From assembly GCA_016874115.1 (NCBI GenBank), contig VGVA01000003.1, forward strand, positions 1 through 64,000: 64,000 bases of DNA, read 5' to 3'. The stretch is from Gammaproteobacteria bacterium (GTDB lineage: Bacteria > Pseudomonadota > Gammaproteobacteria > Methylococcales > Methylomonadaceae). Of this stretch, positions 1 through 64,000 are shown one piece after another. Each line of letters opens with the position of its first letter. The stretch's first letter is position 1. The translations under genes and the position numbers were made by a program. The notes under the pieces were generated by a model. The model had not been told where the DNA came from and searched no databases. It was given only the letters and a program-made list of their open reading frames with translations.

Positions 1-1
1 C

Positions 2-184
2 GCCATGGAAAGCCGGAACCACAGCTTCAAGGTCGAAGCTATTCATGGCGAACGCTTTAAGACTCGTTCCGATGCCAAGCATCAGGTGTTCGAATATATC
101 GAAGTGTATTACAATCGCAAACGGCTCCATTCAAGACTGGGCTATCTCAGCCCAGAAGCGTTTGAAGCCCAAAAAGTCGCTTAG
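2..184 (+). pseudogene. IS3-family transposase (OrfB, rve domain), C-terminal part only; cut by window edge
   Basis: Frame from base 2 reads AMESRNHSFKVEAIHGERFKTRSDAKHQVFEYIEVYYNRKRLHSRLGYLSPEAFEAQKVA*, the classic IS3 OrfB C-terminus. The listed ORF 45..257 is in another frame. Confidence 0.88.
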
Positions 185-217
185 TGGAGTGTCCGTGAAT
201 TCCGGGCAAGATCAAAC
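185..217. mobile_element. Probable terminal inverted repeat (right end) of the IS3-family element
   Basis: tggagtgtccgtgaattccgggcaagatcaaac directly after the transposase stop; tgtccg...gggcaagatca resembles IS3-family ends. Left end is outside the window. Confidence 0.55.
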
Positions 218-415
218 CATTGCACGTGATATTGCAAAGACTTATCCTGGACTATGAATTGGACACATAACCGATTAATACCTTAACCTTAGTACCCCTC
301 GGTTTATTCTGTTCGTTCACCAATCATCATGAGTTAAATTGTGCAGGATTGTATTAATGATTAGGATTAACGCCGATTAAGCTAAACTTTCCCTTTTAGG
401 CTGTGTCTGTAGCAG

Positions 416-1552
416 ATGATTCGATCCGACCATAACCCGAAATCTCAAGCCGACTTTGAAATAAAGCAGGAAGGCCGTCAGTGTTCTGTGCATTTATCCG
501 GCGATTGGACTTTGAGCAACGTGGCGATTCAACCCGCACTACAGCATAAACTCAATCAGGCAGCCGAAAACAGCCAAAACAGTTGGGATTTACGGCAGAT
601 TAATGTGCTCGACAACATTACCGCATTAATGCTGTGGCGGGCATGGCGGCAAACCCTGCCGACACAACTTGATATCAAACCGAAGCACTTGCGGTTGATA
701 AATAAATGGCAAAGTCAAGCTATGCCAGCAACTGGCGATACCGGTTTTTCTTTCGATAAAACAATTAATCACTTTGAAAAAATCGCGAATGACATCTTTG
801 CGCAGCTGATCAGCTTCATCACCATGCTCGGGCAGTTGCTGCTGGATACCGGCTATTTGCTCAGGCATCCGGGCGATATACCGTGGGCCGAGATCTCCGT
901 CACTACTTACGAAGCCGGCGTCAGGGCGTTGGGTATTACCTCTCTGGTGGGTTTTTTAATCGGCATCGTACTCAGTTATCTGTCCGCCTTGCAACTGAAA
1001 TTGTTCGGCGCGGAAATTTATATCATCGACATCTTGGGCATCAGCGTAATCAGGGAACTGGGACCCTTGCTGGCGGCCATCCTCGTCGCCGGCCGTTCCG
1101 GTTCCGCCATGACGGCGCAAATCGGCATTATGCGCGTCACCGAAGAGCTGGATGCGTTATCCGCCATGGGTATTTCACACTCCTTACGGCTGGTGTTGCC
1201 GAAAGTCGCCGCCTTGTCGTTAACCATGCCCTTATTGAGTGTTTGGACCAGCGCCATGGCATTATTCGGAGGCATGTTTTCGGCGGAAAATACGTTAGAT
1301 ATCAGTTATCAACAATTTTTTCTCAAGTTGCCCGATGTCGTACCGGTCATGAATTTGTACATCGGTCTGGGTAAAAGCGCGGTATTCGGATTAATGATTG
1401 CCCTGATCGCCTGCTATTTCGGTTTCCGCATCAAACCCAACACAGAAAGTTTAGGGAATGAAACGACCAACTCCGTCGTCGCGGCCATCACCGTGGTTAT
1501 CATGGTGGACGCCTTATTCGCCATCCTGTTTATGGACGTTGGTATGCCATGA
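416..1552 (+). CDS. STAS-domain + MlaE-family ABC transporter permease
   Basis: 378 aa; MlaE core 'ELGPLLAAILVAGRSGSAMTAQIGIMRVTEELDALSAMGI'; followed by ATPase and MCE genes. Confidence 0.9.
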   Translation: MIRSDHNPKSQADFEIKQEGRQCSVHLSGDWTLSNVAIQPALQHKLNQAAENSQNSWDLRQINVLDNITALMLWRAWRQTLPTQLDIKPKHLRLINKWQSQAMPATGDTGFSFDKTINHFEKIANDIFAQLISFITMLGQLLLDTGYLLRHPGDIPWAEISVTTYEAGVRALGITSLVGFLIGIVLSYLSALQLKLFGAEIYIIDILGISVIRELGPLLAAILVAGRSGSAMTAQIGIMRVTEELDALSAMGISHSLRLVLPKVAALSLTMPLLSVWTSAMALFGGMFSAENTLDISYQQFFLKLPDVVPVMNLYIGLGKSAVFGLMIALIACYFGFRIKPNTESLGNETTNSVVAAITVVIMVDALFAILFMDVGMP

Positions 1553-2334
1553 GCAATGCAGAAGCCGTCCGTTTGGAGCATATCTATACCAGCTTTGGCG
1601 ACAAAGTGGTTCATAAAGACATTAATCTGAGTCTGGCGCAAGGCGAAATTTTAGGGCTGGTCGGCGCATCCGGCTGCGGTAAAACAGTGTTACTGCGTGA
1701 GATCATCGGGTTACAGGAACCCAGCAAAGGCGACATTGTGGTCATGGGTCAATCGCTCCGCAAGCAGTCGCCCGGTCAAGGGCGGCGTTTACGCAATCAA
1801 TCCGGCGTTCTGTTCCAGAAAGGCGCTCTGTTCAGCGTATTGAATGTCTTTGAAAATATTGCTTTTCCGCTACGCGAACAAGGCATTAATGATGAAGAAC
1901 TGCTTAGCCGACTGGTGTTTATGATGTTACAGAATGTCGGTTTATCCGCCCGTGATGCCTGGCTGAAACCAGCGGATTTGTCGGGCGGTATGACTAAACG
2001 CGTCGCCCTGGCCCGCACCTTAATCATGGAACCTAAATTATTATTACTTGACGAACCGACTTCGGGTCTGGATCCGATTTCCAGCCAGGATTTTGTCGAT
2101 TTATTATCCGGACTGCACCGTGAACTCCATTTTACGGTAATATTGGTGACCCATGACTTAGACATTCTCCGTGATTTATGTACAAAAATCGCCGTTCTGG
2201 CCGATCAACAGCTTGTCGCCTTTGGCAATTTACCAGACGTTATGAATAACCCGCATCCGTTTGTGCAACGGTTTTTCCACAATCAGCGCGCGCAGCGTGT
2301 GTTTCAGTACCATCCGGAGCAACGGCATGGGTAG
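1549..2334 (+). CDS. MlaF-like ABC transporter ATP-binding protein
   Basis: Walker A GASGCGKT, LSGGM signature, Walker B LLLLDEPTSGLDP; 4-bp overlap with the permease. Confidence 0.93.
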   Translation: MSNAEAVRLEHIYTSFGDKVVHKDINLSLAQGEILGLVGASGCGKTVLLREIIGLQEPSKGDIVVMGQSLRKQSPGQGRRLRNQSGVLFQKGALFSVLNVFENIAFPLREQGINDEELLSRLVFMMLQNVGLSARDAWLKPADLSGGMTKRVALARTLIMEPKLLLLDEPTSGLDPISSQDFVDLLSGLHRELHFTVILVTHDLDILRDLCTKIAVLADQQLVAFGNLPDVMNNPHPFVQRFFHNQRAQRVFQYHPEQRHG

Positions 2335-3244
2335 AAATAACCGCGCACTTTTATCCGGCCTGTTTGTGGTCTTATTAATCACAGCAACCACCAGTATCGT
2401 CTACTGGCTTGGCAACCTGGAACGCGAACGGGATATTTATTATGTTTCCACTCAAGCATCGGTGTCCGGGCTAAATCCCGAATCGACTGTGTTTTACCGC
2501 GGGATTGCCGTCGGCAAAGTGTTGACCATCCACTTCGATCCGAAAAATGCCGGTGACATCTTGATCAAGATAGAAGTCGACAAAGACATCGTCTTCACCA
2601 AAGGCGTGTACGCCACTCTGCAACTGAAAGGCGTCACCGGGCTGACGCAATTGGAATTGCGCGATTCCGGCAAGATTCCCGATAGAATCCAGCCAGACAG
2701 CGAAGCGATTGCCAACCGCATACCGTTAACGCCGTCACTGACCGATAAATTGCTGGATTCGGGCGATGAACTTTTAAGAAAAGCCGATCATTTAATGAAT
2801 CGGCTGAGCAGTTTATTGAATGAGGAAAACGAAAAATCCATCGTCGACATTTTAGCCAACCTGAGAACCTTGAGCGGCAAATTATCAAGTCTGGAAAAAA
2901 GCGTGGATAAAGCCTTAACCGGCATTCCTGCGTTAACCTCCGATGCGCGTGCTACCCTCAAACAGATCGATTCCGTGGCGAAAGATTTGCACGAACTCAG
3001 CAAGGAAGCTAAAACGCTGAGCAATAAAGTCGGCACCGTTGCCGAAACGGGCAACCGTGCCGGAAATCAGCTGGTGCAGACCACAATTCCCAAAGTAAAC
3101 CGCTTATTAACGGAATTGCAAACCACCACAGAACAAGTCAAACGCATCACCAATACATTGGAAAACAGTCCGCAATCGGTCCTGTTGGGACCGGAACAAC
3201 AAACGCCCGGCCCTGGCGAGTCGGGTTACGAGGCGCCCGAATGA
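2327..3244 (+). CDS. MCE/MlaD-family substrate-binding protein
   Basis: N-terminal TM, MCE domain (VSGLNPESTVFYRGIAVGKV), coiled-coil tail. Start MGRNNRALL at 2327 preferred over the 2261 extension. Confidence 0.87.
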   Translation: MGRNNRALLSGLFVVLLITATTSIVYWLGNLERERDIYYVSTQASVSGLNPESTVFYRGIAVGKVLTIHFDPKNAGDILIKIEVDKDIVFTKGVYATLQLKGVTGLTQLELRDSGKIPDRIQPDSEAIANRIPLTPSLTDKLLDSGDELLRKADHLMNRLSSLLNEENEKSIVDILANLRTLSGKLSSLEKSVDKALTGIPALTSDARATLKQIDSVAKDLHELSKEAKTLSNKVGTVAETGNRAGNQLVQTTIPKVNRLLTELQTTTEQVKRITNTLENSPQSVLLGPEQQTPGPGESGYEAPE

Positions 3245-3813
3245 AACTAACCAACTTTTCCATTTTCATCCTGTGTCTGCTGTTTGTTGCCGTCAGCGCC
3301 TGCAGCATCCGGCCGAAGGCTTCTGCCTTGCACGATCTGGGCTATGCCAACAGCGATAACGGGATAACGGAAACCGTCACCCAAACCGACAACACCCCGC
3401 CGGTCACGGTTGAGTCGCCAAAATGGCTCGAAGACAGCCGCATCCGTTATCGTTTTCTGTTCTCCGCTCCTACGCAAGTACGCTCGTACGCCATGGACCG
3501 CTGGATTGCATCCCCGCCCGAGCTGTTTGAACAGCTCCTCAAAAACAGCCGCCGTCAGTGGCAAACCCCGTTAATGATCGAACTTACTGTTTTCGAACAA
3601 CAATTCGACACGCCGACGAGCGCCAAAGTGGTCATGCACTTTACTGTAACCACCGTGCCGAACGAAAAAAGCGCGCGTAGCAGCAAAAAGGAATTTAAGC
3701 TGCGCCGGGCTTGCGCCACCGCCGACACCAACGGCGCAGTTAATGCTTTTGCCGATCTCACGCGGCAAGCCATCGAGCAGATTCAGACCTGGTTAATGTT
3801 ACAACCCTCATAA
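3241..3813 (+). CDS. ABC-type transport auxiliary lipoprotein (PqiC/DUF330-like)
   Basis: Lipobox VAVSACS; 4-bp overlap with MCE gene; typical last gene of Mla/MCE operons. Confidence 0.75.
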   Translation: MKLTNFSIFILCLLFVAVSACSIRPKASALHDLGYANSDNGITETVTQTDNTPPVTVESPKWLEDSRIRYRFLFSAPTQVRSYAMDRWIASPPELFEQLLKNSRRQWQTPLMIELTVFEQQFDTPTSAKVVMHFTVTTVPNEKSARSSKKEFKLRRACATADTNGAVNAFADLTRQAIEQIQTWLMLQPS

Positions 3814-3984
3814 TTGCGATTCAGGCTGTCGCCCAAACGATTGCAAGACCATTAATAGCGAACAAACTACAGTTATTAATGGAATTACCATGGAAATAAC
3901 CGTATAAATCTGTTGTGAACATGGTATTTCTTGAGCAAAACCAGTAAAATACGCCACCCATTTTTTGGTGATGAATAAGCATTA

Positions 3985-5352
3985 ATGAAAATTCTCATTC
4001 TTGGCGCCGGGGTTACCGGTTCCGCTGTCGCCGCTGCCTTAGCCAGCGAAGAAAACGACATCATGGTTGTCGACCACAAATCGGCGCTGCTCGATGCCCT
4101 GAAAGAACGTTTCGACATTGCCACCGTGGCCGGAAATGCCGCCCATCCCAGCGTGTTGGAACAGGCCGGTATCGACGATACCGATATTGTAATCGCTGTT
4201 ACCGACAGCGACGAAACCAATATGCTGGCCTGCCTCATCATTAATTCCTTATACAAACGCCCGAAAACCATCGCCAGGGTCAGGGCGATCGATTATTTTA
4301 AAAACCCGCATTTATTCCGAGCCGGCGGGATTCCCATCGATCACGTCATCAGCCCGGAAATGATCGTCATGCAGGCCATCCGCAACTTGATCGATTTTCC
4401 CGGTGTACTGCATATTTCCGATTTTGCCGACGGGCGGGTGCGCTTGTTTTCCGTCAAAGTAACCGAACATGGCTTCTTAACAGGCAAAAAAATCAAAACC
4501 TTAAGCGAACGTCTGGCTAATGGCAAAATCCGCGTCGTCGCTATTTTCCGTCAGGGCAAACCGCTGCTGGTTAATGGTCAAGCCATCATTGAAACCGGCG
4601 ACGAAGTCTTTTTTGTCGCGCCGCGCGATGAAGTCCGCCGGGTTCTGAAAGAACTGCACCGGCTGGAAGCGCCGATCAAGCGAATCATCATTGCGGGCGG
4701 CGGCCACATCGGCAAGCGACTGGGCTTGGCGCTGGAAAACGATCATCAGGTTAAAATTATTGAAAGAGATCCGGCCCGCGCGCATAAAATCTCCAATGAA
4801 CTGCACAAAACCGTCGTCTTGCATGGCGATTGCGCGGATGAAACCCTGCTGTTGGATGAATCGGTCGATAGCGCCGACTTGTTCTGCGCCATTACCAATA
4901 ACGACGGGGTTAATATTATTTCCGCAGCGCTGGCGAAAAGTCTTGGCGCACGTAAAACCATCTGTTTGTTAAACCATATCAGCTATAGCAAACTACTGCC
5001 CGGCACGGGTATCGATGTCGCGGTACTGCCCAACCAGGAAACGCTCGGCAGTATCCTCAAGTATCTCAGAAAAGGCGATGTCGCCCAGGTCAGCTCGCTG
5101 TGCGGCGGCTCCGCCGAAGCCATCGAAGCGATTGCCCATGCCGGCGATCCGCAACATTCAGTCGTCGGTAAACGGGTGGACGCCATTCATTTTCCGTCCG
5201 GCATCGTGTTAGGAGCATTAATCCGCAATAACGAAGTCATCGAAATACACCATGATACGATCTTTGAAGAGAACGACCATGTGGTCATGTTTGCGATGGA
5301 AAAGAAACTGGTGACCTCCATTGAGAAAAACTTTCAGACGCTGGCAAAATGA
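3985..5352 (+). CDS. trkA: Trk system potassium transport protein TrkA
   Basis: 455 aa with two TrkA_N/TrkA_C halves; MKILILGAGVTGSAVA. Confidence 0.93.
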   Translation: MKILILGAGVTGSAVAAALASEENDIMVVDHKSALLDALKERFDIATVAGNAAHPSVLEQAGIDDTDIVIAVTDSDETNMLACLIINSLYKRPKTIARVRAIDYFKNPHLFRAGGIPIDHVISPEMIVMQAIRNLIDFPGVLHISDFADGRVRLFSVKVTEHGFLTGKKIKTLSERLANGKIRVVAIFRQGKPLLVNGQAIIETGDEVFFVAPRDEVRRVLKELHRLEAPIKRIIIAGGGHIGKRLGLALENDHQVKIIERDPARAHKISNELHKTVVLHGDCADETLLLDESVDSADLFCAITNNDGVNIISAALAKSLGARKTICLLNHISYSKLLPGTGIDVAVLPNQETLGSILKYLRKGDVAQVSSLCGGSAEAIEAIAHAGDPQHSVVGKRVDAIHFPSGIVLGALIRNNEVIEIHHDTIFEENDHVVMFAMEKKLVTSIEKNFQTLAK

Positions 5353-5471
5353 TCGTTAATCATCTGATTAATCAAGGGTTACCTTATGAATTTAAGCACG
5401 ACATCCGGCCAACATATGTGCCGTATCGGCGCATTTATTCATGCCACCTGCCCTGTCTTAGATCGTAATCC

Positions 5472-6929
5472 ATGAGTGCGTTCCTGACCATTGTTCACAT
5501 CTTTGGCCTGATTACGATGGGCTGTAGCGGCTTGATGGCAACCAGTTTTCTGACATCATTAATCGCGCATGACGGCGCAACCGAAGCTTTTCTTAACGGC
5601 ACGGCGCTGACATTTTTAATCGGCGCATTGTTGTTTTTCCCGACCTTACGCGCGCGGAAAAAAGTCACCCGGCAAACCGGTTTTTTGCTCGTTGCGATTG
5701 CTTGGTCGGTCACACCCGTAGTTTGCACAATTCCGCTTCAGTTATATTTTCCTTCCCTCAGTTTTGTGGATGCTTATTTTGAATGCGTTTCCGGACTGAC
5801 TACGACCGGCGCGACGATATTCAGCGGAATCGACACCTTTCCCATGTCTATCAACCTCTGGCGGCATGAATTAAATTGGTTGGGGGGAATGGGTATCATT
5901 ATTTTAGCCGTCGCCGTTCTGCCCGTTTTGGGTATCGGTGGCATGCAACTCTACATGGCTGAAGCGCCAGGCACCGTCAAAGAATCCGATTTGCCGCCAC
6001 GTATCGCGCAGACAGCCAAGGCGCTGTGGTTGGTGTATGCCGCTATCACCTTGACCTGCATCCTGTCCCTTAAACTGGCAGGCATGGACTGGTTTGATGC
6101 CGTCTGCCATGCCTTCTCCGCCATGTGCCTTGGCGGCTTCTCTACCCATGATGCCAGCATTAGTTATTTTAATTCAGTGCCTATAGAAGTAGTTCTCACA
6201 TTGTTTCAGCTTATTGCGGCCATTAACTTTGCCAGCCATTATGTGGCCATCAAGAAAATCACGATACGCCCATACCTAGAAGATATGGAATTCAGGGGGA
6301 TATTGGCATTATTAGGTTGCAGTTGCCTGGCTACTGCTTATGTACTAACCAGTGCCGGCACGTACCCTGATTACCTGACCTCCCTGCGCCACGCATCATT
6401 CAACCTCATCACCTTCGCAACAACCTGTGGTTATATGTCGCAAGACTACGGCCAATGGCCCATCTTTGTGCCGATGTGGATGTTGTTCTTAAGCTGTTTG
6501 ACCGCCTCTTCCGGATCGACCGGGGGCGGCATCCGCATGATTCGCACCATCATCCTGCTTAAACAAACCCGGCTGGAATTGTTCAAGTTTATCCACCCAA
6601 GCGCCCTCAAACCCCTGCGCATCGGTGACCAGATTATCAACAACAACATCGTCACCTCCGTCACTGGGTTCATTTTTCTTTATTTCATGTGCGCAGTGAC
6701 ACTGGTATTCGCATTAATCTTCACCGGACTTGATTTTGTTACCGCTGTTTCCGCCGCCCTTGCCAGCTTTAACAATGCGGGTCCGGGCTTGAACCAAGTC
6801 GGCCCCGCCAGCAACTACGCCAGCTTGAGCGATGTGCAAACCACGATTTGCGCCTTTGCGATGATCCTGGGACGGGTGCAAATATTTTCAATAATTATCT
6901 TGTTTGTACCGGAGTTTTGGCGGAAGTAA
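5472..6929 (+). CDS. trkH: Trk potassium uptake permease TrkH
   Basis: 485 aa; 'GLTTTGATIFSGID', 'SSGSTGGGIRMIR' filter motifs; adjacent to trkA. Confidence 0.93.
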   Translation: MSAFLTIVHIFGLITMGCSGLMATSFLTSLIAHDGATEAFLNGTALTFLIGALLFFPTLRARKKVTRQTGFLLVAIAWSVTPVVCTIPLQLYFPSLSFVDAYFECVSGLTTTGATIFSGIDTFPMSINLWRHELNWLGGMGIIILAVAVLPVLGIGGMQLYMAEAPGTVKESDLPPRIAQTAKALWLVYAAITLTCILSLKLAGMDWFDAVCHAFSAMCLGGFSTHDASISYFNSVPIEVVLTLFQLIAAINFASHYVAIKKITIRPYLEDMEFRGILALLGCSCLATAYVLTSAGTYPDYLTSLRHASFNLITFATTCGYMSQDYGQWPIFVPMWMLFLSCLTASSGSTGGGIRMIRTIILLKQTRLELFKFIHPSALKPLRIGDQIINNNIVTSVTGFIFLYFMCAVTLVFALIFTGLDFVTAVSAALASFNNAGPGLNQVGPASNYASLSDVQTTICAFAMILGRVQIFSIIILFVPEFWRK

Positions 6930-6949
6930 AGCATTATCAATAATGCATA

Positions 6950-8041
6950 TCAAACTGCATGCCCATCAATCTGCGGCCAGGCGGTCAACACAGCTTTAAC
7001 GACAGTCGCCAACGGAATCGCCAGAAATACGCCCCAAAATCCCCATAGCCCGCCGAAAAACAGAATAGCGATGATGATGGCAATAGCGTGTAGATTAACA
7101 GCCTCCGAGAACAAAACCGGCACCAGTACCACGCCGTCCAGAGCCTGTATCACCGAATAAGCAATACAAACGTACATGAAATGATCGTCACTTAAACCCC
7201 ACTGAAAGTAGGCCACCAGTAGCACCGGAAACGTCACCAACGTTGCGCCGATATACGGAATAATGACCGACAACCCCATTAATACCGACAGCAACATGGC
7301 GTAGTTAAGCCCCATCGTCTGATAAGTAATGTAACTGATTACCCACAGGATAAAGACTTCGGCAAACTTGCCGCGCACGTAATTGGCAATCTGGATTTCA
7401 ATTTCTTCCCATACCCTAACGCTCAAATGTCGGTCGTTGGGCAAATACTGGACTACCCAGTTCACCAAGACGTTTTTATCTTTCAGGAAGAAAAACACCA
7501 TCATCGGCACTAAAAACAAGTACACCAGCGCGCTGACTACACCGACCACAGACGCGGCGGAAAGGCTTAGTACGTTCTGTCCGTACACCAATAATTCTTT
7601 TTGGACGGTGAACATGAATTCCTGAATTTTGCTTTCGCTGATAATTTGCGGGTACATTTCCGGCAGTTTCATAATCTGCGTTTGCACGTGGCTGATGAAA
7701 GCGGGAATATGCTGCACCAATTCGACCGCTTGTTGTGTAATGATCGGCATCAAATAAAACAACAGGTAAATAAAAGCCGCCATAAATAACGAGAAGACGG
7801 CGCAAACGGCTAACAAGCGGGGCGAGCCGCGTTTTTCGACCTCTTCAACAATACCTTCCAAAAAATAAGCGAGCACCACCGCCACATAGACAGGCTTTAA
7901 TAAATCGGACAGAAAATAGATTAATAAGAAACTGACTAGCAGAATGACGGCCAGCGAATAGGCTTGCGAGTTAGGTAAAAAACGGCTGATTCTGTCCCTT
8001 AAAAACCGTTTATTAACAAAATAGGGATCGCTTGTACTCAT
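6950..8041 (-). CDS. AI-2E family transporter (PerM-like)
   Basis: 363 aa polytopic; 'GLSVIIPYIGATLVTFPVLLVAYFQWG' motif. Confidence 0.87.
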   Translation of the reverse strand: MSTSDPYFVNKRFLRDRISRFLPNSQAYSLAVILLVSFLLIYFLSDLLKPVYVAVVLAYFLEGIVEEVEKRGSPRLLAVCAVFSLFMAAFIYLLFYLMPIITQQAVELVQHIPAFISHVQTQIMKLPEMYPQIISESKIQEFMFTVQKELLVYGQNVLSLSAASVVGVVSALVYLFLVPMMVFFFLKDKNVLVNWVVQYLPNDRHLSVRVWEEIEIQIANYVRGKFAEVFILWVISYITYQTMGLNYAMLLSVLMGLSVIIPYIGATLVTFPVLLVAYFQWGLSDDHFMYVCIAYSVIQALDGVVLVPVLFSEAVNLHAIAIIIAILFFGGLWGFWGVFLAIPLATVVKAVLTAWPQIDGHAV

Positions 8042-8188
8042 TAATGAAGTAACTGATATTTTATTAATAATATTCTACATCCAATCACTTCAACCGGTTA
8101 AAAAACCGAAAGTTTTAATAATTGCTCTTTTTATAAAAAGTTAGCATTAATAAATCGTTTCCGCCTGGAAAATACTTTATATTTTTAG

Positions 8189-8215
8189 TTAACAGTGTTA
8201 CATTAACATCGTTAA
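8189..8215. promoter_or_regulatory. Two tandem operator-like dyads upstream of tetR gene
   Basis: TTAACAGTGTTA (8189-8200) and TTAACATCGTTAA (8203-8215), 14 bp apart, 16 bp before the ATG at 8231. Confidence 0.5.
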
Positions 8216-8230
8216 CTTATTTGAAAAGCC

Positions 8231-8869
8231 ATGCCGCCCAAGCTAAAATCACCCGAAGACCGCGAACAACTGCGCAGCCAGATTCTGGATGCGGCGCGCA
8301 CATTATTTGTGGAACGCGGCATAGAAGCCGTCACGATGCGGCAAATCGCTAAGCAAATCAATTACTCAGCCACGACCTTATACCATTACTTTGCCGATAA
8401 AGACGCTTTGCTGCAAGCGGTTTGCGATGAAGACTTTCTGGCGCTTGCCAGCGGTTTGCGTGAAATCATGCAATTGCCGGATCCGAAAGCCCGGATTGAT
8501 GCATTAATGATGGGTTACGCCCGCTTTGCCCTGCATCATCCCAACCATTACCGGCTGATGTTCATGACGCCGCGCGCGCCCTGCAATCAGGATATCACCC
8601 AAATCCAGCAAGGCAATACCGAACAAGATGCCTATGTCCAGTTGAAAACAGTCGTGCAGAACGCATTCGACGCCGGCTTGTTTAAGCCGGAACTGGACGA
8701 CTTCGAATTAATCGCGCAAACGCTGTGGGCCGGGATTCACGGCGTCTGCTCGCTGGAGATTGCGCTGGGACATGAACCCTGGATTAATTGGAAAAACCTG
8801 GAAACACGCATCGAGCACATGCAATCCGCCATTTTACAAGGCGTACTCCGCAATCCCGATGCGCATTAA
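8231..8869 (+). CDS. TetR/AcrR-family transcriptional regulator
   Basis: N-terminal HTH 'AARTLFVERGIEAVTMRQIAKQINYSATTLYHYFADKDALL'. Confidence 0.92.
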   Translation: MPPKLKSPEDREQLRSQILDAARTLFVERGIEAVTMRQIAKQINYSATTLYHYFADKDALLQAVCDEDFLALASGLREIMQLPDPKARIDALMMGYARFALHHPNHYRLMFMTPRAPCNQDITQIQQGNTEQDAYVQLKTVVQNAFDAGLFKPELDDFELIAQTLWAGIHGVCSLEIALGHEPWINWKNLETRIEHMQSAILQGVLRNPDAH

Positions 8870-9965
8870 TAACTTACATGCATTGGCAAAACAATACCTC
8901 ATTTGGGGTTTAGCCACGGCCGTGATCTTTACCGGCTGCGACCGGCAGCAACCGTCGCCGCCCCCGCCCCGCCCTGCGTTGGTTATGGTGGTAACCTCAA
9001 CATCGGACATTAATAACAGAGTTTTAGTGGGCGAAGTGCGCCCTCGCTATGAATCCGTGCAAAGCTTTCGTATTAACGGAAAAATTATCGAACGCAAAGT
9101 GGAAACCGGTTCGCTGGTCAAGAAAGGACAGCTTTTAGCCCGATTGGATCCGGCAGATACGCAGCTCAGCGCGGCGGCGGCGCTGGCGGAAGTAAAATCC
9201 ACAGAAGCCAGCCAGACACTGGCGTTTGCGGAAGCAACGCGCTACCGGAATCTAGCCAAGAAAAATTTCGTCTCGCGCACGGCGTTGGACACCAAAGAAG
9301 CCGAACTGGCGAACGCCAACGCCCGCTTAAAAGAAGCCAGGGCGCGGGCGGATGTCGCTATCAATCAGGCGCATTATACTGATCTGAACGCAGACCGCGA
9401 CGGCGTAATTACCGCAATCCGCGCCGAACCGGGGCAAGTGGTTGAAGCAGGAGAATCTATCGCTCAAATTGCCGATACCGGCCATATCGACATCCTGGTT
9501 GCCGTGCCGGAATCGCAGATTTCCTCTGTCCGCGTTAATGATAAGGTGGCGATTAAACTTTGGGCTGAAAACCACGTTATTTACCCCGGCGTCATCCGTG
9601 AAATTTCGCCCGCGGCCGACGCGAGTACGCGCACCTTTAATACGCGCATCACCGTTACCCAAGCGGATACCGGTTTAAAACTGGGCATGACAGCCAAAGT
9701 TAAATTAACGGCAACAGACGAGTCTGAAAACGTCGGCATTCTTATACCGAATTCCGCATTAACCGAAATCAACGGCACAAAAACCGTCTGGATTATCGAC
9801 CAGCAGAACAAAGCGGAGCCTCGCACCGTCAGCGCGGGTTCTTTTACCGAGAACGGCGTACTTATCACCGACGGCCTAACCAGTGGCGAAAAAATCGCCA
9901 TTGCCGGAGTGCATACGTTAATTAAAGATCAACCGGTAACGCCGGTACCGGCCGAAACGCCATGA
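8859..9965 (+). CDS. RND efflux periplasmic adaptor (MFP) lipoprotein
   Basis: Lipobox VIFTGCD; biotinyl-lipoyl-like and beta-barrel segments; start MRINNLHAL at 8859 overlaps tetR end; followed by RND permease. Confidence 0.88.
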   Translation: MRINNLHALAKQYLIWGLATAVIFTGCDRQQPSPPPPRPALVMVVTSTSDINNRVLVGEVRPRYESVQSFRINGKIIERKVETGSLVKKGQLLARLDPADTQLSAAAALAEVKSTEASQTLAFAEATRYRNLAKKNFVSRTALDTKEAELANANARLKEARARADVAINQAHYTDLNADRDGVITAIRAEPGQVVEAGESIAQIADTGHIDILVAVPESQISSVRVNDKVAIKLWAENHVIYPGVIREISPAADASTRTFNTRITVTQADTGLKLGMTAKVKLTATDESENVGILIPNSALTEINGTKTVWIIDQQNKAEPRTVSAGSFTENGVLITDGLTSGEKIAIAGVHTLIKDQPVTPVPAETP

Positions 9966-12900
9966 GCGAGCCAATCGGCGATAACCGTTTTAATTTATCG
10001 GTTTGGGCGCTACAACATCAGGCTTTTGTGTTGTATCTGATGCTGGTATTAATGATTGCGGGTGCGATGGCCTATACCCGGTTAGGTCAATCGGAAGATC
10101 CGCCCTTTACATTCAAAGTCATGCTGGTCAGAGCCACCTGGCCGGGCGCGGGCGCGCAGGAAATTGAACAGCAAGTTACCGACAAATTGGAAAAAAAACT
10201 TCAGGAAGTGCCGCATTTGGATACGCTCCGAAGTTTTTCGCGCCCCGGCGAATCGATGATTTTCTTGACGGTGAAAGACGATACCTTTTCCGAAGAAGTC
10301 CCCGACATCTGGTATGAAGTCCGTAAAAAAATCAGCGACATCCGTCATACCCTGCCGCAAGACCTGGAAAGTTTAACATTCAACGACGAATTCAGCGACG
10401 TCTACGGCAGCATGTACGCCTTAACGGGTGACGGCTTTGATAACGCCGCACTCAAAAAACAGGCCGAAATAATCCGCGACGAGTTATTGCAAGTAAAGGA
10501 TGTCGAAAAAGTCATCTTTTTTGGCGAGCAGCCGCAGCGCCTGTTTGTTGAATTATCCAACACCAAACTGGTCGCCATTGGTCTGAGCGTTAATGAATTA
10601 ATCGAAACCATTCAGGCGCAAAACGTCATGACTCGCAGCGGCGCTTTCGATACCGGCGACGAACGCATCCGCATTGCCATTTCCGGACGGCTGCAAAGCG
10701 TTGAGGAACTGAGCGAATTAAGGCTGCGCGCCAACAACCGGGATTTCCGGCTGGGCGATATTGCGCGTGTATACCGTGGTTACGACGACCCGCCCAGCGA
10801 GCGCGTCCGCGTTAACGGCCAGTCCGCCTTGTTGCTTGGCGTCAGTATGAAAACAGGCGGCGATGTGATTGCGCTTGGCCGCGACCTGGATGCCGCCGTC
10901 AGCCGTATTCAACAGCGTTTGCTGGTCGGCCTGAAACTAACACCTGTTACACTGCAAGCCAAGATCGTCGCCAACTCCATTAACGACTTTGTACAATCAT
11001 TAATAGAGGCATTAATCATTGTACTAGCCGTGAGTTTGTTGTCGCTGGGATTACGCAGCGGTATTGTGGTCGCTATTTCGATTCCGCTGGTGTTGGCAGG
11101 CACATTCTTGTGTATGCAGTTGAATGACATCGGCTTGCATAAGATTTCCCTGGGAACACTCATTCTGGCCTTGGGCTTGCTGGTTGACGACGCCATTATT
11201 GCCGTGGAAATGATGTCATCGAAAATGGAACAAGGCTGGGATCGGTTAAAATCGGCGTCCTTCGCCTTCACCACCACCGCCATGCCCATGCTGACCGGCA
11301 CACTGGTCACCGTTGCCGGATTTTTGCCGATTGCGACGGCGGCCTCTTCCGCCGGCGAGTACACACGTTCTATTTTTCAAGTGTCGGCCATTTCATTAAT
11401 GATTTCCTGGTTTGCCGCGGTTATTTTTGCACCTTACCTGGGTTTTCATTTGCTGCCTGATTACAGCCACGTCCGCGAACCTGCACCATTAATACGCTGG
11501 TTGAACAACAAACTGGGCAGAAATGGCGTAGACAACAGCAACCACCATCACGATATTTACAACACGCCGTTCTATATTTACCTGCGCCAATTAATCACCT
11601 GGTGCGTCCGTTACCGGTTTACCGTGATTGCTATTACTATTGCCTTGTTTTTGCTGGCGATTTTCGGCTTCGGCAAAGTGCAGCAGCAGTTCTTTCCGGA
11701 TTCGACCCGGCTTGAATTAATGGTGGATTTACGGCTGACCGAAGGCGCATCGTTCGCCGCCACCGATAAACAAGTGGACAAGCTGGAACACTGGCTGCAC
11801 GACTGGAACATTAAGCACGAAGGCATCGACAATTTTGTCGCTTACATCGGCACGGGCGCACCGCGGTTTTATCTACCATTGGATGTCCAGCTGGCGCATC
11901 GGGGCTTCGCCCAGTTTGTGGTGTTGAGTAAAACCCTGGCATCGCGCGAGGCGTTGCGTACCGATTTGCTGAAATTGTTCGAAACCGATTTCCCGGAACT
12001 GCGCGCGTCGGTGTTACGGCTGGAAAACGGGCCGCCGGTCGGCTTTCCCGTGCAATTCCGGGTATCCGGCCATAACATTCATCAAATCAGGGAGTACGCC
12101 GCGCAAATCGCCGCCATAATGCGCGCCCATCCCAATCTGGTGAATGTACAGTTCGACTGGGCGGAACCCAGCAAAGTGATTAAAATCATCATCGATCAAG
12201 CCAAAGCCAGATTATTAGGCGTCAGTTCTGCCGAAATCGCCAACATCATCGACGGTGCTACTCAAGAGTTGTCCATTACCGAATTCAAGGAAGGCATCGA
12301 ACGCATCTCGCTGGTCGGGCGCGCGCCGGCCAATGAGAGAACCCACTTATCGTTGCTGTCCGGTTTAATGGTTAATAACAAAGATGGTGTTAATATTCCG
12401 CTGGCGCAACTAGCCACCATTTCTTCCGAATTCGAAGAAGGTGTCATCTGGCGGCGCAACCGAATTCCGTCGATTATCGTGCGTGCGCATTTGCAAGGCG
12501 ATATCCAGGCGCCGGTTATTTCTCAGCAGATCGAAAGCCGATTAACCGATATGAAAGCAGCTTTGCCGCTCGGCGTCCGCATAGAAATCGGCGGTGCAAT
12601 GGAAGAATCGGCCAAAGGGTCTTCATCTATTATTGCTGGCGTTCCTTTGTTTTTGTTTACCGTGTTGACTTTATTAATGCTGCAATTGCAAAGCTTTTCG
12701 CGGGTATTACTCGTTGTTTTAACCGCGCCGCTCGGCTTGATCGGCATCACGTTGGCCTTACTGTGTTTCGACAAACCGTTCGGCTTTGTCGCCATGCTCG
12801 GCGCGATTGCCTTATCCGGCATGATCATGCGCAATTCGGTTATTTTGGTCGACCAGATCGACCAGGATTTATCGGCAGGATTACCGCCTTGGCAGGCGAT

Positions 12901-13111
12901 TATCGAATCCACCATTCGCCGCTTTCGGCCCATCGTATTAACTGCCGCCGCCGCAATTTTGGCGATGATTCCCTTAACCCGCAGCGTTTTTTTCAGCCCT
13001 ATGGCGGTCACCATCATGGGTGGGCTGGCAGTAGCAACACTGTTAACGGTATTGTTCTTGCCGGCATTATACGCGGCATGGTTTAAGATAACCGTTCCAG
13101 AAAATAACTGA
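9962..13111 (+). CDS. RND-family multidrug efflux permease (AcrB-like)
   Basis: 1049 aa; 'GLLVDDAIIAVEMM', 'ALSGMIMRNSVILVDQI' motifs; 4-bp overlap with adaptor. Confidence 0.94.
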   Translation: MSEPIGDNRFNLSVWALQHQAFVLYLMLVLMIAGAMAYTRLGQSEDPPFTFKVMLVRATWPGAGAQEIEQQVTDKLEKKLQEVPHLDTLRSFSRPGESMIFLTVKDDTFSEEVPDIWYEVRKKISDIRHTLPQDLESLTFNDEFSDVYGSMYALTGDGFDNAALKKQAEIIRDELLQVKDVEKVIFFGEQPQRLFVELSNTKLVAIGLSVNELIETIQAQNVMTRSGAFDTGDERIRIAISGRLQSVEELSELRLRANNRDFRLGDIARVYRGYDDPPSERVRVNGQSALLLGVSMKTGGDVIALGRDLDAAVSRIQQRLLVGLKLTPVTLQAKIVANSINDFVQSLIEALIIVLAVSLLSLGLRSGIVVAISIPLVLAGTFLCMQLNDIGLHKISLGTLILALGLLVDDAIIAVEMMSSKMEQGWDRLKSASFAFTTTAMPMLTGTLVTVAGFLPIATAASSAGEYTRSIFQVSAISLMISWFAAVIFAPYLGFHLLPDYSHVREPAPLIRWLNNKLGRNGVDNSNHHHDIYNTPFYIYLRQLITWCVRYRFTVIAITIALFLLAIFGFGKVQQQFFPDSTRLELMVDLRLTEGASFAATDKQVDKLEHWLHDWNIKHEGIDNFVAYIGTGAPRFYLPLDVQLAHRGFAQFVVLSKTLASREALRTDLLKLFETDFPELRASVLRLENGPPVGFPVQFRVSGHNIHQIREYAAQIAAIMRAHPNLVNVQFDWAEPSKVIKIIIDQAKARLLGVSSAEIANIIDGATQELSITEFKEGIERISLVGRAPANERTHLSLLSGLMVNNKDGVNIPLAQLATISSEFEEGVIWRRNRIPSIIVRAHLQGDIQAPVISQQIESRLTDMKAALPLGVRIEIGGAMEESAKGSSSIIAGVPLFLFTVLTLLMLQLQSFSRVLLVVLTAPLGLIGITLALLCFDKPFGFVAMLGAIALSGMIMRNSVILVDQIDQDLSAGLPPWQAIIESTIRRFRPIVLTAAAAILAMIPLTRSVFFSPMAVTIMGGLAVATLLTVLFLPALYAAWFKITVPENN

Positions 13112-13224
13112 GGAGCACACGGCTTAACGAATTTTTATTAATGATTTGCTGCCGCCTTCCGGGCTAAATAGCTAATCGAGGCGTAATCAAGTAAACTATT
13201 AACGATACAACTCAAACTACCGTC

Positions 13225-13932
13225 ATGACTGTCAGCAGTAACGTAAATCCAAACGAAATTCATAAGTTCGGTTCCATGGCCGAACGCTGGTGGGATCCCC
13301 AGGGTGAATTTAAAACTTTGCACGATATTAATCCTCTGCGTTCGGAATTCATCCGACGCTTTACCGATCTTGTCGGCAAACGGATCGTCGATGTCGGCTG
13401 TGGCGGCGGCATTCTGACCGAAGAGCTGTCGAAACAAGGCGCTGACACGCTTGGTATCGACTTGAGCGATGAATTAATCGATATTGCCGAACTGCACGGG
13501 CTTGAATCCGGAATCGACGCCAAATATCAAAAAATCAGCGCAGAAACTTTGGCGGAACAACAACCGGAAAGCTTCGATCATGTCACTTGCATGGAAATGC
13601 TGGAGCATGTGCCTGATCCGGGCGGCATCATTAATGCCTGCGCTGCTTTGGTAAAACCCGGCGGCATGGTGTTTTTTTCCACCCTTAACCGTAAGCCGAA
13701 AGCCTACCTTCTGGCTATCCTGGGCGCCGAGCATATCCTGAAGATGCTGCCCAAAGGCACACACGATTATAAAACTTTTATCAAGCCATCCGAACTCAGC
13801 CAGACGGCGCGCAATGCTGGTCTCAGCCTGCAAGGCATGGTCGGTATCGAATACAACCCTTTCACCCAAACCTTTAGCTTGGGAAAGGATATCGACGTCA
13901 ACTACATTGCAGCGTTTCAACGTGAAGATTAA
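13225..13932 (+). CDS. ubiG: 3-demethylubiquinone 3-O-methyltransferase UbiG
   Basis: 'FGSMAERWWDPQGEFKTLHDINPLR', 'DVGCGGGILTEELSKQGA'. Confidence 0.95.
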   Translation: MTVSSNVNPNEIHKFGSMAERWWDPQGEFKTLHDINPLRSEFIRRFTDLVGKRIVDVGCGGGILTEELSKQGADTLGIDLSDELIDIAELHGLESGIDAKYQKISAETLAEQQPESFDHVTCMEMLEHVPDPGGIINACAALVKPGGMVFFSTLNRKPKAYLLAILGAEHILKMLPKGTHDYKTFIKPSELSQTARNAGLSLQGMVGIEYNPFTQTFSLGKDIDVNYIAAFQRED

Positions 13933-14671
13933 TGACAGCGCGTTGCCGCTGGCTAATCAGACTTTATTAATCACTGGCGCAGGCGGCGGCATAGGCAATA
14001 CAGCGGCGTTGACGTTAGCTAAACAAGGGGCCCAGATCATCCTGCTGGATAAAAACATACCTAAACTGGAAGTTATTTACGACCGGATTAAAGCCACCAA
14101 TGCGCCTGAACCGGTGCTGTATCCTTTTGATTTGGCGGGCGCTACCGAAGATCAGTATCAGGAATTGGCTGACCGGATTGAAGAAAAATACGGATCGTTA
14201 CAAGGCGTTGTACATGCCGCGGTAGAATTCAGCAGTTTTACCCCAATCAGTTTGCATGCAACCAAAGACTGGGGGCATACCTTGAATGTCAATGTAAATT
14301 CGCCGTTTTTGCTAAGCCGGGTATTAATACCGGTGCTGCAAAAAAGCGAATCCGCATCCATTGTTTTTATCTCCGACTCTTATGCCCGCACTGCCGCGGC
14401 ATACACCGGCGCTTACGGTGTTTCTAAAATGGCTTTGGAAGGCTTGGCTCATATCCTTGCCGAAGAATTGGAATCCTTTCAAAAAATCAGGGTCAACGTA
14501 TTAATTCCGGGGCCAGTCGATTCGCCATTGCGGAAAAGAGCTTTTCCAGCGGAAGATAAATCGAAGCTGCCGACACTAGAAAGTCTGGAGCCGGTATTTA
14601 ACTACTTGTTCGGCGCAGACAGCATCGGCGTAACCGGCCAGACCGTTGACGCCCGAACTTTTCATTTATGA
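13922..14671 (+). CDS. Short-chain dehydrogenase/reductase (YciK-like)
   Basis: TGAGGGIG nucleotide-binding motif and YGVSKMALE; probable GTG start at 13922 overlapping the ubiG stop. Confidence 0.85.
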   Translation: MKINDSALPLANQTLLITGAGGGIGNTAALTLAKQGAQIILLDKNIPKLEVIYDRIKATNAPEPVLYPFDLAGATEDQYQELADRIEEKYGSLQGVVHAAVEFSSFTPISLHATKDWGHTLNVNVNSPFLLSRVLIPVLQKSESASIVFISDSYARTAAAYTGAYGVSKMALEGLAHILAEELESFQKIRVNVLIPGPVDSPLRKRAFPAEDKSKLPTLESLEPVFNYLFGADSIGVTGQTVDARTFHL

Positions 14672-14681
14672 TTAACTGACT

Positions 14682-15236
14682 ATGGTTGAACGAGAAGACG
14701 TCATTTTAACCCGCGATGTAAACGTCATCACCGTGCCCGACGGCAACAGCACTACTCTGGAAAAAGGCCAGATCGTGACTATCCATCAGGCCTTGGGCAG
14801 TAGTTATACGGTAGTGACCCAATACGGCAGCATGGTGCGAATCGCCAATAAGGATGCCGACGCCTTGGGTAAAGAATCTCACCAGCTTTATACACTGGTA
14901 ACCGATACCAGCGCCGAAGCCGTGGAACAGAACTGCTGGGAAGTGATGAAAACCGTATACGACCCGGAAATACCCGTTAATATCGTCGATCTCGGTCTGG
15001 TTTATGAGTGCAAAGTCGTACCTTCGGCACAAACAGAAGATTCACATGACGTACATGTCAAAATGACATTAACCGCCCCCGGATGCGGCATGGGTCCTGT
15101 TATTCAAGAAGATGTGGAACGATGTATCCGCGCTCTGCCGGGAGTAGGCAATGTTACGGTTGAAGTGGCGTTGGATCCGCCCTGGTCCAGGGACATGATG
15201 TCTGAAGTCGCCCAGTTACAACTTGGGCTTTATTAA
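14682..15236 (+). CDS. SufT-like / MIP18 (DUF59) family Fe-S assembly protein
   Basis: 'YDPEIPVNIVDLGLVYECKV...LTAPGCGMGPVIQEDVE' DUF59 signature. Confidence 0.87.
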   Translation: MVEREDVILTRDVNVITVPDGNSTTLEKGQIVTIHQALGSSYTVVTQYGSMVRIANKDADALGKESHQLYTLVTDTSAEAVEQNCWEVMKTVYDPEIPVNIVDLGLVYECKVVPSAQTEDSHDVHVKMTLTAPGCGMGPVIQEDVERCIRALPGVGNVTVEVALDPPWSRDMMSEVAQLQLGLY

Positions 15237-15311
15237 AAGCTTAGGTAAATTCCAGCCCTGATAATAAAGATTAACAGGGCTGAAGGTAAAATCAAACGAG
15301 AAGCGAAATGA

Positions 15312-15701
15312 TTAGATAAGCCCTTTCATTTCTTCCAGCTTTTTGATAGCTGCATTTAAGTGCTCTTCAATACCTTTCATTTCGTTTTTCTTCGCCATGC
15401 CTCTGGCTTTTTTGATGTGTTCGTTAGCGCGTGAACGTTCACGGTCAACCACGTCGTTTGCGTTAACGTCTTTGCCGTAATCCATTGCTTGTTTGCAAAG
15501 TTTGTAAACTTCGTCACCTGATTTGCCTTCATACGCAGCCAGTTTGGCTTTTTTCAGTTCGCCAATCATCATATCGATAGCATCGGCCGGCGCGTAAGAA
15601 ATACGGCCTTCACTGGCTTCCGCCATGGCTGCTGTCGAAAAAGCGCCCATAGATAATGCAACAAGGGAAGAAAGTACAATTGTTTTTAACATTTTCATAA
15701 A
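15312..15701 (-). CDS. Small periplasmic helical protein of unknown function
   Basis: Signal peptide MKMLKTIVLSSLVALSMGAFSTAAMA then charged amphipathic helices; start of MKMLK preferred. Confidence 0.65.
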   Translation of the reverse strand, partial: FMKMLKTIVLSSLVALSMGAFSTAAMAEASEGRISYAPADAIDMMIGELKKAKLAAYEGKSGDEVYKLCKQAMDYGKDVNANDVVDRERSRANEHIKKARGMAKKNEMKGIEEHLNAAIKKLEEMKGLI

Positions 15702-15976
15702 TAGAAATTTCCTCAAGTGTGTTGTGTAGCAATTGGTGGTTAATTTTCATTACCGCGCGCGATTTTATCATGTTTTACCTGAATTTAATAAAAACTTGAT
15801 AAAAAATCTCCTTTTCAATGACAAAAATCACACTATCCGAAAATAAGCAGTAAGCTATTATAAAGACTGTAATACTCAGACTTATTTCTTAAAATTTCAA
15901 AATTCTGATATTATTCGCCCAGCAAATGGGCTAGGCTGCTTTGTCTAATCACAACAATTATTAATAAGAATGCCAG

Positions 15977-17332
15977 ATGGCGGAAAAGCGAAATACTTTA
16001 TTCAAAAAGATAGACCAGCAGACCGTACCGGTACTGGCTTGTCTGCTCTTTTTTCCTGCTTTTTTGACATTAATCCCCTTTTTTAGTTTAGATAGCGCCT
16101 GGAGTCACGGATTTACCCATCCTCTGGAAGGATGGGATCATATCGTCACCATGATTGCGGTCGGAATCTGGGCGGCGCAACTGCGTGGCCATGCCATCTG
16201 GCTGTTGCCGCTGGCCTTCGTCGGCGTCATGAGCCTGGGCGGCATTGCCGGGGCGGCGGGCATTCTGTTGCCTGCGGTAGAAGGCATGATTTTGCTGTCC
16301 TGCGCCGTATTCATCCTGTTAATCATCCGCCGGATACGATTCAGCAACCGGATTAATCTTACCATCGTGGCATTCTTCGCCTTTTTCCATGGTTTTGCCC
16401 ACGGCCAGGAAATTTCCGCCTCCGCCAGCCTGATTTCGTATTCGATAGGCTTTATGTTGGCGACTTTACTGTTGCATGGCGCAGGCATCCTTGTCGCCAA
16501 ACTGGTTTTGTTCTGCGTAACCTGTTTTCTTGCCATCCTGTTGCCCAGCCTGGCGCAAGCCGCCAAAGCGCAAACTATAAGCAACGGGAACAGCAGCTTT
16601 GACCCAGTGATAAGTCAGGTAGATTTTGACGGAAACTCGCCCTGGCGACAGACGGCAAATCAGAATGATTTAGGCTCGGAACATATTGCCATTAATGACT
16701 TTAATACAACATTTCTTAACGTATGTTCGCTTATTCCCGATAAGCCCGATCCGATTAGGCATAAATTTAAGCAGCGAACGCCGTCGTCCGGATCGGCTAA
16801 CATCAGTAAAATAAAGCGATTGGATAACCCAAGCGGCAAGCTTGCGCCTATTAATCAATCAACAATTGCTGCGCTTGCCGTTATGCCGCCGCTTGCCTTA
16901 ATATGGCAAGCTACTCGGCTTAATATTGCCGCCGTGTTTAAGCATTATTTTCCCGACATTAACTACACGCCCGGCCAAATTCTGCTTAGCAACGGCACAG
17001 GCTTAACATCGCCGCCGCTTGTATTAAATGCCCGCATCCCCGCTCGCACCGCCCGGTTTTATCACACACTCCTTGCTTTATCCGTTGAAGATATTCCTCT
17101 TCAAACAAGCTTTACCCATTTTCCCGATAACTCATTTCCATTGATAAGCACGATTAATCCAATCGGCTTAACTTCCGCCCCTCGTTTTAACTGCATTGTT
17201 GGCTTAACCAGCAAAGCAACCTCTTATTTTCGCTCCCGACACCCCCACAGCTTAGCATTTAAAGGCCGTGGCCGTGCAGACAGCGAAATTTTGCAATCCT
17301 GCTATACAACCTTAGAGAAAAACCATGTTTAA
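15977..17332 (+). CDS. HupE/UreJ-like membrane protein with unusual ~250-aa C-terminal extension
   Basis: N-terminal ~200 aa: 'HGFTHPLEGWDHIVTM', 'FHGFAHGQE', 'LLHGAGI'; extension has no motif I recognise. Overlaps the TonB receptor start by 8 bp. Confidence 0.65.
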   Translation: MAEKRNTLFKKIDQQTVPVLACLLFFPAFLTLIPFFSLDSAWSHGFTHPLEGWDHIVTMIAVGIWAAQLRGHAIWLLPLAFVGVMSLGGIAGAAGILLPAVEGMILLSCAVFILLIIRRIRFSNRINLTIVAFFAFFHGFAHGQEISASASLISYSIGFMLATLLLHGAGILVAKLVLFCVTCFLAILLPSLAQAAKAQTISNGNSSFDPVISQVDFDGNSPWRQTANQNDLGSEHIAINDFNTTFLNVCSLIPDKPDPIRHKFKQRTPSSGSANISKIKRLDNPSGKLAPINQSTIAALAVMPPLALIWQATRLNIAAVFKHYFPDINYTPGQILLSNGTGLTSPPLVLNARIPARTARFYHTLLALSVEDIPLQTSFTHFPDNSFPLISTINPIGLTSAPRFNCIVGLTSKATSYFRSRHPHSLAFKGRGRADSEILQSCYTTLEKNHV

Positions 17333-19592
17333 CAAAAAATATAATTCAACAACCTTGCGTTACACCGGACTATTCAAGCCCAACATACTGGCGCTGAGTA
17401 TTGCTATTTTTATCGGCAGCGCCGCTCACGCCCAGGATAAAGCCAGCACGGCCGTTGAACTGCCTGAGCAAAGCGCAGATGATATTAACACTACCATTAA
17501 TAACAAAGATAAGGTGCAACTGGAAGAAATCACGATTACCGAACGTGCCGATTCCCAAGTCGGCATCGCCGACAGCGCCTCGCAAGGCAATGTCGGACAG
17601 GCGCAGATCAAATACCGGCCTTTAACGCGACCGGCGGAAGTGCTGGAAACCGTCCCTGGGCTGATTGCCACACAACACAGCGGCGAAGGCAAGGCCAACC
17701 AATATTTCCTGCGTGGCTTCAACCTCGACCACGGCACCGATTTTCTGACCCAAATTGACGGTGTCCCCGTCAATCAGTTGTCGCATTCTCACGGACAAGG
17801 CTGGACGGACACCAACTTCCTTATTCCAGAACTGGTGCAAACCCTGGATTACAAAAAAGGCAACCACTACGCCGAAAACGGCGATTTTTCCAGCACCGGT
17901 TCGGCCAACATTAAATATTTCAATGCCTTACCGGAGCATATCGTTAAATACACCGGCGGCAGTTTTGATTACCATCGCGGATTGGTCGCCGGATCGCAAG
18001 AACTGGGCGGCTTAAACCTACTGTACGCGGGCGAAACCGTCCACAACAATGGCCCGTGGGACTATGGTAATCAATATTGGAAATTCAACGGTGTACTAAA
18101 ACTCAGCGAAGAAAAAGGCGACCACGGCTGGAGTATCACCGGTATGGCAATGAAATCGGACTGGAATTCCACCGACCAAATTGCCCGCCGTTCCGTCTTT
18201 AATGGCACAACAGGCCGTTTTGGCGCCATTGACCCCACCGATGGCGGTGACAGCCAGCGTTACAGTCTGACTGGCGAATGGCATCAACAGGATGCCGACG
18301 GTGAAACTAAGTTAATGGCTTACGGCGTTTATTCGAAGTTAAATTTATTTTCCAACTTTACTTACTTCCTCGACAATAATGAATTCACCAATCCTGCAGG
18401 CTGTGCCGGGTTGGCCGGTTTAAGGCGGGGCAGTAAAATTGATCCCAGTTTGCTCAACACCTGCGGCGACCAGTTTGGCCAACCGGACGACCGCTGGACA
18501 ACCGGCTTTAAAGGAAGTCATACCTTTTTCCATAAGATTGGCGAAGCCGAGTCAGAAACCACCATCGGCCTGCAAATCCGCAATGACAACATTCAAAATG
18601 CATTAACCAAAACCCACGGCCAGCGTCAGTATGGCATTACTCGTGAAGATACTATCTGGGTCAGCAGTGCCAGCCTGTACGGTGAAAACAAAACCCGTTG
18701 GACGGACTGGTTCCGCAGCACGTTGGGCGTACGGTTTGACGGCTTCCGCTTTGATGTCAGCAAAAGCAACCAGCGCCTGAACGCCAACGAAACTTATGAC
18801 GGCCTGGTCAGCCCCAAACTCAGCCTGGCGTTTGGCCCTTGGGCGAATACTGAGTTTTACCTCAACGGCGGCATGGGTTATCACAGCAACGATGCACGTG
18901 GTATTAATACTCTGGTAAATCCGGAAGACGGCACCCGCATTGACGGCGACGGCAACCGCATAACCCCGGCCGATCCGCTGGTACGCTCGTACAGCGCGGA
19001 AATCGGTGCCCGCACCACCTGGGTGAAAGGCTTGCAAAGCACCCTGGCAATCTGGTGGCTTGATATCGATTCGGAGTTATTGTTTGTCGGCGATGTCGGC
19101 TCAACTGCCGCCAGCCGACCCAGCCGCCGTTACGGCCTTGAGTTCAATAACTATTATTCTCCTACCGATTGGCTAACCTTTGATGCGGACCTCAGCTTTT
19201 CCGAAGCCCGTTTCAGAAACAGCATCCCTGGCGAAGGCAACCGCATCCCCAATTCGGTCGAAACCGTCATCGCCGCAGGCGCAACTTTCCATGATTTGTA
19301 CGGATTTTTCGGTGGTCCGCGGCTGCGTTACTTTGGCCCGCGTACTTTGGACGATACCGGCAACAAGCGGTCTGACAGCACTCTATTGTTATCGGCAACC
19401 TTGGGCTACGAAGTTAACAAGAACCTCAGTTTTACCGCTGAAGTCTATAACATCCTAAATCGCAACGATGACGGTATCACTTATTTTTACGGTTCTCGCC
19501 TGCCCGGCGAACGTGCAGCCGGTGTGGATGACTTCCACTTCCATCCGGTGGAGCCGGTCAGTTTCCGTTTAGGTTTCACGGCAAAGTTTTAA
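17325..19592 (+). CDS. TonB-dependent receptor
   Basis: 755 aa; plug domain 'VLETVPGLIATQHSGEGKANQYFLRGFNLDHGTDFLTQIDGVPVN'; C-terminal ...RLGFTAKF. Confidence 0.94.
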   Translation: MFNKKYNSTTLRYTGLFKPNILALSIAIFIGSAAHAQDKASTAVELPEQSADDINTTINNKDKVQLEEITITERADSQVGIADSASQGNVGQAQIKYRPLTRPAEVLETVPGLIATQHSGEGKANQYFLRGFNLDHGTDFLTQIDGVPVNQLSHSHGQGWTDTNFLIPELVQTLDYKKGNHYAENGDFSSTGSANIKYFNALPEHIVKYTGGSFDYHRGLVAGSQELGGLNLLYAGETVHNNGPWDYGNQYWKFNGVLKLSEEKGDHGWSITGMAMKSDWNSTDQIARRSVFNGTTGRFGAIDPTDGGDSQRYSLTGEWHQQDADGETKLMAYGVYSKLNLFSNFTYFLDNNEFTNPAGCAGLAGLRRGSKIDPSLLNTCGDQFGQPDDRWTTGFKGSHTFFHKIGEAESETTIGLQIRNDNIQNALTKTHGQRQYGITREDTIWVSSASLYGENKTRWTDWFRSTLGVRFDGFRFDVSKSNQRLNANETYDGLVSPKLSLAFGPWANTEFYLNGGMGYHSNDARGINTLVNPEDGTRIDGDGNRITPADPLVRSYSAEIGARTTWVKGLQSTLAIWWLDIDSELLFVGDVGSTAASRPSRRYGLEFNNYYSPTDWLTFDADLSFSEARFRNSIPGEGNRIPNSVETVIAAGATFHDLYGFFGGPRLRYFGPRTLDDTGNKRSDSTLLLSATLGYEVNKNLSFTAEVYNILNRNDDGITYFYGSRLPGERAAGVDDFHFHPVEPVSFRLGFTAKF

Positions 19593-19611
19593 CGGACTCA
19601 TCACCCCTCAT

Positions 19612-19646
19612 ACGGGCATCCAGCTATTGGCTGCCCGTTTTTTTTG
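19612..19646 (+). terminator. Rho-independent terminator after the TonB receptor
   Basis: acgggca...tgcccgt stem followed by a T run. Confidence 0.75.
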
Positions 19647-19712
19647 ACTTTCTTTTCGGCCTTTGCAAACGTAAACTAACCATTATTAATTATTTAGGCT
19701 TGCCGTAATTTT

Positions 19713-20984
19713 ATGTTTTCCTGGGTTAATCAGATTGTTATCAGTTTTAATCTTTGCCGTAAGTCATTAATTAAATATAGTTATTTAAATAAAGTTTTAC
19801 TGTGTCTGATAGCTTTGGCAACGTACGGCTGTGTTTCCAATTCAGCCAATTTAAATAATAATCAGCCTGCCATACCCTCTTCGGCTTCGTCTTTTGGGTT
19901 GCATGATGTCACAACTTTTGACGTGTCTGTTACTAACGACACCATCCACTTATTAATCGGCGGCAAAATTTCTGCAAATGATAAAAAGATCAGTATCCGT
20001 TACCTGCAATCACAAGACGGTGGCAACACCTGGAGCAAGCCTGTAACCGTCGCCAACCCAGCTGCCATCATTAATAACCGTGGCAATGACATTCAAATTG
20101 CTAACCACGGCGATTACCTACTGGCCTTATGGCAAAACAAAGGCGAACTGCCCGGCATGGGTCCATTGGTCAGCGCTTATTCAACAGATAACGGCAACAC
20201 CTGGATTAAAGGAAAAAATCCAGCCATTAATGACGCTGGCGACCAAAGCCATGCCGACATCATCGCCGACAAAAGCGGTGTTTTCTATGCCGTCTGGCTG
20301 GAAGACCCGGAAGAAAACGGCTACCAAAGCTTGCGTTATTCTCATTCCCGCGATCACGGTAAAACCTGGGGTAAAGCACAAACCATTGAAGATTCCACCT
20401 GCTCCTGCTGCTGGAATACCCTGACTTTATCACCCAATAATGCCATTAATGTTTATTACCGCGACATGAAACCCCGCGACATGGCGTTAATGCGGTTCAC
20501 CGATAATGGCGTAAATTGGCGGCGAATCAGCACGGTAGGCGCTTTCGGCTGGCAATTCGACGGCTGCCCGCACGTAGGCGGCGCGTTAAGCTATGCCGAT
20601 GCAGAGCCGAATCGCCTGTACAGTTTGTCCTGGACCGGCATTGAAGGCAAATCCGGCTTGTACGTTCTGGCCTCGAACGACAACGGCCTGCATTGGTCTG
20701 CGCCTGTCATATTAGGAAAACAAGCCCTGCATGGCGATCTAGCCGTCATTAAGGGCAAAGCTGTCGCCGTTTGGGATGAAATGACCAACAGCGGTTCAGA
20801 CATTTTCTATGCACCTTCTGACGATGGCGGCAAATCCTGGTCTGCCGCAACAAAACTGAGTACGGCAAATGGCTCGGCAACGCATCCGCGACTTGCCGCC
20901 ACTTCAAAAGGACTGTTAGCGTTGTGGACCGAAAAATCCGGTCACCAGCTCAACCGTCTGTATTGGCGCACCATTCAGCTGTAA
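19713..20984 (+). CDS. BNR-repeat/sialidase-like beta-propeller protein with a CSCC motif
   Basis: Repeated S-x-D-x-G-x-x-W motifs (SQDGGNTWSK, STDNGNTWIK, SRDHGKTWGK, SNDNGLHWSA, SDDGGKSWSA); 'EDSTCSCCWNT'. Confidence 0.82.
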   Translation: MFSWVNQIVISFNLCRKSLIKYSYLNKVLLCLIALATYGCVSNSANLNNNQPAIPSSASSFGLHDVTTFDVSVTNDTIHLLIGGKISANDKKISIRYLQSQDGGNTWSKPVTVANPAAIINNRGNDIQIANHGDYLLALWQNKGELPGMGPLVSAYSTDNGNTWIKGKNPAINDAGDQSHADIIADKSGVFYAVWLEDPEENGYQSLRYSHSRDHGKTWGKAQTIEDSTCSCCWNTLTLSPNNAINVYYRDMKPRDMALMRFTDNGVNWRRISTVGAFGWQFDGCPHVGGALSYADAEPNRLYSLSWTGIEGKSGLYVLASNDNGLHWSAPVILGKQALHGDLAVIKGKAVAVWDEMTNSGSDIFYAPSDDGGKSWSAATKLSTANGSATHPRLAATSKGLLALWTEKSGHQLNRLYWRTIQL

Positions 20985-21090
20985 CGCTAAAATCATCGTA
21001 AATAATTAAATGTTGTTGTGAAATACCGCTCTTTGAACTCAATCTACGCTAAGTTTTACCGACCCTGCCATGCTATCAGTTATAATGGGC

Positions 21091-21109
21091 GAATTATGAT
21101 TCTCATTCG
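21091..21109. promoter_or_regulatory. Fur-box-like sequence upstream of copC-like gene
   Basis: gaattatgattctcattcg, 18 bp before the ATG; TATAAT at 21081-21086. Confidence 0.4.
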
Positions 21110-21126
21110 TTTTCAGGTACCCATTA

Positions 21127-21516
21127 ATGACGCCGCCTAAATTGATTTATCTAACCAAGTCACTGGTATTATTAATACTATTTTTAAGTCTGGCATTGCC
21201 GTTGCCGGTCTTTGCCCATGCCATTATGGTGAAAGCGCAACCAGCCGTGGACAGTACCGTTGCCGAGTCACCTAAGCAAGTCGATGTCTGGTTTAATGAC
21301 AAAGTCGGCAGTGAATATAAAGCCTTGGCTGTCGTCAACAGCAAAGGCGAACGTATGGACAATAAAGATGTCGCACAGGAAACTTTCGACCCGTCGCACC
21401 TTTACACGACCGTCAAGGATTTGCCGCCCGATACCTACACGGTAAAATACCGCGTGGTTTCCATCGATACCCATATTGTGACGGGTAAATTTAAGTTCAC
21501 TATCAAGAAACCTTAG
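21127..21516 (+). CDS. copC: CopC-domain periplasmic copper-binding protein
   Basis: 129 aa; signal peptide ending ...FAHA so His sits at the mature N-terminus; 'VSIDTHIVTGKF' matches the conserved Asp/His motif. Confidence 0.85.
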   Translation: MTPPKLIYLTKSLVLLILFLSLALPLPVFAHAIMVKAQPAVDSTVAESPKQVDVWFNDKVGSEYKALAVVNSKGERMDNKDVAQETFDPSHLYTTVKDLPPDTYTVKYRVVSIDTHIVTGKFKFTIKKP

Positions 21517-21591
21517 CAACACAAATAACGCAAGCTATTGAAAATATTACTTTTTGGCTATTAACCAGCCATTAATAGAGCAGACTGACTT

Positions 21592-22254
21592 ATGAAATCA
21601 CCCAATATTCCATTAATCGCCCTGTTAATGGCCGTACTGTCATTAACCGCTTGCCAAAGCCCCGGCTACAATGACAATCCTTCACAGCAAATGACCAAAG
21701 CCACCGTCGGCTGTCTAGTCGCCACCGACTTCTACGCCGTCTATTTCAGCGCCTACATTAAACCGGCTGATGACGGTAACACCAAATTATCGGCTAAGGA
21801 AAGAAAAAACCTGTTCCGCTCTTTCTGCAAAGACATTCCCAAAACCGGCACGGCGTTTTTCACAGCGGACGTAGTCGGCGACGAATTACGGCAAACGCCT
21901 ATCGGTATCCGCATCGTAGAACAGGAACACACGGGCGGTGATGAAAACAAAGCGGAAAACTTTAAAGACACCCGCACAATTACCGAAATCCCCGCCAAAC
22001 TGTATCCGAAAGGCGTGGTGGAAGCCCAGGCGCAACTGGATAAGGAAGGCTTTTACGCCATTTACCTGCTGGTGGGCGGCGAAGAGGCGCTCTCTGACGA
22101 TGAAAAATTGCGGATACCACTACACGTCGGCGTTGATCCCGATTCCAAGGCGATATTCAAAAAGCTTCTCATCGGTATCGGCGGTGCTTTGGGCTTGGCG
22201 TTAATCGCTTTTGTCGCCTACCGTAGTTTTAATCGCCGCCGGAACGAAGTTTAA
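21592..22254 (+). CDS. Lipoprotein of unknown function with a C-terminal TM helix
   Basis: Lipobox LTACQ; C-terminal 'LLIGIGGALGLALIAFVAYRSFNRRR'. Confidence 0.7.
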   Translation: MKSPNIPLIALLMAVLSLTACQSPGYNDNPSQQMTKATVGCLVATDFYAVYFSAYIKPADDGNTKLSAKERKNLFRSFCKDIPKTGTAFFTADVVGDELRQTPIGIRIVEQEHTGGDENKAENFKDTRTITEIPAKLYPKGVVEAQAQLDKEGFYAIYLLVGGEEALSDDEKLRIPLHVGVDPDSKAIFKKLLIGIGGALGLALIAFVAYRSFNRRRNEV

Positions 22255-22294
22255 AATCTTGTTCTTTACAACCCCTATTAATAACCGAACACAC

Positions 22295-23401
22295 ATGACG
22301 CGTAAACTCATCGGTATTCTGTTTTTATTGGCTCAATGGCAACTGGCGATGGCGCATCCACCCGGTTTGAGTTCAGCCGATTTGATCGTCAAACCCGATC
22401 TTATCGACGTTAACATCACCTTTGCCACTCAGGATATCGAAGCTTTTGTGCCCATGGATAAAGACCAGGATGCGGAAGTCAGCGACGCCGAAATGGATGC
22501 AGCCGTTCAGCAGATTGTGCATTTCGTCGTCGCTGAATTAGTCGTGCTGGGCGACGGTAAGCCCATCAAGGCCAAAACTTCGCACTTGGTTAAATTCGAC
22601 AAACAAAATAATGTCAAAATCGATTTGAATTACCCGGCGGCCTCATTAACGGCTGTGGGCTTTCAATCGAAAATATTGGAAAAATTTCCTGAAGACCACA
22701 AACAATACGTCACCATTAAAGACAGTAATGGCAAGGAATTAGCCAAAAAAATGTTGAACAGACAAGGCAATACGCTGGAAGTTAATCTCAACACCAGCGC
22801 AACGCCTGAATCCGCCGCCGCAGAAAGCCATTCTTCTTCAACGTTTACGGACTTCCTTAAACTGGGTATCGAACACATCCTGACCGGTTACGACCACTTA
22901 TTGTTCCTGTTTTCCTTGCTGGTGGTTACCCGCAGTTTCTGGCCGGCCATCAAAATCATCACTTTTTTCACCATCGCCCATTCCATTACCCTGGCGCTGG
23001 CCGGATTAAATATCGTCGATATTCCCAGCAATATAGTCGAGCCATTAATAGCCGCCACAATTGTATACGTCGGCCTGGAAAATATCATTAGAAAAGATAA
23101 GGTTACAACATTACAGCGCTGTATCTTAACTTTCGTCTTCGGATTAATACATGGCTTCGGTTTTGCCGGTGTACTACGCGAAATGGGCATCAGTTCCATC
23201 GAAACCGGCATCCTGGTGCCGCTGTTTTCCTTCAATTTGGGCGTAGAAACCGGTCAGATTGCCGTCGCATCCATTGTTTTGCCATTAATCTGGTGGCTGC
23301 ATAAAAATGAAAAGATAAGCCGCTATCTGGTGCCAGTGGGATCGGTCTTGACGATTCTGGCTGGCGGGTACTGGCTATTAGAACGTACGGTTCTTGGTTA
23401 A
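22295..23401 (+). CDS. HupE/UreJ family protein with EF-hand-like N-terminal segment
   Basis: Start MTRKLIG at 22295; TM core 'LGIEHILTGYDHLLFLFSLLVV...LIHGFGFAGVLREMG'; 'DKDQDAEVSDAE' fits the EF-hand loop pattern. Confidence 0.85.
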   Translation: MTRKLIGILFLLAQWQLAMAHPPGLSSADLIVKPDLIDVNITFATQDIEAFVPMDKDQDAEVSDAEMDAAVQQIVHFVVAELVVLGDGKPIKAKTSHLVKFDKQNNVKIDLNYPAASLTAVGFQSKILEKFPEDHKQYVTIKDSNGKELAKKMLNRQGNTLEVNLNTSATPESAAAESHSSSTFTDFLKLGIEHILTGYDHLLFLFSLLVVTRSFWPAIKIITFFTIAHSITLALAGLNIVDIPSNIVEPLIAATIVYVGLENIIRKDKVTTLQRCILTFVFGLIHGFGFAGVLREMGISSIETGILVPLFSFNLGVETGQIAVASIVLPLIWWLHKNEKISRYLVPVGSVLTILAGGYWLLERTVLG

Positions 23402-23552
23402 TCCCTGATGAACCTATAAGAAAACCGAGTTTGGATTCGGTTACAGTTGACGGGTGGACGGTCAAATGCACCGGACAGGATACATAGACGTTATCTTAAT
23501 CCGGCCTATAGATGGCTTTCAGTTAGCTTTCAATAACAAATAAAAAGAGAAT

Positions 23553-23828
23553 CTACTTCTCTTCAATCACCTGAAAAAACGTCTCTTTTTCCTTAATCAT
23601 GCCCAATTCGTCGCGGGCGCGCTCTTCAATGGCTTCCTGGCCTTTGCGTAAATCTTCAATTTCCGCATATAAGGCTTCGTTACGTTCTTTCTTTTCTTTG
23701 CCTTGTTCTTTGACTTTCTCCAAACGGGCCTGATATTCCTTTATTTGCGCGACGCTGCCATCTCCAACCCACAAGCGATATTGCAGGTGGGCGATTAATA
23801 ACACAATGATAACTATAAGAATTTTCAT
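23553..23828 (-). CDS. ftsB: Cell division protein FtsB
   Basis: MKILIVIIVLLIAHLQYRLWVGDGSVAQI..., coiled coil, next to eno. Confidence 0.88.
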   Translation of the reverse strand: MKILIVIIVLLIAHLQYRLWVGDGSVAQIKEYQARLEKVKEQGKEKKERNEALYAEIEDLRKGQEAIEERARDELGMIKEKETFFQVIEEK

Positions 23829-24008
23829 GGATAAGGCCAAAGGCTCAAGGCGAAAGGCGAAAGGCTCAACCAAGTTTAGAATAAGCGGGCGATAAAATTC
23901 GAGCGGCGAATAATCATAGATTCTAAGCTTATTAAGATTTTTTGCCCGCCTAATATTTTGCATGTTTCAATTTTTTGCCTTTAGCCTTGTGCCATTCGCC
24001 TGTGTTTT

Positions 24009-27849
<3,841 letters not shown>

Positions 27850-27881
27850 TTAATCGATATTGGCTTTGCCGTCATGGGCTT

Positions 27882-29180
27882 TTAGGCGGCTTGCCGTTTT
27901 ACCGGACGTACACAGGCATTATCTCCCTCACAGTAAAACTCCGCTGCTATCCAAAGATCGCCCACTGCCGCCAGCTTGCCGTCCAGATAAATTAAGGGGA
28001 TTAACTGCCTTTCCCAGGGCGGAATACCCGCTTCCTGGTACAACTTTTTCAAACTATGCGCGCCCTCTCGCCCCGGCAAACGGATGGTTTCACCGCCTGT
28101 CCGAAAATTTATGGTAACGGTTGAACGCGCCCACAACTCGGCAGAAATACCGCTATCAGACGGTTGAACTTCATAATTTAAGCCATCCGCCACCTGGAAC
28201 GACATCACCCCCGATTGCAGAACGAAATCAGCACCAGATATTAATGGCGGAGGCTTTAGACAAAACAAGCGCTGCCGGTATCGGCGAATGAGACGGCCTT
28301 GCGTGGAGATAACCGGATCGGCATCAGCGCGCGCGCCAGCCACCTGCTCAAGAATTTGCTGCAATACCTGCCGACGCGGCATTCGCAGCCCCAACCGATG
28401 AAACCACTGCCTGATAATTAATGATTGGTAAGATGCTTTTTGTTGTTGTAAGTTATTAATGTTTATGCTGTTATCAGCATTAATGACTGTTTCCAGAAGT
28501 TCATCCGACAGCGTTGACAGAATATCCTGAGCTTCCGCACAATGCGCTGCCGAACGCGTTACCGTTGAATCCAGAGAAGGCCAACGCTGTTTGAGTAACG
28601 GCAGAATATCTTGGCGCAAAAAATTACGGTCGAAATGGATGTGCTGATTACTGGGATCTTCAATCCATTGTAAGGCGTGATCGTTAGCGTAGCGGATAAT
28701 ATCGGCCTTGCTGGTTTCCAGCAACGGCCTGATTAATAGGCCATGACCGAAAGGCATACTCGGCGGCATTCCCGCCAGCCCTTTCAACCCGCTGCCCCGA
28801 AACAATTGCAACAACACCGTTTCCAGTTGGTCATCGGCATGTTGCGCCACCAGCAGCACATCATCCTTGCCCAATAATGGCATTAATGCGGCATAACGGG
28901 CATTGCGCGCCGCTTCTTCCGGGCTTTCGCCGGGCTTGGCTTTGGCATTAACGGTTAGTGACAGAAACTTTACATTAAGATTGTGGCAAATTTGCTCACA
29001 ATGTTTTGCCCAGTCGTTAGCTTCCTTCTGCAAGCCGTGATTAATGTAGACTGCTGTGAGTTTATCTTTGAGTTTTTCGTCTATCGCGCATAAATGCAGC
29101 AAAACATGAGAATCCACACCGCCGCTATAGGCGATGAATATTTTTTGAAACACATCGTAGGCCGGAAATGTAAACCGCAT
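27882..29180 (-). CDS. tilS: tRNA(Ile)-lysidine synthase
   Basis: PP-loop 'IAYSGGVDSHVLLHL'; internal Met at 29180 preferred over the listed 29285 start because the extension is repeat-derived. Confidence 0.9.
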   Translation of the reverse strand: MRFTFPAYDVFQKIFIAYSGGVDSHVLLHLCAIDEKLKDKLTAVYINHGLQKEANDWAKHCEQICHNLNVKFLSLTVNAKAKPGESPEEAARNARYAALMPLLGKDDVLLVAQHADDQLETVLLQLFRGSGLKGLAGMPPSMPFGHGLLIRPLLETSKADIIRYANDHALQWIEDPSNQHIHFDRNFLRQDILPLLKQRWPSLDSTVTRSAAHCAEAQDILSTLSDELLETVINADNSININNLQQQKASYQSLIIRQWFHRLGLRMPRRQVLQQILEQVAGARADADPVISTQGRLIRRYRQRLFCLKPPPLISGADFVLQSGVMSFQVADGLNYEVQPSDSGISAELWARSTVTINFRTGGETIRLPGREGAHSLKKLYQEAGIPPWERQLIPLIYLDGKLAAVGDLWIAAEFYCEGDNACVRPVKRQAA

Positions 29181-29520
29181 TTCGTTACATGAGTTTATTA
29201 CATTCGGCGCATTACGCATTCGCTTATGCGCCCTACGGCGCTTCTTGTATGCAGGTTTGCAACACCGAATAGGTAATGTATTCAATGCAGAAACCTAATT
29301 CGAGACATACGTATTTAACAGATACTTCATCATCTTTAACAATTAAATCTTTTGCACACCGCAACCATTGGAGGGCAATATTTCGCATCATTTATACCAT
29401 TAATTATGATGATTAAAAGCAAGGTAAGATGAAGCATGAACCCCAATAAGACATAAAATCATAATATTTATTGGAGTTAGCAAACTAGTCAAATTTACCG
29501 CTACATCCATATCCCTTCTG

Positions 29521-29793
29521 CCGCGCCGAGTATCGGAAATTTTTTCGGGAATAGCCCGAAGGGATGCGGCAGGGATGCCGCACGTTGCCGGAGGGATAGG
29601 GATATCCCTTCCGGCAACCCTCGGAAAAAATTGAGGAACGCAGGAAATCAGCGACAGAGGGTGTCGTTTCTTTTGGCTACTTTTCTTTGGACAAGCAAAG
29701 AAAAGTAGCCCGCCTGCCGGTGCGGGAACCGGCTTTTAAACAATACCTACATTAAATTGATCGTTCATGCTTCGACAAGCTCAGCACGAACGG
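29521..29793. repeat. Cluster of perfect/near-perfect hairpins in the tilS-accA intergenic region
   Basis: TGCGGCA/TGCCGCA (29565-29582); gttgccggaggga/tcccttccggcaac (29584-29618); GGCTACTTTTCTTTG-gacaag-CAAAGAAAAGTAGCC, 15-bp perfect arms (29675-29710). Confidence 0.8.
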
Positions 29794-29846
29794 CTTTATA
29801 TTTTGTTATTCATCCTTTATCTTCATGAAGAACGAACGCTACTTTC

Positions 29847-30815
29847 TTACTTAACCGCCTCTTCCACATACTGCCCAAAGCTCATTAAACGCTGGTAACG
29901 CATGGACAGCACATCAACCATTGAGTACCGTTCCAGGTCTTTTAAGTGGCGAAGCAAGACTTCTTTCAGGCTGGTGGCCATTAATGGCAGGTTACGGTGC
30001 GCGCCGCCCAAAGGCTCTCTGATTACCTCATCCAACAAACCAAGCTCGCGAATACGGTCTGAGGTAATGCCCATTGCTTCCGCCGCCAGTTGGGCTTTGT
30101 CGGCGCTTTTCCACAGGATGGAGGCGCAGCCTTCAGGTGAGATAACGGAGTATGTACTGTATTCCAGCATGATTAACCGGTCGCCCACGCCAATCGCCAA
30201 GGCGCCGCCGGAGCCGCCCTCGCCGGTCACCACACACAGGACGGGTGTTTGCAGGCGCACCATTTCAAACAGATTTCTGGCAATGGCTTCGCTTTGGCCG
30301 CGTTCTTCCGCATCGATACCGGGATAAGCGCCAGGGGTATCGATAAGGCAGATGATAGGCAGTTTGAAACGCTCAGCCAGTTTCATCACTCTGAGCGCCT
30401 TGCGGTAACCTTCCGGCCTGGGCATACCGAAGTTACGGTAGATTTTTTGCTTGGTGTCGCGGCCTTTTTGATGACCGATCACCATGACCGGTTGCTTATC
30501 CAGTCTCGCCATGCCGCACACGATGGCGGGGTCGTCGGCATACGTGCGGTCGCCGTGCAGTTCATGAAAGTCGGTAAAGATATGCTCGATATAATCCAGC
30601 GTATACGGCCGTCCCGGATGCCGGGAAAGCTGGGAAATTTGCCAATCCGACAGATTAGCGAATATGGATTCGGTTAATGCTTCGCGGCGGTCTTCCAGTT
30701 GTGTCAAGACATCCGACATATTGATGTCGTTATCGACTTGCACATTGCGCAGCTCGCGGATTTTAGCTTCCAGTTCGGCGATAGGTTGTTCAAAATCAAG
30801 AAATTTCAGGTCCAT
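29847..30815 (-). CDS. accA: Acetyl-CoA carboxylase carboxyltransferase subunit alpha
   Basis: 322 aa; '[31 protein letters not shown]'. Confidence 0.97.
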
Positions 30816-30980
30816 TTAGACGTTTTCGGAATACTTAACGATAAAATGCAGATTTTATAGAATTTTGCCGATTTATCCTAAATTAAATCCCATTTTCTTT
30901 AATTAAATACGGTTTAGTAGCAGTAGGCGGCTGGCAGAGATTTAAGATTGGCTTATTAATAATTAATGGCGTTGCCGCGG

Positions 30981-32288
30981 TTATTTTCCCGCTTTTTTGT
31001 CTAACTCTTTTAAATGCTTTAATTTTTCGGCAATCTTCAGCTCCAGCCCCCGATCCACCGGTTGATAAAACCGGCTGCCGGTTAATTCTTCCGGCAGATA
31101 ATTCTCTCCGGCGGCATAGGCTTCCGGTTCATCATGGGCGTAACGGTAGGCTTTGCCGTAATCCATCGCTTTCATTAATGATGTCGGCGCATTCCGTAAA
31201 TGCACCGGTACCGGCAGGCTGCCGGATTGTTTTGCCGTCTGCATAGCGGCGTTGTACGCCGTGTAAACGGCATTGCTTTTGGGCGCGCAGGCCAGATATA
31301 CCACGGCTTGCGCCAGGCTGAGTTCGCCTTCGGGACTGCCCAGCCGCTTCTGCACCTGCCAGGCATTCATGGCAATTTCCAGCCCGCGCGGATCGGCGTT
31401 GCCGATGTCTTCCGACGCCATTCGTACGATACGGCGCGCCAAGTACGCCAGATCGCAGCCACCGTCTATCATTCGGCACAGCCAGTATAAGGCGGCATCG
31501 GGCGCGCTGCCGCGCACGGATTTATGCAAGGCGGATATCTGATTGTAAAATTCTTCGCCCTGGTTATCGAAACGTCTAAGATCGCCGGATAAAATTTCTT
31601 TAGCGGATGCTTCCGTGATTTCGTTTTCGCCGCGCGCCAGGACATATTCGGCAGCAATCTCCAGAAAATTCAACAAGCGTCTGGCGTCGCCGTCCGCCGC
31701 GCGGGCAAATTGTTGTTTTACCTCATCATTAATCTTAATGTCCAGTGCGCCGATACCACGGTCTTTATCGGTTAATGCCTGCTCCAGCACCATTAATAAA
31801 TCAGCAGCCGTTAATGAATTCAGCACGTAAACGCGCGCCCTGGATAATAACGCATTATTTAGCGAGAAAGACGGATTTTCCGTGGTTGCGCCGATAAAAA
31901 AAACCGTACCGTCTTCCACGTGCGGCAAAAAGGCGTCCTGCTGGGTTTTATTGAAGCGATGGACTTCGTCAACAAACAGCACCGTGCGTCTACGGAATTG
32001 CGTGAGCGTTGATTTGGCCTGGGCAACGGCTTCTCGGATGTCCTTCACCCCGGCCAACACGGCGGAAATGGGGATAAAGTCGGCTGCCGAATGCTGGGCA
32101 ATGATACGCGCCAGCGTCGTCTTGCCGGTTCCGGGCGGACCCCAGAAGATCATGGAATGCAATTGTCCGGACTTTATCGCTTCGTATAAGGGCTTGCCGG
32201 ATTTGAGAAGATGGCTTTGTCCGGCGTATTCATCCAGATTCCGCGGCCGCATCCGGTCGGCGAGAGGTTTCAAATCCGCAGAAGACAT
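30981..32288 (-). CDS. rarA: Replication-associated recombination protein A (MgsA/RarA AAA+ ATPase)
   Basis: 'MRPRNLDEYAGQSHLL', Walker A 'WGPPGTGKTTLA'. Confidence 0.95.
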   Translation of the reverse strand: MSSADLKPLADRMRPRNLDEYAGQSHLLKSGKPLYEAIKSGQLHSMIFWGPPGTGKTTLARIIAQHSAADFIPISAVLAGVKDIREAVAQAKSTLTQFRRRTVLFVDEVHRFNKTQQDAFLPHVEDGTVFFIGATTENPSFSLNNALLSRARVYVLNSLTAADLLMVLEQALTDKDRGIGALDIKINDEVKQQFARAADGDARRLLNFLEIAAEYVLARGENEITEASAKEILSGDLRRFDNQGEEFYNQISALHKSVRGSAPDAALYWLCRMIDGGCDLAYLARRIVRMASEDIGNADPRGLEIAMNAWQVQKRLGSPEGELSLAQAVVYLACAPKSNAVYTAYNAAMQTAKQSGSLPVPVHLRNAPTSLMKAMDYGKAYRYAHDEPEAYAAGENYLPEELTGSRFYQPVDRGLELKIAEKLKHLKELDKKAGK

Positions 32289-32320
32289 ACCAGTTATTAA
32301 TGATAATCAATAGGCTATCA

Positions 32321-32977
32321 TTAATTATCGGAAAACACGTCGGCGCCTTTTGGCGGTTTGAATTCAAACAAAGTCGATTTTAGCGGGGCATTAACGATGA
32401 CGTTGGAAAAATAGATTCGTGTTAATTGACCGAAATTATCGCTTAATTCCATGCCCGCCAACGTGCCTTTTTCCATGCCGATTAATACATATTTAAATGA
32501 GCTGTCCTGGCTTTTAGGCACTAATTTGATCCATTGCATCGCGCCTTCGGAACCCTGCCCCTCCATGGTGTAATTTTTTTCCAACGGAATGTCGCCGCTT
32601 AATAATAAAGCTGGGCTGGTGCCCAAGGATTCATCGACTTTTTTAACGGTCACCTGCGCCAGATCCGTGTCATAAAACCAGACCTTGCCGGAATTGGAAA
32701 CGATTTCCTGTTGAAACGGCTTTTGATAATTCCAGCGGAATTTGCCCGGTCTTTGCAGATAAAACACCCCGTAACTGGTTTGAGTAGGATTGCCTGCTTC
32801 ATTAATCAGTACTTGTTTAAAATCGGCGGAAAAGGATTTCGCCACTTTTAAAAACACCTGCAACTGGAGTACCGGTTCATTGCTGCTGGCGGATTTCGCT
32901 TTCATTTTGGCGTCGGCAAAACCGCTAACCAACAGAAAACTCAAACCGAACGCCATTAATAGATTGATTTTTTTCAT
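32321..32977 (-). CDS. lolA: Outer-membrane lipoprotein carrier protein LolA
   Basis: 'SFSADFKQVLINEAGNPTQTSYGVFYLQRPGKFRWNYQKPFQQEIVSNSGKVWFYD'. Confidence 0.93.
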   Translation of the reverse strand: MKKINLLMAFGLSFLLVSGFADAKMKAKSASSNEPVLQLQVFLKVAKSFSADFKQVLINEAGNPTQTSYGVFYLQRPGKFRWNYQKPFQQEIVSNSGKVWFYDTDLAQVTVKKVDESLGTSPALLLSGDIPLEKNYTMEGQGSEGAMQWIKLVPKSQDSSFKYVLIGMEKGTLAGMELSDNFGQLTRIYFSNVIVNAPLKSTLFEFKPPKGADVFSDN

Positions 32978-32997
32978 TATTCGTCCTTATCTTTTGA

Positions 32998-35337
32998 TTA
33001 TTCGGTAAATAAATCGTCAAACCAGGATTTGTCCTGATCGATCACTTCCTGCCCGCAAGCGGAGTACGCCGTCGGTTCGGAACCTGATAAATACGGGTAC
33101 TCGATGGCTCTTTTACAGGTATTGGCGGCCCGAAAGCCGTTAACGGGGTCAATCGGCACGGTCACGATATTTTCCGGAGGAATTAGTGCGACCGGCTGTT
33201 TCGAGATTTGTTTCATCAGCGAAGTCCACACCTGCAAAGCGCCGGTCGAACCGGTTAAGCCGATGGGTTTGTTATCGTCCCGTCCCAGCCAAACGACCGA
33301 CAGATAATCGCCGGTATATCCTGCAAACCAGCTGTCTTTGGCGTCGTTGGTGGTGCCGGTTTTGCCGACCAACCCGTAATCTTTGGGAAATGCCTCGTAC
33401 GCGCTGTGCCCGGTGCCGTGATGCATGACTTCCTGCATCATGGTATTAACCAGATAAGTCGTTGACGGATCAATAGCTTGTCTGACCACAAACGGATAGC
33501 TTTGCAATTGTTTGCCGTCTTCGGCCACTACCGCCCTGATGCCGCGCAACAGCGTTAAAAACCCATCGCCTGCAAGGGTCTGATACAGTTGCGTAACTTC
33601 AATCGGCGTCAGCGAGGTTGCCCCCAGCAACAGCGACGGTACAATTTCCACCTCGCGGTTAACGCCCATTTCTTTCAATGTTTTCGCCGTTCTGGCAACG
33701 CCGATATCCATGCCCACCCGTACCGTAGCCAGGTTATAGGACTTGGTTAATGCCGTCAGCAAGGAAACATTGCCATGTGAACGGTGATCGTAATTCTTCG
33801 GATTCCAATTGCCGCCGCTGGGCAGATCAACCGAAATGTCCGAATCGCTGACACGGGTTGAAATGGTATATTTTTCCGGATACTGCAACGCCGTTAAATA
33901 CACGACCGGCTTCATTAATGAGCCGATCGGCCGTACTGCATCCAAGGCTCGGTTAAAGCCGGACGCCGTTTCCTCGCGCGCGCTAGCCAAAGCTGCAATT
34001 TCGCCGCTATCCCGCCGGGTTACCACGACAGCGGACTCCAATGCTCTGGCTCTGCTGGATTTCTCAAGCTGATTCAGCTTCTTGGTAATGGTATCTTGCA
34101 ACGTTTCCTGGATTAATGTATCCAGAGTCGTGAATATTTTTAACCCATCCGACGTCAAATCCTTTTCACGGTATTCTTGTTTTAGCTGGCGTCTGATTAA
34201 ATCGAGAAAACCGGGATAGCGGTTTTTGGCGTTAAACATCCGTGGCAATACCACCAGTTTTTTTTGTTTCGCCAGTTCCGCCTGCTCTGGGGTAATGTAG
34301 TCCTGTTCCGCCATTTCATCCAACACCAGATTGCGGCGGTTGGTTGTTTTTTCTGGAAAACGGCGCGGATCGTACTGGGAAGGCCCACGCACCAACGCAA
34401 CTAGCGTGGCAAGCTGATCCAAGTTCAGGTCTCTCAACGCGGTACCGAAATAAAATTCGCTCGCCAAGCCGAAGCCGTGAACCGCACTGGCGCCGTCCTG
34501 CCCCAGGTAGATTTCGTTTAGATAAGCTTCCAGGATTTCCTGCTTGCTGTAGCGAAATTCGAGAATTAATGCGATGAAAATTTCCTGGATTTTCCGCCAC
34601 AGACGTTTTTCGGAAGATAAATAGAAATTTTTCGCCAATTGCTGGGTAATCGTACTGCCGCCTTGCACCATGCCGCGGGCTTTTACATCGGCAACCAACG
34701 CCCGTGCTATGCCTCTTAACGAAATGCCGAGATGGTGGTAAAAACTCCGGTCTTCCGACGCCAACAGGCCTTTAATTAATAACTCCGGCGTTTCCGCGAG
34801 TTTGATTAATATCCGGTTTTCTTTAATGGCCGGGTAGAAACTGCCGATTTGCACCGGATCCATGCGTACAATCGCTTCTTCCTTCTCCTGCACAGTATCC
34901 ACCACATTAATTACCGTAGTATCGTCAAAACTGACTGTCAACTGACGGCTCGGCTCGTGCTTATCCCAAAAATCGAAAGCCCGGGTTTTGACCGAAATCT
35001 GGTCGTTTTTTTTGTTGTACGATCCTTCGATGCTTAACTGATTATCCACACGGTAGTTCAACTGCTTCAACAACTGCTCAAACTTTAACGCGTTCAGGTG
35101 TTGCCCTGCATACAACTCGACGGGGCTGGCGTAAACACGTGCAGGAATGGCCCAACGTTTGCCTTCAAACTGTTCGCGGACATTCGAATCGAGGTAACCG
35201 AGAAAACAAAACAACACAAACGCTCCCGCCAACACCAGTTTAACCAGTACATTGCGAAACCAATGCGAGCTTGTTTTTGTGGGTTTTTGTTGCTTACCCG
35301 CGTAGCGTTTGCTACGGGCAGTCGACTTCTGTGCCAT
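32998..35337 (-). CDS. mrcB: Penicillin-binding protein 1B
   Basis: GT51 'EDRSFYHHLGISLRGIARA...QGGSTITQQLAKNFYL' and transpeptidase 'GSLMKPVVYL', 'GKTGTTNDAKDSWFAGYTG'. Confidence 0.95.
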   Translation of the reverse strand: MAQKSTARSKRYAGKQQKPTKTSSHWFRNVLVKLVLAGAFVLFCFLGYLDSNVREQFEGKRWAIPARVYASPVELYAGQHLNALKFEQLLKQLNYRVDNQLSIEGSYNKKNDQISVKTRAFDFWDKHEPSRQLTVSFDDTTVINVVDTVQEKEEAIVRMDPVQIGSFYPAIKENRILIKLAETPELLIKGLLASEDRSFYHHLGISLRGIARALVADVKARGMVQGGSTITQQLAKNFYLSSEKRLWRKIQEIFIALILEFRYSKQEILEAYLNEIYLGQDGASAVHGFGLASEFYFGTALRDLNLDQLATLVALVRGPSQYDPRRFPEKTTNRRNLVLDEMAEQDYITPEQAELAKQKKLVVLPRMFNAKNRYPGFLDLIRRQLKQEYREKDLTSDGLKIFTTLDTLIQETLQDTITKKLNQLEKSSRARALESAVVVTRRDSGEIAALASAREETASGFNRALDAVRPIGSLMKPVVYLTALQYPEKYTISTRVSDSDISVDLPSGGNWNPKNYDHRSHGNVSLLTALTKSYNLATVRVGMDIGVARTAKTLKEMGVNREVEIVPSLLLGATSLTPIEVTQLYQTLAGDGFLTLLRGIRAVVAEDGKQLQSYPFVVRQAIDPSTTYLVNTMMQEVMHHGTGHSAYEAFPKDYGLVGKTGTTNDAKDSWFAGYTGDYLSVVWLGRDDNKPIGLTGSTGALQVWTSLMKQISKQPVALIPPENIVTVPIDPVNGFRAANTCKRAIEYPYLSGSEPTAYSACGQEVIDQDKSWFDDLFTE

Positions 35338-35513
35338 AAATCCCTGACGTTATGGTAATACGTGCCTTGCTGTGGCTGTTCATTATACGGATATTCCAGT
35401 TTATTAATGACTCTGACGATAGTCTATTAATTCCAAGTGAACCAGCCATGAATAGTAAACAATGGGAGCGAATAGTTAATGCTAATCTGCGGCGTTGCAT
35501 TAGCCGATTTAAC

Positions 35514-36512
35514 TTACTGAATTTCAAGAACCAACTTTCCCGTAACATGTCCGGCTTCCAGCAATTGATGCGCTTTCGCCGCTTCCGGTAAGGTAAAAGT
35601 CTGTTCGATATACGTCGTTAATGAGCCTTCATCCAGCCACTTTCTGCATTGTTCCAGCATGTTTATCTGTTTATACCTCGCCTCGTCCAGATCGCGCAGC
35701 ATGGGAGTCAGCATTAATTCGAAACCGATCAGCAAATTACGCAGTCTGGCTTCGGTAAAATCCATTTCCGGCATACTCAACAGGGTAATAATGCGGCCGA
35801 AATGCGCTGTCGCCGGTATGCTGCCGGTAAAGACTTGGCCGCCCACGGTATCGAAGACCAAATCCGCGCCTTTGCCGCCGGTGAGATTCATGACGGAACT
35901 TATCATATCGTCTTGCGTGTAGTTAATCACCTCGTCAGCGCCCAGGGATTTCACGTACGCAGCTTTGGCTTCACTGCTGACCGTGGTTATCACTCTCGCG
36001 CCTTTACGTTTGGCCAGTTGTATCGCCACGTGCCCCACACCACCCGCACCGGCGTGGATCAATACGGTTTGTCCTGCTTGCAGGCCACCGCGGTCGAAAA
36101 GCCCGCCCCAGGCCGTTATTAATACCAAAGGCAACGCCGCCGCCTGCTCAAATGATAGTTTGGCTGGCATTAAATCGGCCCAGCGTTCGTCTAGCACGTT
36201 GTATTCTGCATAGTTGCCTTGCTCGCGGCCTAAACCGCCGTGGCAAAACCAAACCTTATCATCCGCCTTAAATTTTTTGACAGCTGCGCCGGTGTCGACA
36301 ACCGTGCCTGAACCATCGCAGCCCAGCACAGCGGGCAACGGTTGGTCGAATAGCAATCCGTTTCGTCTGATTTTGGTATCGACCGGATTAATACCCGCCG
36401 CCGCCAGTTTCACTTTGATGTGTGTAGGCTGTGTGATTTGCGGCTCAGCAATCTCCTGCAATTGCAGAACGCCGGATCCACCGATTGCCATCATCAGCAT
36501 CGCTTTCATATT
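35514..36512 (-). CDS. Zinc-type alcohol dehydrogenase / quinone oxidoreductase family (MDR)
   Basis: 'GCDGSGTVVDTGAAV', 'VLIHAGAGGVGHVAIQLAKRKGARV'. Confidence 0.88.
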   Translation of the reverse strand, partial: NMKAMLMMAIGGSGVLQLQEIAEPQITQPTHIKVKLAAAGINPVDTKIRRNGLLFDQPLPAVLGCDGSGTVVDTGAAVKKFKADDKVWFCHGGLGREQGNYAEYNVLDERWADLMPAKLSFEQAAALPLVLITAWGGLFDRGGLQAGQTVLIHAGAGGVGHVAIQLAKRKGARVITTVSSEAKAAYVKSLGADEVINYTQDDMISSVMNLTGGKGADLVFDTVGGQVFTGSIPATAHFGRIITLLSMPEMDFTEARLRNLLIGFELMLTPMLRDLDEARYKQINMLEQCRKWLDEGSLTTYIEQTFTLPEAAKAHQLLEAGHVTGKLVLEIQ

Positions 36513-36537
36513 ATTTTCCTTTATTTTCAATAATATA

Positions 36538-37686
36538 TTAATATTCTTCAGGCGACCACTGCTGACGGTAACCGAAATAACCGTATTGCTTTACGCTTGA
36601 CACCCGATCACCATTAATCACATAGATGTCGGGCAAATTATAGCCGTTAAAGCGATTGGCTTTTACCATACTATAAGCGCCTGCCTGCTTAAACAACACT
36701 TTATCGCCCACGGCTATGGGTCGGATAAACCGGTATTCGCCGAAGATATCGCCGGCCAGACACGTGCAGCCCGCCAATATAGCCGGAAAACGGCCTTCAT
36801 TATCGTGTTCCGCCAGCTCAGGCTGCAATTGATATTCGAATACCCGTGGCTGGTGATTTACGGAAGTATCCAACACGGCCACTGTTTTACCGTCGCTGTC
36901 GAAGCAATCGATAACCGTCGCCAGCAAATAACCGGTATGACCGACAACAGCATTGCCTGGTTCTATAAAAACCGTAAGACCGGATTTTATTAATGAGCCG
37001 ACCACATCGAGAAACAGATGTCGGTCTTCCATATGCTGAAACAGATAACCCCCGCCCAGGTTTATCCAGTCGAGTTGCGCCCAGTGCGTTGACAAAGCAC
37101 AACGCAACAACGCCACGGTCTCGACCAGCGGCTGACAGGAGGTTTTGGCAAACGTTGTATGAAAATGCAAGCCTTTGATATTTTCTGGGAAATCTTCTTT
37201 CATTAATGCATTAATACCGATACCCAGTTTGGAATGAGGACGGCAGGGATCATAACGCGCATCCTGGCTGTACGACAGCTGCGGATTAATTCTCAAGCCC
37301 AGCGAAACGGCTGGCTGTACACATGCATCAAGTTGTCGGTACTGCCCGAATGAATTGCAACTGATATGCGAACACAGATCGACTAATTCCGGCATTTCAT
37401 CCGGCTTGATTCCCGGCGATGTCAGATGGATGCCGCCTTGACCCATTAATACTTCATGCGCCAAACGCGCTTCAAACAGCGAACTGACGGAAAAGCCGTC
37501 AACATACGGTTTTATTAATGACAGCACGGGCATTAGCGGTAAGGCTTTCAACGAATACAACAGGCGGCAACCGCTATGCTCACGCAAATCGTCAAACGCT
37601 TGCAACGTTGCGATTAACTCTGCTTCGTCGACGATGAAAGCAGGCGACGTGGCTATCTGTTGTTTTAATGTTGCGTAATCCGCCAT
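36538..37686 (-). CDS. nspC: Carboxynorspermidine decarboxylase
   Basis: PLP decarboxylase 'YSLKALPLMPVLSLIKPYVDGFSVSSLFEARLA...HLTSPGIKPDEM...HISCNSFGQ'; start MADYATLK at 37686. Confidence 0.88.
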   Translation of the reverse strand: MADYATLKQQIATSPAFIVDEAELIATLQAFDDLREHSGCRLLYSLKALPLMPVLSLIKPYVDGFSVSSLFEARLAHEVLMGQGGIHLTSPGIKPDEMPELVDLCSHISCNSFGQYRQLDACVQPAVSLGLRINPQLSYSQDARYDPCRPHSKLGIGINALMKEDFPENIKGLHFHTTFAKTSCQPLVETVALLRCALSTHWAQLDWINLGGGYLFQHMEDRHLFLDVVGSLIKSGLTVFIEPGNAVVGHTGYLLATVIDCFDSDGKTVAVLDTSVNHQPRVFEYQLQPELAEHDNEGRFPAILAGCTCLAGDIFGEYRFIRPIAVGDKVLFKQAGAYSMVKANRFNGYNLPDIYVINGDRVSSVKQYGYFGYRQQWSPEEY

Positions 37687-37828
37687 TGCGTTAATGATAC
37701 ATCTGAAAAGGTAGCGATATCTTTGAATAACTTGCTGAAATTCTGTAACTAGGGTGACGGGTAACGGCAATTACGCGGTGAAAAATAGTGCATGTTCAGC
37801 TATAGTTTAACTTGAAGTGCTTTAATGA

Positions 37829-38150
37829 CCAGCGCGCCACTATTTTTCGCGAAAGCTGAAATGGGGTCCAATCCGATTTCAGCAGCGAAAAATGACGTGG
37901 CGAGTTTGCCTTCGGCGGCCTGCGTTCGTCCCGCTACAGCCCAAAACACAAAACATCGGCTTCCGCCTTGCTTCGTATTTTGACCTTGCGCGAATGACTT
38001 GACGCCGTGTCGTATGGCCTTGCATTTTGACTACGCACTACGCACTACGCACTACGCTTGCGCTCCAACTCCGTCAAAACGCCCGGCCTCTACGGCTACG
38101 CAGGGGTCGTCGTACATCGCTCGGCTTCGCTCGCTTCCATGTACTCCTTC
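37829..38150. repeat. Dispersed ~310-bp repeat, copy 1 (four 'actacgc' units)
   Basis: Identical by eye to 43382-43689 except for two extra 7-bp units; long hairpin at its left end. Confidence 0.92.
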
Positions 38151-38252
38151 ACGGCCGGTACTGCCGATCTGTTGTTGCCGGATGGCCGTTCATGCACTGA
38201 GCAACCTTCTCATAATAACCAGACTTTTCATTAATTAAATAAGGATCCACGA

Positions 38253-39128
38253 ATGATGAATAAAACTTTACTCATAATGGGCATCGGTTCGGTATTGCTC
38301 ACTGCTTGCGTTACCGACCCTTACACCGGGCAGTCCACTATTGCCAACTCGGCTAAAGGCGCAGGCATTGGCGCTGTGGTCGGCGGCGCGGCGGGCACGG
38401 CATTCGGCGGTAACGACTTGCAAAACGCCGGTTGGGGTGCGCTGGCCGGCGGCGCAGTCGGTGCGGCTGTCGGCGCTTACATGGACCATCAACAAGAACA
38501 AATGCAACAATCGCTTAAAGGCACGGGTATAGAAGTACAACGCACTGCGGAAAACACGTTGAATTTAACCATGCCAAGCAGCATTACTTTCGGTTTTAAT
38601 TCCGCGCAATTAACACCGGATGCGCAAAACGCGCTCAATTCGGTCGCTACTGTGTTGAATCAATACCCTGCATCCACCATTAATGTGACCGGCCATACCG
38701 ATGACACCGGCAGCGACGATTACAATCAGAAGCTGTCCGAGCAACGCGCCGCCAGTGTCGCCGCCTATTTGGGACAGCATAATGTGGCTTACAATCGTTT
38801 GTCACAGCAAGGCATGGGCGAACGAATGCCTAAATTTCCTAATACCGATGAAACTAACCGGTCGCAAAACCGCCGCGTAGAACTGGCGATTGTCGCCAAC
38901 AACAATGCCGGTGCGCCGCAAGGTCAGCCACAGCAACAAAATACGCCAGCGCCTGTAAATGCCCCGCAACAGAGCTATCCGCAACAACAACCGGCATATC
39001 CGCAACCGCAGAGTTATCCGCAGCAGCCAAGCTATCCACAACCTGCCTATCCGCAGCAACCTGCTTACCCGCAACCGCAAAGCTATCCGCCATCGGGTTA
39101 CCCGCAACAACCGACTTATCCCCGTTAA
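38253..39128 (+). CDS. OmpA-family protein, glycine-zipper N-terminus and P/Q/Y-rich C-terminal repeat tail
   Basis: 'INVTGHTDDTGSDDYNQKLSEQRAASVAAYL' OmpA_C; tail (Y/S)YPQQP-type repeats. Confidence 0.9.
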   Translation: MMNKTLLIMGIGSVLLTACVTDPYTGQSTIANSAKGAGIGAVVGGAAGTAFGGNDLQNAGWGALAGGAVGAAVGAYMDHQQEQMQQSLKGTGIEVQRTAENTLNLTMPSSITFGFNSAQLTPDAQNALNSVATVLNQYPASTINVTGHTDDTGSDDYNQKLSEQRAASVAAYLGQHNVAYNRLSQQGMGERMPKFPNTDETNRSQNRRVELAIVANNNAGAPQGQPQQQNTPAPVNAPQQSYPQQQPAYPQPQSYPQQPSYPQPAYPQQPAYPQPQSYPPSGYPQQPTYPR

Positions 39129-39275
39129 GGATTCGATTCCGATAAAAACTCCGGCTTGGATAACAACCAAGCCGGGTCTGTTAAGCTGGCTAGATCATCC
39201 GCACTGTCCTATAACTTAAGCGGGATAACTGAAGTCGATTTTAATTTTAACCACTTAAGTAGCAGTTAAATCCGC

Positions 39276-39857
39276 TTAATCCTCATCAATATTATCGACG
39301 TCAGCCTGTGACGCTTCACCATCATTGAATTGAAACAAATCTTTCAAATACCGGTAAAGCAAACGCGACGATTTGGGCGACGCGCCGATTTGATGTTCTT
39401 TATTAAGATTCCGTAATAACGACCTAATACGCTGTAAATCCGCTTCCGGCTGCTGATTAATTAATTCAGTCAAGGCTTCATTGCCCTGATTAATCAACCG
39501 GTCGCGCCACTTTTCGACCTGATGGTGCTCCCTGACCGAATGAACGCTTACATTTTGAATGAGAGCAAGCTTTTCCTTAAATGGCTCAACATCTATTTTA
39601 TGCAGTTGACCGGCAATGTATTTCAAAAGCCGTTTACGAGCGCCGGTCAGCGGCATACCGGCAACCTCTCTTACCGCCTGATGAATATTTTCGGGGAGTT
39701 GCAAGCTGGCAAGCTGCTCAGCCGTTAATGCCGAAAAAGTTTCACCCATCGCAAATAAGGCATTAATTTCTTTCTTTATTTTCGTTTTGTTCGGACGAAC
39801 GGCATAATACTCGACTTCTTCCTCATCGCCGGCAAAATCGTCATACTCGCGCATCAC
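39276..39857 (-). CDS. darP: Ribosome biogenesis factor DarP (YjgA, DUF615)
   Basis: 'KTKIKKEINALFAMGETFSALTAEQLASLQLPENI...RKRLLKYIAGQLHKID'. Confidence 0.85.
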   Translation of the reverse strand: MMREYDDFAGDEEEVEYYAVRPNKTKIKKEINALFAMGETFSALTAEQLASLQLPENIHQAVREVAGMPLTGARKRLLKYIAGQLHKIDVEPFKEKLALIQNVSVHSVREHHQVEKWRDRLINQGNEALTELINQQPEADLQRIRSLLRNLNKEHQIGASPKSSRLLYRYLKDLFQFNDGEASQADVDNIDED

Positions 39858-40048
39858 GACCTAACCATGCCAATCAGCATCAGCACAAACAGGATTACCA
39901 GAGCGAGCGGTATTAATAATCCCGGCCAATCGGATTTGGCGGTTTTGCTACGTTCCAGAGCGGCTTTAATACCGGGTTTCAGCCAGAATATCAGCAGGAT
40001 GGCGAAAGCGCCCAGCAAAATGTTTTCCCACGTGGATAAAGGTTGCAT
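39854..40048 (-). CDS. Small hydrophobic membrane protein
   Basis: 64 aa, two predicted TMs, 4-bp overlap with darP. Confidence 0.6.
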   Translation of the reverse strand: MQPLSTWENILLGAFAILLIFWLKPGIKAALERSKTAKSDWPGLLIPLALVILFVLMLIGMVRS

Positions 40049-40096
40049 TAGTATTCCGGTTAATTAAAAGCCTTATCTTAGGGAAAATGGCGACAT

Positions 40097-40133
40097 AAAA
40101 AAAGCCCGGCGACGGAATCGCCGGGCTTTTTTT
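40097..40133 (-). terminator. Rho-independent terminator
   Basis: AAAAAAAGCCCGGCGA-cggaa-TCGCCGGGCTTTTTTT. Confidence 0.9.
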
Positions 40134-40157
40134 AACGATGTTCGGTATTAATGATGC

Positions 40158-40415
40158 TTATTTCATCATTGATTTTTTAAACATGCTGTCCAACTTGCTG
40201 TTGGTGTCTTGTGCGTATTGAGCAGCGCGTTCGGCAGCTGCTTTCGCGTCGGCAGCAGCAGATTGAGCAGCAGCCGCGTCAGAAGAAGCTTGCGCCACAG
40301 AAGTTTTCAAGCCGTCGATTTGTGTTTGCAGATTTTCAACGTCGCCGTTGGTTGCGCAACCAACCGCAAAGCTGGATACCAATGCCATCAATGCTACTTT
40401 CATTAATTTATTCAT
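40158..40415 (-). CDS. Alanine-zipper/Lpp-like lipoprotein (copy A)
   Basis: 85 aa; lipobox VGCATN; alanine-rich coiled coil. Confidence 0.85.
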   Translation of the reverse strand: MNKLMKVALMALVSSFAVGCATNGDVENLQTQIDGLKTSVAQASSDAAAAQSAAADAKAAAERAAQYAQDTNSKLDSMFKKSMMK

Positions 40416-40536
40416 GATCTTCCCCTAAGGTCAAAATTACAGTTGTAGAAAATATAGCCGGGTTAAAGTGTACCATTTTATTGAATAATTTCAAGCTTTA
40501 ATCAATTTTATCAATAAATAAGCTTAACTTTTTCGC

Positions 40537-40574
40537 AAAAAAAAAGCCCGATTTTAAGCAATCGGGCTTTTTTT
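40537..40574 (-). terminator. Rho-independent terminator
   Basis: aaaaaaaaagcccgat-tttaagca-atcgggcttttttt. Confidence 0.88.
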
Positions 40575-40602
40575 GTAACTTAAAAACAGCAGGTCAGATG
40601 AA

Positions 40603-40860
40603 TTATTTCATCATTGATTTTTTGAACATGTTGTCCAGTTTGCTGTTAGTGTCTTGAGCGTATTGGGCAGCACGTTCGGCAGCTGCTTTCGCATCGGCAG
40701 CAGCAGACTGAGCGCTTGCCGCATCAGAAGAAGCTTGTGCTACAGAAGTTTTCAGGCCATCAATTTGGGTTTGCAGATTTTCGATATCTGAATTGGTTGC
40801 ACAGCCAACCACGAGGCTAGCCGCCAGAGCAATCATTGATGCTTTAACTAATTTTTTCAT
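40603..40860 (-). CDS. Alanine-zipper/Lpp-like lipoprotein (copy B)
   Basis: 85 aa, near identical to copy A over the mature part. Confidence 0.85.
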   Translation of the reverse strand: MKKLVKASMIALAASLVVGCATNSDIENLQTQIDGLKTSVAQASSDAASAQSAAADAKAAAERAAQYAQDTNSKLDNMFKKSMMK

Positions 40861-40944
40861 GTTATTTTTCCTTTTAAAAGTTAATTGCTAAAAAAAAAGG
40901 TATAGCCCCTTTGATTATAGCATCGTTTTTAATATTTTCCAGTA

Positions 40945-41487
40945 TTATTTTATTTTGACCAGCGTTCCGGTATTAATCCATTGGCTTAGATGATCGATTT
41001 GTTTGTCGGTCATGGCTATGCAGCCGTGCGTCCAGTTCATGCTCTGATGAATTTTCAGACTGGCACTGCCTAAACCGTGAATACCGACCCGTCCGCCCAG
41101 CGGCGTATTTTGCGGCGGCACATGACCGGACATGTGGGCGTTCATAATATCGGCATAGGTATAACGGTCGATAATGCCTTTCCGCAGCCCGTTTTCCGCA
41201 TCTTGCGTCGAAGGGTAATTCAGCCCAAAGAAACGATGAAAGGTGCTGCGTTCGCCCGCCCAACCGATGCGGTATTCGCCGGCAGGCGTGATATTATCGC
41301 CGCGATGGCTTTTTTGTCCGGCACCAGACTGCCCAATGGCGATACCCTCAATAATATCAACTGTTTGCTCACCCCGCTTGACTTCGATTTTAAGCGCGTT
41401 AGTATCTACCAGCAGCCAAATACCATCTCTAGCAATGGCATTAATCGACCAAAAAATACAGATAAACAGAAAAAAGCGTCGTAACAT
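40945..41487 (-). CDS. L,D-transpeptidase (YkuD/ErfK family)
   Basis: Catalytic 'GRVGIHGLGSA...MNWTHGCIAMTDKQID'. Confidence 0.9.
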   Translation of the reverse strand: MLRRFFLFICIFWSINAIARDGIWLLVDTNALKIEVKRGEQTVDIIEGIAIGQSGAGQKSHRGDNITPAGEYRIGWAGERSTFHRFFGLNYPSTQDAENGLRKGIIDRYTYADIMNAHMSGHVPPQNTPLGGRVGIHGLGSASLKIHQSMNWTHGCIAMTDKQIDHLSQWINTGTLVKIK

Positions 41488-41516
41488 AACAAACCTTAAA
41501 CAAAGAAAAAACTTAG

Positions 41517-43193
<1,677 letters not shown>

Positions 43194-43231
43194 GCCGGTT
43201 CCCAATCTCAATATAAACCCTTCCACATCAA

Positions 43232-43266
43232 CCTCATACCGATCATTTCGGCATGAGGTTTTTTTT
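43232..43266 (+). terminator. Rho-independent terminator after pgm
   Basis: cctcataccga-tcat-tcggcatgagg followed by T run. Confidence 0.75.
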
Positions 43267-43381
43267 CGCAAAAATACTGTTAATAGCTAATCAAAACTAT
43301 TTGACAACATCTGTTCGACTACATTATTATTGATTCGAAATTATTATGCCTGCTCACAACAGCAATAATCACAATGAGTAG

Positions 43382-43689
43382 CCAGCGCGCCACTATTTTT
43401 CGCGAAAGCTGAAATGGGGTCCAATCCGATTTCAGCAGCGAAAAATGACGTGGCGAGTTTGCCTTCGGCGGCCTGCGTTCGTCCCGCTACAGCCCAAAAC
43501 ACAAAACATCGGCTTCCGCCTTGCTTCGTATTTTGACCTTGCGCGAATGACTTGACGCCGTGTCGTATGGCCTTGCATTTTGACTACGCACTACGCTTGC
43601 GCTCCAACTCCGTCAAAACGCCCGGCCTCTACGGCTACGCAGGGGTCGTCGTACATCGCTCGGCTTCGCTCGCTTCCATGTACTCCTTC
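43382..43689. repeat. Dispersed ~310-bp repeat, copy 2 (two 'actacgc' units)
   Basis: Matches 37829-38150; length difference of 14 bp equals two 7-bp units. Confidence 0.92.
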
Positions 43690-43743
43690 CATGTTTGCAG
43701 GATTAATGATTTTGAATTTGTTTCATAATTTTAGGGGGAATAG

Positions 43744-44106
43744 ATGTCAATTATTCAGCTTATGGGGTCTTTATTAATGGTTTGCTGGCTCGGGACGGGG
43801 CAGGTTTTTGCCGCAGGCTCCACAGTGAACGAAGATTTTTCATTGGTCATCGAATTGTGCAACGACATGATCGACGCCGCCAAACTCAGCGATCAAGCCA
43901 GGTTTTTGGAGTTGGCCGATGCGGCATTGAGATTGTCGGAAGCACAGCGCCGCGACAATTCCATGGCAATCGACCGCTTCAGACCAAAGATTCGTGCAGC
44001 CAAAAAAGCCGCCAAGAACGGCGACTTCACCAACGCTATCAGCCACTTGGAAGAGGCCAAGCCATTAATGAAAGCCGCGCCGACCTCCTGGGATGGAGGT
44101 TCTTAA
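43744..44106 (+). CDS. Small periplasmic helical protein upstream of cytochrome P460
   Basis: Signal peptide ...GTGQVFA; helical 'ARFLELADAALRLSEAQRR...AAKNGDFTNAISHLEEAKPLMK'. Confidence 0.65.
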   Translation: MSIIQLMGSLLMVCWLGTGQVFAAGSTVNEDFSLVIELCNDMIDAAKLSDQARFLELADAALRLSEAQRRDNSMAIDRFRPKIRAAKKAAKNGDFTNAISHLEEAKPLMKAAPTSWDGGS

Positions 44107-44177
44107 GCAAGAAGACCGCTATTTTTAAACTTAGCCGTCCATTAATAGTTAATTCAATTTACCGATGGAGAATGCTC

Positions 44178-44660
44178 ATGAACACGCACAACTTTTTACT
44201 CGCCGCAGCACTGTTAACCAGTCTGGTTTCAGTATCTCAGGCCGTGGACAACAAGGTTGCTTATCCAGAAGGCTACCGCAAATGGACGCACACCAAATCC
44301 ATGCTCATTCAACCGGGCCATGCCCTGGCCGATCCGTTTCAAGGCATCCATCATATTTACGCCAACAATAAAGCGCTTGCAGGCCTAAAATCAGGCAGCT
44401 ATGAAGATGGCGCTACGTTTGTATTCGACTTGTTAAACTACGTAGACAAAGACAAGACCACTACCGAAGCCGAACGCAAACTTATCGGCGTAATGCACAA
44501 AGATGCAAAAGCACACGCTGCTACGGGTGGATGGGGTTTTGAAGGCTTTGCCGGCGACAGCAAAACCGAACGACTGACCAAAGACGGCGGCAAAGGCTGT
44601 TTCGATTGCCATACCTCGGGAAAAGGCAAGGATTATGTTTTTTCCGGATTCAGAAACTAA
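44178..44660 (+). CDS. Cytochrome P460 family protein
   Basis: Signal peptide; 'YPEGYRKWTHTKS', 'FQGIHHIYANNKAL', single heme motif 'CFDCHTSGKGKDYVFSGFRN'; GGAG 7 nt upstream of ATG at 44178. Confidence 0.88.
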   Translation: MNTHNFLLAAALLTSLVSVSQAVDNKVAYPEGYRKWTHTKSMLIQPGHALADPFQGIHHIYANNKALAGLKSGSYEDGATFVFDLLNYVDKDKTTTEAERKLIGVMHKDAKAHAATGGWGFEGFAGDSKTERLTKDGGKGCFDCHTSGKGKDYVFSGFRN

Positions 44661-44957
44661 CACTGTTTGATCGAGATTAATGAAAAAGCCTGTGCGCCTT
44701 ATCTCTTAAGGGCTGTCCTAGATATTTAGAGCCTGTTAAGGAGCGTATTTAATCATGGCTGATTCATTAATCGACGCAAGATACTGGGAAGCATTAATAC
44801 CATCTCCCTCCCTATTAACAGGTTGTTGTTTAGCGTTATGAGCGAAAACGAAAAAGAATGGCGTTTAAACTGCATTTTTCTGGATATAAATGAACAGTTT
44901 GAGTCGGCTTTTACGGATTCGGCAAAACGAACGGTTATACACCAACCTGTTATTTTT

Positions 44958-45866
44958 TTAACGGCTCACCGGAGCCGGGATATCCACGCTTTCAAATTGA
45001 TGCGCCACGCCGTGCATAGTGCAGATTAATAACACGCCCGCCGCAATCAAGGCAATCTGCTGCAAGGAGGTCTTCATATCGGTTTTTTTGTGCAGGGATG
45101 GAATTAAATCGGCAACTGCGATGTAAATAAAACTGGATGCGGCCAATGCCAGAAAATAAGGAAGACTGGTGCGTAAGTCCGCCAGCCAGAAATACGCCAA
45201 AATGCCGCCCGCAACCGTCGCCAAGCTTGCCAGAATGTTATAAAACAATGCCTTGCTTTTGTTGTAGCCGCTGTGCAGCAGGATGGCGAAATCGCCCACT
45301 TCCTGTGGAATTTCATGCGCGGCAACCGCCAGACTGGTCACGATGCCCAGTTTGACGTCGGTTAAAAAGGCCGCGGCGATTAATACGCCATCGACAAAGT
45401 TATGGATGCTGTCGCCCAGAATAATTAATAAACCCGCCGATTGCTTCATGCCTGGATGATGGTGATGGCCGACCGCCTGTCTATCATGTTCGTGCGCGAC
45501 TTCATGGCCGTCGTCACCGTGGGCTTCGCAGGTTTCGGTATGGCAATGCCGCCAGATTAATAACTTCTCCAGCACGAAAAAAACCAAAATACCGGCTAAA
45601 ATCGTACCGGACAAGCTTTGGAACTGCTCTTTCTGGATATTATCGAATGCTTCCGGAATCAAGCCCCAAAACGCCACAGCCAGCAAAGCGCCGATGGCGA
45701 AGCTGATACCGTGCGGCACCACCGTATGCTGTTGTGCTTCCGCCAGCCGCAAAAATACAGCGGCGGCGAGTACGCTCAACACGCCGCCGACGGATGTAAA
45801 AAACACGATTAATAGCAATAAATCCAAGCTCAATCTCTCCAGATTAATGTCGCCATGCGTCCGCAA
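44958..45866 (-). CDS. ZIP family metal transporter
   Basis: Polytopic; His-rich loop (EAHGDDGHEVAHEHDRQAVGHHHHPG); 'DSIHNFVDGVLIAAAF', 'AVAAHEIPQEVGDFAILL'. Confidence 0.9.
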   Translation of the reverse strand: MRTHGDINLERLSLDLLLLIVFFTSVGGVLSVLAAAVFLRLAEAQQHTVVPHGISFAIGALLAVAFWGLIPEAFDNIQKEQFQSLSGTILAGILVFFVLEKLLIWRHCHTETCEAHGDDGHEVAHEHDRQAVGHHHHPGMKQSAGLLIILGDSIHNFVDGVLIAAAFLTDVKLGIVTSLAVAAHEIPQEVGDFAILLHSGYNKSKALFYNILASLATVAGGILAYFWLADLRTSLPYFLALAASSFIYIAVADLIPSLHKKTDMKTSLQQIALIAAGVLLICTMHGVAHQFESVDIPAPVSR

Positions 45867-46564
45867 GGGTTATCGCGGCGGTAGGAAAAAAACCGTTCCT
45901 TATCGGTTACAGTGCAACAATCGCCGCCGTAAACGTCATAAATTCCCAGCATTGCCAATTCGCTGCGCGCCAGCCGGTAAATATCGGCCAGCCATTTGCC
46001 TTCAGCCTTCGGTTGAAACGCCGCCGCGTATACTGCCGATTTATTAATAAACGCCGACCTGACTTCGGAACCCACCTCAAACTGTAACGGCCCGATAGCC
46101 GGACCCAGCCAAATGAAGACATCGGTAGTCTCCAGCTTTTGCACCGTATTGGTAATCACGCCGTCGAGCAAGCCGCGCCAACCGGCATGGATGGCCGCAA
46201 TCTTTTGGCCGTCACGGCTACACGCCAATACCGGCAAACAGTCCGCCGTCAAGACTACGCAGACAACGCCCGGCTGAGCGGTAAAGCTGGCGTCGGCGGT
46301 AGGCGTCTGCAAACCGGACTCGGCTTCTACAGCAATATTGCTGTGCACCTGATTAAGCCAGACCGGCTCCGACGGCAGTTGAAGCAGCGAACACATTAAT
46401 TCACGGTTCTGCCGTACCAGAATTGGGTCGTCGCCCACATGCATCGCCAGATTAAAGCTGGCGTAATTATCCTGACTGAAACCGCCGTTACGACATGTCG
46501 TCGCGGCATGGATATTGGCTGGCGCAGGCCAATTCGGCTGTAAATACAGCTTATTGTCGTTCAT
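45830..46564 (-). CDS. pgeF: Peptidoglycan editing factor PgeF / polyphenol oxidase family (YfiH)
   Basis: 'VVLTADCLPVLACSRDGQKIAAIHAGWRGLLDGV', 'WLGPAIGPLQFEVG'. Confidence 0.92.
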   Translation of the reverse strand: MNDNKLYLQPNWPAPANIHAATTCRNGGFSQDNYASFNLAMHVGDDPILVRQNRELMCSLLQLPSEPVWLNQVHSNIAVEAESGLQTPTADASFTAQPGVVCVVLTADCLPVLACSRDGQKIAAIHAGWRGLLDGVITNTVQKLETTDVFIWLGPAIGPLQFEVGSEVRSAFINKSAVYAAAFQPKAEGKWLADIYRLARSELAMLGIYDVYGGDCCTVTDKERFFSYRRDNPCGRMATLIWRD

Positions 46565-47498
46565 TGTCCTCTAGGGTTTGCACCAGTTGAAGCATGTCGT
46601 CGGGCATTTGCTGTTCCCATTCCATATATTCGTCCGATTCTGGATGCTGCAAGCCCAATCTAGCCGCGTGTAAAGCCTGCCGTCTAAAGCCGCGCAGAAC
46701 TAGCTCCAATTCTGCGGAACATTGCGGCGGCATTTGAAAACGCCCGCCGTAAACCGGATCGCCTAACAACGGATAACGGATGTGCGCCATATGCACCCGA
46801 ATTTGATGGGTGCGCCCGGTTTCCAGTTGCAGTTGTATTAAAGTGTAGTGTTGAAACCGTTGCACAACCCGATAATGGGTGACCGCTTCCTTGCCCGATT
46901 GCCGAACGACATAACGCTTGCGGTCGGTTGGGTGGCGACCAATCGGCTCGTCCACCGTGCCGCCCGCCGTCATGCGGCCTTTGCAGACGGCCAGATATTC
47001 GCGGGTGATTTCCCGCTCCTGCAGTTGCTGCACCAGGCTATTATGCGCCGCCAAGGTTTTGGCAATCATTAATAGACCGCTGGTTTCCTTATCCAGACGA
47101 TGCACAATGCCTGCTCTGGGCAAGGTTTCCAGGTTGGAATCATGATGCAGCAAGGCGTTCAGCAGCGTACCGTGCCAATTTCCCGCAGCCGGATGAACGA
47201 CCAGTCCTGCCGGTTTATTAATGATTAATAAGCTGTCGTCTTCATAGACAATATCCAGTGGAATGGCTTCCGGACTGGATTCAATCATTGTTTCCGGCTC
47301 GGCATCCAGGGTTATCTCTTCGCCGCCTTCCAGTTTGTGTTTCGGGCTTTGTTGCACCGATGCATTAATTTCTACGCGTCCTGCTTTCACCCAGGTTTGC
47401 AATTTGCTGCGCGAATAATCCGAAAACAACTCCGCCAGCGCCTGATCCAGGCGCATTCCTGCCAAAGCGTACGGAACGGTTTCAGTCAATTTTGTCAT
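46551..47498 (-). CDS. rluD: 23S rRNA pseudouridine synthase RluD
   Basis: 'GIVHRLDKETSGLLMIAKT'; adjacent pgeF and divergent bamD, a typical neighbourhood. Confidence 0.93.
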   Translation of the reverse strand: MTKLTETVPYALAGMRLDQALAELFSDYSRSKLQTWVKAGRVEINASVQQSPKHKLEGGEEITLDAEPETMIESSPEAIPLDIVYEDDSLLIINKPAGLVVHPAAGNWHGTLLNALLHHDSNLETLPRAGIVHRLDKETSGLLMIAKTLAAHNSLVQQLQEREITREYLAVCKGRMTAGGTVDEPIGRHPTDRKRYVVRQSGKEAVTHYRVVQRFQHYTLIQLQLETGRTHQIRVHMAHIRYPLLGDPVYGGRFQMPPQCSAELELVLRGFRRQALHAARLGLQHPESDEYMEWEQQMPDDMLQLVQTLEDNERQ

Positions 47499-47611
47499 AC
47501 AACTTCTTCTTGGGTCCTCGATACGATATACTCAACGCTAAAGGCTATTAACTCAAGCCTTAGTCAAGTTTTTGAAGTAAACCTGCAATCATACAATGTG
47601 TCGTTAACTCT

Positions 47612-48505
47612 ATGCGATTTTTTTTGGTTAAATTAATTCTATTAATGATTCTGGCCGCCGGTTTATCGGGCTGCGAAGGCTTGCGTTATCTGGTTTACGG
47701 CGATGAAACTGAGGTCGAACGCGCCAGCAAGGATGAATGCGACGAATGGAAAGACTCCGAAGACGACGACAAAGATTGCGTGGACTGGGACGCCCCCAAA
47801 TTCCGCCGGAACGCCCAAAAAGCCATGGATGGCGGCAACTACCAGAAAGCCATCAAAATTTACGAAGCCTTGGAAGCGCGCTACCCTTTCGGCCCGGATT
47901 CGTCCCAAACGCAATTGGATATCGCCTACGCATACTATAAAAACTCCGACCCCGAAGCCGCCATCGCCGCAGCCGACCGGTTTATAAAAATGAACCCGCG
48001 CAGTCCCAATGTCGATTACGCTTATTATTTGAAAGGCCTGGTTAATTACAACCGCGACATCAGTTTTACCCAGCGATTTTTACCGACCGACGCCTCCCAG
48101 CGCGATCCGGGCAGCGCACGCAACGCTTACGATATTTTCGACGAACTAGTGCGCAAATTTCCCGACAGCAAATACGCGCCGGATTCGCGCAAACGGATGG
48201 TTGCCTTAAAAAACAACCTGGCCATGCACGAAGTCCATGTAGCCCGCTATTACATGAAACGCAGGGCATACGTAGCCGCGGCCAATCGGTCTTCTCATGT
48301 TATTGAAAAATATCAGAAAACAACCGCCGTTCCGTACGCGCTGCAAGTATTGCAGGAAGCCTATACCAAACTGGACATGCCCGAACAGGCCAAAAATGCG
48401 GAATCGGTTTACAAACTGAATTTCCCCAACGGCCCACCGGTACCGGAGTATGAAGATTCAACGATTGCCCATAAGGTATGGGATTTTATCGGGCTGGAGA
48501 AATAG
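47612..48505 (+). CDS. bamD: Outer membrane protein assembly factor BamD
   Basis: Lipobox LSGCEG; TPR 'YQKAIKIYEALEARYPFGPDSSQTQLDIAYAYYK'. Confidence 0.93.
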   Translation: MRFFLVKLILLMILAAGLSGCEGLRYLVYGDETEVERASKDECDEWKDSEDDDKDCVDWDAPKFRRNAQKAMDGGNYQKAIKIYEALEARYPFGPDSSQTQLDIAYAYYKNSDPEAAIAAADRFIKMNPRSPNVDYAYYLKGLVNYNRDISFTQRFLPTDASQRDPGSARNAYDIFDELVRKFPDSKYAPDSRKRMVALKNNLAMHEVHVARYYMKRRAYVAAANRSSHVIEKYQKTTAVPYALQVLQEAYTKLDMPEQAKNAESVYKLNFPNGPPVPEYEDSTIAHKVWDFIGLEK

Positions 48506-48578
48506 CAGGCTGTTGCACGACTTTATAAGCGTAGAAAGAAAATAGGTTTTAACAGCCTGATAGGAATTCATTAACTCA

Positions 48579-49070
48579 TTAATATTTCCATAGTTTCTGC
48601 ATTTCCAGAAACATAAAAGATGCAGTCCAGGCGATTAATACCAAGCCGGTTAAGGCTTCCAGCCCTGCCAAAAAACGAAGTTCGCCGACCGGATGGACGT
48701 CGCCGAAACCGAGCGAGGTGTAAGTCGTGAACGAAAAATAGCTGCAATCCATTAACGACTTGTCGAAATGGCCTAACAAATCCCCGAAATAACCGGGTTT
48801 AATCAGGAAATAATAAGCAAAAGCGAACATCCAGATCTCTACCACATGCGCGGCCAATGCACCGAACAAGGCAAATAAAACCCGCAATCGCCGTTGAATA
48901 TGTAAGCGTGGGGAAATGAACGACAGATAATTTAATGCCTCAAAGTGGATTAATACCGCCAACCCCACTAAAACACTGTTGATTATAAAAATTAATATCA
49001 TCTTGTTTTTATTAATTAATTTTAATACTTTTCCGGCATAATCCGGATAAAAACACTTAATTTTCAGCAC
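48579..49070 (-). CDS. Two-TM potassium channel family protein
   Basis: Pore motif 'FTTYTSLGFGDVHP'. Confidence 0.82.
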   Translation of the reverse strand: MLKIKCFYPDYAGKVLKLINKNKMILIFIINSVLVGLAVLIHFEALNYLSFISPRLHIQRRLRVLFALFGALAAHVVEIWMFAFAYYFLIKPGYFGDLLGHFDKSLMDCSYFSFTTYTSLGFGDVHPVGELRFLAGLEALTGLVLIAWTASFMFLEMQKLWKY

Positions 49071-49201
49071 GGCTTCAAATTATCTGCGGCTTTATCGGCA
49101 AACCGGCGCAAGCTACATTTCTGCCGAATAAATAGTAGGCGTTATCCGGCCGAAGCTCTATACTGACCTGTAAATTAATAATAATTATAAGGTCACTTCG
49201 C

Positions 49202-50965
49202 TTGACTACCTATTACCTCGGTCTTTCCGTTACATACCACGATTCCGCCCTGGCAATCGTTAATGGGCAAGGCGATGTTCTGTTTGCCGAAGCGACCGAG
49301 CGTTATCTGCAAAATAAACGCGCGCTGAATTGCGAACCCGACCAGCTTTTCCGTGTTCCTGAATTATTGGCCGAATACTGCCCGAATCCGTCCCGTCTTG
49401 TCATCGCCAGTAACTGGCGCAAAAAACGGCCGCTGTACGAATCCATCGTTAATAAACTGGGCATACTGTCTGCGCCGGGTCTATTGAAAGAAGGTTTTAG
49501 AAAACTGCATTCGCCCTTGCCCAATTATCAATTACATCACATGATGGCCAGCCAGCGCAACAACATCGAGCGCGCCGGTTTAAATCTGACGCGCATCGTC
49601 CGCGAAAATTTCCCGGAATGTCGGCTTGAATTCAAAGATTACGATCATCACCTAAGCCATGCCGCCCTTGCCTGCTACGGTAGTGCGTTTTCAGACGCGG
49701 CCTGCGCGGTGCTGGATTCTTTCGGCGAAAATGGCGCAATGGCTTTTTTTAGCTATAAAAATCAGGCATTAACACAACTGTACGAAGCCAAAGGCTTGCG
49801 CAAGGCCAGCTTAGGTTTGCTCTATATGAAGCTGACAAAACTGTGCGGTTTCGACTGGCTCAAAGGCGAGGAATGGAAGGTCATGGGCTTGGCGTCTTAC
49901 GGCAAACTCAACCCGGAATTGTACGAATTGCTGCATTCCGTCATTACTATTAATGGTTTCGACTGCATTCACCCAAGCCAAGGTTTATTTGACCAACTCG
50001 CCAAACTGGATAAATTTAAAGAAAGACCTGACAGTACGCTGGAAGAATTAGCGGATGTCGCTTTTACCGGTCAGGCATTCTTTGCCGATTTAGTGAGCAA
50101 ATTGCTGAACCATTTGCAGCAAAGAAGCGGTAATGACAACCTCTGCCTGACCGGCGGTTGCGCATTGAATTCGGCATTTAACGGCCAAATTACCCAGCGC
50201 ACCGGTTTTAAGCAGGTGTATATCCCCCCTGCCCCGGCGGATGACGGATGTGCTTTGGGCGCGGCCTGGCTGGCTTACCATGAGAATGCGCCTGCACGGC
50301 AACAACCGACCAACCGCGGGATATTAACGCCTTACACCGGGTCTACCATTAATAACGAGGCCGTAGAACGTTTGCTTAGGTTCAACAGAGCACTGACTAT
50401 TCGGCATTTACCCGGTACAATCTGCCTGGAAACGGCGCAATTGCTGGCGGCAGGCCGATTAATCGGCTGGGTACAGGGACGCGCGGAATACGGGCCGCGG
50501 GCACTGGGCAACCGTTCCATCCTTGCCGACCCCAGGGATGCCCGTATGCAGGATAACATTAATGAAAAAGTAAAATTCCGTGAGTTGTTCCGCCCCTTTG
50601 CTCCGTCCGTTTTGCATGAATATGCCGATGCTTATTTTGAGAATTATCACGAATCTCCCTATATGGACAAAACGCTGAAAATCCGTGAAGCTATGCGAAG
50701 CAGGATCGCCGCAGTCTGCCATGTTGACGGCACGGGCCGTCTGCAAACAGTGAAACAGGCGTGGAATCCGCTTTTTTACGAATTAATTCAACAGTTTTAT
50801 CGATTGACCGGTGTGCCTGTGCTGCTGAATACCAGCTTTAACGTCATGGGCAAGCCATTAATCCACAGTCTGGAAGACGCACTCAGCGTGTTTATGACGA
50901 CCGGACTGGACGCCCTGGTTATTAACGATTACCTCATCACCAAACCCTACAATGAATCCGTTTAA
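49202..50965 (+). CDS. Carbamoyltransferase (NodU/CmcH family)
   Basis: 'YHDSALAIVNGQG', 'YDHHLSHAALACYGS', 'RAEYGPRALGNRSILADPRD'; probable TTG start. Confidence 0.9.
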   Translation: MTTYYLGLSVTYHDSALAIVNGQGDVLFAEATERYLQNKRALNCEPDQLFRVPELLAEYCPNPSRLVIASNWRKKRPLYESIVNKLGILSAPGLLKEGFRKLHSPLPNYQLHHMMASQRNNIERAGLNLTRIVRENFPECRLEFKDYDHHLSHAALACYGSAFSDAACAVLDSFGENGAMAFFSYKNQALTQLYEAKGLRKASLGLLYMKLTKLCGFDWLKGEEWKVMGLASYGKLNPELYELLHSVITINGFDCIHPSQGLFDQLAKLDKFKERPDSTLEELADVAFTGQAFFADLVSKLLNHLQQRSGNDNLCLTGGCALNSAFNGQITQRTGFKQVYIPPAPADDGCALGAAWLAYHENAPARQQPTNRGILTPYTGSTINNEAVERLLRFNRALTIRHLPGTICLETAQLLAAGRLIGWVQGRAEYGPRALGNRSILADPRDARMQDNINEKVKFRELFRPFAPSVLHEYADAYFENYHESPYMDKTLKIREAMRSRIAAVCHVDGTGRLQTVKQAWNPLFYELIQQFYRLTGVPVLLNTSFNVMGKPLIHSLEDALSVFMTTGLDALVINDYLITKPYNESV

Positions 50966-53219
50966 CTTACCCTTAGCGCCCACACTGCAAGCGGATTTGT
51001 CGCAATCCGGCAAACAATCCGGCACAGACGCCATTAATAACAGTCGAGATTTGTTCTATGCATTAATCCACATCAGCGAACATTACCACGCCCTGCCCGT
51101 TGCCTATCAGTATGTTAAACAGCAGTTGGACTCGATTAACGACAATTACGCCGCCGATTTCAGCAGCAAATACAGCCCCGCTCACTTAGGCTTATTAATC
51201 AAAAAAGCGTCGGGAGAGCATCCCTATCCTTTGCCGGGCAGTGAGCTGAATGCCTGCTTGAAGCAATATGCGCCGGTATTTTTCACCGAGCTGAGCTGGC
51301 TCGGCAACATTACGCACGCGGCGACCAGCCAATCGCCGCTGGCGATTGAGTTAATGGCGGTTTATTTGCGCTTAATTAATGCTCCCCACACTATCGCTAA
51401 CAACAGAGACATTTACCATGCCTGGGTATTGAATGCAGGCATCCAATTACCGACGATTCATACTATTACCTTTGCGCAACAAACAGACGTGAGCGATGAA
51501 ATTTTCGATTTTGCCGCGCTGCAACTGGCTTTGGGGCAATTTCCCCGTGTCTTTTTCCCGGAAATTCTGGGCTTTACGCTGTCATATTGCCAATCTTTAA
51601 GCTTGCCGGAACAGTTCTTTCCCGATCCGAAAACTGCGCAACTGCCCGGTTTTTTTGCCGCCAGAACCGGCCAACGTCAGCAGGAACTAGCGCAGATCGG
51701 CAACCTCATCAAAGCTTACATTAATGAGTTCAGCGAAGAAACTGACGCGATATGGCAGCGGATTCAATGCGGATTCCGCCTGCATCAGCATCATCTGGAG
51801 CGCTGCGATCAGGCGCTTAGCGCCCATTTTCACGGGAGCTTGTCGCCACGGCAGGCAATGGAAAAGCTGGTGGTATCTTTACTGCCCGGCGCCATCGGCA
51901 ATCACGGCAAAATCCGCTTAGGTAGCCGAACGCTGGACGAGTGGTTCAGCGAAAAACCGTTCAAAAGCGCTAACTTTCTGGCTTCCCTGCTGCTGTCGCC
52001 ATACATAGACAGAACCAAACCGGAAAACAGTAAACTATTGACGTTATTCGAGTTTAACGGTCCCATGTTCGGCGTTCTGGACGATAACGGCAAAACCGTA
52101 GTTAAAGACTGGCTAATGTCGGAACTGAACCCCGGCTTGCAGAAAACGAAAAAAGCGCAATCGGCGCAGGTTAAAGTGGGATTGAAAACCATCACCGCCA
52201 GCGGCGCTGCTAAATCGGCGTCAGCCGAAATAACGTTTACCGCGCCGGTGCCAACAAAACCGGTTCCTTACGGTAGCCTGAGTAACCGCGAACTGTATTT
52301 TTATCTGGTCAACAATGACCTGTATCCGGGCGTTCTGCCGGTCGCCAAAGCCAAAGTACAACGCATATTAACAATCAGCCGCTACATTAATCGTCTACCG
52401 TTGCGGCATTATAGCCATCCGGCTTTCGATAAATACATCGAAACTCTTTATCAAAAAGAGAAAAAAGCTTATAAGCCGCTGGGCAGAAAACCCAACCTGC
52501 CCAAAGAAGCATACGTATGGGGCATCGAGCAGTTTGCGCCAACCATCCTGACCGACGGCTGCTGGCTGCAAAATGTGCAGCAGTTGAATTATTTCCCCAA
52601 CCACACCATCGGCGCATATTTGTACAAGATTTACCGGGACGAATGCGGCAACGGCGTACAGGAACAAAACCATCCGCACATCTATCAGCAACTGCTGGAC
52701 AGCCAGCACATCAAACTGCCCGCCATTAATACCAAGGAATTCAGCAAACATCCCTGTTTTATCGATAGCGCCTTCGATATTCCGGTGTATTTAATGGCTA
52801 TTTCCAAGTTCCCCAATTTTTTCCTACCGGAATTGCTGGGCTTGAATTTAGCTATTGAAATCAGCGGCTTGGGCAACGTGTACTTGCGGTTGTCGGAGGA
52901 ATTGAAGTTTTACGGCATTCAATCGGCGATTGTGGATGTGCATACATCCATCGACAATCTGGCAACCGGCCATACGGCCTTAGCCGTTAATGCCATTAAA
53001 TTTTATCTGGACGACATCGCCGCCAACTTCGGCGATGACGTGATGCAGGCGCATTGGCGGCGCATCCACACCGGCTATTGCTCACTAACAACCGCCAGCC
53101 TGTGCTTTAAGTATTCATTAATCAAGCACTATAAACTTAAACGCCCGCAGGACGCGACAACCGGCAAGCCGGACGCGCCGCCAACCGAACCGGTCAAGGC
53201 CAAAGCACCGGCCAAATAA
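50952..53219 (+). CDS. Internally duplicated heme-oxygenase-fold / iron-containing redox enzyme-like protein
   Basis: 755 aa; two alignable halves; second half retains 'VDVHTSIDNLATGHTALAVNAI'; overlaps the carbamoyltransferase by 14 bp. Confidence 0.6.
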   Translation: MNPFNLPLAPTLQADLSQSGKQSGTDAINNSRDLFYALIHISEHYHALPVAYQYVKQQLDSINDNYAADFSSKYSPAHLGLLIKKASGEHPYPLPGSELNACLKQYAPVFFTELSWLGNITHAATSQSPLAIELMAVYLRLINAPHTIANNRDIYHAWVLNAGIQLPTIHTITFAQQTDVSDEIFDFAALQLALGQFPRVFFPEILGFTLSYCQSLSLPEQFFPDPKTAQLPGFFAARTGQRQQELAQIGNLIKAYINEFSEETDAIWQRIQCGFRLHQHHLERCDQALSAHFHGSLSPRQAMEKLVVSLLPGAIGNHGKIRLGSRTLDEWFSEKPFKSANFLASLLLSPYIDRTKPENSKLLTLFEFNGPMFGVLDDNGKTVVKDWLMSELNPGLQKTKKAQSAQVKVGLKTITASGAAKSASAEITFTAPVPTKPVPYGSLSNRELYFYLVNNDLYPGVLPVAKAKVQRILTISRYINRLPLRHYSHPAFDKYIETLYQKEKKAYKPLGRKPNLPKEAYVWGIEQFAPTILTDGCWLQNVQQLNYFPNHTIGAYLYKIYRDECGNGVQEQNHPHIYQQLLDSQHIKLPAINTKEFSKHPCFIDSAFDIPVYLMAISKFPNFFLPELLGLNLAIEISGLGNVYLRLSEELKFYGIQSAIVDVHTSIDNLATGHTALAVNAIKFYLDDIAANFGDDVMQAHWRRIHTGYCSLTTASLCFKYSLIKHYKLKRPQDATTGKPDAPPTEPVKAKAPAK

Positions 53220-53224
53220 CCGAT

Positions 53225-54367
53225 ATGTTCAGCCGATTCAACGACTTGGCCGCTTTCATCCTGCCGTTAACGACCTTCGGTTTTCTGTACAGCGGCCAGC
53301 ACAGCGCTATCGGTGCATTGATCTGGTTCATGCCTTTTCTGACCATGCTGTTAATCGACTGGCTGAATCCGCCTTTGCCTTACGAATCGTCAGGCAAACA
53401 CAGCAATCTGTACTACGACAGCATTCTGCACCTTCTTAGCGCTTTGCAGTTTATTAATATCTTTGGTCTAGTCAAGTACGTGAGCGAACTGCCCTGGGAT
53501 AACGCCAATGCCGTCATTACCAGCCTGGTGAATCTGGTTGCCCTGCGTTTTGTGGTCGGCACCAGTTCCGGCGCATCCGGCATCGTCGTCGCCCATGAGC
53601 TTATCCACCGTCCGCAAAATTATCTGCAACAACTGGGGCGGTTACTTCTGTGCACTACGTGTTACGAACATTTCGTCATCGCCCACAAACGCGGGCATCA
53701 CCTTAATTTATGTCTACCTGAAGACATCGCCACCGCGCGGCTGGGCGAAAGTTTTAAGGATTATTGGCGGCGGGTGTATTGGGGTTATTTCCGTTACGCC
53801 TGGCAATCGGAGCAAGACCGCTTGTCACATAAGGAAGCTCAAAGCAAATTGATCCCACTCACCGTTCGTCCTGAGTCCTTCGACGATGCTCAGGAGAGCC
53901 TAGTCGAAGGACAGATTAAAAGTTTTCTTAAACCAAACAAATTTAGGCTGTTTGCCAACCAAGTTTTGCAAGGGGTTATCGTAGAACTGGCGCTTATCCT
54001 ATTGATTATTAATATCTTCGGCTGGCTGGCGGCGTTCATGTTCTGTTATCAGGCATTGGCGGCCATCCGCATTTTGGAAGCCGTCAACTACTTCCAGCAT
54101 TGGGGCTTGGAAAACGGCCAGTTCGGCAAGACTTACGGCTGGTATAGCCAGAGCTGGCTGAGCCGCTACGCCTTGATCGGCCTATCACACCACATCGGCC
54201 ACCACGAAGACGAACACCGCCAGTACTTTGAGATCGCCTATTCCGAACAAGGCCCCAAACTGCCTTACGGCTATTTTGTGATGAATTTATGGGTTAAATT
54301 AAATAACGGTTCATACCAGCGCATGGCATTGAATGAATTGGATAAATTTCAACAGATGCAGGGTTAA
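53225..54367 (+). CDS. Membrane di-iron oxygenase (alkane monooxygenase / fatty acid desaturase superfamily)
   Basis: His boxes 'HELIHRPQ', 'HKRGHH', 'NYFQHWG', 'HHIGHHEDEHRQY'. Confidence 0.85.
   Translation: MFSRFNDLAAFILPLTTFGFLYSGQHSAIGALIWFMPFLTMLLIDWLNPPLPYESSGKHSNLYYDSILHLLSALQFINIFGLVKYVSELPWDNANAVITSLVNLVALRFVVGTSSGASGIVVAHELIHRPQNYLQQLGRLLLCTTCYEHFVIAHKRGHHLNLCLPEDIATARLGESFKDYWRRVYWGYFRYAWQSEQDRLSHKEAQSKLIPLTVRPESFDDAQESLVEGQIKSFLKPNKFRLFANQVLQGVIVELALILLIINIFGWLAAFMFCYQALAAIRILEAVNYFQHWGLENGQFGKTYGWYSQSWLSRYALIGLSHHIGHHEDEHRQYFEIAYSEQGPKLPYGYFVMNLWVKLNNGSYQRMALNELDKFQQMQG
53862..53912. repeat. CTTCGAC...GTCGAAG family palindromic repeat, in-frame inside the di-iron oxygenase CDS
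   Basis: ccgttcgtcctgaGTCCTTCGACgatgctcaggagagcctaGTCGAAGGAC; 10-bp perfect arms. Confidence 0.8.
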
Positions 54368-54457
54368 GTTGTTTGGTTGTTTGCTTACCCAACAAAAATC
54401 TCGTTCCTGGGCGCATCCTACGAGCTTGACCGCGTACGGCAGATAAAAATCACCGCC

Positions 54458-54625
54458 GTAGGGCGGATTAGCTACGCAAAACTCACTAACGCCGAAAAAA
54501 CAAAAATCTTTGGCCGTGGCGTAATCCGCCGCATGTGGGGCAAAAATTCATTCGGCGGATTACGCCGCGCACAACCACATATGTAAGTTTAGAATAAGGG
54601 AATATGCGCGTCTAATCCGCCCTAC
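54458..54625. mobile_element. MITE-like nested inverted-repeat element
   Basis: GTAGGGCGGATTAG (54458-54471) / CTAATCCGCCCTAC (54612-54625), inner pair ggcgtaatccgccg (54518-54531) / cggcggattacgcc (54553-54566). Confidence 0.72.
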
Positions 54626-54636
54626 ATGGTTACGAA

Positions 54637-55365
54637 TTGTTTATAACCCCACGCTTAGGTGGCCTTATCCGCGATCTCTACTACAAAACCGTCCCATCCC
54701 CCATCCGCAGCTTCATTAATGGCAAGCGGCGTGAACCGGTTTTTCGGCAAGCCATGGCACGATTTCTGGATAACCCCGAAGCCTGCCTGCAAGCAGGAAA
54801 TTCTACATTAACCGAACTGATTTACGGCTGGGGCAATGAAGCCTGGAGCGCACGGGAAGAATTTCTGGCCTGTTGCATTAATTACGCATTAACCGTCAAA
54901 GGGCCGATATTGGAATGCGGTTCGGGGCTTTCGACCTTATTAATCGCCGCCATCACCAAACAAACTAACCAGCCGCATTGGGTACTGGAACATAAGCCAA
55001 ATTGGGCAAGTCGTGTGCAATCGTATTTGGATGATTACGGTCTTCACGCCCATATAACCCCCTGTGCGCTCAAAGATTACGGCGAATTTTGCTGGTATGA
55101 TGTACCGCTGAATGAACTGGCCCGACAATTTTCCCTGATCGTCTGCGACGGCCCGCCCAGCCGCACCACCAAGGGCGGCAGGTACGGGCTGATTCCGATT
55201 ATGAAAGAATGGATTGCACCCGGTTGTGTTATTTTATTGGATGATGCTTATCGTCGGGAAGAACGCGAAATTGCCGAGCGTTGGGCATCTGAGCTGAACG
55301 CCACATACACGATTGAGTGCAAAGACAAGCCTTATATCCTTATGTCTGTTACCTCTCAGTATTAA
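54637..55365 (+). CDS. Class I SAM-dependent methyltransferase-like protein
   Basis: 'GPILECGSGLSTLLIAAI', 'SLIVCDGPPSRTTKGGRYGLIPIM'; start codon (TTG) uncertain. Confidence 0.65.
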   Translation: MFITPRLGGLIRDLYYKTVPSPIRSFINGKRREPVFRQAMARFLDNPEACLQAGNSTLTELIYGWGNEAWSAREEFLACCINYALTVKGPILECGSGLSTLLIAAITKQTNQPHWVLEHKPNWASRVQSYLDDYGLHAHITPCALKDYGEFCWYDVPLNELARQFSLIVCDGPPSRTTKGGRYGLIPIMKEWIAPGCVILLDDAYRREEREIAERWASELNATYTIECKDKPYILMSVTSQY

Positions 55366-55428
55366 TGCGGCTTGCTAATGTCTGAGCTACTCATATTTTC
55401 CGCAAGAAGATTCAGTCAAAAATTTTCT

Positions 55429-55520
55429 GTTCGCCCTGAGCTTGTCGAAGGGTGGACGGAAAAACACAACTTATTTTTTATGGTTAAGCCATTATGGTTC
55501 GACAGGCTCACCACGAACGG
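55429..55520. repeat. Two copies of the CTTCGAC/GTTCG repeat family
   Basis: gttcgccctgagcttgtcgaaggg and ggttcgacaggctcaccacgaacgg. Confidence 0.75.
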
Positions 55521-55615
55521 CTTAACTAATGACATAACCCTCTAGGTTGTTAATTAACTTTAGGTTATAAAGCTATCTGATATTAATACTTGAAAAGGCA
55601 GAAACATTAATAACC

Positions 55616-56971
55616 ATGCCGCAGCAAACCACATCAATCCTAGCTCATCCGCTATCCCAAAAAACGATGGCGCTGTACGGTTTACCGCATTTGTGCCACT
55701 CGATGGTGTTATTGCCGCTGGTCTTGTTTATTCCCTCTTATTACGCAGACGATTTGGCTTTACCATTAAAGGAAGTGGGTACAGCCATTGCGTTGGCGCG
55801 GCTGTTTGATGTCGTCACAGACCCGATCATGGGTTGGCTGAGCGACCATTGGCACACGCCCTGGGGGCGACGCAAACCGTGGCTGGCAGCAGGGACGCCT
55901 TTGTTAATTTTGGCAACCTGGATGGTGTTTGTGCCTGCTGGTAAGGTGTCCGTCACTTATTTATTAATCTGGACCTGCCTGCTGTTTCTGGCCTTCGATA
56001 TTTTCGATTTGCCCTACAAAGCCTGGGGTGCCGAACTCTCCACCCGCTACAAAGAACGCACCCGTGTTGCCGCGTGGCGAGAAGCCTTCGGCGCATCCGG
56101 CCACATCCTGTTTTTGCTGGTATTAATGGTGATGGGTTTTATGGGTTATAAAGGCAACCGCGAGCAATTAATGGCAATCGCTTCAATTGTTTGCCTGTTT
56201 TTGCCTGTCTTTGTTATTCTGGCGTTAGCCTTGGTACCTGAAAGGACACCAGAAATGCTATTAGGTGAAAGCCATTTTGGCTGGGCGGGCTACAAGCTTA
56301 TCCTGCACAACAAAGCCTTCATTCTTACCGTGATCGCATTAATTTTATTCGGCACTGGATTAATCATTCAGGCAACATTACATAAGATGGTATTGAAGCA
56401 TGTGGTGGGCAGGCCGGAACTGTTTTCCAACATGATTCTGGCCGAAACCTGCGTGTCATTAATGGTATTGCCGATCTGGATTTGGCTTGCCGACCGCATC
56501 AGCAAGCACCGCGCTTTGACGGTAGCGGGCATCTGGATTGGGCTGTGGGGCGCGGCATTACCGCTGGTCGGGCATGGTGATATTGAACTGTACATTTCGT
56601 TAATCATCTTGCGTGGTAGCAGCCTGGCGGCGGTTATCTTTTTATCCAGCGCAATTGCCGCTGACGTGATTGACCATGACACCGCCGCTTCCGGCAGGCA
56701 ACGCACCGGCTTTTATTTTTCGTTGTGGGGCATGGCAATCAAAATGGCGATTGGTTTGGGAGTTTATTTGGCGACAACCTTGACCGCTTATTTCGGATTC
56801 GATCCCACCGCTGCCAGTCACAGCGTAGAAACAGAGTACGCGCTCATGCGGATATATGGCTGGCTGCCGTGCGGATTAATGGTGTTGGCCGTTCCAGTGT
56901 TATGGAACTACCCGTTAACGGAAGAAAAACAACAGGCGTTACGCGCCGATATCGAATCCCGTTTGAAGTAG
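55616..56971 (+). CDS. MFS transporter, glycoside-pentoside-hexuronide (GPH) type
   Basis: 'ALARLFDVVTDPIMGWLSDHWHTPWGRRKPWL'. Confidence 0.9.
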   Translation: MPQQTTSILAHPLSQKTMALYGLPHLCHSMVLLPLVLFIPSYYADDLALPLKEVGTAIALARLFDVVTDPIMGWLSDHWHTPWGRRKPWLAAGTPLLILATWMVFVPAGKVSVTYLLIWTCLLFLAFDIFDLPYKAWGAELSTRYKERTRVAAWREAFGASGHILFLLVLMVMGFMGYKGNREQLMAIASIVCLFLPVFVILALALVPERTPEMLLGESHFGWAGYKLILHNKAFILTVIALILFGTGLIIQATLHKMVLKHVVGRPELFSNMILAETCVSLMVLPIWIWLADRISKHRALTVAGIWIGLWGAALPLVGHGDIELYISLIILRGSSLAAVIFLSSAIAADVIDHDTAASGRQRTGFYFSLWGMAIKMAIGLGVYLATTLTAYFGFDPTAASHSVETEYALMRIYGWLPCGLMVLAVPVLWNYPLTEEKQQALRADIESRLK

Positions 56972-57056
56972 CTTGCCGTATATATAGACTTAGCCTTGTG
57001 ATAACTTGAGTTTCTGATCAATAAAGACTTTTAAAGATAGAGGCTTATAAAAAAGT

Positions 57057-57086
57057 GTTCGTACTTCGACAAGCTCAGCACGAACA
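57057..57086. repeat. Copy of the CTTCGAC/GTTCG repeat family
   Basis: gttcgtacttcgacaagctcagcacgaaca. Confidence 0.75.
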
Positions 57087-57115
57087 GTTTAATACTAAAA
57101 GGCCGGATTAATAAT

Positions 57116-58114
57116 ATGCGTATTGTATTAATCAGCGACGCATGGCATCCTCAGGTGAACGGCGTTGTCACCACGCTGGTTAATACCGTCGCCACGTTGC
57201 AAAAGCTCGGTCATGAAGTTAAGTTAATTACCCCCGACCTGTTCAGGAACTACCCCTGGCCCGGTTATCCCGATGTCAGGATTGCGTTTTTATGCGGACC
57301 ATACTTGCGCCCGTTGATCCAGTCGTTTAATCCCGATGCGATTCATTTTGTCACCGAAGGTTCGATCGGCTATGCCGCTCGCCGCTTCTGCCGCGAAAAG
57401 GGTTATCGCTACACCACATCCTACCTCAGCCGATTTCCTGAGTATTTTAAGCTGCGGACTGGCTTTCCGATGTGGATCAGCAATACTTATCTTAGCTGGT
57501 TTCACAGTGAAAGCGCCCGCGTTATGGTGGCTACACGCTCTTTACAAGCGGAGATGGAAGCAAAGGGTTATCAACGTCTTGCGCGTTGGTCGCGTGGTGT
57601 AGATACCGATTTATTTCACCCACGAGGTAAAAATTTCTTTCACCTGGAACGCCCTATCTTCTTATACGCCGGACGGGTTGCGGTGGAAAAAAATATCGAA
57701 GCCTTTTTAAAGCTCGACCTGCCCGGCACCAAAGTTGTCATCGGCGACGGCCCGTATCGTGATCTATTAATGGCTCAATATCCCTCTGTACATTTTACCG
57801 GCTATCTGCATGGCGAAGACTTGGCGAAAGCGATAGCCGCGGCGGATGTGTTTGTATTCCCCAGCCGCACCGACACTTTTGGCGTAGTTTTGTTGGAAGC
57901 CCTGGCCTGCGGTGTGCCGGTGGCCGGGTTACCTGTAGAAAGCTGCAAAGACGTTATTACCGACGGACGAGTGGGTATTTTGTGTGAAGACTTGCAACAG
58001 GCGACACTGGCCGCTCTTGATTTAAACCCGCAAATTTGCCGCGACTATGCCTTGAAATACTCCTGGGAAACCTGCACTCGGCAATTTGTTGATAATCTAA
58101 CGCCGATGATCTAG
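57116..58114 (+). CDS. Glycosyltransferase family 4 / group 1
   Basis: 'SDAWHPQVNGVVTTLVNT', 'VFVFPSRTDTFGVVLLEALACGVPVAG'. Confidence 0.9.
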   Translation: MRIVLISDAWHPQVNGVVTTLVNTVATLQKLGHEVKLITPDLFRNYPWPGYPDVRIAFLCGPYLRPLIQSFNPDAIHFVTEGSIGYAARRFCREKGYRYTTSYLSRFPEYFKLRTGFPMWISNTYLSWFHSESARVMVATRSLQAEMEAKGYQRLARWSRGVDTDLFHPRGKNFFHLERPIFLYAGRVAVEKNIEAFLKLDLPGTKVVIGDGPYRDLLMAQYPSVHFTGYLHGEDLAKAIAAADVFVFPSRTDTFGVVLLEALACGVPVAGLPVESCKDVITDGRVGILCEDLQQATLAALDLNPQICRDYALKYSWETCTRQFVDNLTPMI

Positions 58115-58262
58115 TTGCCAAAATAAGCCGTTAATGCGCCATGCAATAGTTATAAAGCCAACCGATTAATAAAAACAACAGTAATTACCCTCCAGTTTTT
58201 TCAACTTGCACCGCAAAATACGATAAAATACGGCATCTTATAAGCTTATACGGGATTTAGCT

Positions 58263-59042
58263 ATGTTAAGACTTTTCTATATTTTTATTTTTACTGCTTT
58301 AATCAGCGCCTGCACCACCAGCCCCACCGGACGCAGCCAGTTAATCATGATGCCGGATAATCAGATTAATCAGATGGGTTTGCAGGCTTTCGACACCTTG
58401 AAAAGCGATAAAAAAATCAGCTATAACCCGCAATATAATCAGGCTTCTCAATGCATCGCCCAGGCTATTGTCGGTGAAGTCGGCGGTAGTTGGGAGGTCG
58501 TCGTTTTTGAAGATGAAAGCCCGAATGCTTTTGCCTTGCCCGGCAATAAAATCGGCGTACATACCGGCATGTTGCGATTGGTGCAGAATCAAGAGCAACT
58601 GGCGGCGGTTATCGGTCATGAAGTCGGCCACGTTCTGGCCAAGCACAGCAACGAACGCGCCTCGCAGGAATTGGCCGTTAAAGGCGGCATGAATATTTTA
58701 GGAGCGATGACCATGCCGACTTCGGCGTTAGGACAGCTCGGCTTCGGCCTGCTGGGTGTCGGCGCGGAATACGGCGTTCTCAAACCTTGGGGGCGCACCC
58801 AGGAAAGCGAGGCTGACATGATCAGCGTGGATTTGATGGCGAAAGCCGGTTTCGATCCTCACCACAGCATCGGCTTATGGCAACGCATGGAGCAAGCTAC
58901 TCAAGGCAAGGGAAATGTTGAATTCTTGTCAACCCATCCTTCGCATGCCACCCGCATTCAGGATTTGGAGCAGCATATGCCGCAGGCGATGAGCTTATTT
59001 CAGCAAGCGCAAGCAATGGGCAAGCAGCCGCATTGTATTTAA
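58263..59042 (+). CDS. M48-family metalloprotease, lipoprotein
   Basis: Lipobox ISACTT; 'VIGHEVGHVLAKHSNERASQ' (HExxH). Confidence 0.92.
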   Translation: MLRLFYIFIFTALISACTTSPTGRSQLIMMPDNQINQMGLQAFDTLKSDKKISYNPQYNQASQCIAQAIVGEVGGSWEVVVFEDESPNAFALPGNKIGVHTGMLRLVQNQEQLAAVIGHEVGHVLAKHSNERASQELAVKGGMNILGAMTMPTSALGQLGFGLLGVGAEYGVLKPWGRTQESEADMISVDLMAKAGFDPHHSIGLWQRMEQATQGKGNVEFLSTHPSHATRIQDLEQHMPQAMSLFQQAQAMGKQPHCI

Positions 59043-59074
59043 ATCCGGCTAATATTTAAGGATATTTCGTCAGC

Positions 59075-60274
59075 ATGAACCCCGGCTTGGCCTTGTGCCA
59101 TCCTTATCCTTTCGAAAAACTTGCCCAACTTAAACAAGGCATTGTAGCACCGGACGATAAGCCGCATATTTCGATGTCAATCGGCGAACCGGCGCATCCA
59201 ACACCTGAGTTTATCCGCCGAGCTTTGTTCGACAATATTAATGGCCTGGGCAGTTACCCGACCACTAAGGGTATCTTGCCATTGCGGGAAACGATTGCGG
59301 CGTGGCTGAGCTATCGCTTCAAAATTCCGGCCGACGGTATCGATCCGGAAACGCAAGTGCTACCGGTCAGCGGTACCCGCGAAGCCTTATTTTCCATCGC
59401 TCAGGCGGTTATTGATCCGGCAGAAAAGGCTGTAGTCGTGATGCCGAATCCTTTTTATCAAATTTACGAAGGCGCGGCGTTGTTAGCAGGAGCGGAACCT
59501 TATTTTATTAATACCACGGCAGATAACGGTTATTTGCCGGATTACGATTCCGTACCGGAAGCGATCTGGCAGCGTTGCCGTTTGATTTACATTTGCTCGC
59601 CCGGCAATCCCAGCGGTGCAGTTTTGCCGAAAGCGGAAATGGCCAAATTAATCGCGCTGGCCGAACGTTACGACTTTATCATCGCTTCCGACGAATGCTA
59701 TAGCGAATTATACGACGACGAAAATAATGCGCCGCCGGGTTTGCTGGAAGTTGCCTATGCGCTGGGTAACACGGCATTCAAGCGCTGCTTGGTATTTCAT
59801 AGCTTATCTAAACGCTCCAATGCGCCGGGTTTGCGTTCCGGTTTCGTCGCAGGCGATGCCGGGATATTGAAGGCCTATTTTCAATACCGCACCTATCAGG
59901 GCTGCGCCATGCCGTTACCCACCCAACACGCCAGCATTAAGGCTTGGCAGGATGAATCGCATGTCGTTGAAAATAGACAGCTTTATCGGGCTAAATTCAC
60001 GGCGTTTATCGACATTCTGAGCGACGTTTGTAGCATTAATAAGCCGGAAGCCAGCTTTTATGTTTGGTTAAAGACACAGCAATCGGATACCGAATTCGCC
60101 CGGAAATTATTTGCCCGGCAAAATATTACCGTTCTGCCCGGCAGTTATCTGTCGCGGGAGGCGCAGGGCATTAATCCCGGCGCGAATCATGTCCGTATTG
60201 CATTGGTCGCGCCCGTAGCAGAATGTATCGAAGCAGCACAACGGATTAAAAATTTCATATTAACCATTAACTAA
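59075..60274 (+). CDS. dapC: Succinyldiaminopimelate transaminase
   Basis: PLP aminotransferase 'VFHSLSKRSNAPGLRSGFVAGD'; directly upstream of dapD. Confidence 0.9.
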   Translation: MNPGLALCHPYPFEKLAQLKQGIVAPDDKPHISMSIGEPAHPTPEFIRRALFDNINGLGSYPTTKGILPLRETIAAWLSYRFKIPADGIDPETQVLPVSGTREALFSIAQAVIDPAEKAVVVMPNPFYQIYEGAALLAGAEPYFINTTADNGYLPDYDSVPEAIWQRCRLIYICSPGNPSGAVLPKAEMAKLIALAERYDFIIASDECYSELYDDENNAPPGLLEVAYALGNTAFKRCLVFHSLSKRSNAPGLRSGFVAGDAGILKAYFQYRTYQGCAMPLPTQHASIKAWQDESHVVENRQLYRAKFTAFIDILSDVCSINKPEASFYVWLKTQQSDTEFARKLFARQNITVLPGSYLSREAQGINPGANHVRIALVAPVAECIEAAQRIKNFILTIN

Positions 60275-60284
60275 ATAGAAAAAA

Positions 60285-61103
60285 ATGAGTCAATTAGAAA
60301 CCATCATCAACACAGCTTTTGAAAACCGTGCCGACATCAGCCCGGCCACTGCCAGCGGGGAAGTGCGCGATGCCATTAACGAAGCCTTAGCCTTACTCGA
60401 TTCTGGCAAGGCGCGCGTCGCCGAAAAAATTAACGGCGATTGGGTCACGCACCAATGGCTGAAAAAAGCCGTACTGTTGTCCTTCCGCATTAATGAGAAT
60501 AAGATGATGGATGGCGGCAACACCCGTTATTACGATAAAGTCGATTGCAAATACGCCAGTTTTTCCGAAGACGATTTTGCCAAAGCCGGTGTACGCGTGG
60601 TGCCGAATGCGGTAGCCCGCAAAGGTTCGTACATTGCCCCCGGTGCGATATTAATGCCGTCTTACGTCAATATCGGCGCTTATGTCGATAGCGGCACGAT
60701 GGTCGATACCTGGGTAACAGTCGGTTCTTGTGCGCAAATCGGCAAGAACGTGCATTTGTCGGGCGGCGTCGGTATCGGCGGCGTATTGGAACCGGTGCAA
60801 GCCAACCCCACCATCATTGGCGACAACTGCTTTATCGGCGCGCGTTCTGAAGTCGTCGAAGGCGTGATCGTGGAAGACGGCTGCGTCATCTCGATGGGCG
60901 TGTACATCGGCCAAAGCACCAAAATCTACAACCGGATGACCGGCGAAATCACTTACGGACGCATTCCCGCCGGTTCGGTTGTCGTCTCCGGCAACCTGCC
61001 CTCGTCCGACGGCAAATACAGCTTGTATTGTGCGGTCATCATCAAGCAAGTGGATGAGAAAACCCGCAGTAAAACCGGCATTAATGAATTATTAAGAGAT
61101 TAA
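60285..61103 (+). CDS. dapD: Tetrahydrodipicolinate N-succinyltransferase
   Basis: '[40 protein letters not shown]'. Confidence 0.96.
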
Positions 61104-61112
61104 GCTAAAATT

Positions 61113-61355
61113 ATGAGCGAAAAAATCAGCAACAACGCCATCATCTACGCCATCCTCGCACTCAACAGCGAAGTTGCCCTGCAGCAAGAATATCTGGCTT
61201 CCGACGACGTGCCCAAAGACGAGCGCGACAACGAGCAAGACATCCTCGACGACTTGCAGCAGGCTTTCATGGAATTCGTCGATTTGTACAAAGACCGTTG
61301 CAAAACGGATAATTCTTTGCCAAGCATTGATGAATTACTGAACAGCCAGTTATAA
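61113..61355 (+). CDS. Small conserved hypothetical protein in the dap cluster
   Basis: 80 aa, 9 bp after dapD, 2 bp before the ArsC-like gene. Confidence 0.65.
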   Translation: MSEKISNNAIIYAILALNSEVALQQEYLASDDVPKDERDNEQDILDDLQQAFMEFVDLYKDRCKTDNSLPSIDELLNSQL

Positions 61356-61357
61356 GC

Positions 61358-61702
61358 ATGATCGTTTTGTACGGTATTAAAACTTGCGATACTTGCAAGA
61401 AGGCTCGGGCTTGGCTTGAGCAAAATCATATCGAGCATCGCTTTCACGATTTTCGCGTTGACGGCTTGAGCGAAGCGCAATTGCAGCAGTTTATCGACAA
61501 ACTGGGTTGGGAAAAGCTGCTCAACAAAAGCAGCACGAGTTGGCGGCAGTTAAGCCCGGAACAGCAGGCCGATTTGACCGAAGCCAAAGCTAAAAATTTG
61601 ATGCTGGCTACACCCACCTTAATCAAACGACCTGTTCTGGACACGGGAAATGGTTTATTGCTTGGTTTCAAGACAGACGTTTATGCCGCAAATCTAAAAT
61701 GA
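61358..61702 (+). CDS. ArsC/Spx-like reductase family (YffB-like)
   Basis: 'MIVLYGIKTCDTCKKARAWLEQNHIEHRFHDFRVDGL'; upstream of dapE as in many proteobacteria. Confidence 0.9.
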   Translation: MIVLYGIKTCDTCKKARAWLEQNHIEHRFHDFRVDGLSEAQLQQFIDKLGWEKLLNKSSTSWRQLSPEQQADLTEAKAKNLMLATPTLIKRPVLDTGNGLLLGFKTDVYAANLK

Positions 61703-61718
61703 TTGAATCCTTTCATGC

Positions 61719-61835
61719 CCTTCGACTACTCTCAGGAGAGCGTTCGACAAGCTTTTATGCTCTTGAGAGCACACCTGGAACCGATGAATGTTGATATTTT
61801 TTTACCGTTCGTACTGAGCCTGTCGAAGTGCGAAC
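61719..61835. repeat. Copies of the CTTCGAC/GTTCG repeat family between arsC-like gene and dapE
   Basis: cccttcgactactctcaggagagcgttcgacaag ... ccgttcgtactgagcctgtcgaagtgcgaac. Confidence 0.75.
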
Positions 61836-61847
61836 TCATATTACAAC

Positions 61848-62975
61848 ATGAGTAAAACACTGACATTGCTGCAAGATCTTATCCGCCGCCCTTCCGTCAC
61901 ACCCAAAGACGAAGGCTGCCTCGAAGTAATTGCTGCCCGCTTATCGCCGCTGGGATTCAAGGCGGAACGGCTGGATTTTCACGATACCCAAAACATTTGG
62001 CTACGCCGTGGCGAAGTCAAACCTTTGTTCGTATTTTTAGGCCATACCGATGTCGTGCCGCCCGGCCCGTTGGATAAGTGGGATTCTCCGCCGTTCGAAC
62101 CGACGATTCGGGACGGCAAATTGTACGGGCGCGGGGCAGCAGACATGAAAGGCGGTATTGCGGCCTTTGTTACCGCCGTTGAGCGCTTTATTAACGACCA
62201 TCCTAATCACCAAGGTTCCATCGCGGTCATGCTGACCAGCGACGAGGAAGGCATTGCCACGAACGGCGTTGTCAAAGTCGTTGAAGTATTGGAAGGTCGC
62301 AATGAAAAAATCGACTGGTGCTTGGTCGGCGAGCCGTCCAGCGATAAACAGATCGGCGATGTCATAAGGGTGGGGCGGCGCGGTTCTATCAACGGCAAAT
62401 TGACCATAAAAGGCATCCAAGGCCATGTTGCTTATCCCGAATTGGCCGAAAATCCCATTCATACTTTTGCTCCGGCCTTAAAAGAATTGACCGACGAGAT
62501 CTGGGATCGCGGCAACAGCAACTTTCCCCCGACCAGTTTGCAAGTCTCCAACATTAATAGCGGCACAGGCGCAGAAAATATCATTCCCGGCCACCTCGAT
62601 GTCCAGTTCAATTTGCGGTTTTGTACAGAACTGGACGAACAGACCATTAAACGGCGCACCCACGCTATCCTGGACAAACACGGCTTAAATTACGAACTGA
62701 CCTGGCGCTTGTCCGGAAATCCGTTCTTGACCCAGCCTGGCGCATTAATCGATGCTACCCATGCCGCCGTCAAAACCGTAACCGGATACGAACCCAAGGA
62801 CGACACCGGCGGCGGCACCTCCGACGGCCGCTTCATAGCACCTACCGGCGCACAAGTGATCGAACTGGGTGCTTTGAACGAAAGCATCCATAAGATTAAT
62901 GAACATATCGGCCTGGATGAATTGGAAACCTTGTCGTTAATATACGAACAGGTTTTAGTGAATTTGTTGGCTTGA
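61848..62975 (+). CDS. dapE: Succinyl-diaminopimelate desuccinylase
   Basis: 'LGHTDVVPPGPLDKWDSPPFEPTIRDGKLYGRGAADMKGG'. Confidence 0.96.
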   Translation: MSKTLTLLQDLIRRPSVTPKDEGCLEVIAARLSPLGFKAERLDFHDTQNIWLRRGEVKPLFVFLGHTDVVPPGPLDKWDSPPFEPTIRDGKLYGRGAADMKGGIAAFVTAVERFINDHPNHQGSIAVMLTSDEEGIATNGVVKVVEVLEGRNEKIDWCLVGEPSSDKQIGDVIRVGRRGSINGKLTIKGIQGHVAYPELAENPIHTFAPALKELTDEIWDRGNSNFPPTSLQVSNINSGTGAENIIPGHLDVQFNLRFCTELDEQTIKRRTHAILDKHGLNYELTWRLSGNPFLTQPGALIDATHAAVKTVTGYEPKDDTGGGTSDGRFIAPTGAQVIELGALNESIHKINEHIGLDELETLSLIYEQVLVNLLA

Positions 62976-63020
62976 TTTGTAGGAAATCCAAGCGTTGTTA
63001 ATAGATAGCGCGATACAAAA

Positions 63021-63490
63021 TTAAAGCGCTTTTCGTTTAACCGGCTTTAGCTTTAAAGATGAAGGCAAGGGCTTATTAATAATGATCTTATTGCTATCTA
63101 TGGTAACGTAGCCGTCTTTTTCCAATTTTCCCAACATACGGCTGACGACTTCCCTGGCTGTGCAAATTTTTAATGCGATCTCCTTATGGGTCGGCGCCGG
63201 GGAAATAATCTTCTTACTATCATCATGAGCGGCAACTGATAAAAGAAAACTGATTAAACGCTCGTAGACTTCCATAAGCGCATAACTAAAAGCAACTTTA
63301 TTAGTCGTTCTCAGCCTTTCGCACAAATATTTAATGACATGATTTGCCGCGTTCGGATTATTCTGCAACAGTGGGGCAAAATCGGCTTTCAAAATAACCA
63401 GTAAGTTACAATCTTCCTTGGCAATAACATTAGCCGACCGCGGCATATCGTCTAGCACGGCAAGTTCGCCGAAAATATCTCCAATGAAAC
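63021..63490 (-). pseudogene. Crp/Fnr-family regulator lacking its N-terminal portion
   Basis: Frame reads FIGDIFGELAVLDDMPRSANVIAKEDC...HTH 'ALKICTAREVVSRMLGKLEKDGYV'; a stop lies just upstream in frame and no usable N-terminus precedes GDIFGEL. Confidence 0.82.
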
Positions 63491-64000
63491 ATCAGACGGC
63501 CAACATCCTTTCGCAGTCATCTTAAGCTGTATCGACTCGCGCACCTCGGCGGAATTGATTTTCGACCAAGGCTTGGGCGATATTTTCAGCATCCGCATCG
63601 CCGGAAACATCATTAATGAAGACATCTTGGGCAGTATGGAATTTGCCTGCAAGGTAGCCGGTTCCAAATTCATCGTGGTGCTGGGGCATACCAAATGCGG
63701 CGCGGTGAAAGGCGCTTGCGACCATGTCGAAATGGGCAATCTGACCGCCTTGCTGGCCAAGCTGCAACCGGCGGTATACGACGAGAAGTCCGAGAAACAA
63801 GACAGGAGTTCGAACAATCCAGAATTCGTGGAAAAAGTCGCCACCATTAACGTCAAGCGCACCGTCGAAGCCATCCTGCAACGCAGCCCGATTTTAAAAG
63901 AACTGATCGAAACCGGGCAAATCGGCATTGTTGGTGGCAGTTACGATGTCGCCAACGGCAGAGTGACATTTTTCGACGATACTTTGATGATCGGCCTGTC
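63486..64000 (+). pseudogene. Beta-carbonic anhydrase lacking its N-terminus; runs off window
   Basis: Frame reads ETSDGQHPFAVILSCIDSRTSAELIFDQGLGDIFSIRIAGNIINEDILGSMEFACKVAGSKFIVVLGHTKCGAVKGACDHV...; frame is closed upstream by TAG at 63453 with no ATG in between. Confidence 0.85.

Follow-up and report, generated by a model that had tools for sequence, protein, structure and literature searches.

The genome of a methane-oxidising gammaproteobacterium contains the palindromic hexamer ATTAAT about once every 300 bases, inside and between genes, with codon choice and even protein sequence bent accordingly, whereas none of 625 other genomes checked shows this pattern. In total, we counted 6943 copies in 2.48 Mb, compared to 1130 copies of the reversed control. 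No enzyme that would mark the site was found in the draft assembly, which consists of 212 contigs and is 94% complete.

ATTAAT in the RND efflux permease gene

The starting point was the first-pass annotation of a 64,000-nucleotide window (positions 1 to 64,000 of contig VGVA01000003.1, assembly GCA_016874115.1; the whole stretch of DNA that was analysed), which described a codon-pair bias in an RND pump gene. This observation was confirmed. The gene (9962–13111, + strand; 1049 aa, RND permease based on NCBIfam) encodes 13 Leu-(Ile/Met) pairs, of which nine are written A|TTA|AT. All nine ATTAAT sites of the gene lie in the phase xxA|TTA|ATx, namely at 10048–10053 (GTA TTA ATG, VLM), 10597–10602 (GAA TTA ATC, ELI), 10999–11004 (TCA TTA ATA, SLI), 11011–11016 (GCA TTA ATC, ALI), 11395–11400 (TCA TTA ATG, SLM), 11488–11493 (CCA TTA ATA, PLI), 11590–11595 (CAA TTA ATC, QLI), 11716–11721 (GAA TTA ATG, ELM) and 12673–12678 (TTA TTA ATG, LLM). 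Orthologues contain only one or two sites, and of the nine only the ELI site is also ATTAAT in one of the three close orthologues (G007). At several positions the encoded residues differ as well: congeners read VLT/VIT in place of VLM, while the three close orthologues show ALV/SLS in place of SLM, KFM/KFR/KVI in place of PLI and AVV/AVV/ILV in place of QLI.

Leucine usage in the gene amounts to CTG 44, TTG 40, TTA 36 and others 16, so that the earlier description as mainly CTG/TTG is fair, although TTA accounts for 26%. Shuffling synonymous codons within the gene gave 1.05 ± 0.94 ATTAAT (maximum 6 in 20,000 shuffles) compared to the nine observed. The double motif ATTAATGCATTAATG (I-N-A-L-M), noted before in a gene called nspC, is likewise present on the − strand at 37201–37215, with sites at 37202 and 37210. 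The window as a whole harbours 202 ATTAAT sites, both genic and intergenic, compared to 29.6 ± 5.5 expected (reached in 0 of 100 shuffles), and their spacing is close to exponential (mean 315, CV 0.99).

Genome-wide bias on the DNA hexamer

Next, we investigated whether TTA usage depends on the neighbouring bases, using about 1 Mb of core contigs. With a preceding wobble A and a next codon starting with AT, TTA made up 84% (1161/1386) of Leu codons, whereas it made up 19% with the wobble A only (next codon not starting with A) and 18% where neither side fits. Similarly, 77% (1105/1441) of Ile-Asn pairs were written ATTAAT, compared to 26% expected. In the congener G004, the same contexts gave 24.5% TTA and 20% ATTAAT. 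The condition named beforehand as a refutation, TTA usage independent of its context, therefore does not hold.

These results support the earlier claim that the DNA hexamer, and not codon usage, is favoured. After codon-shuffle control, enrichment was present in both usable coding phases (2.95x and 7.1x; G004: 0.74x and 1.09x). Sites also overlap TAA stop codons (106 of 646 TAA stops, compared to 8 of 154 in G004). While the density in ORFs was 2.97/kb, it was highest in intergenic gaps, with 5.98, 6.52 and 6.53 sites per kb for convergent, divergent and co-oriented gaps, respectively (about 0.8/kb in G004), which argues against a promoter or terminator role. Based on a first-order Markov model, ATTAAT is overrepresented 5.6x, whereas the next palindrome reaches 2.6x. 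The description as a codon-pair bias in an RND pump gene is hence too narrow, as the feature is genome-wide and nothing links it to the pump.

Interestingly, the synonymous log-odds landscape of one-base variants is mirror-symmetric about the palindrome, although the mirror positions fall in different codons and phases. Inner transitions were disfavoured 19.0x (position 3, T>C) and 16.3x (position 4, A>G), and outer ones 5.2x (position 6, T>C) and 5.9x (position 1, A>G), while the same ratios in G004 are 0.65–1.14. The outer change A>C is as disfavoured as the inner ones (17.6x). Where ATTAAT cannot be reached synonymously, the half-sites are favoured about 3–4-fold (GTTAAT as Val-Asn 2.9x; ATTAAC as Leu-Thr 4.3x), but GTTAAC is not favoured at all (1.18x/0.91x). 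Beyond the hexamer, we detected no strong base preference except for weak flanks, (TY)ATTAAT(RA).

The bias is strong enough to change amino acids. Ile-Asn pairs showed an observed/expected ratio of 1.81 against 1.10, and in aligned orthologues we counted 260 Ile-Asn pairs in this genome (G000) compared to 148 in G004. Thus, a DNA-level force can outcompete codon usage and alter the proteome, which matters for reading codon-pair or dipeptide bias as translational selection.

The spacing of sites is near-exponential (CV 1.05), and regular spacing was rejected. However, site pairs closer than 100 bp were 7–9% below within-gene permutation (z −2.0 to −3.0 in each of three bins), while TTA, ATT and AAT usage outside the motif showed no negative trend. 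This redundancy effect hints at function, but it is small and was found after trying several window sizes.

Restriction to a single lineage

Congeners showed 0.3–0.5 sites per kb and a ratio to the reversed control of about 1.7. No other genome of 237 in the family or 369 drawn from the class reached the ratio of 6.1 found here. Within the same assembly, an integrase-bearing contig and four further contigs sit at background.

Search for a cognate methyltransferase

Profile searches of the assembly revealed no MethyltransfD12 (PF02086), including Dam, and no Eco57I-type enzyme (PF07669); the single N6_Mtase hit (PF02384) was below cut-off and lies in an ORF that we read as PrmC-like. The only N6/N4 enzyme is a PF01555 protein with a TSPPY motif, which probably indicates m4C, whereas ATTAAT has no C. 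It sits in a type II restriction cassette between lysC and an alaS-like end, a cassette also found on enterobacterial and lactococcal plasmids. The cassette has 1 ATTAAT in 1.9 kb, compared to 5 in the 1.2-kb lysC ORF and its end beside it, so it arrived later. The only C5 enzyme (PF00145) cannot act on ATTAAT, and no MutH was found in the genus. A motif scan for [DNS]PP[YFW] methylases, covering the 1.65 of 2.48 Mb that were read base by base, found only the PF01555 enzyme, two HemK/PrmC-like proteins and one implausible short match.

Comparison with known systems

The closest known systems are HIP1 (GCGATCGC) and the alternate highly iterated palindromes (HIPs) of cyanobacteria (GGCGCC, GCCGGC, GCsGC; PMC4390886). 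As in these, a short palindrome is hugely overrepresented with thousands of copies, one lineage can carry a HIP that its relatives lack, and one-off variants are tolerated mainly at the outer positions. In contrast, ATTAAT is an AT-only hexamer in a gammaproteobacterium, with Methyloglobulus morosus as nearest named relative (77% PBP1b identity). It reaches 2.8/kb genome-wide (3.3/kb in the core), compared to about 0.3–2.7/kb for HIP1 (most around 0.5–2.5), shows no 1-kb saturation and has no recognisable cognate methyltransferase, although Elhai also lists HIP1 genomes without the CGATCG enzyme. In the literature searched, we found no HIPs reported outside cyanobacteria. A species-restricted case without a recognisable methylase separates palindrome drive from the methylation-repair model and provides a quantitative fitness-like landscape for every one-base variant.

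The same hexamer is recognised by M.Hpy99XIX/M.HpyAVII, an orphan ATTAAT m6A methyltransferase of Helicobacter pylori, whose presence goes with about 25% more sites (PMC12239561). There, sites are enriched in promoters and the motif is still underrepresented, whereas here the excess is about 6-fold without promoter preference over convergent gaps. The DNA uptake sequences of Neisseria (DUS) and Haemophilus (USS) are likewise lineage-specific short motifs at thousands of copies that influence codon choice and are missing from foreign DNA, but they are typically 9–12 nt long, non-palindromic and present at about 1/kb.

Possible origin of the ATTAAT enrichment

Our preferred, though tentative, explanation is that ATTAAT was built up in this lineage only, by a directional process that reads double-stranded DNA and favours every match to (TY)ATTAAT(RA) wherever it lies. 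We infer that the factor is a dyad-symmetric DNA-binding or DNA-modifying protein acting chromosome-wide, for which each extra site gives a tiny advantage (population-scaled effect ln(odds) of about 1.7–2.9) that partly saturates when another site lies within 100–200 bp. No such agent has been identified, and as the nearest genomes differ at about 28% of aligned coding bases, neither the tempo nor the mutational route is resolved. Whether selection or conversion is at work stays open; the weak short-range redundancy leans towards selection, and weak selection for chromosome-wide binding sites (for a nucleoid-type protein, or a now-lost or unassembled orphan methylase) appears to be the most likely form. 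It remains possible, but less likely than not, that the drive is methylation-independent and reflects an unknown chromosome-wide DNA-binding system in one methanotroph species.

A HIP1-type accumulation, in which an ATTAAT-specific m6A methyltransferase marks sites and methyl-directed repair or regulation biases their retention, is in line with the palindromy, the mirror-symmetric tolerance with relaxed outer positions and the lineage specificity, which resemble those of HIPs, whose alternate forms co-occur with a cognate methyltransferase (PMC4390886). We nevertheless consider it rather unlikely, given that no suitable enzyme was found in the 94% complete assembly and that the effect in H. 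pylori is far smaller. Furthermore, the repair model predicts saturation near 1 site/kb, whereas the density here is 3.3/kb and filling hardly depends on sites beyond 200 bp. Still less likely is a spread by preferential uptake or recombination of ATTAAT-bearing kin DNA. DUS/USS appear to accumulate in single lineages at mostly neutral positions, local redundancy under about 200 bp fits a saturating benefit per fragment, and comEC is present in most congeners. However, a palindrome of 6 bp, probably about four times denser than USS, discriminates little; beyond 200 bp filling is independent of neighbours, and comEC of this genome carries an in-frame TAG in an otherwise aligned frame, so uptake may be off (or this is an assembly error).

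A pure context-dependent mutation or repair bias without benefit would agree with the nearly local filling and the indifference to gene function and orientation, but seems improbable: transitions and transversions at every position converge on the same hexamer, which no single mutational lesion gives, the pair deficit below 100 bp is not expected, and in most orthologous positions sites arose by two or more base changes. A sequencing or assembly artefact (systematic miscalling at a modified motif) could be considered in view of the draft status, and so could ordinary codon or amino-acid composition, yet both are very unlikely. Many sites differ from orthologues by several bases and by amino acids (e.g., QLI against AVV), open frames are intact, five contigs of the same assembly are free of the enrichment, and codon shuffles exclude composition.

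Restriction-site avoidance also acts on palindromes at the DNA level within a lineage, but with the opposite sign. In one genus of the same family (g14), ATTAAT is nearly erased; these genomes avoid many palindromes at once, so they say nothing specific about an ATTAAT restriction system.

ATTAAT in the RND permease gene

In order to assess whether the hexamer ATTAAT, rather than codon usage, is favoured, as proposed in the first-pass annotation from the Leu-Ile/Met pairs of an RND pump gene, we first re-examined the gene itself (9962-13111), which encodes an RND permease. It contains 13 Leu-(Ile/Met) pairs, nine of which are written A-TTA-AT, in agreement with the original observation. Within-gene synonymous shuffling gave 1.05 +/- 0.94 sites and never more than 6 in 20,000 shuffles, against the 9 observed. 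Three orthologues at 75-77% amino-acid identity have 1, 1 and 2 sites. Only one of the nine sites (GAA TTA ATC) is also ATTAAT in one of these orthologues, and at several of them the protein itself differs (QLI against AVV; PLI against KFM). The paired motif that had been noted in nspC, as this gene was named in the first-pass annotation, is present at 37201-37215 on the minus strand.

Genome-wide distribution and lineage specificity

The window contains 202 ATTAAT against 29.6 expected, and the whole assembly (G000) contains 6943 in 2.475 Mb, whereas the reversed control TAATTA occurs 1130 times. In the 1.19 Mb that were read directly, ATTAAT reaches 5.6 times a first-order Markov expectation, while the next palindrome (ACCGGT) reaches 2.6 times. 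Nearly all contigs show 2.2-4.5 sites/kb, but five (C6, C9, C22, C28 and C67) sit at background. Contig C6 carries an integrase as well as UvrD-like and AbiEii-like genes and is therefore probably a mobile element; the others, including C9 with NADH-dehydrogenase/hydrogenase-type subunits and C22 with a large WD40 protein, are either islands or mis-binned contigs. ATTAAT density works here as a marker of foreign or mis-binned DNA.

Next, we asked whether related genomes share this enrichment. The nearest named relative is Methyloglobulus morosus (77% in PBP1b). The seven congeners examined have 0.3-0.5 sites/kb and a ratio to the control of about 1.7. Among 237 genomes of the family and 369 drawn from the class, no other genome approaches the ratio of 6.1; the highest ratio seen among those with at least 200 sites is about 3.5. 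The enrichment therefore arose after this species split from the congeners examined, although a finer dating is precluded because the closest genome examined is only about 72% identical in aligned coding DNA. Interestingly, in many species of genus g14 of the same family (e.g. genomes G233, G235, G237, G240 and G242), ATTAAT is almost absent (25-42 copies in 2.4-2.8 Mb), while sister species (G236, G239, G247) have 1200-1660 copies. The sampled depleted genomes also lack CTTAAG, GATATC, CATATG, ATGCAT and others (one also CCGG), so this looks like wholesale palindrome avoidance.

Codon context and sequence recognition

We then tested how codon choice depends on the neighbouring bases. TTA accounts for 84% of Leu codons when the previous codon ends in A and the next begins with AT, for 34% with AT alone, for 19% with A alone (next codon not starting with A) and for 18% with neither; in the congener G004, the same classes give 24.5%, 18%, 21% and 22%. 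Ile-Asn is written ATTAAT in 1105 of 1441 cases (77%, 26% expected). Genome-wide codon shuffles gave observed/expected ratios of 2.95 (phase 0) and 7.1 (phase 2), compared to 0.74 and 1.09 in G004 and 0.35 and 1.51 in the low-density contigs. In the window and the coding DNA of G000, phased hexamers containing TGGC (ATTGGC, TTGGCA, TGGCAA, TGGCTT) are about 3-fold depleted under codon shuffle, which is not the case in G004.

Based on synonymous alternatives and corrected for codon use, the odds of ATTAAT over a variant are 19.0 for T3>C, 16.3 for A4>G, 11.7 for T3>A, 5.2 for T6>C, 5.9 for A1>G, 6.1 for A1>T and 17.6 for A1>C. Mirror positions agree although they lie in different codons, amino acids and phases, which is the signature of a dyad-symmetric reading of duplex DNA. 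Where ATTAAT cannot be reached synonymously, GTTAAT (Val-Asn, 2.9x) and its mirror ATTAAC (Leu-Thr, 4.3x) are favoured instead, whereas GTTAAC is not (1.18x and 0.91x). One-off variants that could be turned into ATTAAT without changing the protein are depleted (ATCAAT as Ile-Asn 0.16x). A weak flank preference gives TY-ATTAAT-RA.

Intergenic regions, stop codons and protein sequence

Intergenic gaps of 30-600 bp showed 5.98 (convergent), 6.52 (divergent) and 6.53 (co-oriented) sites/kb, compared to about 0.8 in G004. The equality of convergent and divergent gaps argues against a promoter or terminator role. Even stop codons take part, since 106 of 646 TAA stops lie in ATTAAT, against 8 of 154 in G004.

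The protein sequences are affected as well. Ile-Asn dipeptides occur at 1.81 times the product of residue frequencies, compared to 1.10 in G004. In the same aligned columns, G000 has 260 Ile-Asn and G004 148; a G000 Ile-Asn written ATTAAT is Ile-Asn in G004 in 33% of cases, the reverse in 58%. Asp/Asn differences after Ile favour Asn in G000 by 22 to 6, elsewhere by 127 to 97.

Local redundancy of sites

The filling of possible sites hardly depends on neighbours beyond 200 bp, and spacing is near-exponential. Within 100 bp, however, we observed a small deficit of site pairs against within-gene permutation (ratios 0.91, 0.94, 0.92; z -2.3, -2.0, -3.0), whereas none of three control codon choices falls with neighbouring sites. 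We read this as weak saturation of a benefit, but the effect is small and was explored over several window sizes.

Search for the responsible agent

As methylases are the usual partner of highly iterated palindromes (HIPs), we searched the genome for such enzymes. It encodes very few DNA methyltransferases, while most congeners carry several. Searches for Dam-type (PF02086) and Eco57I-type (PF07669) enzymes gave no hits in this genome, although several congeners have such enzymes, and PF02384 gave only one sub-threshold hit in a PrmC-like ORF. The single PF01555 enzyme (contig C13) has the motif TSPPY and sits in a compact two-gene type II restriction-modification cassette (positions 1429-3321 of locus L041), comprising the 327-aa methylase and a 301-aa partner with no Pfam or NCBIfam match. 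The cassette is located between lysC and a 125-aa ORF that looks like the end of alaS, has relatives on E. coli, Salmonella and Lactococcus plasmids, and is 50-63% identical to a pair on E. coli and Salmonella plasmids. It contains 1 ATTAAT in 1.9 kb, its lysC neighbour 5 in about 1.3 kb, so it probably came after the build-up. The only C5 methylase (PF00145) cannot modify a site without C, and MutH is absent from the genus. The DNA-uptake channel gene comEC (contig C8, 3739-5457) carries a single in-frame TAG in an otherwise well-aligned reading frame, whereas the homologue in genome G007 is intact; this reflects either a real loss of competence or a sequence error.

Taken together, we are highly confident that ATTAAT is driven at the DNA level in this lineage. 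The form of this drive is much less certain. Selection for binding sites is our preferred but tentative reading. Methylase-coupled accumulation appears less likely, but as the assembly is 94% complete, a missing or unusual methylase remains possible. Uptake drive is more doubtful still, and a pure mutation or repair bias is considered the least probable of these alternatives.

Relation to known iterated palindromes

HIP1 and its alternates in cyanobacteria are the closest kind, being palindromic, present in thousands of copies, sporadically replaced by other palindromes and tolerant at the outer positions (PMC4390886). The case described here differs in its host, its AT-only sequence, its higher density, the lack of a cognate methylase in the searched assembly and the lack of the roughly 1-kb set point that the repair model predicts. 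While ATTAAT works like a HIP, we would not classify it as a member, since the defining methylase was searched for and not found. In H. pylori, the presence of an orphan ATTAAT methylase goes with about 25% more sites (PMC12239561), which is a far smaller effect.
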